Shown here in pieces: positions 1 to 64,000 of a stretch of DNA of 64,000 nt; position 1 is the first letter of the stretch, and each line of letters starts with the position of its first letter. Origin of the DNA: Secundilactobacillus angelensis (lineage in GTDB: Bacteria; Bacillota; Bacilli; Lactobacillales; Lactobacillaceae); the NCBI RefSeq assembly GCF_012641075.1, contig NZ_JAAXLJ010000003.1, positions 124,001 to 188,000 on the forward strand, written 5' to 3'. A model generated the notes under the pieces. It had not been told where the DNA came from, made no database searches, and was given only the letters and a program-made list of their open reading frames with translations. The position numbers were made by a program, and so were the translations under genes.

Positions 1-436
1 GATGTAGCGCAGTTGCGGCAGCTTGGGCAAAGTTGCCACCAGAACCGATGGCTAAGATGTCATCGTCTGGGGCAATCACTTCACCGGAACCAGAAACTAG
101 CAGCATATCCTTATCATTCATGACGATGAGCAAAGCTTCCAGTTTCTGTAAGTTTTGGTCTGAGCGCCAGTCCTGGGCGAGTTCAACGGCTGCCCGTTCC
201 AGGTTGCCGGAAAATTCATTCAGTCGGGCTTCAAATTTTTCTTCAAGTTTAAAGGCATCAGCCACACTGCCCGCAAAGCCGACGACCACTTGATCGTTGT
301 AAATACGGCGGACCTTATGTGCCGTCCCCTTCATAATCACTTTTTCACCCATCGTAACTTGACCGTCTCCGGCCATGGCATTGTGCCCATTATGACGCAC
401 GGCAACGATGGTAGTTGCCTCAAATTTTACTGGCAT
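1..436 (-). CDS. hslV: ATP-dependent protease subunit HslV (ClpQ), C-terminus cut by window edge
   Basis: Peptidase subunit of the two-part HslUV (ClpYQ) protease, a double hexameric ring that degrades proteins unfolded by the HslU ATPase. The first 145 residues are present. The N-terminus [17 protein letters not shown] carries the TT dipeptide whose first Thr becomes the nucleophile after removal of a short propeptide, and GDGQVTMG and [11 protein letters not shown] follow as in the family. The rest lies before position 1. It sits 20 bases downstream of xerC on the same strand, the order seen in Bacillus (codV-clpQ-clpY-codY), so hslU is expected next. Identification is firm; only the missing end is unknown. 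Confidence 0.96.
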
Positions 437-456
437 GTGTTAAACCCCTGCTTTCT

Positions 457-1368
457 TTAATCATGAGTGGCGCGTGGAAAGTAACGACGATAATCACGCT
501 GCAGCTGTGACTTGGTAACGTGCGTATAGATTTGTGTCGTCGATAGACTGCTATGACCCAAAAGTTCCTGAACGGTTCGTAAATCAGCACCGTGATTCAG
601 CAAATGAGTGGCAAAGGTATGCCGCAACATATGCGGGTGAATGTCACCCGTCAGTGTGCTACGAGCAATCATCTGATTCAAAACGTATTCAACTCCCGTA
701 GACGTGATGGGATCTCCGTAATGGTTAATAAAGACAACCTCATGGTCCTTATGATACTGTTGCATCAATGGTTCCCTGGTTATTTTCAGATACGTTTGCA
801 AAGCATCCTTCGCGTAGTGGCCAAATGGCACGTAGCGCTCCTTGTTACCCTTACCATGAATCAACATCAGCTGACCGTCAAAATCAACGTCAGTTAACGT
901 CAGTCCGCATAATTCACTGACCCGAATACCAGTAGCATAAAGGACTTCCAATATCGCCGAGTCCCGTTTTGCAAGCATGGTATCAGGATTCTCGCTAGCG
1001 GCCTTGAACAGCGCCGTCATTTCCTTTTCGTAGAAAAATCGGGGTAATGGCTGGGGTCGCTTCTTTAAGGTCACGTACGCAAACGGATTAACCTTGACTT
1101 GATCCTCACGAATCAAGAAATCGTAAAATGACCGTAAGCTGGAAATCTTTCGAGCAATCGTGGTGCGTGCCTTATGGTCATCGTATAACTGACTCAGGTA
1201 CACTTGAACATCCAGCTTGGATACCGCTAATAAGTCAGTGTCGCCTCCAGTATCGACGAGAAACTTTTGGAAAGCGGCCAGATCTTCACGATAAGCCTTA
1301 ACAGTCTCAGGCGAATACTGCCGTTCACTTTCCAGGTAGGTGATAAACAATTCAACTGGTGTTGCCAT
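457..1368 (-). CDS. xerC: Site-specific tyrosine recombinase XerC
   Basis: Tyrosine recombinase that resolves chromosome dimers at dif together with XerD (a second recombinase lies at 45717-46604). The N-terminal SAM-like core-binding domain covers about residues 1-90. The catalytic domain shows the first Arg in ATGIRVSELCGL, the HxxR box in HMLRHTFATHLL, the LLGHSSLSTTQIYTHV block with the second His, and the nucleophilic Tyr. The start at 1368 (MATPVELF) was chosen because GGAGGCG lies 6 bases upstream; an in-frame ATG 15 bases earlier has no good ribosome site. 303 residues, normal length. Adjacent to hslV, which supports XerC rather than XerD. Confidence 0.92.
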   Translation of the reverse strand: MATPVELFITYLESERQYSPETVKAYREDLAAFQKFLVDTGGDTDLLAVSKLDVQVYLSQLYDDHKARTTIARKISSLRSFYDFLIREDQVKVNPFAYVTLKKRPQPLPRFFYEKEMTALFKAASENPDTMLAKRDSAILEVLYATGIRVSELCGLTLTDVDFDGQLMLIHGKGNKERYVPFGHYAKDALQTYLKITREPLMQQYHKDHEVVFINHYGDPITSTGVEYVLNQMIARSTLTGDIHPHMLRHTFATHLLNHGADLRTVQELLGHSSLSTTQIYTHVTKSQLQRDYRRYFPRATHD

Positions 1369-1458
1369 GAAAATCGCCTCCATGATTGTAATGTATCAAA
1401 AAACCAACCCCGATGCAATACATTTGGTCAAGGTTGGTCAAACTTAAACTTCTCGTAA

Positions 1459-3588
1459 CTATTTTTGAACGGGTTCTTCATAATCGCCGTTTGGACAAAC
1501 GACTTGAACGCCGCCTTTGATTTTCTTTTCTACTAGGAAGTGACCGTCTTTAGGACAATCACGGCCAACTGGTTTATCCCAGGTGACAAAATCACAATCA
1601 GGGTAGCGTGAACAGCCGTAGAATAAGCGGTTTTTCTTTGACTTGCGTTCGATAACTTGTCCTTCATGACACTTTGGACAGATGACGCCAATTTCTTTAA
1701 CGATTGGCTTGGTATTGCGACAATCTGGGAACCGTGAGCAAGCATAGAATTTACCGTAACGCCCCATTTTGATCACCATTGGTGCGCCACAGATATCGCA
1801 GTCAAAGCCAGCGGGTTCATCCTTAATTTGAATCTTCTCAATGGTATCTTGAGCATGACTGACTTCGTTTGAGAACGGTTTGTAGAAACTATCGACAACC
1901 TTCACCCAATCTTGGCTGCCCTCTTCAATACCGTCCAGTTGTTTCTCCAAATCAGCGGTAAAGTTAATATCCACCACGTCTGGGAAATAATCCTGAATAA
2001 TTGTATTAACAATTTCACCCAATTCAGTTGGTTCAAACCGGCGACCCACTAATTTAACGTAGTACCGACGCTGAATCGTATCCAGGGTTGGTGCATAGGT
2101 CGATGGCCGACCCACACCATTTTCTTCCAAGGCTTTGATCAAGTTAGCTTCAGAATAGCGTGCTGGTGGCTGAGTGAAATGTTGTGCCGGATCAGTTTTA
2201 GATAAGGTTAATTGATCGCCTTCATTCAGATCAGGCAATAAATTATCCTTTTCCTTACCATCCTTGTAAATCTTCAAGAAACCATCGAATTTTAATTTCG
2301 ATCCGTTAGCTCTGAAGGTAACGCCGTTTTGCTCGATGGTCACAGCCATGGTATCCATAACCGCATTGGTCATTTGACTGGCCATGAACCGGTTCCAGAT
2401 CAAGGAATAGAGTTTGTACTGATCGTTGGTTAGATACTGCTTCAAATCGGCAGGTGTCCGGTAAACGGATGATGGTCGAATCGCTTCATGGGCATCCTGA
2501 GCGCCTTCTGGCAACTTACCCTTAATTGGCTTCGTTGCAGCGTATTCTGCACCATACTTCTCGTGAATGAAGGAAGAAGCTTCGTGCTTTGCAATGACGG
2601 AAATCCGAGTAGAATCGGTCCGCATATAGGTAATCAGCCCTTGGGAACCCTCTTTACCAATGTTGATTCCTTCATAAAGCTGTTGGGCAGCCATCATGGT
2701 TTTACGCGTTCTGAAGTTCAACTTTTTGTTGGCTTCCTGTTGCATGGCCGACGTGGTAAACGGTGGTTGCGGTGTGCGCTTCCGTTCTTTACGGGTAACT
2801 TTGGTGATATCAAAAGGCTTGTCGCGGTCTAATTGCGCTAACACCTTTTGTACTTCATCGTTATCTGGTAAATCGTGCTTTTTGCCATCCAACCCATAAA
2901 AGCTGGCATTAAACTTGGAACGCTTGAGCTTGAATTCAAAGTCAATTGTCCAATACTCCTCTGGAACAAAGGCTTTAATCTCGTTTTCGCGGTCAATGAT
3001 CAGCTTCAGCGCAATGGATTGTACTCGACCAGCTGAAAGTCCTTTTTTAACCTTTTTCCAAAGTAGCGGTGAAATCGAATAACCCACCAGCCGGTCAAGA
3101 ATCCGCCGAGCTTGCTGGGCATCAACCAAGTCCATATCAATGGTCCGAGGTGTCTTGAAAGCATCCTTAACGGCATCTTTGGTGATTTCGTTAAAGACCA
3201 CGCGGTTCTTTTCTTTTGGATCTAAGTTCAACAAGTGAGATAAGTGCCAAGCAATTGATTCCCCTTCACGGTCCGGGTCAGCTGCGAGATAAACTTGTTT
3301 CGCTTTTTTGGCTTCAGAGCGCAATTCTTTGATCACGTCGCCCTTACCACGAATCGAGATGTAGTGCGGATCGTAATCGTGATCAACGTCCACACCCATC
3401 TTACTCTTTGGCAGATCACGGACGTGTCCTAGACTTGCCATCACTTTGTAGGTGCGGCCAAGATATTTTTCAATGGTTTTTGCCTTTGCTGGAGATTCAA
3501 CAATGACAAGCTTTTTTTGTGGTTTTTTTCGTTTAGATTTTGTTGTTTTAGTTTTTGTAGCTTTTGCCTTTTTAGTTGCAGTTGCCAT
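1459..3588 (-). CDS. topA: DNA topoisomerase I
   Basis: Type IA topoisomerase that relaxes negative supercoils by cutting one strand. After a Lys/Ala/Thr-rich basic head (about residues 1-25) comes the Toprim domain ([12 protein letters not shown], then [15 protein letters not shown] with the metal-binding acidic residues) and the catalytic tyrosine in [13 protein letters not shown]. Two four-cysteine zinc ribbons follow near the C-terminus (CDIC...CSRFPDC and CPKC...CSRYPDC); a third is degenerate, with CPKDGH and CPNGD only. 709 residues, normal for Firmicutes. Preceded by GAAGGGG and a clear sigma-A promoter. Located between dprA and xerC, a standard lactobacillus order. Confidence 0.98.
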
Positions 3589-3649
3589 CTAATTACCCCT
3601 TCTAGTGAGTGTTAAATATTTAATGCGATGAGATTACTAAATCTTTCAC

Positions 3650-3678
3650 ATCATATTTCATAAAAATTAGATTGTCAA
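3650..3678 (-). promoter_or_regulatory. Sigma-A promoter for topA
   Basis: Read on the minus strand, TTGACA (3678-3673) and TATGAT (3655-3650) are separated by exactly 17 bases, about 60 bases upstream of the topA start. The -35 is perfect and the -10 has one mismatch. Confidence 0.8.
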
Positions 3679-3757
3679 CTCATAAAGAGTTCAAAAACTA
3701 CTATATTATAGAGCAAATGGATGTCGTTTTTGTAAAGTATACCCGGGTGAATGCTGG

Positions 3758-4642
3758 TTATTTAGTCGCTAATGACGGGTATTCATCCAGTATATCCTCG
3801 GCTGTCAAAATTGCTTTGGCGCCAGCTTGAATCAATTGATTACACCCACAGGAGAGCGGATCGTCAATTCGGCCTGGAACTGCCATCACGTCTCGGTTAT
3901 TCTGCAGCGCGATGTTAGCCGTAATTAAACTGCCACTTTTTTGCTGTGCCTGCACGACTAAGGTTGCCTGACTCACACCAGCAATCAGCCGGTTGCGCTC
4001 GACAAAATGATACCGTTTGCCCACTGCATCTAAGGGATATTCAGACAAGACCAATTCATGTTGAGCCATGTACTGCTGCAATTTCTGACTGCTTGCCGGA
4101 TAACTCAGATTCAAACCAGTGGCAATCACACCAATCGTATGGCCACGATTTTGCAAAGTAATTTGGTGACTTAAACTGTCCACGCCCGCTGCCAGTCCCG
4201 ACACGATCACCATATCTCTGGCTACCAATTCAGGCAACAACTGCCTCAACACAATTTCGGAATAGGCCGTGCTCTTGCGACTACCCACTACGCTCAATAA
4301 ATGTTGGGCATTCAATAAATTGAGATTTCCCAGATAGAACAGAATCATTGGCGGCAACCAACTTTCCTTGAGCATCAGCGGATATTGGGGGTCAAAAAAA
4401 GTCAGGTAGTGCGACTCCTTTTCGTGTCGTGCCAATGCCTGACTAATTTTATCACTCATAAACCCTCGTTCGAACTTTTCCCGGTGCTGTGGCAAGATAC
4501 CAGCAATTTCGCTGATATGAACGGGAAGTAAATTTCTCAACTGTCCCGGATGTTCAGTCAGCCATTGCGCCACCAGATATTCGCCCTTCATGCCGATTCC
4601 GGGAGTCAAATGTAAACGGAGTAAAAATTGATTCATCTTCAC
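3758..4642 (-). CDS. dprA: DNA-processing protein DprA
   Basis: Binds incoming single-stranded DNA during natural transformation and loads RecA. The Rossmann-like core is visible as VVGSRKSTAYS, VSGLAAGVDSLSHQ, GVIATGLNLSYP, SEYP, RNRLIAG, and KSGSLITANIAL, ending in AVPGRI. The N-terminal helical part is short and no DML1-like C-terminal winged helix is present; 294 residues, typical of lactobacilli. The start is probably the GTG at 4642, with GAGGTGA six bases upstream; ATG at 4636 is the alternative. It lies between rnhB and topA, the usual position. Its presence shows transformation machinery, not competence itself. Confidence 0.95.
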   Translation of the reverse strand: MKMNQFLLRLHLTPGIGMKGEYLVAQWLTEHPGQLRNLLPVHISEIAGILPQHREKFERGFMSDKISQALARHEKESHYLTFFDPQYPLMLKESWLPPMILFYLGNLNLLNAQHLLSVVGSRKSTAYSEIVLRQLLPELVARDMVIVSGLAAGVDSLSHQITLQNRGHTIGVIATGLNLSYPASSQKLQQYMAQHELVLSEYPLDAVGKRYHFVERNRLIAGVSQATLVVQAQQKSGSLITANIALQNNRDVMAVPGRIDDPLSCGCNQLIQAGAKAILTAEDILDEYPSLATK

Positions 4643-4683
4643 GGTAGTTCACCTCATACTTAGTTTCAGCAAACTACGGTAAC

Positions 4684-5466
4684 TTAATTAAAATAGTTTG
4701 AAACTGGTGCAAAAGTGCGCCGATGGATCTTTGATGGTCCTAAATCGGCTAGTCCCTGCAAGTGGGCTTTAGTTCCATAACCAGCGTTGTGAGCAAATTC
4801 ATAACCAGAATACAAAACGTCATAGCTTTGCATGAGATGATCACGAAAAACTTTTGCGACGATGCTGGCAGCCCCAATAGAAACACTTTTGGCATCGCCA
4901 TGAATTAATTTTAATTGGGGAATGTCAGTATCAATTTGCATGGCATCGATGAGTAATTGGTCAGGCTGTGGCTGTAAGTGATTGACCGCAGCTAACATGG
5001 CTACACGAGTGGCTTGATAGATATTCAACTGATCAATTTGCTGGGCTGAAGCCGTACCGATTCCCACTGCGATTGCTTGATTCAAGATTTGCGGATAGAG
5101 TTCCTCTCGCAGGTGATCCGACAGTTGTTTGGAATCATTGACTTCAATCACATCAAAATCGTCAGGTAAAATGATTGCACAACTGACTACCGGACCTGCT
5201 AACGGACCACGACCCACTTCATCGATGCCAGCAATCAGTTGATGCCCCTGCTGACGAAATTGGCGTTCATAAAAAAAACGCTGCTCGAAAGCACGCTTTT
5301 CCTCTACTAGCTTGGTGATTCGATGCTGAGCCGAAACCATCAGTTTTTGAACGCCAGAACGTGGATCATCTGCATATTGGGCAAAAAGCGGATCATGGGA
5401 ATCGGTCACTTGCTCAAATAACGGCGTCAGATCACGAATGGAGACTGTTTTAGCCACGAACCTCAC
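4684..5466 (-). CDS. rnhB: Ribonuclease HII
   Basis: Cleaves the RNA strand of RNA-DNA hybrids and removes misincorporated ribonucleotides. The active-site region GIDEVGRGPLAGPVV supplies the Asp-Glu pair, with further catalytic Asp residues in LLIDAM and in the HGDAKSVSIGAASIVAKVFRD stretch. 260 residues, including an N-terminal extension of about 75 residues seen in Bacillus and lactobacillus RNase HII. It begins with GTG inside the end of rbgA (17-base overlap), so the two are translated as one unit. The exact start is uncertain because the upstream ribosome site is weak. Confidence 0.96.
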   Translation of the reverse strand: MRFVAKTVSIRDLTPLFEQVTDSHDPLFAQYADDPRSGVQKLMVSAQHRITKLVEEKRAFEQRFFYERQFRQQGHQLIAGIDEVGRGPLAGPVVSCAIILPDDFDVIEVNDSKQLSDHLREELYPQILNQAIAVGIGTASAQQIDQLNIYQATRVAMLAAVNHLQPQPDQLLIDAMQIDTDIPQLKLIHGDAKSVSIGAASIVAKVFRDHLMQSYDVLYSGYEFAHNAGYGTKAHLQGLADLGPSKIHRRTFAPVSNYFN

Positions 5467-6304
5467 CGTCCGTTCGGTTTAACGTGTAGCGACCTAATTT
5501 GCTTTTACGGATATCTAGAATAAGGCGGTCCGAAGCCCGTTCATAATCATCTTTCATCCCAAACTGTTTGGTTAATTTGAGCAGCAAATCAACGTCAGAA
5601 AGGTCGAAATCATTTTCCGTTAACTTATAGCGTTCTTGTAATGCTTTGGGATAATACTGCCGGAAAAACTTCAACGCGTAAAGGGCCACATCGTCGCTGG
5701 CAAAACGTTGATCCTTAATTGCACCAGTTAATGCCAATGCCTGACCGGTTTCCTCATCATCAAACTTAGGCCATAAAATCCCAGGAGTGTCCAATAATTG
5801 CAGCTTAGAAGACGAACGGAGCCACTGTTGTCCCTTGGTCACACCAGGACGGTCGCCAACTTGAGCGGCCCGTTTATTGACCAAACGGTTTAACAATGTG
5901 GATTTACCAACGTTTGGAATGCCAACCGTAATCGCACGAATTGGCCGTTCTTTCAACCCCTTTTGCTGCTCGTTATCGAGTTTGTCTGCCAGAATTGACT
6001 GTGAAATACGTGTAACAGTTTTAGTTGTAATGTTAGCCTTAGAATCCACCGCGATTGCTGGTAAACCTTGCCTCTTAAATTGCTTGATCCAATTTGCAGT
6101 CTGTTCTGGATCCGCCAAGTCACTTTTCGTCATAATGACCAAGTGCGGCTTATCCTTAATGATCCGTTCAATTTCGGGATTGCGGGATGATTGGGGAATC
6201 CGGGCGTCCACTAGTTCGAACACGATATCCACCACGTGTAAATTTTCTTCCAACTGGCGGATGGCCTTCGCCATGTGGCCAGGAAACCATTGAATAGTTG
6301 CCAT
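5450..6304 (-). CDS. rbgA: Ribosome biogenesis GTPase RbgA (YlqF)
   Basis: GTPase required for a late step of 50S subunit assembly. The circularly permuted GTPase order is visible: G4 (TKSDLAD) precedes G1 (GIPNVGKST), G2 and G3 (DTPGILWP). The N-terminal IQWFPGHMAKA is the family signature. The C-terminal helical domain (about residues 180-284) contacts 23S rRNA in studied homologues. 284 residues, normal. First gene of the rbgA-rnhB pair, with GGGAGC about 12 bases before the ATG. Confidence 0.95.
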   Translation of the reverse strand: MATIQWFPGHMAKAIRQLEENLHVVDIVFELVDARIPQSSRNPEIERIIKDKPHLVIMTKSDLADPEQTANWIKQFKRQGLPAIAVDSKANITTKTVTRISQSILADKLDNEQQKGLKERPIRAITVGIPNVGKSTLLNRLVNKRAAQVGDRPGVTKGQQWLRSSSKLQLLDTPGILWPKFDDEETGQALALTGAIKDQRFASDDVALYALKFFRQYYPKALQERYKLTENDFDLSDVDLLLKLTKQFGMKDDYERASDRLILDIRKSKLGRYTLNRTDGEVRG

Positions 6305-6472
6305 ATATTTTGATTGCTCCCTTTTTATTTAAAAATTAATCTGACTTTTGATGCAGTCACGAATAATATCGTGTCATTCTTTTGTAAAATGACATCCTTA
6401 TTTGGTTGATAGAAGAGTATCTGTCCTTGTATTTTACCATCTTTAGCCAATCTAAAACAGCTACACTCAGAC

Positions 6473-6506
6473 AAAAAGCAATCTTCCTTTCTGAAGATTG
6501 CTTTTG
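6473..6506 (-). terminator. Rho-independent terminator after the ABC exporter operon
   Basis: Inverted repeat AAAAGCAATCTTC / GAAGATTGCTTTT with a short loop, just beyond the permease stop. Read on the minus strand the hairpin is followed by a T-run. The rest of the 6305-6523 gap shows no gene; it should also hold the rbgA promoter, which I could not place. Confidence 0.8.
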
Positions 6507-6523
6507 TAAATTTAGAAAAATAC

Positions 6524-9240
6524 CTAATCTACTGACTTTAATGCTTCAAGCATATCCACGCTTTGAATCTTGCGGTTCATCGTATACATGACCATTAACG
6601 AGAAAATAATGGTCAACCCGACCGAGATTACGACATTGATCCATGAGAGACCCGGTGCAACCATCGCTGTCGCTGGTGGCAATAGATCCATAATATAGGC
6701 GTGGAACAAGTAGCCGGCGCCAATGCCAACCAAGATTCCAGCACCAGTTAAGATGTTAGTCTCGCGATAAATGTACATGAGCACCTCTCGCGGATAAAAG
6801 CCCAGCACCTTCAAAGTGGATAGTTCCCGCATACGCTCGGAAACGTTGATATTCGTCAGTGTGTAAAGAACAACCAGTGAGAGCAGCGACGCACTGACCA
6901 CCAGTACAAGGATCAGGTTGTTCAAATTGCCCAAAATATTGGTGATGGTCTTCTTGGTCTCTCTTGATTGCACAGTCTCCACTGCCGCTTCCTGACGATT
7001 GAAATGGGAAGCAAAGGCATTCACCGACTTACTGGTGCTGTGCTTCAAGGTAACCAGGTAAGCATTAGGCGTCGCTGCCTTACCGTAAACCTTCTGATAG
7101 TATGCCCGGTTCATGTAAACGTAGTGGCCGGCATACATCGTGGTAATTGCCGCTACCCGAGCCTTGTGTGCCGTTCCATCAGTATCTTTAAGGTTGATAG
7201 TATCGCCGACGCTTGCACCCTGCAGCTTAGCCAGTTTCTGGGAAACCACTGCCCCACTGTCGGTCAACGAAAGTTTCTTGCTAGACTTATAATCACGGAG
7301 CTTGATGTACTGATCAAGCTGATTACGAGACTTAGGCACCATCAGTGCAATGTTTTCTCGCGTGTCAGAACCGTTGGTCGTTGCGTAGACATTCGCAAAA
7401 TATGCTGCAGTGGTGCGCTTGACCTGGTTTGAATTCTTCACTGCCCCTTGTGCTTTACGAACTGCAGTGGTGCTAGCATTAGGGTTATACACAGTCACAA
7501 GATCATACTGGCTAATGTCGCCAAACTGCCGGGCAACAATGGTGTTCAACGAGTCGCGAATTCCAAATCCGGTAATCATCAATGCTGTGGCACCAGCGAC
7601 CCCGATGATTGTCATAAACATACGACCCTTATAACGGAACAAGTTTCGGGCAGTCACTTTATAGGAAAAACTCATTTTCCGCCACAACGGTTTAATTCGT
7701 TCCAACAGGATCCGCGACCCATTTACCGGTGGCTTCGGTAGCATTAACTCAGCTGGAATGATCTTCAAAGAAGATCGAGCCGCCAACCACGATGCCAGTA
7801 CCGTCGATGCTAATGCCAATATTAAGCCAACCACCACGTAGCCAATGTGTGGCGCTAATAGTAGAACCTTGAAGTTGAAGTTGGCTGTATACGCCCGAAA
7901 AATGATGCGAGGCAAGACAACTAATCCCAGTGCACTCCCAAGGACCGTCCCCGTTACAGCGGTAGTAATACTATAAACTAGAAACTCGCGCATAACCTCA
8001 CCCTTAGTGTAACCGAGTGCCCGCATCGTTCCCATCTCAATCCGCTTTTCATCGACCATACGCTGCATTGTCGTAAAGCTGACCATGATTGCAATCAGGA
8101 AGAAGAATGCTGGAAATGAGCGGCCTAACACGTCAATCCGTTGTGCATCTTCGCCATAGTTATTGTAGCCGTCATTATAATTGTTTCGGCTCTCAACAGT
8201 AAAGGTAATATCGCTAAGCTGATTGCGCGTCGCCTTGGCTTTCGCGAGATCAGACTTCGCAGTATCCAAAGACTCTCGCTTAAAATTCAGGGCGCTTGAC
8301 TGCTTTTTAAGCATCTGTAGCTTATTTTCTACTTGAGCAATGGCGGTCGCGTTGTTCGCCGACTTGGCCGCTGCCAGCTGCGTCGTGAGCTGCTGTTGCG
8401 CTGTGGTTAATTGCGTGCTAGCAGTCTTGATTGCCGCTTTACTATTTTGAATCTGGCTTTCCCCAGAACTTATCTTGTCATTCAGCTCCGTGCGTAGTTC
8501 AGCCACGCGTGTCTTGTTGCGTGCATTTAGCTTCTTCTGGAGCTTATCAGTTAACGTCTTGGCATGGTGCTCGTAGCTGGTTGAGTACGCCTGTCCATTA
8601 GGATGAGTAAAGGCCAGCCGGGCAACGTTCGGCTGGCTACTGGAAAACGCTGACTTGGTGACATAGCCGAAACCATAAAGCGTCCCGCTGCCGAGGCTAG
8701 TGGAACCGAGGCTATCCTTCTTCAGAAATTCGGTCGAGGTCGCAAACCCAACGATCTTGTAAGCCTGCCTCTTTAAGCCGGTAGTACTTCCAGTCTTTCC
8801 AGAAGCAAAAGTGACCTGCTGCCCAAGTTTATACTTTCCAGATAGCTTATCATTCAAGACGACTTCATTTGTGGCATGAGCTTTGCGCCCTTTCGTGATT
8901 GTGAGCTTTGATAGCTTATTCGGGTTACTCTGAATTCTCATCGCATGTTGGCTGTCCTTAATCACAACATCAGTTGTATGACCGAACTCCGCAGTCTTGA
9001 TTCCAGACAACTGCCTCACCGTTTCACGGTCTTTAGCATTAAGTGAAACAGTCGACGTCACTTTCACATCAGCAAGCCTCTCAGCATTATAAGTCTTCTG
9101 CGCGGTACGGCGCATGTTTGGTCCGGTAACATTTAGTCCAATCAAAACAAACACGCCAAGCATCAAAAGAGCAGACACCGAAATGAACGCGCAATCGATA
9201 GCTTAAACTCACGAGCAATATTTTTATTTAACATCTTCAT
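6524..9240 (-). pseudogene. ABC transporter permease (FtsX/MacB type), reading frame broken near the start
   Basis: Large permease of an export-type ABC system with two FtsX-like domains: a membrane segment at the N-terminus, a long extracytoplasmic part with a coiled coil (about residues 220-310 of the open frame), three membrane segments around FPAFFFLIAIMVSFTTMQRM, then a second extracellular domain and a final membrane block ending at EALKSVD. Translation should begin at ATG 9240 (or 9246), four bases after the ATPase stop, reading MKMLNKNIAREFKLSIAR, but that frame hits TGA after FRCLLF. The next frame continues FISVSALLMLGVFVL and stays open to 6524 (884 codons from a GTG at 9178). Adding one base at about 9185-9189 joins them into a family-like N-terminus and a protein of about 905 residues. 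Either a single-base error or a real frameshift mutation. Confidence 0.85.
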
Positions 9241-9249
9241 CGCCATCAC

Positions 9250-9954
9250 CTACCATTCAATCTCGGCTACAGGAGTCGGCTTCTTATTACGTTTGTCTGC
9301 CTTAACTTGACCATCAGCAATTTCAATCACATGATCCGCCATTGGTCGAATCATCAAATTATGCGTCACAATGATCACATTTTTGCCGGTCTCGCGAACA
9401 AAGTCCTGAAACAGTTGCAGGATTTTCTTACCGGTTTTGTAATCAAGAGCACCAGTGGGTTCGTCAGCCAGCAACAGATCTGGGTTCTTCGCCATAGCGC
9501 GCGCAATGGCGACACGTTGCTGTTCACCACCAGAAAGCTGAGCCGGAAAATTCTCAATACGATCCTTCAGTCCCACCTGCGTCAACGCCTGAACGGCATC
9601 GATTGCATCTGGCGCTATCTCTGCCGCCAGTTCAACGTTTTCAACAGTCGTGAGGTTCTGAACCAGGTTGTAAAACTGAAAAACAAACCCGACTTGTTTA
9701 CGGCGGTATGTGTTGAGACCGCGCTTATCTAACTCGCCCAGTTCTACACCGTTAACGTTCACTGAGCCTGAAGTCAGATGATCCATGCCACCAAGCACGT
9801 TAAGCAGGGTCGATTTACCAGCTCCCGATGCACCTAAGATAATCGTTAGCTCGCCAGGTTCGATCTCAAAGCTGATGTTCTTGTTCGCGGTCACCGCATG
9901 ACTTCCAGTGCCGTATCTCTTGGTCTCATTTTTGACAGAAATAAAATTCGTCAT
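9250..9954 (-). CDS. ABC transporter ATP-binding protein (MacB/LolD type)
   Basis: ATPase partner of the permease at 6524-9240. Walker [10 protein letters not shown], the Q-loop FVFQFYN, signature LSGGEQQR, Walker [13 protein letters not shown] and the H-loop THN are all intact. 234 residues, standard. The gene ends four bases before the permease start, so the two are translationally coupled. It is divergent from the TetR gene at 10085, which probably represses it. Substrate unknown; in lactobacilli such pairs are often linked to export of drugs, peptides or envelope-active compounds, which is a family inference only. Confidence 0.93.
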
Positions 9955-9980
9955 TGCATGTCTCCTCCAATTAGTAAATA

Positions 9981-10069
9981 ATGAACACTGTGTTTATCAA
10001 ACTACGGGACTATTAAACCATTTCATCCATCATTTTCTATGGTCAAAAATTAAAAAAGTGTTCATCAAA
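9981..10069. promoter_or_regulatory. Candidate TetR operator region between ABC ATPase and regulator
   Basis: AACACTGTGTT at 9984-9994 is an odd-centred perfect palindrome, extended imperfectly on both sides. Its right half GTGTTTATCAAA (9990-10001) recurs as GTGTTCATCAAA at 10058-10069, 11 of 12 bases the same, immediately before the regulator's ribosome site. Repeated half-sites in a divergent TetR intergenic region fit autoregulation and repression of the exporter. Confidence 0.5.
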
Positions 10070-10084
10070 TATCTGGAGGCACTC

Positions 10085-10693
10085 ATGACAACTCATAAAC
10101 AACGGAACGCACAAACTGAGTCGGCCATCGTTGACGCCTTGGTTAAAATCGGTCACGATAAACCGCTGAGCCAAATTACGGTCACTGATCTCATCAAAAC
10201 AACCGGAATCAGCCGCGGCACCTTTTACCTGCACTATCTCGACAAAGAAGACCTGATTGAACAACTTAAGAATCAATTCATGTCCAAGTTTAAAAAAACT
10301 CTCGCAAATGAAATGGGAAATACCATGAATCTGCAGGAACTTGCCAACGGCGACCCCTACCCAGTCTTGATTGACGTGCTCTCCCCAGTCGCCAAAAATA
10401 GATCGTTGCTTGCCTTCTTATTTGGCGCCAATGGTGACGCACCATTCTACAGAACAATCGTCAACGAGCTGCAAATCGCGATTTTGCACAAATTACGAAC
10501 TATTAAGGGAACCGTCACCTTTTGCCGAGAAGTTCCCCAGACGTATGCCATCAACCTCGTCACGAATACGATTGTGAGCACCATCATGGTCTGGCTGACA
10601 GACAATGACAAGCTAACTAGTAATGAACTGGCTCATGTCATCATGCGAGAACTCTATCTTTCGCCTTACCAAATACTGGAAATTGATTCATAG
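10085..10693 (+). CDS. TetR family transcriptional regulator
   Basis: One-component repressor, 202 residues. The N-terminal helix-turn-helix is clear (ITVTDLIKTTGISRGTFYLHY, about residues 32-52), followed by an all-helical ligand domain with no recognised relative. The ATG at 10085 was chosen because CTGGAGGC lies just upstream; the open frame extends further 5' but that extension reads through the intergenic operator region. Divergent from the ABC exporter, which is its probable target. Confidence 0.9.
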   Translation: MTTHKQRNAQTESAIVDALVKIGHDKPLSQITVTDLIKTTGISRGTFYLHYLDKEDLIEQLKNQFMSKFKKTLANEMGNTMNLQELANGDPYPVLIDVLSPVAKNRSLLAFLFGANGDAPFYRTIVNELQIAILHKLRTIKGTVTFCREVPQTYAINLVTNTIVSTIMVWLTDNDKLTSNELAHVIMRELYLSPYQILEIDS

Positions 10694-10733
10694 TTGAATG
10701 ATTCGTGGAAGGAACCTAATACTCACAAACAGC

Positions 10734-10772
10734 AAAAAGCCTAGCTTGGCAAAGCGCCAATGCTAGACTTTT
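10734..10772. terminator. Bidirectional terminator between tetR and the large adhesin gene
   Basis: Stem with AAAAGCCTAGCTTGGC opposite GCCAATGCTAGACTTTT (minor mismatches), A-rich on the left and T-rich on the right, placed between two converging genes. Confidence 0.75.
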
Positions 10773-10795
10773 AGTCTGTTATTCACTGTGGAAAA

Positions 10796-13700
10796 TTAGT
10801 TCTTTTTTCGACGATCAGCTAAGCCAAACAGTCCGAGTAGTGAAACCAACATGCCAAGCAGACCACCCAGTTTAACGGTGTCATTTTGAGCATCATTTGT
10901 TTGAGGTAAAACAGCTTGTGAATTGCCTTTTGCGTTGGTATTCATACTTCGAGTGGCACCATGCTGCATGGTAACCACTGCGGTCCCTCTCTGTTGATCA
11001 GCTTGACCACTTTGAGCAGATGATTGATGACCTGAAGTCTTGTCACCTTGAACATCACTACTCTCGTCGCCTTGACCATGAGTGTTTGACCCGTTATCAG
11101 GCGCAACATTGTTGACGGTATCATTATTGCTATCATCGGTAACCGTTCCGGTTGGGTTGTCAGTGGTTGAACCGCCACCAGTAGGATTCGAATCAGAACC
11201 ACCATTACCGCCGTTATTGTTGCCGCCATTTCCACCGCCGCCAGTAGGCGAGTCTGCAGCGTAGACATAGGTTACAACAACGTCGCCATCTCCAACTGTA
11301 CCGGTTGGATCACCTTCAGTCTTCACCAAATGATACCCAGGGATGATCTTAGCACTGGTTGTGTAACTATCATTAACGTTGAGCTGGTCTTGAACCGTTG
11401 AATCAGCGATTGGATTGCCATTTTGATCAACGTAGTTCGTTGTGACTGTGTAATTGTCGTTTACGATGTTTACCGTGCCTGGGATAACTTTAATATCGTA
11501 GTTAGGATTGTCACCCAAGTTTGCGTTGATCGCATATGAGCCAATTGCAACACCATCGCCGCTCAGAACTGACTCAAAGTTAATGGCAACTCCAAGTGCT
11601 GGCTTGCCAACAATTTCAGGGGTAATCTGGCTCGCATCAAATGACTGACCGGTGTACTTCTGATTAATTGTCGGTTCAATAATCGTGATCGGTGCTGGCG
11701 AGATGGTGAGGAAGCCCTCGGTCACACCAGTAATTTGATAGTTGGGATTAGCCGCTTGAAGATCGGCAAGGCCTTTTGCACTCAATTTAACCGCATATTG
11801 GCCGACGTTTTGACTCGTAATCCCAGACAAATCGAAGTCAGCAGCTGTCCATGCTGAGGCCGTCAAGCCGGATCCCGGAACGTCGGCGAAAATAACGTCA
11901 TACGTCTTAGGATCAGTCGTCGCATCACCATCATAGAACTTGTTAACGTTTTGAATCGTTATATCTGAGGATGAAATCTGTCGCTGAAGGATGTTTAATG
12001 ATCCCGTCTGGAACACTGCAGCACTTAAATCGTAGTTCGGATTAGCCGCTTTTAATGCTGCAATTCCTTGCTCACTCAATTTAACGGGATATGAACCAAC
12101 ATCTTGACTAGTAATGCCAGATAAGTCGAAATCTTCAGCGGTCCAAGTCGGTGCGGTTAATCCTGCCGGCAAAGTGACTGTATAAGTCGTTGGATCGGTA
12201 GAGGCATCACCATCATAAGTTTTCGTCTTACCGGCAAGCGTAATCGGTCCGGCTGGTTGGGCTGGCGTAATAGTCAATTTACCGGAGACCACCTTAATAT
12301 CATAGTTAGGATTATCTGCCGTATTAGCAGTCACAGCAATGGTGTAAGTTCCAGCGTTAATATCATCTGACAAATCCGATAAAGTATAGTTTACTGCCGC
12401 ACCATTGGCCGGTTTGCCAGTCATCGTGACGTCTTCCACACCAGTGTATCCTAAGCCATCGTAAGTTTTTGCTTGGTCATTTGCCTTAATGGTCACTTCA
12501 GCCTGATTAATGGTAAATGTGCCAGCCGTGACATTGTCCGAAGTAAACGTGTAATTGGGATTAACAGCCTCAATTGCTGCGATACCAGCCGCACTCAACG
12601 TAACCGTATAGTTGCCAACGTTTGGACTGTTAATACCGGATAAGTCGAAATCATCAGCGGTCCAAGTTGGCGCCGTTAAATCATCCCCAAGCGTAACTGT
12701 ATACTTCGATGTATCGCTTGAAGTTGTGCCATCATACGTCTTACTGCTATCGCCCACAGTAATGCTGCCAGTATAGGCAGCTGGCGTAATCGTAAACGTG
12801 CCAGATTTAACCGAAGTGGCATCAAACAAGTAATCGGGATTTGCAGCAGCCAATTTTGATAAACCGGTGGCATTCAAACTGACTGGGTAAATCCCAGCCT
12901 CAGCACTATCAATCCCAGATAAGTCAAAATCAGAATTATCCCAGGTTGGATTGATTAATCCATTGATACCAGTCAACTTAAATTGAGTGGCATCCACGAC
13001 GGTTGTGCCATCATAAACTTTTGAGCCGGCCTGATTCTGAACACCATCATTGAATGAGAGCGAATTGGCGTTCACGACCTGTTGATACTTAACCGTATAG
13101 GTATTACCCTTCGCGGAATACGTCCCATCAGCGTTGGCCTGACTGGCTTTAAACGTAGTCGTCACTTTTGGAAATGTGTTAATTGCATTCACGCTGTCCT
13201 GCTCAAGTTGATAGGTAATACCATTGTGAACAATGGTTGCGGGTACTAAGTCAGCCGTTGCGTAAGAACTATCTGGGGTCCCAGTGGTTGTCACAGGTGT
13301 GGCAATCGAATTGCCGTTTGGATCAACAAAATTGTACGTATCGGTGACAGTGGCTTTGACAATATCATAGTGCCAAATAAATCCAGGATAACTTGAATTT
13401 AATACCACTGCATCATCAATGCCTAACGCGGTTGCAACTTGGGGAATATTCTGATAACCAAAACCATAGCCAGCTATCGTATATGCCCCTTGAGTATCTG
13501 AATAATTATCTGTCAAGTACATGACCGCACTGTCTTTGGCCCCGATATAGGGTCCAATCCAACCAGAGGTCACGCTGGAATTTGGATCAGGGACAATTGA
13601 AACTGTTGCGGCTGAACTAGCATCAGTAAACGGTGCAGGTAGCGTGACAGAATCAAAATGAATCTTGAACTTCTGCCGCCCTTCATAACCCCCTGCGATG

Positions 13701-15652
13701 GGTGTAACGGTTAGTCCTGAAGCATTGATGTTGTTTGTGGAAATCCAGTTGTTAATATCCTGAGTAACTGTGCTTTGAGGATCAGTTGAAACAACGGCAT
13801 TCCCACTTTCATCAACGTCCCCAGCAACAAATCCTGCAGGAATCACCAAAAATTCAGTTAGGTTGGTAATGGTCTGCAGACCTCCGTTAAACCGAACAAT
13901 CGGAATTGATAACGGCAAGGACGATCCTTGTGCAATAATATAATTATTGTAGTTGGTTGTTTGACTCGGATTACCATCAGCGTTCAGCCCAACGTGAGGT
14001 ACCCCTGAGGTTTGAGTACTAATGTCAACATAGTAATTTGCTTGATAAAGCGAAGCATTGGAGGTTGAATCGGAAACATTGATTGTCCCCTTGACCATGT
14101 TACTATCATTCAAGTTTAGGGTTGGGTTACTGGAATTTAACTGATTAATTTCGGCAGAGGTCAGATTAACTGCATATGAGCCAGCAGTTGCTGTGTTAAC
14201 CTGCGAAGTATCAAAGTTAGCAATTGGAACCGTGTACACAACACTCCCATCTTCAGTGTTAGTATAGAACACCGTCCAGTCACTAGGAACGGTGGCATTA
14301 GTTCCATTTGCGACAGTCACGTATAACGATTGTGGCAAACTTTGGTTAACTTTAATGGTTGTCCCACCTACTGCCAGTGCAACGTTATTTTGTATGACAT
14401 ACGAACCTGGAGCGACACTGTTTGCTTTAATATCAAAATTCTTGTTGAGGTCCTGTAACTTTTGCAGCCCCTGAGCAGACAACGTAATCGCATAATTGCC
14501 AACGTTTTGGCTGGTAATAGCTGCATCGATGTCACCGGAATCAACGGAAACGGTATATTGTCCTGCGACGATTGCACCTGTTGCGTCGGTTACCGGTGTC
14601 CAGTCCGTGGAACCCGTCAAATAACTTGGGAGCGTCACCGTATATGATGTCGGATTGGTTGTGGCGTCATTATCCTGCACTTTACTGCCACCAGACACGG
14701 TAATAGCATTAGCTGGAATTGGGGCTTTAGTAATGGTGATGTGGCCAGCAGTCACATCATTCGCCGTTAAATTGGCATTCTTGTTAATACTATTCAACTT
14801 TGCCAACCCAGCAGCGGATAACGTCACTGAATAAGTCCCAGCGTCTTGTTGAACATCACTAGTGTCGAAATCACCAGAAGACAGTAAGACTGTATATTGA
14901 CCAGCATTAGTTTGTGCGTACCAACCCGTGGGAGCGGTAAGGCCATCGCCTAACGCAACGTCAAGTGATGTTGGTGTCGCGGTGCTATCGTCATAATACT
15001 TGGTTGTATCACCAATCACGACTTTAGTGGCCAAGATTGCTGGTAAACTTTTTACTTGAGGCGTCTTTAAAGCAGTATTAACAGCTGTTTTTGTCTGATT
15101 GGTGTTGCTCATTTCACCAGTGGCAGTGTTAGAATTAGCTAATTTATCTGAGTTGGATGTCGCATCAACCTTAGCTTCAGCTTCAGAACTTGAATCCACA
15201 GTGTTACTTTTATCACTAGTCGAATCCTGAGTGGTATTTTGATCTGATGAAGCTAAAGCCTTAGCGGAATCATCCTTGACTGGTGAAAAATCCGAGCTAG
15301 TAGTATTTAATTGATCTGTTGTCGAATCTGATTCTTGAGCATCAGCGGTGTTCGAAGTTACAGCGCTTGATGTCTCTGAGGTATCTTGACTCGAAGCATC
15401 ATTAGTTGTCGCGTTGACGATACTAAGCGTCTTTGACTGATTGTTAGTTGCCCCTGCTACATCACTGTTAGCAGCGGTAGAATCCTCTGTCGTAGTTGCT
15501 TGAGCAGAAGTTGCGGTACCACCAAGCACCATTAAAGTGAAGGCAGTGGCTGTCACCCAAAATTTACCTGACTTATAAAGCTTATAATGTAAACCTGATT
15601 TACCAATAGTATGATAATTATTTCTCGATACTTTTCAATAGTCTTTTTGCAT
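10796..15652 (-). pseudogene. Large LPXTG surface adhesin with MBG and MucBP domains, TGA at codon 6
   Basis: Cell-wall-anchored adhesin of about 1618 codons. The proper start is ATG 15652 with GGAGGGG seven bases upstream, but the frame reads MQKDY then TGA (15637-15635) before continuing KVSRNNYHTIGKSGLHYKLY and KSGKFWVTATAF, the KxYKSGKxW secretion signal and hydrophobic core. No usable start codon follows until GTG 15556, which would delete the signal's basic part. Beyond it: a Ser/Thr/Asp-rich stretch (to about residue 170 from 15556), three MBG-like repeats, a unique region (about 500-740), then MBG repeats with TYDG and DFDLSGI motifs (about 830-1365), a MucBP repeat (to about 1430), a Gly/Asn-rich linker, and LPQTN near 1550 with membrane segment and basic tail. 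Nonsense mutation, phase state or sequence error. Confidence 0.85.
11460..13060 (-). repeat. Tandem MBG repeats inside the adhesin gene
   Basis: At least five consecutive modules of about 75-100 codons, each with a K(T/F)YDG-type opening, an Asp-rich DFDLSGI centre, a (A/S)AxGLxxLxAxNPNY helix-like segment and a closing LTI(T/S)PA strand. The DNA shows recurring near-identical words such as GATAAGTCGAAATC at about 12121 and 12640. Such repeats can expand or contract by recombination. Confidence 0.75.
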
Positions 15653-15840
15653 GCCGTACCCCTCCAAATATCCGTATGACGCCAATAAAAATCATTGAAC
15701 TGCTTACGAAATCAAGTATAACCCCGATTAAACGTATTTAAAATAATTTTAAGTGAGATATTCGTTATTTCTCATGAAAGCCTTTTCAATAATTAATAAT
15801 TCAATAGTTTCTTGTTGTTCTCAAGTAAATTGAAATCAAA

Positions 15841-15875
15841 AAAAGCAAGCATTCATTAAGCGAATGCTTGCTTTT
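15841..15875 (-). terminator. Terminator downstream of the 69-residue ORF
   Basis: Perfect inverted repeat AAAAGCAAGCATTC / GAATGCTTGCTTTT with a seven-base loop. T-run on either strand; placed just after the ORF at 15894-16103. The AT-rich stretch 15653-15840 before it holds the adhesin's upstream region; I see no gene in it. Confidence 0.85.
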
Positions 15876-15893
15876 GGAATAAATGAATGAAAA

Positions 15894-16103
15894 TTAATGG
15901 ATGAACTTATATTTAATAACCAACTTTGGCCGTTTCGGCACGTTCATTTTACTGGTATATAGTCGCAGGTAGCTGGTCGCTTCACTGTCGCCATAATCGG
16001 ACCGCTTGATTAACTCATCAAGAGCAACCTTTTTCAGCATCGCCCACGCCCAGCCACGACCAAATAAGTGTTGATAAAGTTCTTTGTTTGTTTCATTATC
16101 CAT
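15894..16103 (-). CDS. Small protein of unknown function, 69 residues
   Basis: I do not recognise this protein. It is soluble-looking, has no signal peptide or membrane helix, has a Trp-rich motif near residue 17 (GRGWAWAMLKK) and a basic C-terminus (VPKRPKLVIKYKF). It lies between yozE and the adhesin on the same strand, with its own terminator, but no strong ribosome site was seen before ATG 16103. Codon usage looks ordinary. A real short gene is likely but not certain. Confidence 0.55.
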   Translation of the reverse strand: MDNETNKELYQHLFGRGWAWAMLKKVALDELIKRSDYGDSEATSYLRLYTSKMNVPKRPKLVIKYKFIH

Positions 16104-16189
16104 TGCTTATACGTGCGCCTCTGTTCTCATCACCTGTAGCAAGTATGATTTCTGACTACAAGCTAAATAGTAACGATGTAAATCTGAAA

Positions 16190-16408
16190 TTAATCCTGCT
16201 CCAAATACATTTGCCAAGCCTGATCAAAAACCGTCATGGACGGTAAATAGCTGGCATTTTCCTCCAAATATTTGGATAGGACATCAAATTGGGTCTCCTG
16301 TTTTGGGAAGGCCTGATCATAAAACGCGTTATTGGCGAACTCAGCAACCGGTTCATAATCTTCTGGATTACGCTGGGTCATTAAAAATTGATAAAAACTC
16401 TGTCTCAC
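16190..16408 (-). CDS. yozE: YozE family protein
   Basis: Small cytoplasmic protein of 72 residues matching the YozE/UPF0346 family in length and in the N-terminal [11 protein letters not shown], the [14 protein letters not shown] and the [19 protein letters not shown] segments; Bacillus YozE folds as a small SAM-like helical domain. Function unknown. It follows ypmS by 14 bases, so it is probably the last gene of a ypmR-ypmS-yozE operon, as in many lactobacilli. Confidence 0.85.
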
Positions 16409-16422
16409 GGATGATCACTCCT

Positions 16423-17049
16423 CTATGATTTCGGCTTGGGGATCAACACTTTAAACTCGAACTGACCGGCGCCATTCATGTCGATTTTTTCAGCACGATA
16501 CTGCACGCCATTAGTTCTAAATCGCTGTAAGTTCATGGTAATCGTTTTTTGGTGGACGTTGAGTTCAACCCACTTCGGTAAATTATACTGCGCTTTAATA
16601 TAACTTAAAACCGCACTGACGGGAACATTTAATTGTCCGACAGCTAACTTTTTGGCTTTTAACTGAACATTGCCATTCGTTAATACTTTCGGCGTCAACG
16701 ACAAGCCAAAGTTCACTGGCAGTCCTAGCAACTGCGTTTGCCCCGTTAGCACAGCATCATCGTGAACTTCAAACTGATAGTTAACCTTTTGTTTAGACTG
16801 GTTCTGATACTGATTCAAATAATAGGCAGCCATTGCGTTAAGCTGCTTTTTGTTCAACCTGACGTTAAAGTCCGCTGCTGAAACCGGCGTGCTAGTTTGC
16901 GTCACATTAGTTTTCGAACCCGAGAAAAGTTTAATCCCCACGGTCCCTGCACCAACCAATAGGATTGCCACTAAGGCAATAAACGCCCACTTCCACGGGT
17001 TAATGCTCTTTTTGGCTGTCCCTTTTTGTTGCCGACTTTCTGTGTTCAA
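16423..17049 (-). CDS. ypmS: YpmS family membrane-anchored protein (DUF2140)
   Basis: 208 residues with a single N-terminal membrane segment (about residues 23-45, WAFIALVAILLVGAGTVGI) after a short basic cytoplasmic head, then an extracytoplasmic domain typical of DUF2140 (FNVRLNKKQLNAMAAYYLNQ, GLSLTPKVLTNGNVQLKAKKL). Function unknown in all species I know of. It follows the SGNH hydrolase by 22 bases and precedes yozE, matching the Bacillus ypmR-ypmS order. Confidence 0.85.
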   Translation of the reverse strand: MNTESRQQKGTAKKSINPWKWAFIALVAILLVGAGTVGIKLFSGSKTNVTQTSTPVSAADFNVRLNKKQLNAMAAYYLNQYQNQSKQKVNYQFEVHDDAVLTGQTQLLGLPVNFGLSLTPKVLTNGNVQLKAKKLAVGQLNVPVSAVLSYIKAQYNLPKWVELNVHQKTITMNLQRFRTNGVQYRAEKIDMNGAGQFEFKVLIPKPKS

Positions 17050-17071
17050 AACATCACCTCAAAATCTATCT

Positions 17072-17983
17072 TTATCGTTTCGGCCAGTTAACGCTGCTTT
17101 GAATGGCTTGACCGAGTTTGGATGCCATCACATGATAACCCTTTTTATTGGGGTGAAAATGATCTTCGGTGGACAAGTAAGCGTTCTTTTCCTTACTATC
17201 TTGTGTTTGCAGTAAGGTTTGGACCTTACCGGGATCCACAAAGTCCTGATTATTTTGCTGATTTTCTTCTTTAAGTTTAGCCTGCGCATTTGCGGATTGA
17301 TATTGACCGTGAGAAAGCGCGCGATTCACGTTCACAAAATGCGTCTTCGGTTGGCTTGCTGCAACTTGCTGATTAACCTGATTCCACTGATTGACCGCAG
17401 TGCTGATCATTGTGGCATTGGTAAAGTACACGTATACCGGGTTGTAGATGCCAAATAAATAAATCTGAGCACGGGGATTAACCTCGTGAACATCAGCGAT
17501 CAACTGAGTTAATTTCTGTTGGTACTTAGTTTTGAGCGGTGTCATTTTCTGGGTCATCTGCGCGTTACTATTTACCGTAATGTTTTTCTCTAAGGATTGC
17601 AACAAATCATTACCGCCAGCCGTAATCGCGATGACGTTGGCACGGCGCAAAGCACGCCGCAATTTTTGGTTTGTTTGCACTCTACGGTCAATCTGATCAC
17701 TGCGTTCGCCACCGATACCAAAATTAGCGGTTTTAGGCTTCACGTCATAATCTTGGCTTAACTGCTGCTTCAATATCGGCAAATAGCCCTGATGATCATC
17801 ATCGTAACCAATGCCTTGAGTCAGTGAATCGCCAACCCCGACTACCCGAACCGTCTTCATTACAAGTGGTTTATTCTGTTGAGTATTCTTAGGATCCTGC
17901 TGATATTGGTACCAAAACCAGCCACCACCAATAATAACGATCAAAATCAATATTGCTGAAACCCATTTTAATAAGCGATGCAT
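17072..17983 (-). CDS. SGNH/GDSL hydrolase (YpmR-like), membrane-anchored
   Basis: Esterase/lipase-fold hydrolase with an N-terminal membrane anchor (about residues 7-24, VSAILILIVIIGGGWFWY) that places the enzyme outside. Block I GDSLTQGIGY holds the nucleophilic Ser, block III contains AGGND, and block V DHFHPNKKGY supplies the catalytic Asp-x-x-His. 303 residues. Substrate unknown. Adjacent to ypmS, as in Bacillus. Confidence 0.88.
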   Translation of the reverse strand: MHRLLKWVSAILILIVIIGGGWFWYQYQQDPKNTQQNKPLVMKTVRVVGVGDSLTQGIGYDDDHQGYLPILKQQLSQDYDVKPKTANFGIGGERSDQIDRRVQTNQKLRRALRRANVIAITAGGNDLLQSLEKNITVNSNAQMTQKMTPLKTKYQQKLTQLIADVHEVNPRAQIYLFGIYNPVYVYFTNATMISTAVNQWNQVNQQVAASQPKTHFVNVNRALSHGQYQSANAQAKLKEENQQNNQDFVDPGKVQTLLQTQDSKEKNAYLSTEDHFHPNKKGYHVMASKLGQAIQSSVNWPKR

Positions 17984-18012
17984 ATCAAAACCCCTTTAAT
18001 TCGGTAACAAAT

Positions 18013-18047
18013 AATAAATGAGATGGTCATTGGCCATCTCATTTATT
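18013..18047 (-). terminator. Terminator after degV
   Basis: Perfect 14-base inverted repeat AATAAATGAGATGG / CCATCTCATTTATT with a seven-base loop, between the degV stop and the next gene on the same strand. Its T-run is short, so it may be leaky. Confidence 0.7.
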
Positions 18048-18103
18048 TTATACAGCTTAATCCTACTATGGTAATAAATTTTGATTAAATTTTTTTGTTT
18101 GAG

Positions 18104-18949
18104 TTAGTCATCAAAATAGTAGACTAACGCAAAGGCACCTGGACCACCATGCGTCGCGATGATTGGCACCGTTTCCCGGACTAAGATGTCAATGTTTGGG
18201 AACATTGGCTGAAGGTGCTTTAAAATTTCGTCCACCATGCCTTCAGCGTGAACGTGTGAAATCCCAATAGCCTTAATATTCGGTGTATTCTTCATCTGTT
18301 CGTAAACCTTATCATAAAACTTCTCAATGGTCTTCATGCCACGACCCTTTGTCCGGATATTCAACTGACCGTCACCAACCTGCAAAACAATCTTGATGTT
18401 AAGCAATGAACTGATGGCACCAGTCATACGGTTGATCCGGCCACCCTTGACCAGATTGTTCAGCGTCATAACACCCATGAAAAGTCGGGTATTAGACTGA
18501 ACCTTTTTAGTAGCAGCCACGATTTCATCAGCAGAGGCACCCTTTTCGGCCAATTTGGCAGCTTCAATACACTGAAAAGCCAACGCCCGGTCGGTGGTCC
18601 CGCTATCGACAACGGTAACGTCAGATTTGGAAATTTTAGCGGCTTGTTCAGCCGTGTGGACAGTACCACTAATTGCTTCCAGCATATTCAGACACACGAT
18701 CTGGCTGCCATCAGCACCCAGTTCATCAAAAACTTTAATAAAATCACCCAGTGGTGGCTGACTCGTCTTTGGGAACGTTTTAGAATGTTCCATCTTATCA
18801 ATAAATTCTTCGTTAGTAATGGTGTGGCGCTCAACATAAACCACATCATCGATCATAACCGTTAAAGGTACGATAGTAATATGATATTTTTCAACTTCTT
18901 CATCTGTTAATCCAGCAGATGAATCCGTGACGATTTTAACAGTTGCCAT
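18104..18949 (-). CDS. DegV family fatty-acid-binding protein
   Basis: 281 residues. The N-terminal VKIVTDSSAGLTDEEVEKY is the DegV signature; TSQPPLGDFIKVFDEL, VVDSGTTDRALAF and the C-terminal THGGPGAFALVYY also match. Family members (FakB) bind a fatty acid for phosphorylation by FakA; no fakA is present in the window, so this one's role in exogenous fatty acid use is inference. Own sigma-A promoter upstream and an inverted repeat in its leader. Confidence 0.92.
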   Translation of the reverse strand: MATVKIVTDSSAGLTDEEVEKYHITIVPLTVMIDDVVYVERHTITNEEFIDKMEHSKTFPKTSQPPLGDFIKVFDELGADGSQIVCLNMLEAISGTVHTAEQAAKISKSDVTVVDSGTTDRALAFQCIEAAKLAEKGASADEIVAATKKVQSNTRLFMGVMTLNNLVKGGRINRMTGAISSLLNIKIVLQVGDGQLNIRTKGRGMKTIEKFYDKVYEQMKNTPNIKAIGISHVHAEGMVDEILKHLQPMFPNIDILVRETVPIIATHGGPGAFALVYYFDD

Positions 18950-18986
18950 GATTGATTATAACCACGCTTTCTTCCCCATTGTAGGT

Positions 18987-19022
18987 GTTTTCATGCTACA
19001 ATTAATTTCAGCGCATGAAAAC
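18987..19022. repeat. Perfect inverted repeat in the degV leader
   Basis: GTTTTCATGC (18987-18996) and GCATGAAAAC (19013-19022) form a perfect 10-base inverted repeat separated by 16 bases, downstream of the degV promoter and upstream of its start. It could be an RNA hairpin or an operator. Confidence 0.55.
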
Positions 19023-19033
19023 GATTCGATAAT

Positions 19034-19062
19034 AGTATAGCAGAAGCACCACAGTGTAACAA
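19034..19062 (-). promoter_or_regulatory. Sigma-A promoter for degV
   Basis: On the minus strand TTGTTA (19062-19057), 17 bases, TATACT (19039-19034). Lies about 90 bases upstream of the degV start. Confidence 0.65.
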
Positions 19063-19155
19063 GGCGTTAAAGCGCTTGCTTACAGCATATTTTGGAGAAT
19101 GTTTTCGAACCATTCATGCTGGTTCATTTAAAATTTTCGTCAAGGAGGATTTTCC

Positions 19156-19821
19156 ATGATTCAATCCAAACACCTCAATTCCAAGCCGAAAGAGTCACGA
19201 AAATATCAAATAGTTAATGAAGTTCTTAACTCAGTCACCCATGGTATCGGCGTTGGCCTGAGCATCGCCGGTTTGGTCTTACTGATCATTCGTGGTGTTC
19301 ACAAGGGTGGCGCGATGAGGATCACGGCTTATACCATCTATGGTTCACTTCTGGTGATTTTTTACCTAGCATCAACCCTTTTTCATAGCCTATATTTCAC
19401 CCGTGCCAGCCATTTGTTTCAAATCTTCGATCACTGCGCCATTTACTTACTGATTGCGGGAACGTATACCCCCTATTGTCTGGTAGTCATTAAGGGGGCC
19501 TTGGGCTGGGTCATCTTCGGCGTCATCTGGGCAATGGCGATTTTGGGCGTCATCTACAAATGCCTTTGGCTGGGTAAATTTCAAAAACTGTCCACGTTAA
19601 TCTACGTCATCATGGGCTGGTTTTGCGTTTTAGGATTCAAGCAACTGTTTTATGGCCTCGGCGTTCGCGGCTTCACCCTGTTAGTCTTAGGTGGCGTTGC
19701 CTTTACCGTTGGCGCTCTGATTTATAGCTTCAAGGGGATTAAATTTGGCCACGTCATTTGGCACTTGTTTGTTCTACTAGGTACCATCCTCATGTATTTC
19801 TCAATCCTGCTATACGCTTAA
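19156..19821 (+). CDS. Hemolysin III family (PAQR-like) membrane protein
   Basis: Seven-helix integral membrane protein, 221 residues. Family marks are NEVLNSVTHGIGVGLS, STLFHSLYF with Ser and His, FDHCAIYLLIAGTYTP, and the C-terminal IWHLFVLLGTILMYF; the Ser/Asp/His set corresponds to the putative metal site of PAQR hydrolases. The hemolytic label comes from one Bacillus cereus protein and should not be taken as function here. GGAGG lies upstream of ATG 19156. Divergent from degV, convergent with the CBS-ACT gene. Confidence 0.9.
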   Translation: MIQSKHLNSKPKESRKYQIVNEVLNSVTHGIGVGLSIAGLVLLIIRGVHKGGAMRITAYTIYGSLLVIFYLASTLFHSLYFTRASHLFQIFDHCAIYLLIAGTYTPYCLVVIKGALGWVIFGVIWAMAILGVIYKCLWLGKFQKLSTLIYVIMGWFCVLGFKQLFYGLGVRGFTLLVLGGVAFTVGALIYSFKGIKFGHVIWHLFVLLGTILMYFSILLYA

Positions 19822-19829
19822 TAAATACC

Positions 19830-19869
19830 AAACGGCGATAAATCCTCAACCGAGAATTTATCGCCGTTT
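19830..19869. terminator. Bidirectional terminator between the hemolysin III gene and the liv operon
   Basis: Perfect inverted repeat AAACGGCGATAAAT / ATTTATCGCCGTTT with a 12-base loop, between two converging genes, with T-runs on both sides. Confidence 0.88.
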
Positions 19870-19876
19870 TATTATG

Positions 19877-20524
19877 TTAATTTACTTTCTGACTAGTTAC
19901 TAACCGAACCGAATAACCAGCCGCTTCTAACGCTTGTTTGACAGCGGTGCTATCTGTTTTGTCCACGTGCATTTCAATCATGATTGGCCCCAGATTTCGA
20001 GTCACAATCAGCGTTTGGATGTTAAAGCCATTATCCGCCATGATCTTACCAATGTCATAAATGACACCGGTGCGATTGTGTTCAATCATGACCTGAACAA
20101 CCGTCGCGTCAACAAAATAATCCGTGATATCCAAGAAACCATCAAGAATGTCATTCGTGGTAATAATGCCGACAACTTGCTGCCCGTCCATGACTGGTAA
20201 AACGCCAATGTCGTGGTGGCGCATCGTGGAAATGGCATCTTCTAGCTGAGCATCTTTCGAAATCGTTTTAACCTCTTTTTCCATGATGTCGCTGACCGTC
20301 ATCTTATTAAAGAGGTAATTCACCTCATAGATTGAAAGGCTCGTCGCTTTGGATGGTGACGCCTCTCTAATGGTTCCTTCCGTCACTAAACCAACTAACC
20401 GGCTACCGTCAATAACTGGTAAGCGATGAATTTGATTATCCTTCATGACGTTAATTGCCACGTTAATTTTGGTATCTGGTGACACAGTGATCACTTTATC
20501 CGTCATATAATCCGCAACACTCAT
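19877..20524 (-). CDS. CBS-CBS-ACT domain protein (AcuB-like) at the end of the liv operon
   Basis: 215 residues, matching Bacillus AcuB in size and layout. Two CBS motifs (VADYMTDKVITVSP through RLPVIDGSRLVGLVTEG, and VSDIMEKEVKTISK through VLPVMDGQQVVGIIT) bind adenosyl ligands in relatives; the C-terminal part from about residue 140 (VVQVMIEHNRTGVIYDIGKI) looks like an ACT domain, a fold that often senses amino acids. Its start is three bases after the livF stop, so it is transcribed and probably translated with the branched-chain amino acid transporter. A regulatory role for that transporter or for BCAA metabolism is inference. No acuA or acuC neighbours. Confidence 0.85.
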   Translation of the reverse strand: MSVADYMTDKVITVSPDTKINVAINVMKDNQIHRLPVIDGSRLVGLVTEGTIREASPSKATSLSIYEVNYLFNKMTVSDIMEKEVKTISKDAQLEDAISTMRHHDIGVLPVMDGQQVVGIITTNDILDGFLDITDYFVDATVVQVMIEHNRTGVIYDIGKIMADNGFNIQTLIVTRNLGPIMIEMHVDKTDSTAVKQALEAAGYSVRLVTSQKVN

Positions 20525-20527
20525 TAT

Positions 20528-21238
20528 CTAACCCCCTAGGTATGCTTTTTGCACGTCTTTGTTAGCCAGTAATTCCTGACCAGTTCCCGTCATTTTGACC
20601 TGACCACTAGCCAGAACATAACCGCGATCGGCAATCGAAAGGGCTTTTTTGGCGTTTTGTTCGATCAACAGGACAGTTGTCCCTTGTTCTTTGATTGTTT
20701 TGACAATATCAAATATTTCGTTAATAAAAATGGGTGCCAGTCCCATGGAAGGCTCGTCTAACAGTAACAGCTTAGGCTTCGACATGAGCGCTCGTCCCAT
20801 AGCCAGCATTTGCTGTTCACCACCGGAAAGTGTGGCGGCATCCTGATTAATCCGTTCTTTGAGTACGGGAAATCGTGAATACACCGTTTCAAAACTGCTC
20901 TCAATCTCGGAGCGGTTATTTTGCAGAAAAGCACCCATTTGTAAGTTTTCTCGAACCGACATTCCTGGAAAAATATGGCGTCCTTCGGGTACCTGAGAGA
21001 TACCGGCAGCCACGATTTTGGGGGCTTTTTGTTTCTGAATTTCGTTACCCTCATAGGTAATGGCACCAGCAACGGGCTTAAGCAACCCCGAAATCGTCTT
21101 TAAAATTGTTGTTTTTCCAGCACCGTTAGCGCCAATCAAGGAAACAATTTCGCCCTCGTGTATGTTGAAACTAACACCTTTCACTGCATTGATCACACCA
21201 TAGTTGACGGCGAGATCTTTCACTTCAAGCATGACCAT
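20528..21238 (-). CDS. livF: Branched-chain amino acid ABC transporter ATPase LivF
   Basis: Second of two ATPases of the high-affinity LIV importer. Walker A GANGAGKTT, signature LSGGEQQM, Walker B LLLLDEPSMGLAP and H-loop region LLIEQNAKKALSIADRGYVL are the LivF pattern. 236 residues. Ribosome site GAGGAGG overlaps the end of livG, two bases upstream of which the genes meet. ATG 21238 used; an internal ATG two codons later is possible. Confidence 0.95.
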   Translation of the reverse strand: MVMLEVKDLAVNYGVINAVKGVSFNIHEGEIVSLIGANGAGKTTILKTISGLLKPVAGAITYEGNEIQKQKAPKIVAAGISQVPEGRHIFPGMSVRENLQMGAFLQNNRSEIESSFETVYSRFPVLKERINQDAATLSGGEQQMLAMGRALMSKPKLLLLDEPSMGLAPIFINEIFDIVKTIKEQGTTVLLIEQNAKKALSIADRGYVLASGQVKMTGTGQELLANKDVQKAYLGG

Positions 21239-21240
21239 GC

Positions 21241-22020
21241 TTACGCCTCCTCACCCAAGTATGCTTTGATAACGGCATCGTTATTCTGAATTTCTTTAGG
21301 TGTGCCTTCTGCTAACAGTGAACCGTGATCCAGCACGTAAATTCGAGATGCGAGGTTCATCACCAATGACATATCGTGCTCAATCAACAAAACCGTAATG
21401 TGGAAATCATGCTGAACTTGCTGAATTAAGCGCGTCAAATCGGCGGTTTCTTCTGGGTTCATCCCCGCTGCAGGCTCATCTAGAAACAGAATTTTAGGTT
21501 TTGTCGCCAACCCACGCACAATTTCCAATCGCCTTTGAGTACCGTATGGCAGATTTTTAGCTAACTGGTCTAAATCATCTTGCATATCAAAAATTTTTAG
21601 GAGCTCAATTGCTTCTTGGCGGATCCGTGCTTCAGTTTTGTAAAACTTCGGCAAGCGGAAAACGGATTGAACAAAATTCTCCCGGTAGTTAGCAGTCATC
21701 GCGATTAGAACATTATCCAAAACGGTTAGTTCCTTAAAAAGCCGGATATTTTGAAACGTTCTAGCCATGCCCAAGTTGGCAATTTTGTATGCCTTCATTC
21801 CGTTGAGTGGAATCAAACCGTCACTGCCACGAAAAGTAATTGAACCAGAACTAGGAACAATCACGCCCGTCAGTAAATTAAACAGAGTGGTTTTGCCCGC
21901 CCCATTAGGTCCAATCAGCGCAACCAGTTCGTCATCATTCAGGTGCATATTCACATCAGAAACAGCGGTTAACCCGCCAAAGTTTTTGATCAAATCTTCA
22001 ACGTTTAGCAATGTTGTCAT
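21241..22020 (-). CDS. livG: Branched-chain amino acid ABC transporter ATPase LivG
   Basis: First ATPase of the LIV importer. Walker A GPNGAGKTT, the LivG-specific RTFQNIRLFKELTVLDNV stretch, signature region YGTQRRLEIVRGLA, Walker B ILFLDEPAAGMNP and IEHDMSLVMNLASRIYVLDHG. 259 residues. Its ATG overlaps the livM stop by four bases (ATGA), showing translational coupling. Confidence 0.95.
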   Translation of the reverse strand: MTTLLNVEDLIKNFGGLTAVSDVNMHLNDDELVALIGPNGAGKTTLFNLLTGVIVPSSGSITFRGSDGLIPLNGMKAYKIANLGMARTFQNIRLFKELTVLDNVLIAMTANYRENFVQSVFRLPKFYKTEARIRQEAIELLKIFDMQDDLDQLAKNLPYGTQRRLEIVRGLATKPKILFLDEPAAGMNPEETADLTRLIQQVQHDFHITVLLIEHDMSLVMNLASRIYVLDHGSLLAEGTPKEIQNNDAVIKAYLGEEA

Positions 22021-22985
22021 GACTTGGCACCCGCCTTCCTACTCTTTGGATTGAACAAGCGTTTAAACGATAGTTCCTTGGCACCCATAATTCCGGATGG
22101 TTTGAAAATCATAATTAAAATCAGCACCAACGCGTAAATCACCATGCGTAATGCACCAAAACTTTGCAATGCCGCGTCAACGATACCTAAGATGGTGGCG
22201 GCTACGAAACTGCCAGTGATACTCCCAACGCCACCAAGCACAACGATAATCAGGATGGCAATGGATTCCATAATATTGAAATTATTCGGCGCAATTGTCT
22301 GGACATAAGAGGCCTGCATTGAGCCTGCAACCGCCGCAGTAGCAGCACCAATAACGAAAGCTGCCAGTTTCCACTTAAAAACGTTGATTCCCATTGAGTC
22401 GGCAGCAATCTCGTCTTCACGAACGGCCAATGCCGCGCGACCACCCCGACTGTGGATAAAGTTCACGACGATGATCGTCGTCACACAGACCATGATGTAT
22501 ACCACAGGCCAAGTTGCAAATTGCGGAATGTTGAACATCCCCGATGGCCCATTAGTCATTTTCATATTGTTGATAATGATCCGAATAATTTCAGCTGCAC
22601 CCATGGTCGCGATGGCTAGATAATCTCCCCGGAGACGCAACGTTGGGATACCCACGATCAGTGCGGCAATAATCGCAATGATCACACCGACAATAATGGA
22701 GAGATAAAATACACCAGCCGTTGGTGTCTTACTGATCATGATTGACGTTGCGTAAGCGCCCACAGCCATAAAACCAGCGTGACCCAGTGAAAACTGACCG
22801 GCGAAACCAATGACTAAGTTCAAGCCGACAGCCAGGATGATATTGATGCCAATGGTCACTACCATGTTCTCCAGAAATGAATCAATGACGCCAACTAAGA
22901 TCAAGGCATTCATCAGGTAAAAGCCAGCGACCATCAAAATGAGCCAGCAAATATTGTATTTTAAGTTTGCTTTCAAAATAATCAC
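22017..22985 (-). CDS. livM: Branched-chain amino acid ABC transporter permease LivM
   Basis: Polytopic permease, 322 residues, about nine membrane segments. GFAGQFSLGHAGFMAVGAYA is the LivM/LivH permease signature and AVREDEIAADSMGIN is the cytoplasmic EAA-like loop that docks the ATPases. The start is GTG 22985, immediately after the livH stop; a TTG three codons later has comparable ribosome-site spacing. Confidence 0.95.
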   Translation of the reverse strand: MIILKANLKYNICWLILMVAGFYLMNALILVGVIDSFLENMVVTIGINIILAVGLNLVIGFAGQFSLGHAGFMAVGAYATSIMISKTPTAGVFYLSIIVGVIIAIIAALIVGIPTLRLRGDYLAIATMGAAEIIRIIINNMKMTNGPSGMFNIPQFATWPVVYIMVCVTTIIVVNFIHSRGGRAALAVREDEIAADSMGINVFKWKLAAFVIGAATAAVAGSMQASYVQTIAPNNFNIMESIAILIIVVLGGVGSITGSFVAATILGIVDAALQSFGALRMVIYALVLILIMIFKPSGIMGAKELSFKRLFNPKSRKAGAKS

Positions 22986-23864
22986 CTAAACCTTTTCTTT
23001 GACGTTTTTGCCGAAAATACCTGCTGGCAGCACCAAAAGGATAATGATCAGAACAAGGTAAACCGCAGCATCCTTGTAAGCTGAAAAGCCCAAAGATTGA
23101 ACTGCAGTTTCCAGCAAACCGATCAAGAAACCACCAAGTGATGCCCCTGGAACTGATCCGATACCACCAACCACGGCGGCAACGAAAGCTTTGATTCCTG
23201 GGGTCATTCCCATAAGCGGATCGATCGAGTTGTAATACAGCCCGATCAAAACACCAGCTGCACCAGCCATCGAAGACCCTAATGCAAACGTGAACGAAAT
23301 TGTTCGGTTGATGTTAATCCCGACCAATTCAGCAGCATCAGGATCCACCGAAACTGCTCGCATCGCCCGACCCATTTTCGTTTTCTTGATAATTAATTGC
23401 AGCAGTACCATCAATAAGCAAGCCGTGACTAGGATCAGAATTTGAATGTTGGAGACCCGAACGCCCCAAAGATCGTAATTGACCTGCTTGATGACTTGCG
23501 GAAAGTTGCGGGTGTCAGCACCATACAGGTACGACATCCCATTTTCCAAGAAGTACGAGACCCCGATGGCTGTAATGAGAGCTGTAATTCGTGGTGCGTG
23601 TCGCAGTGGTCGATAAGCAAAGTATTCAATCACAACGCCAGCTGCTGCACAAACGACCATCGCGGATAACAGTGCAAAAATAAAATTAAAATGCCAGAAA
23701 TTAATCGTGTAGTAGCCCCAAAAGGCACCTAACATGTAAATGTCACCGTGAGCGAAGTTAATCAATTTTATAATGCCGTAAACCATGGTGTAGCCCAGTG
23801 CCAGCAGGGCGTAGATACTGCCCAGCGACAGGCCGTTTATCAGTTGTTGAAAGACAGTTGTCAA
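22986..23864 (-). CDS. livH: Branched-chain amino acid ABC transporter permease LivH
   Basis: Partner permease of LivM, 292 residues. The N-terminus QLINGLSLGSIYALLALGY and KLINFAHGDIYMLGAF are typical of LivH; RAVSVDPDAAELVGIN is the ATPase-docking loop. The start is TTG 23864, supported by GGAGGG eight bases upstream. Preceded by a 106-base gap with a hairpin that may reduce expression relative to the binding protein. Confidence 0.95.
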   Translation of the reverse strand: MTTVFQQLINGLSLGSIYALLALGYTMVYGIIKLINFAHGDIYMLGAFWGYYTINFWHFNFIFALLSAMVVCAAAGVVIEYFAYRPLRHAPRITALITAIGVSYFLENGMSYLYGADTRNFPQVIKQVNYDLWGVRVSNIQILILVTACLLMVLLQLIIKKTKMGRAMRAVSVDPDAAELVGININRTISFTFALGSSMAGAAGVLIGLYYNSIDPLMGMTPGIKAFVAAVVGGIGSVPGASLGGFLIGLLETAVQSLGFSAYKDAAVYLVLIIILLVLPAGIFGKNVKEKV

Positions 23865-23905
23865 GGTGTCACCCTCCTTTATGTACGGAGCATTCCAGCT
23901 GAGGA

Positions 23906-23943
23906 ACTCTCGTCAGCAAACAGCGTGGTTTGTTCACGAGAGC
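23906..23943 (-). other. Intergenic stem-loop between livJ and livH
   Basis: ACTCTCGT (23906-23913) pairs with ACGAGAGC (23936-23943; 7 of 8), with further pairing (GTTTG/AACAAAC) inside. No T-run follows, so it is more likely an mRNA stabiliser or processing site after the highly expressed binding-protein gene than a terminator. Confidence 0.55.
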
Positions 23944-23970
23944 CCCCTAGTTGGGAAGCTCAATCTCTAA

Positions 23971-25167
23971 TTACTTAATCTGTGTTGAACCAACAACTTT
24001 ACCATTGTTCAAGTGCTCAACGGCAATTGGCTTGCTGGCATCATGGTGGCTATCAATTGTGATCTTACCAGTAACACCATCGAAATTCTTGATTTGAGTC
24101 AAGCCCTTGGTGATCTTAACGGAGTTAGCTGATTTTTGGCTTTCAATGGCTTGTTTGATCATGTAAGTTGAATCGTATGCCAATGCTGAGAAGGTTGGTG
24201 CATCAGCATGATAACGTGCTTTGTACGCCTTCATAAATTTAACAGCAGTTGGATTCTTTTCTGCGACCGTCTTTGAAAATGGTGTGGTGTAGTAAATGTT
24301 TGAAGCGTTCTTGGCACCAGCAATTTGAACCAGTTTGGCATCAGCCATACCATCAGAACCAACGATTGGAACGTTCATACCAATTTGACGAGCCTGTTTG
24401 ATGATCAGACCTATTTCTGAGTAATAACCTGGTGCATAGATGGCATCAACCTTCTTGTTCTTGAATGAAGTCAAGATGGCGTTAAAGTCTTTGTCACCAG
24501 CTGAGAAGTACTGGGTATCAACAACTTTACCCGTGAATTGTTTCTTGAATGATTTGGCCAACCCAGTACCGTAATCAGTTGAATTATCACCAAGAATTGC
24601 CACGCGCTTAGCTTTCAAATTATTTGTCATGAACTTTGCAGCGGTACCACCTTGGAAATTATTTTGGTAACATGCCCGGAAGACATATGGCTGAGCCTTG
24701 CCGTTCTTTTGCAGTGTGAAGTTTGGATCCGTTGCGGATGGACTCAGTGCTGGTACCTTAGCCTTAGTTTCGTTAGGAATTGCGGCAGTACCGGCGTTGG
24801 TGGTCGCAGTCCCAATGATGGCATTGACCTTGTCGTTATTAGCGAGTTGAGCGGCAACGGATGCAGAAGTACTGGTTGACGTCTTATTATCTTTGATAAT
24901 CAGTTTGATCTTCTTCTTTTTGCCGTTAACGTTAACGCCACCCTTGCTGTTAATCTCCTTAGTTGCCATCTGGATCCCCTGTTTCATTTGGTTACCGTAA
25001 CCAGCAGCTGCACCGGATAGTTCCATGTTGACCCCAATTTTAACGGTACTACCTGTTTGGTCGTTGCCTTGACTAGTTGTTTTGGCGGTTGAACAGCCAG
25101 CAAAGATTGCTGCTGACATGGCAATAGCTGCGATTCCTGTAATGCGTTTGATCATTTTTTTCTTCAT
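23971..25167 (-). CDS. livJ: Branched-chain amino acid ABC transporter substrate-binding lipoprotein
   Basis: Extracellular receptor of the LIV importer (type I periplasmic-binding fold). Begins MKKKMIKRITGIAAIAMSAA with lipobox FAGC near residue 23, so it is a lipoprotein. IKIGVNMELSGAAAGYG-like start of the mature domain (VKIGVNMELSGAAAGYGNQ), RACYQNNFQGGTAAKF and FSALAYDSTYMIKQA are family marks. ATG 25167 is chosen because GGGAGAG lies about six bases upstream; 398 residues. It is first in livJHMGF and is preceded by a leader peptide and attenuator. Confidence 0.93.
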   Translation of the reverse strand: MKKKMIKRITGIAAIAMSAAIFAGCSTAKTTSQGNDQTGSTVKIGVNMELSGAAAGYGNQMKQGIQMATKEINSKGGVNVNGKKKKIKLIIKDNKTSTSTSASVAAQLANNDKVNAIIGTATTNAGTAAIPNETKAKVPALSPSATDPNFTLQKNGKAQPYVFRACYQNNFQGGTAAKFMTNNLKAKRVAILGDNSTDYGTGLAKSFKKQFTGKVVDTQYFSAGDKDFNAILTSFKNKKVDAIYAPGYYSEIGLIIKQARQIGMNVPIVGSDGMADAKLVQIAGAKNASNIYYTTPFSKTVAEKNPTAVKFMKAYKARYHADAPTFSALAYDSTYMIKQAIESQKSANSVKITKGLTQIKNFDGVTGKITIDSHHDASKPIAVEHLNNGKVVGSTQIK

Positions 25168-25257
25168 AAGTCTCTCCCACTTTCCCAATTTAAAATATGT
25201 GTTGTATGTATGTTGCCGTTTGCCTGGCTGACTTCCCTCCTCGTACCAGAACAATAA

Positions 25258-25289
25258 AAAACCTCATTCAATTTAATGAATGAGGTTTT
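25258..25289 (-). terminator. Attenuator terminator in the liv operon leader
   Basis: AAAACCTCATTCA / TGAATGAGGTTTT, a perfect 13-base stem with a six-base loop, followed on the minus strand by TTTTTT-rich sequence. It lies between the leader peptide and livJ, so it would end transcription before the structural genes. Confidence 0.88.
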
Positions 25290-25310
25290 GCAATCAGAAT
25301 TTGATCATCA

Positions 25311-25344
25311 AGCCCTCATCATTAAAAACGCAGAAATAAGGGCT
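25311..25344 (-). promoter_or_regulatory. Antiterminator and anti-antiterminator segments of the liv attenuator
   Basis: On the RNA, AGCCCTTAT (25344-25336) can pair with ATGAGGGCT (25319-25311, one G-U). The second arm region, TTTAATGATGAGG (25326-25314), can instead pair with CCTCATTCATTAAA of the terminator's first arm (25285-25272) over 13 bases with one bulge, disrupting the terminator. These exclusive pairings are the hallmark of a leader-peptide attenuator. Confidence 0.7.
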
Positions 25345-25372
25345 CAACTTAGTTTAATTAGTAGATAAACTA

Positions 25373-25465
25373 CTAGCTAAGAGTTGCGTCCTTGGTTTTT
25401 AATAATAAGACTAAATTCTGACGAACAGAGGTTACGTTAACGATTTGAATAATTGAATTTTTCAT
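25373..25465 (-). CDS. Leader peptide of the liv operon, 30 residues, rich in Ile/Val/Leu
   Basis: Short frame starting ATG 25465 with a perfect AGGAGGT six to seven bases upstream and ending TAG 25373. It reads MKNSIIQIVNVTSVRQ then NLVLLLKTKDATLS: 11 of 30 codons are Ile, Val or Leu, with I-I, I-V and an L-V-L-L-L run. It lies between a strong promoter and an attenuator terminator upstream of a branched-chain amino acid transporter. Ribosome stalling at the Leu/Val codons when charged tRNA is low would favour the antiterminator. The peptide itself probably has no function. Too short for standard gene callers. Confidence 0.8.
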   Translation of the reverse strand: MKNSIIQIVNVTSVRQNLVLLLKTKDATLS

Positions 25466-25512
25466 AAGATGTAACCTCCTGTCTGAATTTATTTTCCTTG
25501 GTGAATAATGCC

Positions 25513-25541
25513 ACTATAATCGGATACTCATAATTCGTCAA
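25513..25541 (-). promoter_or_regulatory. Sigma-A promoter of the liv operon
   Basis: On the minus strand TTGACG (25541-25536), 17-base spacer, TATAGT (25518-25513), about 47 bases before the leader peptide start. The remaining upstream stretch 25542-25719 holds no gene that I can see. Confidence 0.82.
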
Positions 25542-25719
25542 CAATTATTTTTTATTTTCTAATGATTAATTAAAATGATAACCGTAACTCATATCGTTTA
25601 AAGCCTATGTCTAAAGGATTCAATAAATAAATAATGAGGCTGAAATAAATTTTGAGTTGTAGTATCTTGCAGAGAGTCTCATATTATGGGAATTACATAA
25701 ATAATTTCCACCCATATTA

Positions 25720-25757
25720 AAAATCACTTAGTCCAATTAAGGCACTAAGTGATTTTT
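25720..25757 (-). terminator. Terminator after dfrA
   Basis: AAAATCACTTAGT / ACTAAGTGATTTT, a 13-base perfect stem with about a ten-base loop and T-runs on both strands, placed 15 bases after the dfrA stop. Confidence 0.85.
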
Positions 25758-25771
25758 TATAAACGCTATCT

Positions 25772-26260
25772 TCAGCGTCGTTGCCAACGCTCAAAGATTA
25801 ACCCATACTGATTTTTTTCGTCTGGTTGGTGAGTTGTAGATTCAATTAATTTAAATTGATTATAATCAATTTCTGGCATGTAGGTATCCGCCTCAAACGT
25901 GTGCAGCACCCGTGTCCGTAGCAAGGTATCAACGTACGGAAGCAGGCTCTTAAACACCCGCGCACCCCCGCTGATGATCACTGTCTCATCGGGGTGTTCT
26001 TGCTCATATTCAACGACTTCCTCAGCGCTGTGTAGAACTTCAACACCACTGGGAAAATCAGTGTGAGTGCGACTGGTCAAGACGATGTTTTTTCGGTGTG
26101 GTAACGGCTTCTTGTAACTAGCAAACGTCCGCGAACCGGAAATCAGCGTATTACCAATTGTGTGTTGCTTAAAAAAAGCCATATCAGCTGGTAAATGCCA
26201 AGGTAACTGTCCCTTATGCCCAATCGCATGTTGCTGGTCTTCTGCCCAGATAAATATCAT
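25772..26260 (-). CDS. dfrA: Dihydrofolate reductase
   Basis: Reduces dihydrofolate to tetrahydrofolate with NADPH, regenerating the folate used by ThyA next door. 162 residues. MIFIWAEDQQHAIGHKGQLPWHLPADMAFFK contains the family's N-terminal loop with the W-H-L-P-x-D substrate site; TLISGSRTF and VIISGGARVFKSLLPYVD are the NADPH-binding and G-G motifs. AGGAGTG lies upstream of the ATG; ten bases separate it from thyA. Confidence 0.95.
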   Translation of the reverse strand: MIFIWAEDQQHAIGHKGQLPWHLPADMAFFKQHTIGNTLISGSRTFASYKKPLPHRKNIVLTSRTHTDFPSGVEVLHSAEEVVEYEQEHPDETVIISGGARVFKSLLPYVDTLLRTRVLHTFEADTYMPEIDYNQFKLIESTTHQPDEKNQYGLIFERWQRR

Positions 26261-26270
26261 GACATCACTC

Positions 26271-27221
26271 CTATACCGCGACTGGCGCCTTGATGGCAGG
26301 TGCCGGGTGGTAATTAGTCACACTGATATCATCCATATCATAATCAAAGATACTGGATTTTTCAGGGTTTAAAACCAGCTTAGGCGCATCAACTGGCGTT
26401 CTTGAAAGCTGGGTCTTCACCTGTTCAAGATGATTACTGTAAATATGAGCATCGCCAAAGGTGTGAACAAAATCACCGGGTTCCAGGCCAACTTCCTTGG
26501 CAATCAGATTTGTCAACAAAGCATAGCTAGCAATGTTAAATGGCACACCAAGAAAAATATCAGCTGAACGTTGATATAATTGACAGCTTAATTTGCCATC
26601 GTTGACGTAGAACTGGAACATCGTGTGACAGGGTGGAATCGCCATGCCAGGCACATCTTCAGGGTTCCATGCTGAAACAATCATACGCCGTGAATCAGGA
26701 TGCGTTTTAAGTGTTTCAATAACTTGTCCCAGTTGGTCGATCGTTTCGCCCTTACTGGTCTTCCAGGCGCGCCACTGTGCCCCGTAGACGTTACCCAGTG
26801 AGCCATACTTAGCAGCAAACGCGTCATCTTCAACGATTCGCTGACAGAAGCCTTTCTTTTCTTTCTTGTAAGTTTCATTGAAGGCCTCATCAACCAATGA
26901 ACGACGGCCAAAATCGGTCATGTCTGGGCCATGATAGTCGGCTGACTCAACAAAGTTCTTGAACGCCCATTCGTCCCAAATATGATTATGATGCTTCAGC
27001 AAAAACTGAATATTCGTATCACCATGCAAGAACCACAGGAGTTCACTTTTAATTAACCCAAAAGGCACTTTCTTGGTAGTCAATAACGGAAATCCTTTAC
27101 TCAGATCAAAGCGCATCTGATAGCCAAAAACACTGATTGTTCCAGTGCCAGTCCGATCAGACTTGCGGTGACCATTTTCTAAAACGTACCGTTCCAAATT
27201 TAAATACGCGTCCTCAAGCAT
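26271..27221 (-). CDS. thyA: Thymidylate synthase
   Basis: Methylates dUMP to dTMP using methylene-tetrahydrofolate. 316 residues, the long Gram-positive ThyA form with the roughly 50-residue insertion after position 80. Catalytic Cys in [12 protein letters not shown], phosphate-binding [11 protein letters not shown] and dUMP-binding [20 protein letters not shown] are intact. Cotranscribed with dfrA. Confidence 0.97.
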
Positions 27222-27241
27222 TGAAAAAACACTCCCATTCC

Positions 27242-29125
27242 TTATTCAACGTACTGACTTAAGTAGTCCCACCGCGCCATTTTTTCATCCAACTCATGGT
27301 CGGCTGCTTCAAAATCAGCTTGTAATGTAGCTAATTTATCATAATTATCGCCATTTTGGTTCATTTTTGACTGCAAATCGGCTTTTTTATTTTCCAAAGC
27401 GTCAATTTCGTCCTCAATGCCATCCCACTCGAGTTGTTCCTTGTAGGTAAGCTTAGTTTTCTCCTGCTTAGCGGGGGCAGCTGGTTCACTCTTAGGCTTA
27501 GGGGCCGCCTTCTTGCTGTCTGACTGCCCCTTTTTTTGACTGGCTAAATAGTCGGTAAATAAACCGCTATAGCGATCAATTTTTCCGTTGCCATCAAAAA
27601 TCAGCAGCTTATCAGCAACTTTATCCAAGAAGTAACGGTCATGAGACACAGTGATAACGGTGCCGTTAAAATGATTAATATAGTCTTCCAGCACCGTTAG
27701 TGTAGAGATATCTAAATCATTGGTTGGTTCATCTAAGAACAAAACATTCGGTTGTTCCATCAATAACTTGAGTAAGTACAACCGCCGTTTTTCACCACCA
27801 GATAACTTGCGGATCAAGGTGCCGTGCATGAACCTTGGAAACAAGAACTGTTCCAGCAGTTCTGAAACTGAGACAGAATGACCGTCTTTATCGGTAACAT
27901 TATTACCAACCTCACTGAGGTAGTTAATGATTCGTTTGTCATCTGGAATGGGTTCAGTTCGTTGGGTGTAATAGGCCATTTTGACCGTTTCACCAATTGT
28001 GACGGTACCCGAGTCCAATGGTAGCCGTTGGGCCATAACGTTCAACAGTGAAGATTTTCCGGCGCCATTTTCACCCGAAATTCCAATTCGGTCACCAGCC
28101 TGAATTAAAAGGCTGAAATCCTTCAAAATCAAATGCTCGTCTAATTTAAGGTTAGCGTCCTTTAATTCAATCACTTGTTTGCCCAACCTGGCTTGGCCTA
28201 AATCGATTGACACATCCTGCTCGGTTGGTGTGGTACCCATATTATCCTTAATTTTATTGAATCGGTTGATTCGTGCTTGTTGCTTGGTCGAACGTGCATG
28301 GGCACCAGCTTTCATCCATGCCAGCTCCTGCTTATAAAGCTGTTGCTGCTTGTGATCAGCGTTAGCTTCCTGCTCTACCCGTTCTGCTTTTTGGCCAACG
28401 TAATCTTGGTAATTACCATCGTAGTGGAACAGTCGACCAAAGGACAGCTCCCAAATATGATTTGCAACCTGGTCCAAGAAATACCGGTCATGGGTAACGA
28501 CGAGTAATGCACCCTTATAATTAGCTAAGTAATTTTCCAGCCAATCAATGGAATCAAAATCCAAGTGGTTGGTGGGTTCATCAAGCAATAAAAGGTCAGG
28601 TGCTTGAATTAACACTTGGGCCAAGCCAACCCGCTTGCGCTGACCACCAGATAATGTCCCCATTTGCTGGGTTAAATCCGTGATATGCAACTGAGTGAGA
28701 ATGGTTTTAACGTCACTTTCAGCATTCCAGGCATCAGCTTCATTCATTTGAGCCTCAGCATCCATATACCGCTGCTGTTTCTTTTGATCTTCGGGATCAT
28801 CGCTGTAAGCGGCTAACGTATCTTCATAATGGCGAATGATTTTAAAAACCTTTTGTGAGCCAGAAAAGACAGCATCCATAATTGTTTGCTGATCATCAAA
28901 TTCTGGGTCTTGCGTTAAATATGCAATGGAATAGTCGTTAGGCGTGATAATGTCACCGGAATACTGTGCCAGACCCGCCAAGGTATTAAGCAGACTGGTC
29001 TTACCACTCCCATTAGTCCCAATCAAACCAATTCGGTCACTTTCGTTAATAATGAAATCAACCTGATCAAACAACGTTTTTTCGCCATATGTTCGGGTCA
29101 ATCCCTCTGCTCTTAATGTTTGCAT
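27242..29125 (-). CDS. ABC-F family ATPase, Uup-like
   Basis: Soluble protein with two ATPase cassettes and no membrane segments, acting on the ribosome in studied ABC-F proteins. First cassette: [29 protein letters not shown]; second: [28 protein letters not shown]. The linker carries the arm-like [16 protein letters not shown] segment. A C-terminal coiled coil (about residues 555-627, [17 protein letters not shown]) is the Uup-type DNA/RNA-binding tail. 627 residues. Four bases after the cca stop. Antibiotic resistance is not implied. Confidence 0.88.
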
Positions 29126-29129
29126 TTGG

Positions 29130-30344
29130 TCACGCTTTCTCGTTTAGAAATTTAATTGCTGCACTTAGTAGCTCTTGAGTCTGATTATTCAGATGGTTTT
29201 CGACGACCTGACGCTCCAGAAAACTGAGCGCTTGTCCCAACTGTGGACCCGGCTTGATTCCCGCTGACATCAAGTCTTGGCCAGAAACCGCCAGTTCCTT
29301 CTTAGAATGAATCTGGAGAACCTGATATCTGTTGAGTAAATCAGGTGTTTCATATGCAAATACATCCAGCTGTTGAGCCACTTCATTTGCGATGGTCAGC
29401 AGTTCGCTGCCAGTCTGGTAAAGTAACCAGTCGTCAACCGAATGGTTTGAAATTGCCGAAACGGCTTGGGTTGCAACCTGAACGTCCTCAATTAATTGAT
29501 TAGCTGACTTCCAATCCTTTAATAACTGATTCACCTGTTTCCAAGATAAATCAAATACAGACGCCAGCAAAGTCCAGACCGCGGTCTCGTTGCTTAGTCC
29601 ACGCTTTAACTGATCGCGCAGATGATTCAACTGTTCCTGGTAGGCCTTAAAGTCCGGACAATATTGGTATAACCCCGTCGCCATAAAGACGTCAAGTCCC
29701 TTGCTTGGCCATTGTCCTAACAGCATTTTCACAAATTCGACATGAATTCGTTCCACCGCAATCTTAGTTAATAATGGGCCATGGTGCTTAATGCCTTCAA
29801 TCGTTTCAGGATCAATTTCAAAATTCAATTGACTCGCAAACCGAACCGCACGCATCATACGCAAAGCGTCCTCGTTAAACCGTTTTTCGGGGTCACCAAC
29901 TGCCTTGATCCGGTGTTCAGCTAAATCAGTCAGACCATCAAAATAATCAATAATGGTGCCATCGGTTTTTAGCGCCAGTGCGTTGATGGTGAAATCTCGC
30001 CTGTTCAAGTCTTCTTTTAACGACCTGACAAATTTAACTGAATCTGGTCGACGGTAGTCTTGATACCCAGATTCCGTTCGAAAAGTAGTGGTTTCGTAGC
30101 CGGTACCGTGATCCAAAATCATAACGGTACCATGCTCAATACCAGTATCTACTGTCCGCTTAAATAGCGCCTTAACCTCTTCAGGGTACGCGCTGGTCGC
30201 AATATCCACATCGTGAATTGGCAATCCTAATAACGTATCACGAACAGAGCCACCAACATAGTAGGCCGCGTAGCCCGCAGCCTCAATGGTGTCAATAATT
30301 GGCCGTGCTTTAATAAATTCTTCAGGTAGTGTTTCAATTTTCAT
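29130..30344 (-). CDS. cca: CCA tRNA nucleotidyltransferase
   Basis: Adds or repairs the 3' CCA end of tRNA without a nucleic acid template. AAYYVGGSVRDTLLG and the metal-binding DVDIAT start the class II nucleotidyltransferase head; RRDFTINALAL and the FNEDALRMMRAVRFASQLNF neck motif follow, then the helical body and tail. 404 residues. ATG 30344 chosen: it has AAAGGGT upstream and begins MKIETLPEEF, whereas the upstream ATG-like start has no ribosome site. Confidence 0.95.
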   Translation of the reverse strand: MKIETLPEEFIKARPIIDTIEAAGYAAYYVGGSVRDTLLGLPIHDVDIATSAYPEEVKALFKRTVDTGIEHGTVMILDHGTGYETTTFRTESGYQDYRRPDSVKFVRSLKEDLNRRDFTINALALKTDGTIIDYFDGLTDLAEHRIKAVGDPEKRFNEDALRMMRAVRFASQLNFEIDPETIEGIKHHGPLLTKIAVERIHVEFVKMLLGQWPSKGLDVFMATGLYQYCPDFKAYQEQLNHLRDQLKRGLSNETAVWTLLASVFDLSWKQVNQLLKDWKSANQLIEDVQVATQAVSAISNHSVDDWLLYQTGSELLTIANEVAQQLDVFAYETPDLLNRYQVLQIHSKKELAVSGQDLMSAGIKPGPQLGQALSFLERQVVENHLNNQTQELLSAAIKFLNEKA

Positions 30345-30503
30345 TTTAATCGACCCTTTATCTGAGTTATGCTTCAACTTCTAATTTTCAGTCTATTCAA
30401 GTTTACCAGATATCACTAGTATAACCAACTGAACTTCAGTCGAATATGCTATGATAATTAGAGGAAACTACTGTACGGATAACCTGAATTGGAGGGAACG
30501 AGT

Positions 30504-31394
30504 TTGACTAATAAGGTTGAAGAACGGGTACGCCTATTTGATCTGCTGATGATTGCTATTGGTGCTGCCGCGTATGCGTTTGCGCTAATTAAATTTAACA
30601 TTGCCAACCAGCTTGCAGATGGTGGCATTAGCGGGGTCACTTTGATTTTAAAAGGCGTCTTTAATTTTAATCCCGCCTACTCTACGGTTATCATCAACAT
30701 TCCGCTGATCATATTTGGTTACCGTTTTCTTGGTAAACGGGCGATCATTTATACCTTATATGGGACATTCATGCTGTCCGTTTTTCTATGGATCTGGCAG
30801 CAAGTCCCCATCAGCATTGATTTACACCACGATTTATTCTTAGCAGCTATCGGTGCTGGTATTACGGGTGGTGCTGGCAGCGGGCTGGTTTACCGATACG
30901 GTGGGACCACTGGTGGGACGGATATTATCGCCCGAATTTTCGAGCGGTTTCGTGGTGTGCCAATGGGCCAAACACTGCTATGGCTAGATATTTTAGTCCT
31001 CTTCTTTTCTTTGGTTTACATTGATATTCGCCACATGGCTTATACGTTACTTTATTCCTACGTATTTTCTCGTTTGGTAAACTTCATCTTAAGCGGTACT
31101 TACGCGGCCAAGGGTGTTCTCATCGTCAGCTCAAAGTCACAAGAAATTGTTGACCAAGTCATGACCGTCATGGAACGTGGAGTCAGTATTCTTCACGGTG
31201 AAGGCGGCTACTCCCACCAGGATCGACCAATGCTCTATATCGTTGTTAGCCCAAGCGAACTGCACGAATTGCAGATGTTAGTTGGCGAGCTTGATGAAAA
31301 TGCCTTTATGACGATCTTTGACGTTAATGAGGCCATTGGTGAGGGTTTCACTTATGCCCGACCTAATCGTCATCTCTTTAAACACGCTGGTTAG
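30504..31394 (+). CDS. YitT family membrane protein
   Basis: Membrane protein with about five to six N-terminal helices (residues 10-170) and a C-terminal cytoplasmic DUF2179 domain (from about 205: KGVLIVSSKSQEIVDQVM, GVSILHGEGGYSHQDRPMLY). GGISGVTLIL and GGTTGGTDIIARI are family signatures. TTG 30504 is chosen as start because GGAGGGAA ends six bases before it. 296 residues. Function unproved. Transcribed alone between the divergent cca and the convergent LPXTG gene. Confidence 0.9.
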   Translation: MTNKVEERVRLFDLLMIAIGAAAYAFALIKFNIANQLADGGISGVTLILKGVFNFNPAYSTVIINIPLIIFGYRFLGKRAIIYTLYGTFMLSVFLWIWQQVPISIDLHHDLFLAAIGAGITGGAGSGLVYRYGGTTGGTDIIARIFERFRGVPMGQTLLWLDILVLFFSLVYIDIRHMAYTLLYSYVFSRLVNFILSGTYAAKGVLIVSSKSQEIVDQVMTVMERGVSILHGEGGYSHQDRPMLYIVVSPSELHELQMLVGELDENAFMTIFDVNEAIGEGFTYARPNRHLFKHAG

Positions 31395-31406
31395 TGGCGT
31401 GTTTTT
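31380..31406 (+). terminator. Terminator after the YitT family gene
   Basis: AACACGC / GCGTGTT stem with a loop that contains the stop codon, followed by TTTTTT on the plus strand. Confidence 0.75.
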
Positions 31407-31513
31407 TATTGTTGTTTTATAAGTTAAAGTAACTTTTTATTTATTTTAGTTAACTAAAAAGCATTATCCATCGCTGAATAACGCTCTTCTACTTCTTGTA
31501 TGATCTATTAATT

Positions 31514-33442
31514 TTACTTTGATTCTGGTTTGCGTCGTTTAGCCAACCCTAAAACACTCAAAATACTAAGCATAATAACGCCCATCAATGCGCCAGTTTT
31601 CGAGTTTACTTCACTGGTTTGTGGCAATTTCTGAGTACCTGTTCGGCTTGTCGAATCTGCAAGTACGACTTTACCGGATTTTGAATTGCTGTTTCCAGTA
31701 GTAGCCCCTTCAATTCTAGTTGAGGCTACACCGCTTCCTTGACGAGAAGTGTTAGTTGTCCCATCGTTCTGAGTTGATTGCTGACTGTCAGGGGTCTGAC
31801 TCTGATTTACTGTATCCCCATTACCACTTGTGCTGATACTATCGTTTGTAATAGAAATAGTGTCAGTGCGATCTGAATTTTGACCTGCGCCAGTATCGGC
31901 AGTCGTGTCAGTGTCAGTGTTACTGTTCTCAGTATCACTAACCGTACCACCATTATCTTGACCACCATTAGGACCAACTACTGCGTTCGGCTGATAGTAA
32001 ATTGTAGCTGTGGAATCTGCTAACTCGCTGGCTGCAATAGGCGCCGGGTAAGTTGCTGGTGCACCCGAACTAGTCGCCGTATAACCGTCAATTTGTGGTG
32101 CAGAAACAAAGGAATAAGCCCCTTGCGCGGTGGCGTAACTATCGCCAGCCACACGATCCGTTTTGACGACCCAATTAATCGTTTGAGTAGTCGCCTGTTT
32201 CAACGCAGTAGTTGTGCCTTCGATGTAGTAATTAACGATTCGATTGGTTGTCTCAGTAGTCATCTTAACTTGATGGGTCAGATAAACAATGACACTGGGA
32301 TTTTCACCAGCAACAAAATTGTAGGTTCCCTGGGTTGGCGTCCCGGACTTTAAATCATAGTTTGCTGGTGCGGACACTGTATAATCTGTTGACTCCCCCT
32401 CCATACCACTCAAAGGAATCGTTTGGACTAACTTGTTATTTTCATCTTCATCCAAATATTGGATAGTGGTAGCCGTATTTTTAACAAGCTTAAATTCCAG
32501 TGTTGAAATGTTAGCAGCAGTACCCTGCTGTAAATTAAAATTATAAATATCGGCTTCAAAATCATTTTCGGGTGATGCGGTATCCAGACTACCTGCATTA
32601 GCAATCGTCAACGGAACTGACAGCGTATAACTGGCGTTACCCACAAATGAACTTCCCTGAACGTAGATTCCCAATAGCTGACTTGGTTTGAAATCAGGGT
32701 AATTGACTAGAAGATCATTATATGAAAGATATTCACCCGGTTTGACAGAAAAGGTGTAATTCAAACCCGGTTGACTGCCCATCAAATCTTGCAAGTTAAA
32801 ATTATCGTTAACTAACGCCGAAGTCGATTCATTAAAAAACTTAGGAAACAAGAAATCTGGTTGAATGCGACTAGGTTCATTACTGGTGTTAGTAACATTA
32901 TAATCAATATTGAAATTGCTAGCATTCTTGACATCTAAGCCAGCTTGACTGGTAACGACAGCATCAGAATTAGCACCGGCAACCAGTGTATTATCGCCTT
33001 TGTTCCAAGCTGCACCTGGCAAACTAACTTGCGCGGTACTAGTCCACTGAGTGGCACTTGTAGCAGCAACTGATCCCTGGTCGGCTGCCTTTGGCTGAGA
33101 AGTCACTACTGTAGCAGCAACGGGTTCATCGGCTTGTTTTTCAGTTTGATTGCTCTCAGAAGCTGCCTGCTCTGAACCATCTGTGGCCACATCAGTTGCT
33201 TGACTGCTGTTATCAGTGTTTCCTGAGTTATCAATATTGTTAGCTGTCACGGAATTACTTGCCTGAGTGTTGTCAGCAAGATTTGACTTCACAGCAGTAG
33301 CAACCGGTACTGTGTCATCAGCAGCGGCACTCACTTGAGACCCCATCAGACCGCCAATCCCAATAGTTACCATTGTAATAGCGGCAAAAATCCATGACCG
33401 GCCACTCTTATACATTTTATAATGCTGTTTTGTTTCATTCAT
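31514..33442 (-). CDS. LPXTG-anchored surface protein with MucBP domains
   Basis: Cell-wall-anchored protein of 642 residues, intact. N-terminal HYKMYKSGRSWIFAA is the KxYKSGKxW secretion signal, with cleavage probably after VSAAA (about residue 40). Then a Ser/Thr/Asn-rich stretch (to about 130), a unique beta-rich domain (about 130-330), a MucBP repeat (TTIQYLDEDENNKLVQTI..., about 335-400), a second mucin-binding-like repeat (IVNYYIEGTTTALKQ..., about 405-500), a Ser/Thr/Asn stalk and LPQTS at about 606 with membrane segment and basic tail. GAGGGAG precedes the ATG. Likely adhesin. Unlike the large adhesin at 10796-15652, its start is undamaged. Confidence 0.9.
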   Translation of the reverse strand: MNETKQHYKMYKSGRSWIFAAITMVTIGIGGLMGSQVSAAADDTVPVATAVKSNLADNTQASNSVTANNIDNSGNTDNSSQATDVATDGSEQAASESNQTEKQADEPVAATVVTSQPKAADQGSVAATSATQWTSTAQVSLPGAAWNKGDNTLVAGANSDAVVTSQAGLDVKNASNFNIDYNVTNTSNEPSRIQPDFLFPKFFNESTSALVNDNFNLQDLMGSQPGLNYTFSVKPGEYLSYNDLLVNYPDFKPSQLLGIYVQGSSFVGNASYTLSVPLTIANAGSLDTASPENDFEADIYNFNLQQGTAANISTLEFKLVKNTATTIQYLDEDENNKLVQTIPLSGMEGESTDYTVSAPANYDLKSGTPTQGTYNFVAGENPSVIVYLTHQVKMTTETTNRIVNYYIEGTTTALKQATTQTINWVVKTDRVAGDSYATAQGAYSFVSAPQIDGYTATSSGAPATYPAPIAASELADSTATIYYQPNAVVGPNGGQDNGGTVSDTENSNTDTDTTADTGAGQNSDRTDTISITNDSISTSGNGDTVNQSQTPDSQQSTQNDGTTNTSRQGSGVASTRIEGATTGNSNSKSGKVVLADSTSRTGTQKLPQTSEVNSKTGALMGVIMLSILSVLGLAKRRKPESK

Positions 33443-33587
33443 CTTAATACGCTCCCTCGAAAATCGTCCTACTCCTAGAACAAATTATTTTTTCTTCTCT
33501 CCATAAGACTACCATAATAGCTCAAAAATAAAAGGGTTTGTCCTGCTAATCAAACAAGAGTGCAATTGCCGTCACCTCAAAACATCA

Positions 33588-33622
33588 AAAAACTCACCAA
33601 GTATTTGCTTGGTGAGCTTTTT
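33588..33622 (-). terminator. Terminator after ypiA
   Basis: ACTCACCAAG / CTTGGTGAGC stem flanked by A-run and T-run, four bases beyond the ypiA stop. Probably acts on minus-strand transcripts. Confidence 0.8.
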
Positions 33623-33625
33623 AAT

Positions 33626-34894
33626 CTAAAGGTCGTTTTCTTCTTCACTTTCCAGCATCTCAGCCATTTCAGCATCGTCGGGAACCACCTTAACGTAGGC
33701 TTTCAACAGCGTCATCATCTGATCACGCTCCCCCATTTCACGGAAGAAATAAACAGCTGGTTTTAAAAAGTCAGCCTGATCCATAAAGTACGGTGCTGCT
33801 GCCTGGTAGTACCTGTCAGCTTGATCATACTTCTCCAATCGAACATAGGAGACTGCCAAGTTCCAGTAGAGCTGCGGATCCACGTTATCCTGACCCACGT
33901 AGTCCGCTAAAAAGGTCACCGTCTCTTGGAACCGTCCCTGTTTGACGTAGAGGTTGGATAGCTTAATGACAATATCCAGATCATCGGGATCCAGTTCGTG
34001 CCCCTTCTTCAGATAAGTCTCAGTCAGGTCTTCATCTTCCACTCTAGCCGCGATGTCTGCAGCGTAGGACCATAGCTTTTCATTGTACTGGTCAACACCC
34101 AAGCCCTCTTGGAGGACCTTTAAAGCCTCATCTAACCGATTTTCCGCCACCAACGCTTGACCGAGGTACGGATAAAGACTGGTATAATGCGGATCGGTAT
34201 CCTTTAATTCTTCAAACAGCGTAATCGCTGGTTTGTAATCCTTCAACTGTAAATAAGTAAAGGCCGTTTCAAACTTCACATCTGGCGTCATATCGCCGGA
34301 GTGAATTTGTTTTAAATAGCCGATTGCCTGCTCAAAGCGACCCGCATTGGCATAAGCCACGCCGATTCGTTCGACCAAATTAACTGAGCTGAAATCAGGG
34401 ATTCCTTGCTTAATCAAGCCCAGGTACAGTGGGATGGCTTTTTTAAATTCACGCATGACAAAATACAACTCAGCTAGTGCAAATTGAATCGCTGGTTCAT
34501 CAGGCGCCAGTTTCATTGCCTCTAATAGCTTCTGTTCACTGACCTCGAACAGTTCTTGGGTTTGATATAAATCAGCCGCAACCATCAAAGAACGGACGTA
34601 AGCTGGTGAATCCGAAGCAACCTCATTCAAAAGTGTCAAAGCTTCGTCGTTTTTGTCATCATCAATTAAGACATCTGCCAAATTAACCCGCAAATCATCT
34701 TCCTCGGGATAACGTTTCAGTAAATTCTCGTAAATTCGTCTGGACTGGTTCAAAAAACCCAGTGAATAGAGTTCCTCTGCCAGGCTATAAAGCGTATCGT
34801 CATCATCATGACGCAATGCACTGGCATAAGTTTTTTTAAATTCATCCAATTGACCGTGTTCTAGCTGGTCAAGGGCTTGCTGTGAATAACTCAT
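33626..34894 (-). CDS. ypiA: Tetratricopeptide repeat protein YpiA
   Basis: 422 residues, almost entirely helix-turn-helix TPR units of 34 residues (e.g. SRRIYENLLKRYPEEDDLRVNL, QALVAENRLDEALKVLQEG). No membrane segment or signal. Length and the downstream-of-hup location match Bacillus YpiA. Acidic C-terminus (MAEMLESEEENDL). Protein-interaction scaffold; partners unknown. Confidence 0.85.
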   Translation of the reverse strand: MSYSQQALDQLEHGQLDEFKKTYASALRHDDDDTLYSLAEELYSLGFLNQSRRIYENLLKRYPEEDDLRVNLADVLIDDDKNDEALTLLNEVASDSPAYVRSLMVAADLYQTQELFEVSEQKLLEAMKLAPDEPAIQFALAELYFVMREFKKAIPLYLGLIKQGIPDFSSVNLVERIGVAYANAGRFEQAIGYLKQIHSGDMTPDVKFETAFTYLQLKDYKPAITLFEELKDTDPHYTSLYPYLGQALVAENRLDEALKVLQEGLGVDQYNEKLWSYAADIAARVEDEDLTETYLKKGHELDPDDLDIVIKLSNLYVKQGRFQETVTFLADYVGQDNVDPQLYWNLAVSYVRLEKYDQADRYYQAAAPYFMDQADFLKPAVYFFREMGERDQMMTLLKAYVKVVPDDAEMAEMLESEEENDL

Positions 34895-34995
34895 TTAGAC
34901 CCTCCGTTTCGTTCATTCATGAAACTAAATATTATCACTTTAAGAACAGGCAAACAAGCAAGTGACCTGCAGACGATTGCTAAAATCTAGCCCAT

Positions 34996-35024
34996 TAAAA
35001 AAGCCAACCCTCATCGGATTGGCT
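34996..35024 (-). terminator. Terminator after hup
   Basis: AGCCAA / TTGGCT stem with extra pairing inside, followed on the minus strand by TTTTTT, 18 bases after the hup stop. Confidence 0.78.
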
Positions 35025-35041
35025 CCACCGTCAATAATAAA

Positions 35042-35317
35042 TTATTTAACAGCGTCCTTCAAAGCTTTACCAGGCTTAAATGCTGGTACTTTGCTTGCAG
35101 GAATTTGAATTTCGGCACCCGTTTGTGGGTTACGGCCCTTACGAGCTGCACGTTCGCGAACTTCGAAGTTACCAAAGCCGATTAATTGTACCTTTTCGCC
35201 TTTAGCCAAAGTTGCTTGGACTGAGTCAAATACTGCATCGACTGCAGCAGTTGCATCCTTCTTAGTTAAGCCGGTTGCAGCTGCGACATCGTTAACAAGT
35301 TGTGCTTTATTTGCCAT
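35042..35317 (-). CDS. hup: DNA-binding protein HU
   Basis: Nucleoid protein of 91 residues. [20 protein letters not shown] and the beta-arm [21 protein letters not shown] plus [16 protein letters not shown] are textbook HU. ATG 35317 follows AAGGAGG. Its own promoter lies at 35434-35462 and a terminator follows, so it is monocistronic and probably highly expressed. Confidence 0.98.
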
Positions 35318-35433
35318 GAATGATTCGCCTCCTTGGATTATATATGATGAGTACAAAGTCATCTCATCTAGCCGATCAACAAGTCAATCAGGCCACTGAA
35401 ATAATAACGGCATTCCGTATCATTTCTGTTTCC

Positions 35434-35462
35434 AAGATAGCACACAAAGCCTATCATAGCAA
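35434..35462 (-). promoter_or_regulatory. Sigma-A promoter for hup
   Basis: On the minus strand TTGCTA (35462-35457), 17 bases, TATCTT (35439-35434), about 120 bases before the start codon. Confidence 0.6.
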
Positions 35463-35561
35463 GGTTTTTTACAGTTTCTAGGCGATAATTATGTCAAAAA
35501 GGCGATTTTTTACGTACAAGACTGAAAAATGAGCGGAAATCAGGCCCAATCAGTATTCAGC

Positions 35562-36869
35562 CTACTTTCGATGACGTTCGATCAAATGAATCGGTGTACC
35601 AGAAAAATCGAAGTGTTCTCGAATCTGATTTTCCAGATAACGTTCGTATGAAAAATGCATCAAATCCGGATCATTCACGAACAACACAAAAGTTGGCGGC
35701 TGAATGGCAACCTGAGTAGCGTAATAAACCCGTAATCGACGCCCATTGTCATTGGGTGTCGGGTTCATGGCGATTGCGTCCATAACCACTTCATTCAAGG
35801 TCGATGACTGGATGCGTTTAGCATGGTTACCAGCAACTGTCTTGATCATAGCTGGTAATTCACCCAACCGTTGATGGGTTTTAGCTGATACAAATACGAT
35901 TGGTGCATAGGCCAGATACTGGAATTCTTCTCTCACATGGACTTCAAAGTCGTGCAAGGTTTGATTATTTTTCTTCAAGGTATCCCACTTGTTTACCACG
36001 ATGATGATTCCCCGACCAGCTTCATGGGCGTATCCCGCAACCCGCTTATCTTGTTCCCGAATGCCCTCTTCAGCATTCAGCACAAACAAAACAACGTCAG
36101 AATTATCGATGGCCTTCATCGCCCGCATCACACTATAACGCTCAGTGTTTTCATACACCTTACCACGTTTTCGAATCCCGGCAGTATCAACCATGGTAAA
36201 TTCGGTACTATCAGCAACGAACTTCGTATCAATGGCGTCACGAGTGGTCCCAGCAATTTCAGAAACAATTACCCGATCCTCACCCAGCAAAGCGTTTACC
36301 AGTGATGATTTACCAACGTTTGGTCGGCCAATTAAGCTAAAGCGAATACTGTCGTCATCAACTTGACCGGTTTTATCCGGAAAAGCCTTAATGACCGCAT
36401 CCAGCAGATCACCGAGTCCTAAACCATGGGCGCCAGAAATTGGATACGGATCACCAAATCCAAGTGAATAAAAGTCGTAGATATCCTGACGTAATTCAGG
36501 GTTATCAGCTTTATTAACAGCTAGCACCACGGGTTTATCCGCCCGATAAAGAATCTTGGCGACTTTATCATCAGCATCGGTAATCCCTTCTTTGACACTG
36601 ACCACGAAAACAATCACGTCAGCTTCATCAATGGCCACCTCAGCTTGTTGCGTAATTTGTTTTAAGAATGGTTCATCACCCATATCGATACCACCAGTAT
36701 CAATCATACTGAACGTGGTTCCCAGCCATTCGCCGTGAGCGTAAATACGATCTCGGGTCACACCCGGGGTATCTTCAACGATTGAAATCCGGTCGCCGGC
36801 GATCCGGTTAAAAATAGTGGATTTTCCAACGTTTGGTCGGCCGACAATGGCAATTGTTGGCATACTCAT
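35562..36869 (-). CDS. der: Ribosome-associated GTPase Der (EngA)
   Basis: Essential 50S assembly GTPase with two tandem G domains: [13 protein letters not shown] (residues about 10-70) and [13 protein letters not shown] (about 180-240), with NKAD and NKWD specificity motifs, then a KH-like C-terminal domain (from about 350). 435 residues, normal. AGAGGGAT lies seven bases before ATG 36869. Order rpsA-der-hup is conserved in Firmicutes. Confidence 0.97.
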
Positions 36870-36916
36870 ACAACATCCCTCTTTTCTGTCTCTAAGTTAA
36901 AAGGTCAAATCACAAC

Positions 36917-36962
36917 AAAAATGTCATCTTGAAACTGGCATTCCGTTCCAAAATGACATTTT
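36917..36962 (-). terminator. Terminator after rpsA
   Basis: AAAATGTCAT / ATGACATTTT with further pairing inside (CTTGAAAC / GTTCCAAA imperfect). T-run on the minus strand; lies between rpsA stop and der start. Confidence 0.7.
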
Positions 36963-37004
36963 AATTAATTTAATGAAAATTTCTGTTTTGAAACATTGAT
37001 TAGA

Positions 37005-38267
37005 TTACTTGTTATCTGAATCTGAATCAGTTTGAGCATTCTTCAACTGATCACCAATCAAATCACCTAAAGTAAAGCCTGCATCGTCATCGTCCGTAGA
37101 CATCTGAGTAGGAGCAGCTTGTTTTCTTGGGGCGCGTTGCTTTGGTTGTTCATGTTGTTCTTGTTCTTCAAGGCCAGCTGGCTTTTCTTTCAATGCTTTG
37201 ATTGAAAGTGCTAAACGGTGAGCTTCTGGATGTACTTCCAGAACCTTCACTTGAACCTTTTCACCAGTAGAAAGCACATCATTAGGAGTGGCGATGTGTT
37301 CATGGGCGATTTGTGAAATATGAACTAACCCTTCAACACCAGGGAAGACTTCAACAAACGCACCGAAACTAGTCAAACGCTTAACGGTTCCTTCAAGAAC
37401 AGAACCTTCTGGTGCCTTTTCTTCGATGCCATCCCAAGGTTCTGGTAAGGTTTGCTTGATTGAAAGTGAAATCCGGTTACGGTCAGGATCAACAGATAAG
37501 ACTTTAACCTTAACATCTTGACCAACCTTCAATACGTCAGAAGGTTTTTCCACACGTTCGTAAGCAATTTCAGAAACGTGAACCAACCCATCAACACCGC
37601 CAAGGTCTACGAAAGCACCAAAGTTAGTTAAACGGGCAACTTTTCCTTCAACCGTTTCACCGGCAGTAAGTGTTGACATGATTTCCTCACGCTTAGCAGC
37701 CTTTTCTTGTTCAACCAATGCACGGTGTGACAAGATCAAACGGTTTTCACTTGGTTCGATTTCAATAATCTTAAAGGTCAATGTCTCACCCTTAAATTGG
37801 TTCAAATCTTCAACGAAGTGATCACTGATCATTGAAGCAGGCACGAAACCACGAACGCCCGCGTCAACAACTAAGCCACCCTTTACCACTTGGGTAACAG
37901 GTGCTTCGATTGTTTCGCCAGCTTCGTACTTCTTTTGGATTTCGTCCCAAACTTTACGGGCTTCGAGGCGACGGACAGAAAGCAAGTAACTGCCGCCTTC
38001 CTTGTCATTACCGATTTTTGAGATAACAACTAAATCAAGGGTGTCACCAACTTTAATGACATCATTGATATCTGAAACAGGCTTTGTTGAAAGTTCCTTT
38101 TGTGGTACCACACCTTCGATACCGGTGCCTTCGATACCAACGATAGCTTGTTTGTCATCGTCAATGGCCAATACTTCACCCTTAACGACATCACCAACAT
38201 TCACCGTTTCAATGCTATTTAAAGCATTTAATAAATCGTTGTTCTCATTGTTATTGTTTTCACTCAT
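37005..38267 (-). CDS. rpsA: 30S ribosomal protein S1
   Basis: RNA-binding protein of 420 residues with four S1 domains (about 20-95, 110-180, 195-270, 285-360), the short form usual in Firmicutes. Repeats are visible as DLVVISKI, GEVLAIDDDKQAIVG, GKVARLTNFGAFVDLGGVDG and GTVKRLTSFGAFVEVFPGVEG. Tail is Gln/Pro/Asp-rich. ATG 38267 follows AAGGAGG by about ten bases. Downstream of cmk, the conserved order. Confidence 0.95.
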   Translation of the reverse strand: MSENNNNENNDLLNALNSIETVNVGDVVKGEVLAIDDDKQAIVGIEGTGIEGVVPQKELSTKPVSDINDVIKVGDTLDLVVISKIGNDKEGGSYLLSVRRLEARKVWDEIQKKYEAGETIEAPVTQVVKGGLVVDAGVRGFVPASMISDHFVEDLNQFKGETLTFKIIEIEPSENRLILSHRALVEQEKAAKREEIMSTLTAGETVEGKVARLTNFGAFVDLGGVDGLVHVSEIAYERVEKPSDVLKVGQDVKVKVLSVDPDRNRISLSIKQTLPEPWDGIEEKAPEGSVLEGTVKRLTSFGAFVEVFPGVEGLVHISQIAHEHIATPNDVLSTGEKVQVKVLEVHPEAHRLALSIKALKEKPAGLEEQEQHEQPKQRAPRKQAAPTQMSTDDDDAGFTLGDLIGDQLKNAQTDSDSDNK

Positions 38268-38347
38268 ACGAACTTTTCCTCCTTGTGACAACTCTAACTT
38301 ATATTTTATCCGAAAATTAACAATAATACCAGTAGCATGACGCACTT

Positions 38348-39034
38348 TTATGCGAATTCTTTTTGTTTTTTGCTAATTATGTCGCTGATCTTGTCCACGA
38401 CCTCATCAATTGACAATGATGTGGTGTCCAATCGAATGGCATCCGCCGCTTGTGTTAAGGGTGAAATGGCTCGCGTTGAATCCTTATGATCCCGCGTTTG
38501 AATTTCATCACGTAACACGTCCATCGGTGTATGAATGCCCTTCTCAGCGTTATCTTTAAACCGTCGCTGAGCCCGTTCTTCAACGCTGGCCACCAAGAAA
38601 ATCTTAACTTCGGCTTTTGGCAAAACAGAAGTCCCAATATCCCGACCATCCATCACGATGCCACCAGCATCAGCAATTTTACGTTGACGCTCAGTCAGAT
38701 CCTTGCGAACCGTTCCCTGGGCGGCTACGGTTGAAACGTTATTGGTCACGTCGGGTTGGCGAATCGCCATCGTCACTTCCTGACCATCAAGAAAAACTAA
38801 TTGTTCGGGATTTCCTGGTTTAAACTCAATTTGAGTTGTTTTTAACATCTCAGCTAATGCAGCCGCGTCGTCCAAGGGAACGTGCTCTTGCATTGCTTTT
38901 AAAGTGACCGTTCGATACATGGCACCGGTATCACAATAAACATATTGAAACCGATGAGCGATCTTCTTCGCCACCGTACTTTTACCAGCAGAAGCTGGCC
39001 CATCAATTGCAACTTGTAACTCTTTTTTTGACAT
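38348..39034 (-). CDS. cmk: Cytidylate kinase
   Basis: Phosphorylates CMP and dCMP. P-loop IDGPASAGKST, CDTGAMYRTVT, the MDGRDIGTSVLP substrate motif and the RRFKDNAEKG lid are intact. 228 residues from ATG 39034, which has AGGTGG five bases upstream; an ATG six codons earlier lies within the preceding gene's tail region and has no such site. Between the LysM gene and rpsA. Confidence 0.96.
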   Translation of the reverse strand: MSKKELQVAIDGPASAGKSTVAKKIAHRFQYVYCDTGAMYRTVTLKAMQEHVPLDDAAALAEMLKTTQIEFKPGNPEQLVFLDGQEVTMAIRQPDVTNNVSTVAAQGTVRKDLTERQRKIADAGGIVMDGRDIGTSVLPKAEVKIFLVASVEERAQRRFKDNAEKGIHTPMDVLRDEIQTRDHKDSTRAISPLTQAADAIRLDTTSLSIDEVVDKISDIISKKQKEFA

Positions 39035-39053
39035 TTTATCCACCTGTATCAAC

Positions 39054-39695
39054 TTATTTGACGCGTACCCTCTGGTTTGGCCTTAGCGAATTAAGACCAG
39101 GGTTTAGCTGCTTCAATCGTGCAACTGAAATCCCGTTGTTCACCGCTACCCGATAAAGGCCTTGACCTTGCTCAACAACGGCATACTTCGAATCAGCAGT
39201 TGAACCGGACGAAGAAGCAGTCGACTTAGCCGACTTTGTGGTTGTAGCCGACTGCTTAGGCGTTGTCGATTTACTAGTAGCCTTGGTCTCTTCAGCTGAG
39301 GTGCGATTAGTATCCGCTGCCTTACTGCTACTACGTGCTTTTGACACTGAGTCAGCAGAGGCTTTTTTAACAGAAGCGGACGAAGCTGCCTTCTCAGAAG
39401 CAGATTTGGCTGCTTTCTTCCGGGGAGTCGAACTCACCGAACTCGTCTGCTCACTGGAAACACTCATTGAATTATCAGGTTTGTTCATCGCGCTTTGACG
39501 CGCCAGACCGTATATTAACGACCCAACAGCAATCAAAATGATAATAGCGACTAAAATAATTGTGATCAATCGGTTATTATGGCTTTGTCGATGACGCTTA
39601 GTCCGTGACAAGTTACCCTGAGCATCCCGGTCGTCCCCAAACGACTGGTCCCAAGGTTTTGTTTCAGATGATTGATCGTCTTTTTTTGGATCCAT
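39054..39695 (-). CDS. LysM domain membrane-anchored protein
   Basis: 213 residues: acidic cytoplasmic head, one membrane helix (about 43-65, LITIILVAIIILIAVGSLIYG), a long Ser/Ala/Lys/Thr-rich linker, and a C-terminal LysM domain (QGLYRVAVNNGISVARLKQL, about 168-213) for peptidoglycan binding. Matches the YpbE-type proteins found between recQ and cmk in Firmicutes. Peptidoglycan contact is inferred from LysM. Confidence 0.88.
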   Translation of the reverse strand: MDPKKDDQSSETKPWDQSFGDDRDAQGNLSRTKRHRQSHNNRLITIILVAIIILIAVGSLIYGLARQSAMNKPDNSMSVSSEQTSSVSSTPRKKAAKSASEKAASSASVKKASADSVSKARSSSKAADTNRTSAEETKATSKSTTPKQSATTTKSAKSTASSSGSTADSKYAVVEQGQGLYRVAVNNGISVARLKQLNPGLNSLRPNQRVRVK

Positions 39696-39761
39696 CGTGT
39701 AACCTCCTCAAAAACTTTCATTACGAATTGTACCATAGCTGGCGCTTTAGTGGGAATTTTT

Positions 39762-41240
39762 TTAAATCACGTCTGATTGCTCACTCTGAGCATTAAACAA
39801 CTGTGCCAAAATTGATTGCCAGTTAATTTGCGTGGCTTGGCGCCGTTCCTGCAAATCACCGTCATCAGCTGGCGCCAATAGCCCGAGCTCGGCTAGTTGA
39901 AAATCGGGTTCGTCACTGCTACAGCAATGCGTTGAAACGGCTTCATCTTGCGTCTGGTCAAAGTAAGTTTGAATGTACTGCCGCTTGCATTCCGGTGTTC
40001 GCACGTAACCCATCATTTTACGAAGGGCGATAATGCGCTGCTCTCGCCGTTTTTCAAAACTGGTCTGCACCTGCTCCTCACGGTAGTGATGTTGTTTGTA
40101 AAACCAAATTAAATTGGCTTTTTCATCCCCGGCCACTTGCGGTTCATTCTGTTGGAAATAATAACTGATTTCATTGGCCTGCGGCACGGTTGCCTCACTT
40201 AAAAATTGGGCAATTTGTTCGTCACCGGATTGGTAAAGTAAAATTGCCACGCTCTGCTGTCCATCACGGCCAGCCCGGCCAATTTCTTGCCAGTAAGATT
40301 CTATGTCGCTGGGAACGTGATAGTGAATCACAAACCGAACGTTATTTTTATCAATTCCCATCCCAAAAGCGCTGGTGGCACAGATGACATCCAATCGGTC
40401 CTGCATAAACTGTTGTTGAACCTTGAAGCGGGTTTCTGGATCTAAATCAGCATGATAAGCCGCCACTCTGCAAGTCGTTTTGGTCCCCAGCAGTTCCGCC
40501 ATTTCGTTGGCCTTCTTCTTACTGGAGAAATAAATAACACCCGGTTTTTTAAGGGTCGCTATCAGTTCAACTAATCGCTCATCCTTGTCCACTTGGGCCT
40601 CAAAGCGTTCGACGTCCAAGAAAATATTTTGTCGATCAACTGGCAAGACAATCTCTGTCGCATGGGGCAACTGTAACTTTTCCTTAATATCACCACGAAC
40701 ATGCTTGGTAGCAGTGGCAGTTGCCATTAGCGTTAAGGGATCATTCAGTTGATGACGAATCTGCCCCAGCAAGAGGTATTCAGGCCGAAAATCCGGACCC
40801 CAGGTAGAAATACAGTGTGCCTCATCGACAACCAATAGCCCTACCTGGGCCAGTTGAAAGGCGTTCAAGACTTGATCTTGACTCAGCATCTCCGGTGAAA
40901 CAAAGACGAAGCGGTAGGCGGACAAATGCCGCAACACCCAAGTTCGTTCATCATAAGACATCATAGAGGTCAAAGCCGTGGCACGCTTTTCACCTTTAAC
41001 GTTCAACGTTGTGACTTGATCCTGCATCAATGAGATCAGGGGTGAAACAATCAGCACTAGCTGCTGTGTGACCGCACCGTACAGTTCATAGATCAAGGTC
41101 TTCCCCGCTCCTGTGGGCAAAACAGCTAGCGTATTCTGGCCCGCCATCAAGGCTTGTAACGCCTCGAGTTGACCAGGTCGAAACTGGCTAAATCCAAACC
41201 GCTTTTGAAGTGTTTCATAGAGTTGTTCCGTGCTGATCAT
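39762..41240 (-). CDS. recQ: ATP-dependent DNA helicase RecQ (RecS-like)
   Basis: 3'-5' superfamily 2 helicase. Motif I LPTGAGKTLIYE, motif II VVDEAHC, motif III ATATA, motif V ATSAFGMGIDK and motif VI IGRAGRDGQ are intact. 492 residues with a degenerate zinc/winged-helix part (C-KRQYIQTYF...CC) and no HRDC domain, the short Bacillus RecS type. Starts inside ypbB with a 26-base overlap, so the two are coupled. Confidence 0.93.
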   Translation of the reverse strand: MISTEQLYETLQKRFGFSQFRPGQLEALQALMAGQNTLAVLPTGAGKTLIYELYGAVTQQLVLIVSPLISLMQDQVTTLNVKGEKRATALTSMMSYDERTWVLRHLSAYRFVFVSPEMLSQDQVLNAFQLAQVGLLVVDEAHCISTWGPDFRPEYLLLGQIRHQLNDPLTLMATATATKHVRGDIKEKLQLPHATEIVLPVDRQNIFLDVERFEAQVDKDERLVELIATLKKPGVIYFSSKKKANEMAELLGTKTTCRVAAYHADLDPETRFKVQQQFMQDRLDVICATSAFGMGIDKNNVRFVIHYHVPSDIESYWQEIGRAGRDGQQSVAILLYQSGDEQIAQFLSEATVPQANEISYYFQQNEPQVAGDEKANLIWFYKQHHYREEQVQTSFEKRREQRIIALRKMMGYVRTPECKRQYIQTYFDQTQDEAVSTHCCSSDEPDFQLAELGLLAPADDGDLQERRQATQINWQSILAQLFNAQSEQSDVI

Positions 41241-42267
41241 CCGTCTGTTTACTCCTTAAGATTTCTAAAAGTCGAAATTGCCAAAATTCCACTGGTAAAT
41301 CTTCAACTTGTTTAAATTGCCAGTCATCAATGGGTGTATCATCCAAACGCCTGCTCATTTGCCCGACAAGCTCTGGTGTTAAAATCCGCTGAAAGGCAAA
41401 CTGTTCCTTTGGCAGCAAGATTGCGGCTTCTAGCAAGTGCTCCCGGACCGTACTCAATTTTAGTGACCGATTGTGACTGATCGTTTCCAATGACTCGCCA
41501 GCCATAAAACTATTCAAGGTTAACTGAGCACTGGTACTGACCAGTGGCCGTTTTAAACCCGCTAGTAAGGTATTTAAGCACGCCGTTTGTGTTTGGGAAA
41601 TTGTTTTAGCCAATTGGCAAGTTAAATCAGTTGCCATCACTCGCGCTTCAGTCTCACTGATTGACAACCCTTGCGCCACTTGTCCCAAAGTTTCACCAGG
41701 TCGTTCATGACCAACTAATAATTGGCTCATGAACATGGCTTGCTGATCGGGCAGTTGGGTGAAAAAAGACTGCCAGAAATCGTAAAAAGTGGTTTTCAAA
41801 TCGGCGTCATGAAAATGTCTGAACCATTGTTTGATCCACTGCTTGACCGCCCACGGGGCTTGAAGCGGATAGTACTGACCATTTTGATAAGCCTGTTCTG
41901 AAACGACCTGGGTTGCCAATAACAGCCGTACCCAAAAGGTATCAATGTCAATGACTAAGCGAATATTTAAATTCTCTGGTTGGTAGCTATTTTGGATAAC
42001 TTGCTGCTGGGCTTTGGCTCCCTCAACAGTTAATTGTGCGTTGGTCTCGGCCACATTAACTAGGCCCTGAGTCTTCAATTCATGAACGGCCTGGTCCATC
42101 GCTTGTCGACTGAGCTTTTTTTCGTAGCCTAACCAAGGCAGTTGATGATAACGCATCCCCCAGTACAAGGTGGACACTGTCCGTTTTCCTACCAAAATAT
42201 TCTCAATGACGCGTAAACGTCGTGGGGCTTTTGGTGATAAAAAAGTGATCAGTTGCTTCGCATCCAT
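41215..42267 (-). CDS. ypbB: YpbB-like helix-turn-helix protein
   Basis: 350 residues, no membrane segment. The C-terminal half holds an HTH-like stretch (SFMAGESLETISHNRSLKLS, then TVREHLLEAAILL) that matches the helicase-linked domain of YpbB. Its place directly before recQ with overlapping frames is conserved in Bacillus and lactobacilli. Function unknown; a role with RecQ is inferred from synteny. ATG 42267 chosen: MDAKQLITFL, with GGGGGC upstream. Confidence 0.82.
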   Translation of the reverse strand: MDAKQLITFLSPKAPRRLRVIENILVGKRTVSTLYWGMRYHQLPWLGYEKKLSRQAMDQAVHELKTQGLVNVAETNAQLTVEGAKAQQQVIQNSYQPENLNIRLVIDIDTFWVRLLLATQVVSEQAYQNGQYYPLQAPWAVKQWIKQWFRHFHDADLKTTFYDFWQSFFTQLPDQQAMFMSQLLVGHERPGETLGQVAQGLSISETEARVMATDLTCQLAKTISQTQTACLNTLLAGLKRPLVSTSAQLTLNSFMAGESLETISHNRSLKLSTVREHLLEAAILLPKEQFAFQRILTPELVGQMSRRLDDTPIDDWQFKQVEDLPVEFWQFRLLEILRSKQTDDQHGTTL

Positions 42268-42334
42268 CGTCAATTGCCCCCATTTATAGTCTGAATCTAT
42301 TCTCCCACACTGGAAATTCACTGTCTAGTGACAT

Positions 42335-42362
42335 CAAAAAAGGATGACACTGAGGTCATCCC
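42335..42362 (-). terminator. Terminator after ribU
   Basis: GGATGAC / GTCATCC stem with a short loop, followed on the minus strand by TTTTTT. Lies between ribU and ypbB. Confidence 0.82.
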
Positions 42363-42398
42363 GTTATCATCTATTGACGTGAATCTTAACGTTTAGTT

Positions 42399-42986
42399 TT
42401 AAAGTAAATCAGATTGCTGTCTTAAAAATGATTTCATTCGGTCAGTGACCACCACGAATACCGCGCCCACGAGAACACCCTTGATCAAATTAAAGGGAAT
42501 CACGCCGAACAATACCATCTGAGACAGTGGAATCGTGATTTTCATGTGTAGCACAGCCATGTAAACTGGAATCAAAACCGTCACGTTCAACAGTGCCATG
42601 ATGACCGACAAACTCACCGTACCGGCGACTGCACCGAGAATCAACCGGGTCACAGTTTTATACTTTCTAACGTATTTTAAGACGAAGTAGATTGGCAGCA
42701 TGAAACTAACCGAAGCCACAAACCCGGCTGCGACACCGATAAAATTAGCAATGTCGACACCCGTTAACAGCCAATACAATAATCCCTTAATGGCAGCAAT
42801 CAAAATACCGCCGACTGGACCAAACATAATCATTCCTAATAAAATGGGAATGTCCGAGAAGTCCACCTTCATATAGGAGACGAACGGTAAAATTGGAAAT
42901 GAAATGAAGTAAAGTAAAAATGAGATTCCTGCAAACAGTGACATGATTACGACCTGGCGAATGCTAAATGGTTGACTATGTTCCAT
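42399..42986 (-). CDS. ribU: Riboflavin ECF transporter S component RibU
   Basis: Substrate-binding membrane subunit that takes up riboflavin with the shared EcfAA'T module (not in this window). 195 residues, about six membrane helices. The fold marks FISFPILPFVSYMKVDFSDIPILLG and FGPVGGILIAAIKGLLYWLL are typical. ATG 42986 follows GGGAGGA. Controlled by an FMN riboswitch directly upstream, which fixes the substrate assignment more firmly than sequence alone. Confidence 0.93.
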   Translation of the reverse strand: MEHSQPFSIRQVVIMSLFAGISFLLYFISFPILPFVSYMKVDFSDIPILLGMIMFGPVGGILIAAIKGLLYWLLTGVDIANFIGVAAGFVASVSFMLPIYFVLKYVRKYKTVTRLILGAVAGTVSLSVIMALLNVTVLIPVYMAVLHMKITIPLSQMVLFGVIPFNLIKGVLVGAVFVVVTDRMKSFLRQQSDLL

Positions 42987-43030
42987 TAGATATATCCTCC
43001 CAAAACTGGTCATCTTCAAATGAAAACGCA

Positions 43031-43073
43031 AACAAAAAAACCGAATTCATTTTCTCCAGAGGAAAACAATTCG
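43031..43073 (-). terminator. FMN riboswitch terminator (expression platform)
   Basis: CCGAATTGTTTTC / GAAAATGAATTCGG hairpin followed on the minus strand by TTTTTTTG, between the aptamer and the ribU start. When FMN is bound, transcription should stop here. Confidence 0.85.
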
Positions 43074-43098
43074 GCTTCACAATTATCTGTGTTAACCC

Positions 43099-43220
43099 AA
43101 TCTTCTTTATACCAGACTTTACTGTCGGTTTCGGAATCACACCGAATCGGCTATTCCAAAAAAGGAATAGGTCGCGGACTTTTACCGCCGGTCGGGAATT
43201 GCACCCTGCCCTGAAGATGA
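43099..43220 (-). promoter_or_regulatory. FMN riboswitch aptamer (RFN element)
   Basis: On the minus strand the conserved words appear in order: P1 CATCTTC, then AGGGCAGGGTG, AATTCCCGACCGGCGGT, AGTCCGCGACC, the variable arm, GGTGTGATTCCG, AACCGACAGTAAAGTCTGG and the closing GAAGATTG that pairs with P1. This is the RFN consensus almost throughout. It binds FMN and shuts off ribU. Confidence 0.95.
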
Positions 43221-43246
43221 ACCATGCTATTTAATTTCTTACGATT

Positions 43247-43275
43247 ATTGTACTGGGTAAACTTCAAGAATGCAA
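43247..43275 (-). promoter_or_regulatory. Sigma-A promoter for ribU
   Basis: On the minus strand TTGCAT (43275-43270), 17 bases, TACAAT (43252-43247), 26 bases before the aptamer and overlapping the end of the rluB region. Confidence 0.78.
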
Positions 43276-43276
43276 G

Positions 43277-44005
43277 CTATTTGTCCAGTTGAGCAACCCG
43301 CTTCAGTTCTTTGACTTCTTCTGGATTCAGTTCCCGAAATTCACCGGGCTGGACCCCTTTAAGGGTTAGAAAAGCGTACGTCTCGCGTTTCAATTTCATT
43401 ACGGGATGGCCGACCGCTTGAAGCATCTTTTTAACTTGATGGTTCTTACCTTCGTGGATCGTCAATGAAACGATTGCCGTCTTCCGCTTATCATCACTGG
43501 AGAGCACTTTAGATCTAGCTGGAGAAGTCTTCTTACCATCAAGGCTGACCCCTTGACGCAGGTTCTTTAATTCTTCATTAGTTGGAATGCCTTGAACCTT
43601 AGCCACATAGGTTTTATCAACTTCATACTTCGGGTGAGTCAGTTGATTAGCTAATTCACCGTCGTTGGTCAGTAACAACAGCCCCGTCGTATCGTAATCT
43701 AGGCGGCCCACCGGATAGACCCGCTCTTTGATTTCGTCATCCAATAAATCAATGACCGTTTTACGGTGCTTATCATCAGAAACCGTCGACACAACCTGCC
43801 GTGGCTTGTTCATTAAAATGTAAATCGGCATTTCAGTTTGAATTGGCATTTCATCTACGGTCACGCGGTCGTGTTTACCCACTTTGACACCCAATTCAGT
43901 CACTGTTTTACCATTCACTTTCACGTGACCAGAAGTGATCAGTTTTTCTGAACTCCGCCGTGAGGCAACACCGGCGTGAGCCATAACTTTTTGCAATCGT
44001 TCCAT
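43277..44005 (-). CDS. rluB: Ribosomal large subunit pseudouridine synthase B
   Basis: Modifies a uridine in helix 89 of 23S rRNA in characterised homologues. 242 residues: N-terminal S4 domain (MERLQKVMAHAGVASRRSSE), then the RsuA/RluB catalytic domain with the Asp in VYPVGRLDYDTTGLLLLTNDG, and HEGKNHQVKKMLQAVGH. Follows scpB by four bases, the standard scpA-scpB-rluB order. Confidence 0.96.
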   Translation of the reverse strand: MERLQKVMAHAGVASRRSSEKLITSGHVKVNGKTVTELGVKVGKHDRVTVDEMPIQTEMPIYILMNKPRQVVSTVSDDKHRKTVIDLLDDEIKERVYPVGRLDYDTTGLLLLTNDGELANQLTHPKYEVDKTYVAKVQGIPTNEELKNLRQGVSLDGKKTSPARSKVLSSDDKRKTAIVSLTIHEGKNHQVKKMLQAVGHPVMKLKRETYAFLTLKGVQPGEFRELNPEEVKELKRVAQLDK

Positions 44006-44009
44006 ATAA

Positions 44010-44597
44010 TTATTTATCCTCCGAGTTTATCTGTTCGTTGAACCGTTTTAAAAATAAATCGCCATTCTGTTCATCATCCGGCAGCGTTTGAGCTTCCGGC
44101 AATGGCGGCAAATCAGCTAGCTGCTTGATGCCAAAATAATCCATGAAGTAGCCAGTAGTCTTGTATAGCTTTGGCCGGCCGGGTCCCTTCTTACGCCCTG
44201 ATTCCGTGATCAGTTGCCGCAACATCAGTTTATTCAAAGTACCGGAGCTTTGAACGCCACGAATTTCATCGATTTCAATTCGAGTAATCGGCTGATTGTA
44301 CGCAATAATGGCTAATACTTCTAGTGATGCCTGCGACAAGCCAGTGGAACTAGGGGCTTCAAAGTATTGACTGACAACGTTAGCCAGACCTTCCTTAGTC
44401 GCCAGTCGAACCGTGTCACTGCTCTTTAAAATGACTAACGCGGAGTCCGGGTCACTGGCATATTTTTGATTTAACTTAGCTAACGACTGATTCACTGCCG
44501 GCACCATTGAATCAGTTAAATTCGCCAGTTCTTGAATCGTCAAGCCTGATTCGCCACTCACAAACAGCAGCGCTTCTAGTTGTTGTATCTTACTCAT
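44010..44597 (-). CDS. scpB: Segregation and condensation protein B
   Basis: Dimeric winged-helix (kite) subunit of the SMC-ScpAB condensin complex. 195 residues; QLEALLFVSGESGLTIQEL and VLAIIAYNQPITRIEIDEIRG are family signatures, with GRKKGPGRPKLYKTTGYFMDYFG after. Four-base overlap with scpA. Confidence 0.96.
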   Translation of the reverse strand: MSKIQQLEALLFVSGESGLTIQELANLTDSMVPAVNQSLAKLNQKYASDPDSALVILKSSDTVRLATKEGLANVVSQYFEAPSSTGLSQASLEVLAIIAYNQPITRIEIDEIRGVQSSGTLNKLMLRQLITESGRKKGPGRPKLYKTTGYFMDYFGIKQLADLPPLPEAQTLPDDEQNGDLFLKRFNEQINSEDK

Positions 44598-45349
44598 TCT
44601 TCTTCTCCCAAATTAGCCGGTTTAACAGTGATTGGCATGACTCGATTAGGCTGATCCACGGCAACTTCATGCTGCTTGGTCATTTCTAACAATGCTAAAA
44701 AGGTCGTCACCAGCTCCTCCTTGTTTGGCTTATTATCGAATAACTGGCCAAAGGGAACAGCTACTCGTACTTTGCTTAGTTTAAACCGTAACGTATGGAT
44801 CTGCCCCTTCACCGTGTACTGTTCGTCACGAATCAAACGCATTGGTAGTTCCGGTTGGCGCTGACGCTCAGTCAGCTCAGTTAAGACGCGCTTTAGGTCG
44901 GTCAAGGTTAACCCCGGCGCCAGTTTGCCTAATTTGACGCCAGCTGGTACCGCCATCTCCGGACGGGTATAAAACTTCTGCCGGGCAAGTGCCTGTTGTT
45001 TGAACCAGCTCGCCACCTGCTTATAACGTTGATACTTCACCAGTTGATTGACCAAATCATCCTGCATTTCTGCTAAACTTGGCTCGTCTTCCTCTTCCTC
45101 CGGCGTTTCGTCCACAGGTAATAAGAGTTTGGCCTTCATTTTCATGAGGGTAGCGGCCATCACAAAATAGTAGCCAGCCACATCAAGTTGATGATCCTGC
45201 ATCTGCCGCAAAGCCATCATGTACTGATCAGTGATGCTGACAATGGGAATATCATAAATATCGATGGACGAAGACTTGATCAAGTGTAACAGCAAATCAA
45301 GCGGGCCTTCAAAATTTTGGACGTGAATCAATACTGGCTGCTCACTCAT
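44594..45349 (-). CDS. scpA: Segregation and condensation protein A
   Basis: Kleisin subunit that closes the SMC ring. N-terminal FEGPLDLLLHLIKSSSIDIYDIPI (about 13-36) and the C-terminal winged helix (VTTFLALLEMTKQHEVAVDQ) are typical. 251 residues from ATG 45349, which follows GGGAGG; the longer frame begins before that ribosome site. Its start lies inside ribT. Confidence 0.95.
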   Translation of the reverse strand: MSEQPVLIHVQNFEGPLDLLLHLIKSSSIDIYDIPIVSITDQYMMALRQMQDHQLDVAGYYFVMAATLMKMKAKLLLPVDETPEEEEDEPSLAEMQDDLVNQLVKYQRYKQVASWFKQQALARQKFYTRPEMAVPAGVKLGKLAPGLTLTDLKRVLTELTERQRQPELPMRLIRDEQYTVKGQIHTLRFKLSKVRVAVPFGQLFDNKPNKEELVTTFLALLEMTKQHEVAVDQPNRVMPITVKPANLGEEE

Positions 45350-45698
45350 GGCTAGCCTCCCACTTAGCAACGATTCGCGTGGTTTCCAGGGTGCCCATGA
45401 TGCGTTGCTCCGGATACATGTCCTGCAGTTCAGTTAAAATGGTATTCGTCTGATCCTCTTCCCGAGCTGCCGGTGTCAAGGCAATGAGCCGAATCACGAC
45501 GAAATGAGGGCGCAGTTCAACCCCAACAATTCCTGAAAAGTCCTGATTAACGTCCTTCCATAACAACAGCTGTCTAGAATCACTATCTTGATACCACTGC
45601 AACTCTGCTCGCAAACGGTCAATTTTCTTCAATGCCGGCGCAAAGGAGAGCAACCCCATTGCCACTTTCTCATAATCACTACGATATTTAAGTAACAA
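45342..45698 (-). CDS. ribT: RibT-like GNAT family protein
   Basis: 118 residues related to Bacillus RibT (shared start MLxKYxxxYEKxAMGLLSF and the RQLLLWK...GIVGVE core), a small acetyltransferase-fold protein encoded last in the Bacillus riboflavin operon just before scpA. Here the riboflavin biosynthesis genes are absent from this locus and the gene overlaps scpA by eight bases. The usual GNAT acetyl-CoA loop (R/QxxGxG/A) is not recognisable (AAREEDQTNT instead), so activity is doubtful. Confidence 0.8.
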   Translation of the reverse strand: MLLKYRSDYEKVAMGLLSFAPALKKIDRLRAELQWYQDSDSRQLLLWKDVNQDFSGIVGVELRPHFVVIRLIALTPAAREEDQTNTILTELQDMYPEQRIMGTLETTRIVAKWEASHE

Positions 45699-45716
45699 AC
45701 TGATCCCTCCGTAACT

Positions 45717-46604
45717 TTACGCTCTTGGGTGAGCTTTACGATAAACTTCTGTTAAGTGTTTTTTAGAAATATGCGTATAAATTTGCGTTGTTGAAATATC
45801 TGAGTGGCCTAAAAGTTCCTGAACGATTCGCAGGTCAGCACCATTTTCCAGAATATGAGTGGCAAATGAGTGCCGTAACGTATGCGGTGTGACGTGTTTA
45901 CGAATCCCAGCCACACTGACGTATTGCTGAATCTTCTGCCAGATGCTTTGCCGGCTCAGGCCACTACCATGGGCATTCAAAAATAAATAGGGTGATGTCC
46001 GCTGCTTCAATAGCAAGGGTCGGCTTTCATTCAAATAGCGGTTGATCCAATCAATTGCGACGTCACCGATAGGGATGATACGTTCCTTGTTTCCTTTACC
46101 GATGGTTTGAATCAACCCCATTTCTAAGTGGAGTTCACCCATTTTGAGGTGTACCAGTTCGCTAACTCGCAAGCCGGTAGCGTACATCACTTCTAAAATC
46201 GCCCGATCCCGAATTCCATACTTATTCGTCGTATCCGGCGCAGCCAGCAACGCATCAACTTCAGTCACCGTTAAGACCTGTGGCAACGGTCGACTCTTCT
46301 TAGGTGCCTTCACTTCTGCCATGGGGTCCACGGTAAGCTGATCATTTTGAACCAAGTACTGGAAAAAGTGCCGCAGGGTAGAGACCATACGTGTCACACT
46401 GTTCCGAGACTTCCCGTTGGTTTGCTGCTGTTTCAAAAAATTAAGCATCGTTAACTGATCGACTTTAGTGATGTCGGTGATTTTTTGCCGTTCCAGAAAT
46501 TCCCGGAATTCTTTTAAATCCAAACGGTAAGAACTAATCGTATTGGCAGCTAAACCCCGTTCAATTCTTAAATCATGCAGAAAATCTTCAATCTGTTCGT
46601 CCAT
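45717..46604 (-). CDS. xerD: Site-specific tyrosine recombinase XerD
   Basis: Partner of XerC at dif. 295 residues from ATG 46604 (MDEQIEDFLHDLRIERGL). First catalytic Arg in ATGLRVSELVHL, then HTLRHSFATHILENGADLRI, ELLGHSDISTTQIYTHI with the second His and Tyr. Location between cvfB and the scpA region is the usual place of xerD. Its start overlaps cvfB's end by 17 bases. Confidence 0.94.
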   Translation of the reverse strand: MDEQIEDFLHDLRIERGLAANTISSYRLDLKEFREFLERQKITDITKVDQLTMLNFLKQQQTNGKSRNSVTRMVSTLRHFFQYLVQNDQLTVDPMAEVKAPKKSRPLPQVLTVTEVDALLAAPDTTNKYGIRDRAILEVMYATGLRVSELVHLKMGELHLEMGLIQTIGKGNKERIIPIGDVAIDWINRYLNESRPLLLKQRTSPYLFLNAHGSGLSRQSIWQKIQQYVSVAGIRKHVTPHTLRHSFATHILENGADLRIVQELLGHSDISTTQIYTHISKKHLTEVYRKAHPRA

Positions 46605-47490
46605 TTTGATCACGTCCTGCTTCAGTTAACCACAGGTAGCCATCATGCTCTTCAGCTAGCCGCTGTTTCATTAAATGGCCGACTGCCCGCTTGAACTGTC
46701 CCTTACTGATGCCAAAGTAATCTTTGATGTCAGCGGGATCACTCTTATCCGTAAAGGCCACCTTGCCTTCTGGCGCATGTTGCAACGTTGCTAACAGCAT
46801 TAAGGCGTCATCCGGAATCGCTTCGTATGCCCGGGGGCGCAGTGATAACTTTAATGTCCCATCAGGATACTGACTCACTACCCGGGTGTTTAACTGTTGC
46901 CCGAGCCGTGGTTCCTGGTCCCGTTCTTCAGGTGGAATAAAGCCCAAATTGTAATCAGCAGTGATCACCATGGTCCCAGTTAGTTTCAACCGGTAGGCAG
47001 TGGCTTCAACATCCTTATTGATTAACTTGGTTGATACCGGTTGAGAAATGACCCGATACAGCGCTTCGTCGCCTAAGTCGCCCCACATCCGCCCCTTCTT
47101 ATCCAGGGTAATCGAAAGCATTAACCGATCACCGCGTTGTGGCCAAAGCCCGGCAATTTCGGGCAAATTATCCAGTGACACCACAATGTCTTTATTGGGT
47201 AAGCCAATATTGACGAATACACCCAATCCATGCTGAACCCGGACCACTTCACCGAAGCCGTAGTGATCCACTTGAACCTTAGGCGCGTTTCGCGTCATTT
47301 GCAATTGGTGCTGTTCGTTCTCGTAAGCAAAGCCCTTAAAATGACTGCCCAGCTTCAACGGTTTCTCAATCTCGGCTTTATCCAGTCGAAAAGTAAGTCC
47401 GTTGGTTTGGACAAAATACTGTTTATCATTTTCATCAGTGACTTCGCCGCTAATTATTCGGCCGAGCAACTGAGTTAATTCATTATCCAT
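46588..47490 (-). CDS. cvfB: RNA-binding virulence regulatory protein CvfB-like
   Basis: 300 residues with several S1-like OB domains (e.g. GEVVRVQHGLGVFVNIGLPNK, about 78-98; YRLKLTGTMVITADYNLGFI) and a C-terminal winged helix (FGISKGQFKRAVGHLMKQRL). Matches the YitL/CvfB family, which in Staphylococcus binds RNA and affects gene expression. The virulence label comes from that species. First gene of the cvfB-xerD-ribT-scpA-scpB-rluB run. Confidence 0.9.
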   Translation of the reverse strand: MDNELTQLLGRIISGEVTDENDKQYFVQTNGLTFRLDKAEIEKPLKLGSHFKGFAYENEQHQLQMTRNAPKVQVDHYGFGEVVRVQHGLGVFVNIGLPNKDIVVSLDNLPEIAGLWPQRGDRLMLSITLDKKGRMWGDLGDEALYRVISQPVSTKLINKDVEATAYRLKLTGTMVITADYNLGFIPPEERDQEPRLGQQLNTRVVSQYPDGTLKLSLRPRAYEAIPDDALMLLATLQHAPEGKVAFTDKSDPADIKDYFGISKGQFKRAVGHLMKQRLAEEHDGYLWLTEAGRDQNGRTD

Positions 47491-47595
47491 TTTAGTATCC
47501 CCGTTCGTTCTCGTCTATTACACATCTTTTGATATTATCGCACATAATCACTGGTGGTGGTAGTTTATTCTCACTCCAGAATCTCAGGCCAATGA

Positions 47596-47628
47596 AAAAA
47601 GCCTAGCCACAGGGGCTAGACTTTTTAA
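47596..47628 (-). terminator. Terminator after pyk
   Basis: AGCCTAGCC / GGGCTAGAC stem with a short loop, A-run on one side and TTTTTT on the minus strand, 19 bases after the pyk stop. Confidence 0.82.
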
Positions 47629-47646
47629 TATCAGCTTAATAGTTGA

Positions 47647-49404
47647 TTAAAGTGCGTTTGAAGCACCATGGTAAACGACACCGCGACGTGAGTCAACAGT
47701 GATCAATTCACCATCAGAAATCTTTTCTGAGGCACCTTCAGCGCCAACGATAACTGGAATCCCCATTGAGATACCAACTACAGCTGCGTGTGAAGTTAAG
47801 CCACCGTTTTCAACGATAACGGCGCTAGCCTTTTCGATAGCTGGCAAGTAGTCTTTGTCAGTGTTCTTAGTAACCAAAACACTGCCTTCAGTCGTCTTGC
47901 TGTTAGCTTCTTCAGCGTTTGAGGCTAAAACGGCTTTACCGATAACCGTGTCATCGCCGACACCTTGGCCGCGAACTAACTTTGAACCGATCAATTGAAC
48001 CTTCATCAGGTTAGTTGTACCGCGTTCGCCAACGGGAACACCGGCAGTGATCAAGATCAAGTCGCCTTCCTTAGCTAAGCCGGTTTCAACAGCTTTGGCA
48101 GCTGCTAAATCAAACATAGCATCAGTGTTAGCTGGCTTTTCAGCAACGATTGGGTAAACGCCCCAGTTAACCATCAAGCCACGACGGGTACGGTCATCAA
48201 AAGTAACGGCCAAGATGTTTGCATCTGGACGGTACTTGCTGATCATCCGAGCAGTGTAGCCTGATTCAGTAGCGGCAACAATGGTCTTAACACCCAAGCT
48301 CTTAGCAACACGAGCAACTGAAGCACCAATTGATTCAGTAACGTCAGCGTTTGCTAAGTCCATGTGATCAGTACCAAAGTCCTTCAAAGCATTTTCAGCC
48401 TTGATGTCGATCCGGTTCATAGTGGCAACGGATTCTACTGGGTATTCACCGTTAGCACTTTCACCAGAAAGCATGGTTGCATCGGTACCATCAAAGACGG
48501 CGTTAGCAACGTCAGATGCTTCGGCACGAGTAGGACGTGGGTTTTCTTGCATTGAATCCAACATTTGAGTAGCAGTAATAACTGGCTTACCCAAGATGTT
48601 GCACTTACGGATCAAGTGCTTTTGTACCAAAGGCACGTTTTCAGTTGGAATTTCAACACCCATGTCACCACGAGCAACCATCAAACCATCAGAAACCTTG
48701 ATGATATCATCAAAGTTATTGATACCTTCTTGTGATTCGATCTTAGGGAAGATTTGGACGTGTTCCATGTGCTTTTCTTCCAATAATTCACGAATGTCCA
48801 TAACGTCTTGTGGCTTACGAACAAATGATGCGGCGATAAAGTTGATTTCGTGATCCAAACCAAAACGAATATCAGAAGCATCCTTTTCAGTGATACCTGG
48901 TAAGTTGATTGAAACGCCAGGTGCGTTAACACCCTTACGTGAACCAAGCACACCATCGTTTTGCATGGTACCAACTAATTCTTTGTTAGCATCGTCTTTT
49001 TCATCAACAACCATGTCAAGCAGACCGTCATCGAATAAAACGTGTCCACCAACACTAACGTCGTCGAATAAACCAGGATATGTGACCGCGATCTTATCCT
49101 TAACACCTTCTAAGGATTCGTCCATAGAAATACGGAGCTTGTCACCGGTACGATATTGGATCTTACCATCTTTTTGAACAGTAGTCCGAATTTCGGCACC
49201 CTTAGTATCAAGCATGATACCAACAGTCTTACCAGTAATCTTTTCAGCTTCGTGAACCTTAGTTAAACGGTCTAAATGTTCTTCATGGTCACCATGAGAA
49301 AAGTTAAACCGGAAAATGTTAGCGCCAGCCTCAATCAACTTTACGATTGTATCAACATCGGTACTAGCGGGACCAAGTGTACTTACGATCTTGGTTTTCT
49401 TCAT
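47647..49404 (-). CDS. pyk: Pyruvate kinase
   Basis: Converts phosphoenolpyruvate and ADP to pyruvate and ATP. 585 residues: TIM barrel with KIVSTLGPAS, IRFNFSHGDHEE-like start and IFPKIESQEGI catalytic Lys, MVARGDMGVE and the K+/Mg sites, the C domain, and a C-terminal PEP-utiliser domain (KDYLPAIEKASAVIVENGGLTSHAAVVG, about 505-575) that is common in Bacillus and lactobacilli. No pfkA lies upstream, only dnaE. Preceded by a cre-like site and a 5' UTR hairpin. Confidence 0.97.
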   Translation of the reverse strand: MKKTKIVSTLGPASTDVDTIVKLIEAGANIFRFNFSHGDHEEHLDRLTKVHEAEKITGKTVGIMLDTKGAEIRTTVQKDGKIQYRTGDKLRISMDESLEGVKDKIAVTYPGLFDDVSVGGHVLFDDGLLDMVVDEKDDANKELVGTMQNDGVLGSRKGVNAPGVSINLPGITEKDASDIRFGLDHEINFIAASFVRKPQDVMDIRELLEEKHMEHVQIFPKIESQEGINNFDDIIKVSDGLMVARGDMGVEIPTENVPLVQKHLIRKCNILGKPVITATQMLDSMQENPRPTRAEASDVANAVFDGTDATMLSGESANGEYPVESVATMNRIDIKAENALKDFGTDHMDLANADVTESIGASVARVAKSLGVKTIVAATESGYTARMISKYRPDANILAVTFDDRTRRGLMVNWGVYPIVAEKPANTDAMFDLAAAKAVETGLAKEGDLILITAGVPVGERGTTNLMKVQLIGSKLVRGQGVGDDTVIGKAVLASNAEEANSKTTEGSVLVTKNTDKDYLPAIEKASAVIVENGGLTSHAAVVGISMGIPVIVGAEGASEKISDGELITVDSRRGVVYHGASNAL

Positions 49405-49447
49405 AAGAAAAATCTCTCCTTTGAGTTTAAGACTGACTCGCTTGTTC

Positions 49448-49465
49448 AGCCGTCATGTGACGGCT
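49448..49465 (-). other. 5' UTR hairpin of pyk
   Basis: AGCCGTCA / TGACGGCT, a perfect eight-base stem with a two-base gap as loop, about 45 bases before the pyk start. Too close to the ribosome site for a terminator and without a T-run; perhaps an mRNA stabiliser. Confidence 0.5.
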
Positions 49466-49503
49466 ATCACAATTGCATCAGTCCAATTTGGAATCCGTCT
49501 GTT

Positions 49504-49509
49504 ATTTTA
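49504..49509 (-). promoter_or_regulatory. Probable -10 of the pyk promoter
   Basis: TAAAAT on the minus strand, about 95 bases before the start codon. The -35 is weak (AGACAT at 16 bases), which would fit a promoter that needs an activator. Confidence 0.45.
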
Positions 49510-49565
49510 GCACTTTTCAAATTTAATGTCTGCGGTGTTTTTCCAAAAACTGACGATTTCCGTCG

Positions 49566-49579
49566 TAAAAGCGTTTTCA
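49566..49579 (-). promoter_or_regulatory. cre-like CcpA site upstream of pyk
   Basis: TGAAAACGCTTTTA on the minus strand differs from the CcpA consensus TGWAANCGNTNWCA by one base near its end. It lies about 60 bases upstream of the -10, a position compatible with activation, as known for pyk in some lactic acid bacteria. Confidence 0.55.
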
Positions 49580-49612
49580 TACCCTTTCTTAGCCTAAAAT
49601 TAACTTCAAACT

Positions 49613-52600
49613 TTAATCTTTGACCTGCAACACCACGTTATGGTCACCCAAAATTTGCTCTAATGGTGCTACCAATTGCTCACTGGCTGGCAACCAATAT
49701 TCCTGATTCAAAACCCGCTTACTGTCATCAGCTACCCGATAAATAATCACCGGTGTCTGACCATCATGGGCTTTTAAGAATGTGGTTAACTGATTCATCT
49801 GTGCCGGATCATCCGTCGCAGCCGTTAACCGTAAAAACCAGCGAGTACCTGGTAACTCTTTTGTCTTAGAAACTTCTGGTTGCGAGGGTTTTAGCGTTGA
49901 AGCTTGAACAACGGTATCGGCCACGACCTGCAAACTACCACGATTCGTTTCGGTTTTACCCGTGACCAAAACCACTTGTTCCTTTTCCAGCCAAGTCGCA
50001 ATCTGTCGGTAAGTGTTCGGAAAGACCGTGATGCTGACTTCACCCGTGAGATCACTGGCAGTTAAGAAAGCCATCTGGTCACCACGTTTAGTTCGAATGG
50101 TTCGAATTCTGGTCACATACACCACGACAGTAACGTGTTGGTCGGCGCTCAAATCGCCAACGGAAACGGCGTGTCGCTGTTGAGCTAATGCCGCGTATTG
50201 TTCTACTGGGTGACCTGACAAATAAGCCCCCAAATATTCATTTTCCATTTCTAGACGCTCGTTTAACGGAAAATCAGGTTGGCGAGCAATTTTGGGTGCC
50301 AGCGCCTCGAAGAGATCCATGCTGCTGCCGCTCAGTTCAACGCTGCTTAAAAATTCCGGCAAACTGGCAATCATTTCCGCGCGATTATAACCGAAGTCGT
50401 CAAACGCACCGGCGTAGATCAAGCCCTCAATTAAATCTTGTTTCAGCCATTTGGGATCCAGCCGTAGCAAAAATTGGTGTAATGACTTGAAGCGGCCGTT
50501 AGTCTGCCGTTCAGTCAGGATACTCTGCAGCAGGTCACGGCGCATCCCCTTGATTGAGGCCAGCCCGAAGCGGATCTGACCCTTCTCTAAGCGGAAATAA
50601 GCGCCACTGTAGTTGATGTTCGGCGGTAAAATAGTGACCTGATGTCGTTTAGCTTCCATTAAGTATAACTTGGTCTTGGCGTTATTATTCAAAACTGAAT
50701 TGAGTAACGCAGTGAAGAACGCTGCTGGGTAATGTGCCTTCAGGTAGGCGAGTTCAAAAGCCATTTTACTGTAGGCCACGGCATGCGACCGGTTAAACCC
50801 GTAGTTAGCAAACCGATCAATATAGTCAAAGGTGGCTTGAGCAGCGTCAGCTTGATGCCCCCCTTGAATGGCACCGTCAATGAACCGCTTCCGCATCGCT
50901 TCCATCGTTGTCTTTTTCTTTTTACTCATGGCTCTGCGCAATAAGTCGGCTTGGCCTAAGGTAAAACCAGCCATTGCTGAAGCTGCCTGCATCACTTGTT
51001 CTTGGTAGACAATGATGCCATACGTTGGCGCTAGAATTTCCTTTAGGGAATCATCCGGATACGTAACGGGCTCCTGTCCAAACCGCCGTTTAATAAAGTG
51101 ATCAATATTTTCCATTGGCCCTGGACGGTAAAGCGCGTTTACCGCAGCAACCAGTTCAAAGTTGTCCGGGTGCAGCCGTCTTAATACGTTCTTGATACCA
51201 CTGGACTCAAACTGAAATACGCCGTTGGTATCGCCAATTTGAAACAACTCCAGCGTTGCCGGGTCGTTCAAGTCAATTTGACTGATTTTTAAATCTTGCC
51301 CGGTCTGAACTTTCACGTACTTCAATGCCGCTGCCAGCAAACTCAAGTTTCGTAGGCCCAAGAAATCCATTTTCAGCAAACCAACTTGTTCAACGTAATC
51401 TTTCGTATACTGCGTCATCAACATGGTTTCCGCCCCGTTCTGCACAGGGACGATATCGGTCAGTGGCTGATCACTTAGGACCACCCCAGCCGCGTGGGTT
51501 GAATAATGACGGGGCAGACCCTCTAACTTAGATGCGGTTTCAAATAATAGCTTATTGGTAGCAGAATCAGCGACCAGATTTTGCAATGGCTGTGATTGTT
51601 GAAAAGCTTCCTTTAGAGAAATATGCAACACGCTGGGAACTGTTTTGCTCCACTCACTGAGCTCATAGGGACGCAGACCAAACACCCGCCCGACATCGCG
51701 AATGGCCTGTTTGGTCGCTAACGTACCAAAAGTAATTATTTGACCGACCCGTTCATGACCGTACTTCTGATGAACGTATTCCAAGACTTCCTCACGACGA
51801 TTATCGGGGATATCTAGATCAATATCGGGCATTTGTGCCCGTTCCTCATTCAAGAAACGTTCGAATAATAAGTGATATTGCAGCGGATCCACATCCGTTA
51901 TTCCCAACACGTATGCCACCAGGGAACCGGCTGCAGAACCCCGCCCAGGACCAGTAGTAATGTCCGCTTGCTTGGTAAACTGCATGACGTCCCAAACAAT
52001 CAGGAAATAATCGTTGAATCCCATCCGGTCGATGACGTCAAGTTCGTGTGCCAGCCGCGCCTTATAGGGAGTGACATCGCTAATCTGATTTTCTTCCAAA
52101 CGACGCGTTAAACCAGCCTCACACTGCGTGAGCAAGTAAGCTTTCGCCGTCTGCTGATCCGGTGTTTGAAACTTAGGAAGCCGAGGATGTTGAAATTTTA
52201 GTTGCACCTGGCAGGCTTTAGCGACGGTTTCAGTGAGTTGCGCTGCTGCTTTTAACCCTAATTCTTCATATAAACTGGCGTATTCAGCAGCCGGCCGCAA
52301 CCAATACTGGCCGGTCTTTTTCTGTGCTTCGGCCAAATTGCTGATCGTGGTACCATCCTTAATGGCGTTCAATACACCGACGGCAAACCGGTCGTCGGCG
52401 TCCAAATAGCGGACTTCTGGTAAGGCGACCACCTTGACGCGCGCATCCGCAGCAAGCTTGGTGAGTAGCTGGCGGACCGTTGCCGATTGCGTGGGAGCAA
52501 TGCCAATCAGCAGGCTATCAGCATCAACCGCTTGGCTTAAGCGCGCCAACAGCTGATTAACGTTATCCCGTTCACCCTGGTCAAGCCAAAACTGCAACTC

Positions 52601-52990
52601 ACTTTCACTGGATAGGATAACCATCAGATCACTGAACCATTGCGCCACTTGTGCCACAGTCACTGGTTCTTGATCAGAACGGGTTTGCAGATAAGAGGAA
52701 ATGGCCATTAAATGTTGATAGCCAGCTTGGTTTTTGGCCAATAAAACCATTGGAAAAGTCTGTTCCGTCGCAAAAACACCGGCCAAATCAGCGGTTAACC
52801 CAATGACCGGTTGAACATGGTACTTTTCACAAATTTGATAGAACTCAACCGTGCCGTACATGACGTTACGGTCAGTTAGTGCCAACGCCTGATAACCCCG
52901 TTGAGCAGCGGTCTTAACCAGTTCATCCAGCTGGTTGGTACTTTGCAGCAGACTGTAGCTGCTAATGACTTGTAGTGGAACAAACGCCAT
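49613..52990 (-). CDS. dnaE: DNA polymerase III subunit alpha DnaE
   Basis: Replicative polymerase (the DnaE partner of PolC in low-GC Gram-positives). 1125 residues: N-terminal PHP domain with metal ligands replaced (QVISSYSLL where active domains have H-x-H), palm with the catalytic Asp motif MPDIDLDIPDNR, fingers with FQFESSGI and ALYRPGPM, thumb, then the C-terminal OB domain (VYVTRIRTIRTKRGDQMAFLT). Length normal. GAAAGGAAG precedes the start. Confidence 0.96.
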   Translation of the reverse strand: MAFVPLQVISSYSLLQSTNQLDELVKTAAQRGYQALALTDRNVMYGTVEFYQICEKYHVQPVIGLTADLAGVFATEQTFPMVLLAKNQAGYQHLMAISSYLQTRSDQEPVTVAQVAQWFSDLMVILSSESELQFWLDQGERDNVNQLLARLSQAVDADSLLIGIAPTQSATVRQLLTKLAADARVKVVALPEVRYLDADDRFAVGVLNAIKDGTTISNLAEAQKKTGQYWLRPAAEYASLYEELGLKAAAQLTETVAKACQVQLKFQHPRLPKFQTPDQQTAKAYLLTQCEAGLTRRLEENQISDVTPYKARLAHELDVIDRMGFNDYFLIVWDVMQFTKQADITTGPGRGSAAGSLVAYVLGITDVDPLQYHLLFERFLNEERAQMPDIDLDIPDNRREEVLEYVHQKYGHERVGQIITFGTLATKQAIRDVGRVFGLRPYELSEWSKTVPSVLHISLKEAFQQSQPLQNLVADSATNKLLFETASKLEGLPRHYSTHAAGVVLSDQPLTDIVPVQNGAETMLMTQYTKDYVEQVGLLKMDFLGLRNLSLLAAALKYVKVQTGQDLKISQIDLNDPATLELFQIGDTNGVFQFESSGIKNVLRRLHPDNFELVAAVNALYRPGPMENIDHFIKRRFGQEPVTYPDDSLKEILAPTYGIIVYQEQVMQAASAMAGFTLGQADLLRRAMSKKKKTTMEAMRKRFIDGAIQGGHQADAAQATFDYIDRFANYGFNRSHAVAYSKMAFELAYLKAHYPAAFFTALLNSVLNNNAKTKLYLMEAKRHQVTILPPNINYSGAYFRLEKGQIRFGLASIKGMRRDLLQSILTERQTNGRFKSLHQFLLRLDPKWLKQDLIEGLIYAGAFDDFGYNRAEMIASLPEFLSSVELSGSSMDLFEALAPKIARQPDFPLNERLEMENEYLGAYLSGHPVEQYAALAQQRHAVSVGDLSADQHVTVVVYVTRIRTIRTKRGDQMAFLTASDLTGEVSITVFPNTYRQIATWLEKEQVVLVTGKTETNRGSLQVVADTVVQASTLKPSQPEVSKTKELPGTRWFLRLTAATDDPAQMNQLTTFLKAHDGQTPVIIYRVADDSKRVLNQEYWLPASEQLVAPLEQILGDHNVVLQVKD

Positions 52991-53029
52991 AGTCGATCGG
53001 CTTCCTTTCTCGTGAAACTTCCGGACTCC

Positions 53030-53035
53030 ATTATA
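53030..53035 (-). promoter_or_regulatory. Extended -10 of the dnaE promoter
   Basis: TGTTATAAT on the minus strand (TG-N-TATAAT), 40 bases before the dnaE start. No good -35 is needed for an extended -10; TTGAAA lies 22 bases upstream. Confidence 0.6.
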
Positions 53036-53111
53036 ACAGAATCACTCATTTTAAAGCTTTCAATTTTGCTGACAATATGCTAAAATTTCTGTTGATTGCG
53101 AGGTGTCTACA

Positions 53112-53309
53112 ATGAAAGCATTAGAAGCAAACTTGGTTGTTATCTTTTGGGCAATCATCTTTGGTGAAGTCATTGGCTACATTGGTGGTCAACTAGAAGT
53201 GATGGCCTACGTTCCCGCACAGATCGGTGTCGTAGCAACCGTTGCCGCTTTGATTTTCACTAATGGTGTCAAATTAGTTTCAAACTCGGATACAAAAGCA
53301 AATAAATAA
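53112..53309 (+). CDS. Small membrane protein, DUF2929-like
   Basis: 65 residues with two hydrophobic segments (LVVIFWAIIFGEVIGYIGGQL and VPAQIGVVATVAALIFTNG) and a short polar tail. The pattern IIFGEVIGYIG after a near-N-terminal FWA resembles DUF2929 proteins, often found divergent from dnaE in lactobacilli. Start at ATG 53112 with GAGGTG upstream. Function unknown. Confidence 0.75.
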   Translation: MKALEANLVVIFWAIIFGEVIGYIGGQLEVMAYVPAQIGVVATVAALIFTNGVKLVSNSDTKANK

Positions 53310-53326
53310 GACTCAATAAGAGCGTC

Positions 53327-53370
53327 AGTAGTGCCACAATTCCATTTGAATTGCGGCACTACTTTTTTTG
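53327..53370 (+). terminator. Terminator after the DUF2929-like gene
   Basis: AGTAGTGCCACAATTC / GAATTGCGGCACTACT, a long stem with one mismatch and a five-base loop, followed by TTTTTTT. Confidence 0.9.
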
Positions 53371-53963
53371 ACTCAATATTTGTCGTCCTTATCCCATTTA
53401 AAAACCTGTACATTAAAAGCTTGTAAAAAATTTAAATTCGACTAATCATTAAAATAAAATGAGTTAATCTTGAACCCTTACGATGGCTCATCCTGGAAAG
53501 TCGTCACCAGTATCATTTAATCACCGTAATAAGAAGATTATCCATTCCAAGCGAGTGTGAGTTTTGTATGAATATTATAATTATCTTTTCATTTTATATC
53601 TTTGATGATATTAAAGATATTCATCACAAAGCCCTTTAAGCCGCCGTTAAATTTTTTTACGAGTTTGTGAACTTGACCGGGATTAAAGAATCTTGATTTA
53701 ATCGCATTTCAGGTAGCGAAACCCTCGCTTGTGAAGAATAATCTGCGACCAATTTAACATGATTATTTCAATCAAGGCCTGCAACCTAAAGTACTTGTGA
53801 AGAAAAACGTATTCAATTTAAGGCTCATACACATCAATTGAATGATTCATAATCCTTATCCGGACAATCTTTGTTTAAAAGACAGTTGTCCATTTGTTGT
53901 AAGTTGTTTAGGGGATGAACGATATTATCATTTGCATAACGTCATATTGATAATTCTTATGGT
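53371..53963. other. AT-rich stretch without a recognised gene
   Basis: About 600 bases broken by stops in all frames. It holds one strong hairpin, ATATCTTT / AAAGATAT at 53596-53620, and no feature I recognise. It could be a decayed gene or a long upstream region of ald. Confidence 0.5.
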
Positions 53964-53993
53964 TTGATAAGTGAGCAAAGTTCATGCTACTAT
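53964..53993 (+). promoter_or_regulatory. Probable promoter of ald
   Basis: TTGATA (53964-53969), 18 bases, TACTAT (53988-53993), about 45 bases before the ald start codon. Confidence 0.55.
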
Positions 53994-54037
53994 AACGACG
54001 AGTTGAGAACCTTTGCTTGAAAGGAGTATGAATTATC

Positions 54038-55159
54038 ATGAAAATTGGTGTTCCTAAGGAAATTAAAGATCAAGAAGAACGTGTTGGTGCAACTCCTAGT
54101 ACTGTTGCTAATTTAGTTCACGCAGGCCATGAAGTGATCGTCGAAACCGGGGCTGGTATTGGTTCAGGTTACCCTGACAGTGCCTATACTGAACTGGGTG
54201 CAAAACTTGGTACGGCTGATGAAGCTTGGGATTGCGAAATGATCATCAAGGTTAAAGAACCCTTAGAACCTGAATATCACTACTTTAAAAAAGGCATGAT
54301 CATTTACACTTACCTGCACTTAGCCGCGGATCGTGAACTCACAGATGCACTGCTCAAAGCGGGTGTAACTGGGGTTGCTTACGAAACCATGGTTGGCCGT
54401 GGCGGTGGCTTGCCACTGCTCTTCCCAATGAGTGAAATTGCTGGTCGGATGTCCGTCCAAGTTGGTGCCCACTTCCTTGAAGAACCACATTCTGGTAAGG
54501 GTGTTCTATTGGGCGGTGTTACCGGTGTTCACCGTGGCAAAATTACGATTATTGGCGCCGGAACTGTTGGCTTCAATGCTGCTAAGATTGCTGTGGGGGT
54601 TGGCGCAGACGTTACCATCCTCGATATCAACGCTCAACGATTAGCTCAAGTAGATGATATCTTCTCAGGCAAGATTCAAACCTTGATCTCAAACGCTCAC
54701 AACATCGCACAATCAGTTAAGGAATCCGATTTAGTCATCGGTGCCGTACTGATTCCTGGCGCCACCGCACCAAAACTGGTTACTGAAGCAATGGTGGACA
54801 GCATGGAAGACGGCTCTGTGATCGTTGATGTGCCGATCGACCAAGGTGGGATCTTTGAAACCAGTACCCATGCAACAACCCACGACGATCCAATCTACAT
54901 CTCACACGGCGTTGTTCACTACACCGTAGCTAACATCCCCGGCGCTGTTCCAAAGACATCAACAGATGCTTTAACCAGCGCGACGGTTGCTTACGCGGTT
55001 GAAATTGCTAATAAAGGTATCGCCCAAGCTGCAGCTGACGATTCAACCATCTACACCGGGATTAATACCATTGATGGTACCATCGCATCAAAGGCCGTAG
55101 CAGATAGTCTTGGCCTGCCTTACACGGAATTCAACCCCGCAGCAGCCACCGGTAGATAA
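54038..55159 (+). CDS. ald: Alanine dehydrogenase
   Basis: NAD-dependent interconversion of L-alanine and pyruvate plus ammonia. 373 residues. MKIGVPKEIKDQEERVGATP is the family start, with catalytic Lys in IIKVKEP and His in YTYLHLAAD; NAD-binding GAGTVGFNAAKIAVGVGADVTILD is intact and ends with HYTVANIPGAVP. AAAGGAG lies upstream. It is cotranscribed with the permease 14 bases downstream, which suggests use of imported alanine or a related amino acid. Confidence 0.97.
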   Translation: MKIGVPKEIKDQEERVGATPSTVANLVHAGHEVIVETGAGIGSGYPDSAYTELGAKLGTADEAWDCEMIIKVKEPLEPEYHYFKKGMIIYTYLHLAADRELTDALLKAGVTGVAYETMVGRGGGLPLLFPMSEIAGRMSVQVGAHFLEEPHSGKGVLLGGVTGVHRGKITIIGAGTVGFNAAKIAVGVGADVTILDINAQRLAQVDDIFSGKIQTLISNAHNIAQSVKESDLVIGAVLIPGATAPKLVTEAMVDSMEDGSVIVDVPIDQGGIFETSTHATTHDDPIYISHGVVHYTVANIPGAVPKTSTDALTSATVAYAVEIANKGIAQAAADDSTIYTGINTIDGTIASKAVADSLGLPYTEFNPAAATGR

Positions 55160-55173
55160 GGGTGTGAGCCCTT

Positions 55174-56550
55174 ATGGCAAATAAAATTGACATCAATCTG
55201 GTATTAAAAAATGCCAGTAAGAGTGAAGAGGAACGAACGCTAAGTCTCTTTGATCTCTCCATTCTGGGGATTGGTGCGATCATCGGGACTGGGATCTTGG
55301 TATTAACCGGGATCGTGGCGTCCACCGACGCGGGCCCAGCAGTAATTTTCTCATTTTTGATTGCGGCACTTGCCAGTGGCTTGATTGGCCTTTGTTATTC
55401 AGAATTAACGACTAGCATGCCAAACTCTGGAAGCGCTTACGTCTATGCCTGGGTCTCAATCGGTCAAGTGGGCGCCTTCTTCGCTGGCTGGACCTTGATT
55501 GGCGTTTACATCACCACCACCGCCACCGTGGCGAACGGCTGGACTGGCTACCTCAATTCATTTTTAAGAGAAATTGGGATTGATATGCCGGCTAAATTAC
55601 TCGCGTCTCCCTTTGCTGGCGGTATTATCAACCTACCAGCAGTGATCATGATCGTGCTCATTACTTTCGTCCTCACTAAAGGAACCAGTGAAAGCAAGTG
55701 GATCAATAACACCCTGGTGCTGATCAAGCTGGCGATCATTATCCTCTTTATCTCAGTGGCAGTCTTTAACGTTCGAACGGCTAATTGGCATCCGTTCATG
55801 CCATACGGTCCAACTGGCGTCTTCACAGGTGCGTCCACCGTGTTCTTTACCTACCTCGGCTTTGATGCGTTAGCCACCTCCGCAGAAGACGCTAAGAACG
55901 TGAAGAAGAACTTACCGCGGGCCATTATTATTTCACTGATTGTCTCCACGACCCTCTACATCATGGTTAGTCTGATCATGACGGGCGTGGTGAGCTATAA
56001 AGAACTTAACGTACCAGAATCCATGTCCTTCGTGCTACTCGCAAAGGGACACACGCTGGCAGCGCAATTTGTCTCTGCTGGTGCCGTGCTGGGGATTATG
56101 GCTGTGGTTTACGCCTTCGTCTATGCCGGTTCCAACATTACCATGGCCATGGGACGTGGCGGTTTTCTGCCAAAGTCCTGGGCGCAAAAGAGCAAAAAGA
56201 GTCACAGTCCTAACACCGCGTTGTGGTTAAATGGTCTCATGGCGGCTATATTGGCCGGGCTAATGGATATCCGCAACTTAGCCATCATTGCTAACGTGGG
56301 GTCGCTGACCGTTTTCGCCTTAATTTCACTGATCGTCATCGTTCTTCGTCGCCAGCAACCCGAACTCAACCGACCGTTTAAAATTCCGTTTGGGTATACG
56401 ATTCCGATCCTCTCGGTACTGGTCTGCATCTTCTTACTGGCTAACATCGCACTGAACGCTTGGCTGATCTACTTTGGTTGGCTGGTCATTGGCTTTATTC
56501 TATATGGTAGTTATTCGGTTAAACACATTGACGCTTTACAGGAGAATTAG
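55174..56550 (+). CDS. APC superfamily amino acid permease (cationic/YfnA-like)
   Basis: 458 residues, about 12 membrane helices. LSLFDLSILGIGAIIGTGIL is the APC start; GFDALATSAEDAKNVKKNLP is the helix-8 amphipathic block. Most like the YfnA/CAT branch of the family. Substrate unknown; the pairing with ald makes alanine or another small amino acid plausible. Confidence 0.9.
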   Translation: MANKIDINLVLKNASKSEEERTLSLFDLSILGIGAIIGTGILVLTGIVASTDAGPAVIFSFLIAALASGLIGLCYSELTTSMPNSGSAYVYAWVSIGQVGAFFAGWTLIGVYITTTATVANGWTGYLNSFLREIGIDMPAKLLASPFAGGIINLPAVIMIVLITFVLTKGTSESKWINNTLVLIKLAIIILFISVAVFNVRTANWHPFMPYGPTGVFTGASTVFFTYLGFDALATSAEDAKNVKKNLPRAIIISLIVSTTLYIMVSLIMTGVVSYKELNVPESMSFVLLAKGHTLAAQFVSAGAVLGIMAVVYAFVYAGSNITMAMGRGGFLPKSWAQKSKKSHSPNTALWLNGLMAAILAGLMDIRNLAIIANVGSLTVFALISLIVIVLRRQQPELNRPFKIPFGYTIPILSVLVCIFLLANIALNAWLIYFGWLVIGFILYGSYSVKHIDALQEN

Positions 56551-56610
56551 TGCATTTTCAGTTATTGGGGTTCTCACTCATTTCATCAAAAAATAGCTAA
56601 TGAACAACAA

Positions 56611-56648
56611 AAGATGGTCCTGCCGTGGAAAGCAGGCCATCTTTTTTT
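56611..56648. terminator. Bidirectional terminator between the permease and clpB
   Basis: AAGATGGTCCTGC / GCAGGCCATCTT stem with eight-base loop, A-run to the left and TTTTTTT to the right, between converging genes. Confidence 0.9.
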
Positions 56649-56658
56649 AATTTAGTTT

Positions 56659-59289
56659 CTATTTGGTTAACGAGTCCTCACTCTGTTTGGCAGCAGGGCT
56701 CACATTGAAGTCGATCCCATCACCGGCTTGATTCATTGTCAGCTCAACCGTGCTTTGCGCACTCGCTTTACCACCAATGATCAACTTCGCTAACGGCGTC
56801 TCCACGACACTAGTAATGGTCCGTTCCAGTGGCCGAGCACCATAGGCTGGTAAGTAACCACGTTTGGCCAACCAACTCGTTGCTTCTGGTGTAATGGTGA
56901 GTACGATCTGCTGTTCAGCCAGACGGTTAGAAAGCCGCTTGATCAGCTTGCCGACGATCTGCTCAACATCCGCCATGGTCAGTGGTTTGAACATAATCGT
57001 ATCATCGATTCGGTTCAAGAACTCCGGTTTAAATGACCGCTGCAGCAGACTAGCCACTTGTTTCTTGGCGTCATCGGAGATGTTCCCCTGAGCATCCGTT
57101 CCTTCAAGCAACAGCTTTGAACCCAAGTTAGAAGTCATGATCAACAAGGTGTTCTTGAAGTTAACCGTGCGTCCTTGACTATCCGTCAGCCGGCCGTCGT
57201 CTAACACTTGCAGCAACAAATTAAAGACATCAGGATGGGCCTTCTCGATTTCATCAAACAGCACGATGGAATACGGGTGTCGACGAACCGCTTCGGTCAG
57301 TTGACCGCCCTCTTCATAACCAATGTAGCCGGGAGCTGCCCCCACTAGTCGAGAAACGGATTCCTTTTCCATGTATTCCGACATATCGATCCGGATCATT
57401 TCCTCTTCCGAATCAAACAGGTTTTCAGCCAAGGCCTTCGCCAGTTCGGTTTTACCCACACCGGTTGGCCCCAAGAAGAGAAATGACCCCAATGGCTTAC
57501 TTGGATCTTGCAGGCCAGCACGTGACCGTAAAACGGCATCTGACACTGCTTGAACCGCTTCGTCTTGTCCAATCACGCGCTTATGCAAATTGTCAGCTAA
57601 ATGCAAGAGCTTTTCCCGTTCCGTAGCCACTAACCGATTAACAGGAATCCCCGTCATTTTAGCAACAACGGCGGCAATTTCTTTTTCAGTGACGGATTCT
57701 TCAACCAGCCAGTCGCCAGAATGATCCTTATCTTCCATTGCTGCCAGTTCTTTTTTCAGTTGCGGGATGGTCCCGTGTTGCAACACGGCAGCTTTATCCA
57801 AATCATACTGGGCTTCGGCCTCGCTCAAATCATGGTTAGCCTTATCCAGTTCGGTCTTTTTTTGACTCAAAGCATCCAGTGACTGCTTTTCATCTTCCCA
57901 ACGGGCGTTTAAATTTGTCACCGTTTCTTTTACGTCCGCTAAATTCTTTTGGACGGCTTTCAAACGGTCTTGTGAAGCTTCGTCGGTTTCCTGCTTTAAC
58001 GCAGCTTCTTCCACCTGTAGACGCATTTGCTGACGACGTGCCTGATCAAGTTCGGTGGGTGCAGAATTCATTTCCACCCGAATGGAAGCGGATGCCTCGT
58101 CAACCAGGTCCAGGGCCTTGTCAGGTAAATAGCGGTCGGTAATGTAGCGGTCGGATAACTTGGCAGCGGCTACCAGCGCGTTATCATGGATCCGCACACC
58201 GTGGTGAATCTCATAGCGCTCGCGCAGTCCCCGTAAAATGGTGATGGTGTCGGCAACGGAAGGCTCTGCAACCGGCACTTTTTGGAACCGGCGTTCAAGT
58301 GCCCGGTCCTTTTCCATGTACTGACGGTATTCATCGGTAGTGGTGGCACCAATCAAATGCAGTTCGCCACGGGCCAGCATCGGCTTCAGTAAATTACCGG
58401 CGTCCATGCTGCCTTCAGTCTTACCGGCGCCCACAATATTGTGAATTTCATCAATGAACATGATGATGTCACCATTGGACTTCTTGACTTCGTTTAAAAC
58501 GGCCTTTAAGCGTTCCTCAAATTCACCCCGGTACTTGGCACCAGCAATTAGGGAGCCCATGTCCAATGAAAAAATCGACTTGTTCTTCAAATTATCCGGC
58601 ACATCGCCACGAGCGATCCGTTGGGCAAGCCCCTCTACAATGGCGGTTTTACCAACCCCGGGCTCGCCAATCAAAACGGGATTGTTTTTGGTTTTCCGTG
58701 ATAAAATCCGGGTCACCGTCATGATTTCTTCATCCCGACCAATAATCGGGTCGTGCTTGCCACTACGCATGGCTTTGACTAAATCAGTGCCGTATTTTTC
58801 TAGGGCTTGAAAACCCTCTTCTTGGTTTTTTGACGTGATTTTTTCACCTCCACGAATTTCAGTGACTTTGTTTTTAACCTGCTGTAACGACAGACCCTGC
58901 TCATTGAGGTAATCAGCGAAACGACTACCACTCATCTGAATGACCGCAATAATCAAGGTGTCACTAGCAATATAGTCATCACCTAAGTCTTTACGGACCT
59001 CATCCGCTTTTTGTAGCAGCCGATACAAATCTGGTGACAAATTTTGACCATAAGTCACGTTGCTGCCTGCCACTTCGCTGATCGAGTCAATTTCGCGGTC
59101 CAGCTCAGCGTTTAGATCATCCATATTCAAACCAAGTTCACTGAAAATTTGCCGGTCTAGTTGCCCAGGCTGGATCAAAAATTTAAATAGATGTGAGACG
59201 CCAATTGACTGCTGTTTACGAGTAACGGCGATCTGCTGCGCCTCGGCAATCGCGTCAGTCACGGATTGCGTTAAAATGTCTGGGTTCAT
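56659..59289 (-). CDS. clpB: ATP-dependent disaggregase ClpB
   Basis: Hexameric AAA+ chaperone that frees proteins from aggregates with DnaK. 876 residues: N domain (1-145), AAA1 with GEPGVGKTA and FIDEIHN, coiled-coil M domain (about 400-525, [20 protein letters not shown]), AAA2 with GPTGVGKTE and [12 protein letters not shown]-terminal small domain. A perfect CtsR operator lies 88 bases upstream, so it is heat-induced by relief of CtsR repression. Confidence 0.97.
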
Positions 59290-59376
59290 TAAATGATCAT
59301 CATCCTTTACTAATTATGCTGAGTCATTCATTTACTTGATTCATTCTATCATAGGTATCACCCAAAATAAAAATAA

Positions 59377-59393
59377 TTTGACCTTTTTTGACC
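59377..59393 (-). promoter_or_regulatory. CtsR operator upstream of clpB
   Basis: On the minus strand GGTCAAA-AAA-GGTCAAA, the exact CtsR heptad direct repeat with a three-base spacer. A -10-like TAGAAT or TATGAT lies just downstream, before clpB. Confidence 0.9.
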
Positions 59394-59401
59394 AAACTAT
59401 T

Positions 59402-61522
59402 TTAACGGGCTTTTCGGCGAGTTTTCGTCCGCTTTTGAAACACATCATCCGCGGGCTTGAACCCCCAAAATTTGTGCCCACGATAAGTCTGCTGGGCGAG
59501 TTTACCATGAACAGCCATTTCGGTGCCGCGCTTCGTTTTGATTTGAAATTGAATCTCCTTACCTGCCAACAAATCGCTGACTTCCTGGTCAGAAAAATGA
59601 TGCCCGCCCCAAACCTGATTAAAGTTAACTTCTTTGCCGCTGGCGGTCTGCCCACCCGTTTTAGCCTTCTTGGGATAATGCTTCACCAACTTCTCCGGGT
59701 CGCCCAAATTCGGCTTCAATTTCTCGGCGTTAGCCACCATGATGGGTAAATCGTGGTTAACGGTCTGGGTGGCAGTACTCAGCAGTTCCGTTGGCTCCAG
59801 CTTAAACGAGCCGACTTGATCCATCAAGTCCATTAGGCGTTTGGTGGCATTGGTACTGCTGATAATGGTTCCCTCAGTCAAAATGGCAGAGATGGTGCCA
59901 GTATTGGTCATGGATAACGTACCCCGTCGTTCCTTCATTAACGCTGTAGTCCCGGCAGTAATTTGTGACAAAGTGGATACTCGCGTGGCACCGGTACCGA
60001 TATTGTGATGCTGCAGATAATTCATCAGCCATTTCATGGTTGGCTTCACCGGCTTCTTATTAGCCCCTTCAAAAATGAACGGTGAAGCAGTTTCGCCAAG
60101 GTGTTGTTTGGCGTCTCCCTGCGAATCATCTGTGTCGCTGATTTGCCGAGAGCTATCGAAAATCAACTTGTAGTTTAAGGCAACCGGCACGTTAAAGGCC
60201 GTCTTGAAATCGGGATAATCCTTCAGCTCCGCAGTGGTGTGATCAAACTCGTAATCTTCACCCAACATGGCGAGGTAGTTTTTGGCCACAACGGCATAAA
60301 TGGCTGGACCGGACTTACCGTAACGAGCCAAACTGCTCAACGAGCTAGGAACCTTTTCACCGGGCCGGTTAGCCCCATGATCCACGCTGCCATTGGTGAC
60401 GTGAGTAAAACGCGGTTTGCGGTGTGTCAGCAAGTTCTGGTCGACGTCAACCACAGCCGCAATCTTGGGCACTAGCGGTAGTAATTGATAAAATTGTGCC
60501 ATAGAAATCTTCGAATCATCCGTTCGGGGATAACTGACAATTTTAGCTTCGTACATTTTCTGATAAGTGCTCAATACTTCTTTAGCGCTATAGCCCTTGG
60601 GCGCCAAGATGGACGCCAAGTTAGACAGATCCAGTAACTTTGGCGGGGCAGAATGCCGTCGCACCGTCTTAACATTTGTGACTTCACTTTCATGATATTG
60701 TTCCAATTCTTGTTTAGCATCAACCTGTTTTTCATACCGCCACTTAGCCGCGGCCTCTTCATCCTTAAAGTGACGCGCAAAAACGTGTTCCGCGTTATCT
60801 TGAAACTTCACTTCGTAAAAGGGCTTGCGCTTATAATTCTTAATGGCCATCAACTGTTCGTACACGTGACGCACCATCAAGGACTTCAAACGCCCTTCAC
60901 GAACCACCCTCACCGGATAGCCGGCTTGTTTGGAAACCGTAGTAGCAATTCTCGTCAGTTGCATCGAAAGAAAGTCCCATTTGCTGCGAGCGTCCGACTT
61001 TAAGTAGTCGCCGTCCTTCAGCTGGCTTCCAATCGACTTGATTTCACGGAAACCACTTTGAATCGAACGAGCTTCTTCATCCGCAAAATAGAGCCGCTTG
61101 ACCGGTTTCTGCCATTTGATCGCATTAATGATCTCCCAGGCTAGTAGTTCACCTTCACCAGAAGGATCCACATCGGTAGCAATCACCAGTGAGTCACAAT
61201 CAGCCACCGATTTTTTAATTTCAGCTAAATCGCTTTTAGTGGACTTCTTACGACCTGTCCGCGGATTTTTCGCCATAATTGGCTGTTTCTCCCAACTGAA
61301 ATCGTTGATCTGCCAAGGTAAATGTTCTAACTTCCAGGAACGGTAATGAGACGCTTTATCGGCTGGAACCTGATCCTTAGGGTCAACAAATTCCATGAGA
61401 TGCCCGTGGGAATGAACGATGCGGTAAGTGTGCCCCTCAAACTCTCCGCTGGTTCCCCCTAATGCGCTGGCAAAGTTCTTAGCGGCACTGGCTTTTTCAC
61501 ATAAAATGGCGTACTCAAACAT
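59402..61522 (-). CDS. topB: DNA topoisomerase III
   Basis: Second type IA topoisomerase, a decatenase. 706 residues: MFEYAILCEKASAAKNFASA start, Toprim VIATDVDPSGEGELLAWEI, catalytic Tyr in IVSYPRTDDSKIS, and GRPGEKVPSSL-like core. No zinc ribbons at the C-terminus, in contrast to TopA at 1459-3588; it ends in a basic tail (KRTKTRRKAR). AGGGAGAG precedes the start. Confidence 0.93.
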   Translation of the reverse strand: MFEYAILCEKASAAKNFASALGGTSGEFEGHTYRIVHSHGHLMEFVDPKDQVPADKASHYRSWKLEHLPWQINDFSWEKQPIMAKNPRTGRKKSTKSDLAEIKKSVADCDSLVIATDVDPSGEGELLAWEIINAIKWQKPVKRLYFADEEARSIQSGFREIKSIGSQLKDGDYLKSDARSKWDFLSMQLTRIATTVSKQAGYPVRVVREGRLKSLMVRHVYEQLMAIKNYKRKPFYEVKFQDNAEHVFARHFKDEEAAAKWRYEKQVDAKQELEQYHESEVTNVKTVRRHSAPPKLLDLSNLASILAPKGYSAKEVLSTYQKMYEAKIVSYPRTDDSKISMAQFYQLLPLVPKIAAVVDVDQNLLTHRKPRFTHVTNGSVDHGANRPGEKVPSSLSSLARYGKSGPAIYAVVAKNYLAMLGEDYEFDHTTAELKDYPDFKTAFNVPVALNYKLIFDSSRQISDTDDSQGDAKQHLGETASPFIFEGANKKPVKPTMKWLMNYLQHHNIGTGATRVSTLSQITAGTTALMKERRGTLSMTNTGTISAILTEGTIISSTNATKRLMDLMDQVGSFKLEPTELLSTATQTVNHDLPIMVANAEKLKPNLGDPEKLVKHYPKKAKTGGQTASGKEVNFNQVWGGHHFSDQEVSDLLAGKEIQFQIKTKRGTEMAVHGKLAQQTYRGHKFWGFKPADDVFQKRTKTRRKAR

Positions 61523-61594
61523 GACCTGACTCTCCCTATCTCCATAATTTAAAAGAGTTTTAGCAGCTGATTTAACTGTTAAAGCTCTTTTTGA

Positions 61595-62830
61595 CTATCC
61601 TTCAGCATTTAAGCTAATCATCTTTAAAATAACATCCGTGGCCTTTTCCATGGTTTGTTCAGACACGAATTCAAACCGGCCGTGCATGTTTTCTCCACCA
61701 GCAAAAATATTCGGTGTGGGCAGTCCCAAAAACGAAATCTTGGAACCGTCCGTCCCGCCCCGCACTGGTGCGATGTCGGGTTTAATCCCTAATTCGCTCA
61801 TCGCCCGTTTAGCCAGTTCCACCACGCTCATATCCTTTTCGATAATTTCACGCATGTTGTAATACTGATCTTTAAGGGTGACTTCAACGGTACCTTCACC
61901 ATATTTCGTATTCATTTGATTGGCAATGCCAGTAAACAATTGCTTGCGATCTTCAAACTGCTGACGATCGTGATCACGGATAATGTACCCAAGGTCCGCT
62001 GTATCCACGTCCCCACTGATTTTGTAGAGGTGGAAGAACCCTTCTCGCCCAGCCGTTCTTTCTGGCCGATCGTGTTCTGGTAACGCATTATGAAAATCGA
62101 TTGCCAATTGGTTAGCATTCACCATGGTATCCTTAGCTGAACCCGGGTGAACGTTGGTTCCAGTGATGTGCACCCGACCATCAGCAGCGTTAAAGGTTTC
62201 ATACTCCAATTGTCCTAAAGGTCCGCCGTCAACGGTGTAGGCAAAGTCCGCGCCAAAATCTTTAACATCAAAGTGATCAGCACCAGTACCGATTTCTTCA
62301 TCCGGACCAAGCCCCACTTTAATCGTGCCATGTTTAACCTCTGGATGACGCATCAAATATTCCATAGCAGTGATAATCTCCGCTACCCCGGACTTGTCAT
62401 CCGAACCCAGTAAGGTTGAGCCATCAGTGGTGATCAACGTTTGACCCGCGTAATTTAATAAATTAGGAAAAACTTTTGGGTCCAGAGTGTATTTGCCCGC
62501 TGAATCCAACTTGATCACTGAATGGCCATCGTAGTTCTCAACGATCTGCGGCTTAACATTTTTGCCATTAAAGTCCGCCGTATCCACGTGGGAAATAAAG
62601 CCGATCGTAGGAACTGACTGCTCAATGTTACTGGCTAATGTGGCAAAGACGTAACCGCTAGCGGGACTAACATGGACATCAGTCAAGCCGAGTTTGGTGA
62701 GTTCGGCAGCCAACGTTTTCAAAAAGTCGACTTGGGTTTGCGTTGAAGGGACGGTATCACTTTCCTCATCGGAACGCGTTTCAACTTTAACGTATTTCAA
62801 AAAACGGGGAATCAAGTTTTCATATTTCAT
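61595..62830 (-). CDS. pepT: Peptidase T (tripeptide aminopeptidase)
   Basis: Dizinc M20 aminopeptidase that removes the N-terminal residue of tripeptides in the cytoplasm. 411 residues. Metal-binding HVDT in [39 protein letters not shown], and [11 protein letters not shown] are all present. GAAAGGG lies before the ATG. 14 bases downstream of the Nif3-like gene. Confidence 0.96.
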
Positions 62831-62844
62831 AAGCGGTCACCCTT

Positions 62845-63957
62845 TCAAATAAACGTAAACGGATCCGTATTCAACTCAGATGGTACAATTTCAATCTGCC
62901 AATCGTTCTGTTGTGCCCATTGCTTGAATAAAGTCGTTAAATGAAGCTTACAGATACTTTCGATATGGTGTCCAGGATCAATCACTGGAAAATGCGCTGC
63001 AATCATATCATGACCCGTATGATAATAAACATCACCGGTCACGTATGCATCAGCACCCTTTTGCTGGGCAATTTTGAAGAATTTACCCCCGTCACCACCA
63101 AGCACTGCAATCCGTTGTATGGACTGATCCAAATCATCAGCAACAACCCGCAAACCGTTAACGTTAAAGACTTGCTTGCAATGTTCAGCAAACTCTCTAA
63201 CCGTCATGGCTGCTGGCAAATTACCGATCCGGCCCATGCTGAATTGATGGCCTTCATGGTCCAGTCGAGTCAATTCTAGTGCCGGATGACCTCCAGGGTA
63301 AACTTCATTCACAGCATTCACAACACCCGTTAACTTCGAATTCGGCACCCGCATCTGAATCGCTAATTCGTCGGTGCTATTCCGTTCACCAACCGGGCCT
63401 AACTCTGGGTCAGCTCCCTGCATGGGCGTAAACCAAGTGGTCCCGTTCCATTCATAACTGGCACCAGAATAGCGCGTCATGTCACCAGCTCCAGCACCCA
63501 CCATCGCTAACCGGACGGCATCAGCATAAACAGGCTGCACGTGAACGGTCAGTAAGTAGTTAATTTCTCGAACACCGTCAACCATACCAACCGTATTCAC
63601 TAGCCCTAATGCGTCAGCTAACCAATCGTTCATACCACCTTCAGCACTATCCAAGTTTGTGTGAGCTGCATAGACCGTAATATGATGCTGCAACAGCGTG
63701 GCGTACATCTGATTTTGTGGGTCTTCTAGGTCTAAGTTACGAGCGGGATGAAACATCATTGGGTGATGCGCAAAAATGAGGTCGGCACCCGTCGCAACAG
63801 CTTCATCCACGACTTCTGGTCGAACGTCTAAAGTGACCAGCACTTTATGAAAATCGGCTTCCAACGAACCAAGTTGCAATCCCACTGGATCTTTTGGTTC
63901 AGCGATGGTCTTAGGTGCAAACTGTTCAAATCGTTCAATTAACGTTTTAACCTTCAT
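62845..63957 (-). CDS. Nif3-like dinuclear metal center protein (YqfO-like)
   Basis: 370 residues, the long two-domain form with a PII-like insert (about 130-235). Metal ligands are visible in FAHHPMMFHP, HTNLDSAEGGMND and the C-terminal VIDPGHHIESICKLHL. Function unknown; homologues are hexameric toroids. ATG 63957 follows AGGAGGT. It overlaps the tail of the upstream gene, the yqfN-yqfO order of Firmicutes. Confidence 0.92.
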   Translation of the reverse strand: MKVKTLIERFEQFAPKTIAEPKDPVGLQLGSLEADFHKVLVTLDVRPEVVDEAVATGADLIFAHHPMMFHPARNLDLEDPQNQMYATLLQHHITVYAAHTNLDSAEGGMNDWLADALGLVNTVGMVDGVREINYLLTVHVQPVYADAVRLAMVGAGAGDMTRYSGASYEWNGTTWFTPMQGADPELGPVGERNSTDELAIQMRVPNSKLTGVVNAVNEVYPGGHPALELTRLDHEGHQFSMGRIGNLPAAMTVREFAEHCKQVFNVNGLRVVADDLDQSIQRIAVLGGDGGKFFKIAQQKGADAYVTGDVYYHTGHDMIAAHFPVIDPGHHIESICKLHLTTLFKQWAQQNDWQIEIVPSELNTDPFTFI

Positions 63958-64000
63958 TGAGAATAACCTCCTGAATTTGATCACGTTCCTGTTGAAAGGC
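63947..64000 (-). CDS. trmK: C-terminal end of a gene, probably trmK
   Basis: The last 17 codons (ending ...IQEVILNEG, then TAA 63949-63947) of a frame that enters from beyond the window and overlaps the Nif3-like start by 11 bases. The tRNA (adenine22-N1) methyltransferase gene precedes this Nif3-like gene in most Firmicutes, so the assignment rests on position alone. Confidence 0.5.
   Translation of the reverse strand, partial: AFQQERDQIQEVILNEG

Follow-up and report, generated by a model that had tools for sequence, protein, structure and literature searches.

A stop at codon 6 of a large KxYKxGKxW/LPXTG adhesin gene in Secundilactobacillus angelensis, probably a recent null allele

Introduction

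Surface-protein pseudogenes with premature stops form a known general class, and disrupted surface-protein genes are common in lactobacilli generally. The Lactobacillaceae carry LPXTG adhesins with a KxYKxGKxW secretion signal (PF19258/TIGR03715), as well as LPXTG mucus adhesins of the Lar_0958 family (NF040719). PMC7858073 reports a premature stop that arose in lba0132 of L. acidophilus during gut passage, and PMC6717177 a KxYKxGKxW/MucBP/lectin surface protein that is absent from the L. casei-group genomes compared. A sortase-dependent surface structure switched on and off by slippage is represented by the pili of Bifidobacterium breve, which depend on an intragenic G-tract according to PMC9187656. 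Among the titles listed by full-text literature searches, none dealt with early stops in KxYKxGKxW adhesins of the genus Secundilactobacillus, and a search combining Secundilactobacillus and LPXTG returned no paper.

The gene described below lies on the minus strand of a 64,000-nucleotide stretch of S. angelensis DNA (the window; contig NZ_JAAXLJ010000003.1, positions 124,001 to 188,000), whose numbering is used throughout. It resembles the KxYKxGKxW LPXTG adhesins of the Lactobacillaceae in reaching the cut-offs of PF19258, PF17883, PF06458, TIGR03715 and TIGR01167, and differs from them by a stop at codon 6. The resemblance to the Lar_0958 family is a partial match over the MBG repeats (residues 876-1325), and with 221.3 bits against a cut-off of 1200 the protein is not a member. 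With the pseudogenes of surface proteins it shares the long intact remainder, the redundancy within the genome and the single lesion; there is no essential difference, although the lesion is unusually early. The first-pass annotation of the window had considered an on/off surface trait, an idea akin to the B. breve pili, yet no comparable tract or repeat was found at this adhesin.

An intact adhesin frame behind an early stop

The features of the gene and its start region are as follows.

15841 to 15875, minus strand: terminator-like hairpin that separates the adhesin gene from those upstream (one found; mean of 0.2 in shuffled sequences)
15659 to 15665, minus strand: strong ribosome binding site GGAGGGG, with 8 nt between GGAGG and the ATG (sequence)
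15650 to 15652, minus strand: ATG start codon of the adhesin frame, aligned with the starts of four same-genus genes with intact 5′ ends
15635 to 15637, minus strand: in-frame TGA, codon 6, where all six aligned same-genus genes have arginine
15605 to 15607, minus strand: ATT, codon 16, the one non-standard codon before the signal core at which a restart after the TGA is conceivable, without a visible ribosome site
15557 to 15583, minus strand: KLYKSGKFW core of the KxYKxGKxW secretion signal, intact (codons 24-32)
11261 to 11449, minus strand: MucBP domain, residues 1402-1464 (profile match)
10895 to 10909, minus strand: LPQTN sortase motif preceding a hydrophobic stretch and a basic tail (sequence and anchor model)
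10796 to 15652, minus strand: LPXTG adhesin gene broken at codon 6, with eight MBG stretches, one MucBP domain and a C-terminal anchor (sequence and profile matches)

The strong ribosome site, the ATG at 15652 and the TGA at 15637-15635 had been described correctly in the first-pass annotation, and so had the intact signal and some 1600 stop-free codons behind them. From 15652 to 10796 the frame contains just two stops, codons 6 and 1619, which leaves 1612 sense codons behind the TGA; the frame is thus not open from its start codon through the signal. The signal is in frame with the body of the protein and is recognised both by PF19258 (residues 21-57, E 2.5e-10) and by TIGR03715 (30.2 bits, cut-off 18). 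The eight MBG stretches (PF17883) give a whole-protein E of 5.1e-100, and the LPXTG-anchor model TIGR01167 identifies a sortase anchor at 18.4 bits (cut-off 15.9). Judged by its sequence, an open frame of 1612 codons that combines a signal, MBG stretches, a MucBP domain and an anchor is a gene and not a chance frame. The main consequence of the stop, as things stand, concerns annotation: a mechanical ORF finder reports in place of this gene a 1586-residue protein starting at the GTG at 15556. Such a protein has no signal core and is unlikely to be produced.

Only distant relatives of the adhesin were found. The best-scoring one in the genus is 40% identical over residues 10-1124, and in the matches listed single repeat segments reach at most 56%. 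The 14 other genomes of the genus yielded no close copy. A search of genome_contigs, where records very near to the window's genome are possibly absent, gave three loci with a best segment of 42% identity; plasmids gave only three distant records, and viral_contigs no match.

The stop lies within a coding module

Whether the TGA interrupts coding sequence depends on what precedes it in related genes. The first 60 residues of the adhesin were searched against 397 genomes of the family, and besides the gene itself four same-genus genes aligned from residue 1 (G000:C71, G003:C71, G007:C7 and G002:C16). Together with two more genes from G002, six same-genus genes share with the window an N-terminal module, KD[YF]xKxSxNN, and all six code for arginine at the position of the stop. 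Two of the six are themselves broken, at other codons; the remaining four are intact at the 5′ end, and their aligned start is ATG in two and TTG in two. As a DNA pattern with up to two mismatches the motif matched 24 times in 19 of the 397 genomes, including five matches without mismatch, all in this genus; the two-mismatch matches outside the genus are mostly uninformative, because a reversed control pattern also matched a few times. Because the module common to the six genes spans the stop position, the stop is a lesion within coding sequence. The same observation rules out a leader peptide, MQKDY*, encoded by a separate upstream frame.

The TGA is an ordinary stop here, as it terminates 5 of the 43 ORFs counted in the window (of 44 with 200 residues or more), which also rules out its being read as a sense codon. 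A different start for the adhesin was rejected as well. No ATG, GTG or TTG was found in frame from the TGA to the end of the KLYKSGKFW core, and across codons 7-40 the possible restarts are the ATT at codon 16 and the GTG at codon 33 (15556), the latter downstream of the entire motif. Reinitiation, which had been proposed as one way around the stop, would thus have no standard codon to use before the end of the core.

Low-level synthesis of the adhesin, by readthrough of the TGA or by restart at the ATT at 15607, is accordingly an improbable account for which nothing speaks positively. The very early position of the stop would suit it, a start at codon 16 would retain the full signal core, and the body is intact, as is also expected under selection for low-level expression; this last point counts against a null allele. 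Against it stand the usual behaviour of TGA in this window and the ATT itself, which has no visible ribosome site before it. ATT starts are rare.

Locus and genome setting

The genome is a 2.6-Mb draft in 139 contigs with a completeness of 99.98. The adhesin gene is accompanied by genes for an FtsX/ABC transporter and a TetR-type regulator. The locus is flanked on one side by the gene of a ribosome-binding GTPase, which we take to be rbgA, and on the other by two small genes, one presumably yozE, and then a DUF2140 gene, presumably ypmS. In a tblastn comparison with seven other genomes of the genus, in one of which (G006) the locus is split over two contigs and the interval may be incomplete, the flanking genes were matched, and adhesin, FtsX, ABC and TetR genes had no match at the locus. 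The rbgA-ypmS interval (the 5450-17049 locus of the window) could be measured in 14 of 15 genomes, where a single contig carries both flanks; its length lies between about 0.3 and 12.7 kb, with 10.1 kb in the window's genome, which marks it as a variable site. The hairpin at 15841-15875 separates the adhesin gene from the upstream genes, so that it probably forms its own transcription unit; six promoter-like sites between 15600 and 16200, against 2.4 expected, say little.

The secretion signal itself is redundant in this genome. Its profile has 20 matches there, and 17 of the genome's own signals entered the survey described below. A second KxYKxGKxW protein, of 642 residues, is encoded within the window at 31514-33442; it is anchored and has an intact start.

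An accessory Sec system of SecA2 and Asp was not detected. The window's genome has one SecA-type match at 920.1 bits (cut-off 930), which is read as the ordinary SecA, its score being close to that of most other genomes, and its best Asp1 match reaches 30.9 bits against a cut-off of 136.1. Among the 15 genomes of the genus only G007 has both SecA2 and Asp1 above cut-off (G007:C10); in G013 (G013:C56) Asp1 passes its cut-off, and the SecA2-type match is split and stays below. The signal profile is nevertheless matched in all 15 genomes, though SecA2 and Asp1 are scarce.

Disrupted signal-bearing genes in the genus

To estimate how often such lesions occur, genes with the signal were surveyed across 13 of the genus's genomes by means of a profile made from 16 signals. 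Lower completeness and higher contamination kept G009 and G013 out of the survey, and the first half of one frameshifted gene was dropped from the count. Among the matches listed, 135 distinct signals were obtained; an anchor closes 89 of their genes, the edge of a contig or locus cuts off 29, and 17 end otherwise. Fourteen of the 135 are disrupted, so about a tenth of such genes are broken and the window gene is one of many.

Ten of these disruptions, all among the 17 genes that end otherwise, lie in the body and were judged by eye from three-frame translations (L205, L206, L264, L266, L267, L274, L278, L281, L288 and L291). The frame of L274 is already broken some 45 codons past a degenerate signal, and L267 represents a rearrangement. 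At this last locus (G008:C56:7200-14376) the frame with the adhesin signal ends after 90 codons, and a different frame leads on into what is presumably a xylose isomerase. Natural-looking ends were seen in L192, the first gene of L203 and L283, the last by its C-terminus only. L173 and the second gene of L203, which end near a contig edge, and L204 and L209, which contain unknown bases, were left uncounted.

The other four lesions are at the 5′ end, namely the nonsense codon of the window and those of G002:C20, G002:C13 and G006:C3, and these are the only survey genes without a standard start before the signal core. The gene of G002:C20 (L155, near 6848) belongs to the same N-terminal subgroup as the window adhesin. 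It has no in-frame start and a TAG just upstream; from the signal core onwards the frame stays open for 1146 codons, where the contig ends. In G002:C13 (L154/L186, contig positions 27173-27360) an exact 20-nt tandem duplication, with ATGTATAAGGCCAAGAAATT present twice, lies inside the signal, and at least 1407 codons, as far as the contig extends, are frameshifted by it. The duplication also places an ATG at the core in the downstream frame, so a restart may be possible in that gene. In G006:C3 (L218, G006:C3:253500-269500, near 254222) two stops separated by two codons directly precede the RMYKAGRMW core. The 446-codon frame that holds this core is otherwise open and carries an LPQTS anchor, and the relatives in G014 and G012 are intact at the place of the stops.

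About 2-3% of the codons examined belong to the 5′ segment. A binomial test of 4 of 14 gives P = 1.3e-4 to 7.3e-4, as a post hoc figure that includes the prompting window and draws on few events, draft assemblies and body lesions judged by eye; with the window removed, 3 of 13 gives P = 1.9e-3 to 6.8e-3. As a small control, rbgA is free of stops in 15 of 15 genomes and ypmS carries one stop in 2 of 15 (G002 and G013), so that stops turn up in conserved genes of these drafts as well. There may be a modest excess of 5′ lesions in signal-bearing genes. The stop in the DUF2140 gene is an internal TAA in both genomes (G002:C1:164136-164741 and G013:C24:15370-15986).

Outside the genus, five flagged stops (L292-L296) were inspected and not counted; others, for example in G097 and G347, lay partly outside this inspection. 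Four of the five, L293, L294, L295 and L296, were rejected as early stops, as these genes start after the flagged stop and the alignment had overrun the true start; the frame of L296 is short, at 139 codons. In L292 (G058:C1:1427500-1431000), from another genus, a stop directly precedes the core, with no standard start between the two. Six loci with short frames (L298-L303) were also kept out of the count, and L297 repeats a place already included.

Origin of the stop

The first-pass annotation had left the choice between a recent event and an error, on the one hand, and an on/off trait on the other. The first part is borne out by the absence of a second lesion in the body and the sense codon in six relatives, and the second is not. 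No tandem repeat was found between 9500 and 17000 of the window, and the longest homopolymer near the adhesin start is five bases, so a slippage switch is unsupported. The first stops of the other two frames fall at codons 33 and 11 and close both, so that a single slip cannot restore the adhesin. There is, in short, no sign of a reversible switch at the adhesin site.

A phase-variable switch acting at the 5′ end by slippage or recombination is therefore highly improbable. It would gain from the survey, where four of the 14 disrupted genes carry the lesion at the 5′ end and one of these lesions is an exact tandem duplication of the reversible kind. It is opposed at the window adhesin by the lack of repeats just described. 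Nor did a search reveal a further genomic copy of the 5′ region as a partner for recombination; the similarity goes no further than 36 bases at the conserved signal core. Moreover, a substitution is not a fast reversible switch.

A sequencing or assembly error, with a true sense codon at codon 6 and an intact gene, is unlikely, though it is the main alternative. The assembly is a draft in 139 contigs, the adhesin belongs to a large family of related genes within the genome, and the 1612 codons behind the stop are undamaged, all of which would suit an error. The site is well inside a contig of 196,754 bases, in locally unique DNA: when the 428-base 5′ region was compared with 21 genomes, it matched, besides itself, nothing more than fragments of 29-36 bases, of which its own genome has two. 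With 14 of 135 genes of the class disrupted, a real mutation would also have a higher prior than a substitution error in the consensus.

The adhesin gene is thus most plausibly a recent, ordinary null allele of a dispensable, accessory adhesin, and the strain would then make a five-residue peptide and no adhesin. In this reading, codon 6 of a 1618-codon KxYKxGKxW/LPXTG adhesin would have been turned into a stop by a point mutation, and the base at the stop, taken from one draft assembly, would be real. The mutation would be recent, given that no second lesion has accumulated in 1612 codons. The loss of the adhesin is probably tolerated, because the genome holds many other genes with the same signal and the adhesin is an accessory insertion in a variable locus. 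A reversible mechanism would be neither needed nor visible at this stop.

Implications for surface variation

The four 5′ lesions allow a broader and rather doubtful suggestion. The 5′ ends of adhesin genes might be a favoured site of silencing in the genus, reached by nonsense mutation, loss of the start or small tandem duplication and leaving the bodies intact. Populations might in this way keep a reservoir of silent but readable adhesins, some of which, such as the gene with the 20-nt duplication, could easily revert. An excess of 5′ lesions that persisted across many strains would suggest that selection for silencing costly surface proteins is a routine source of surface variation in these lactobacilli.
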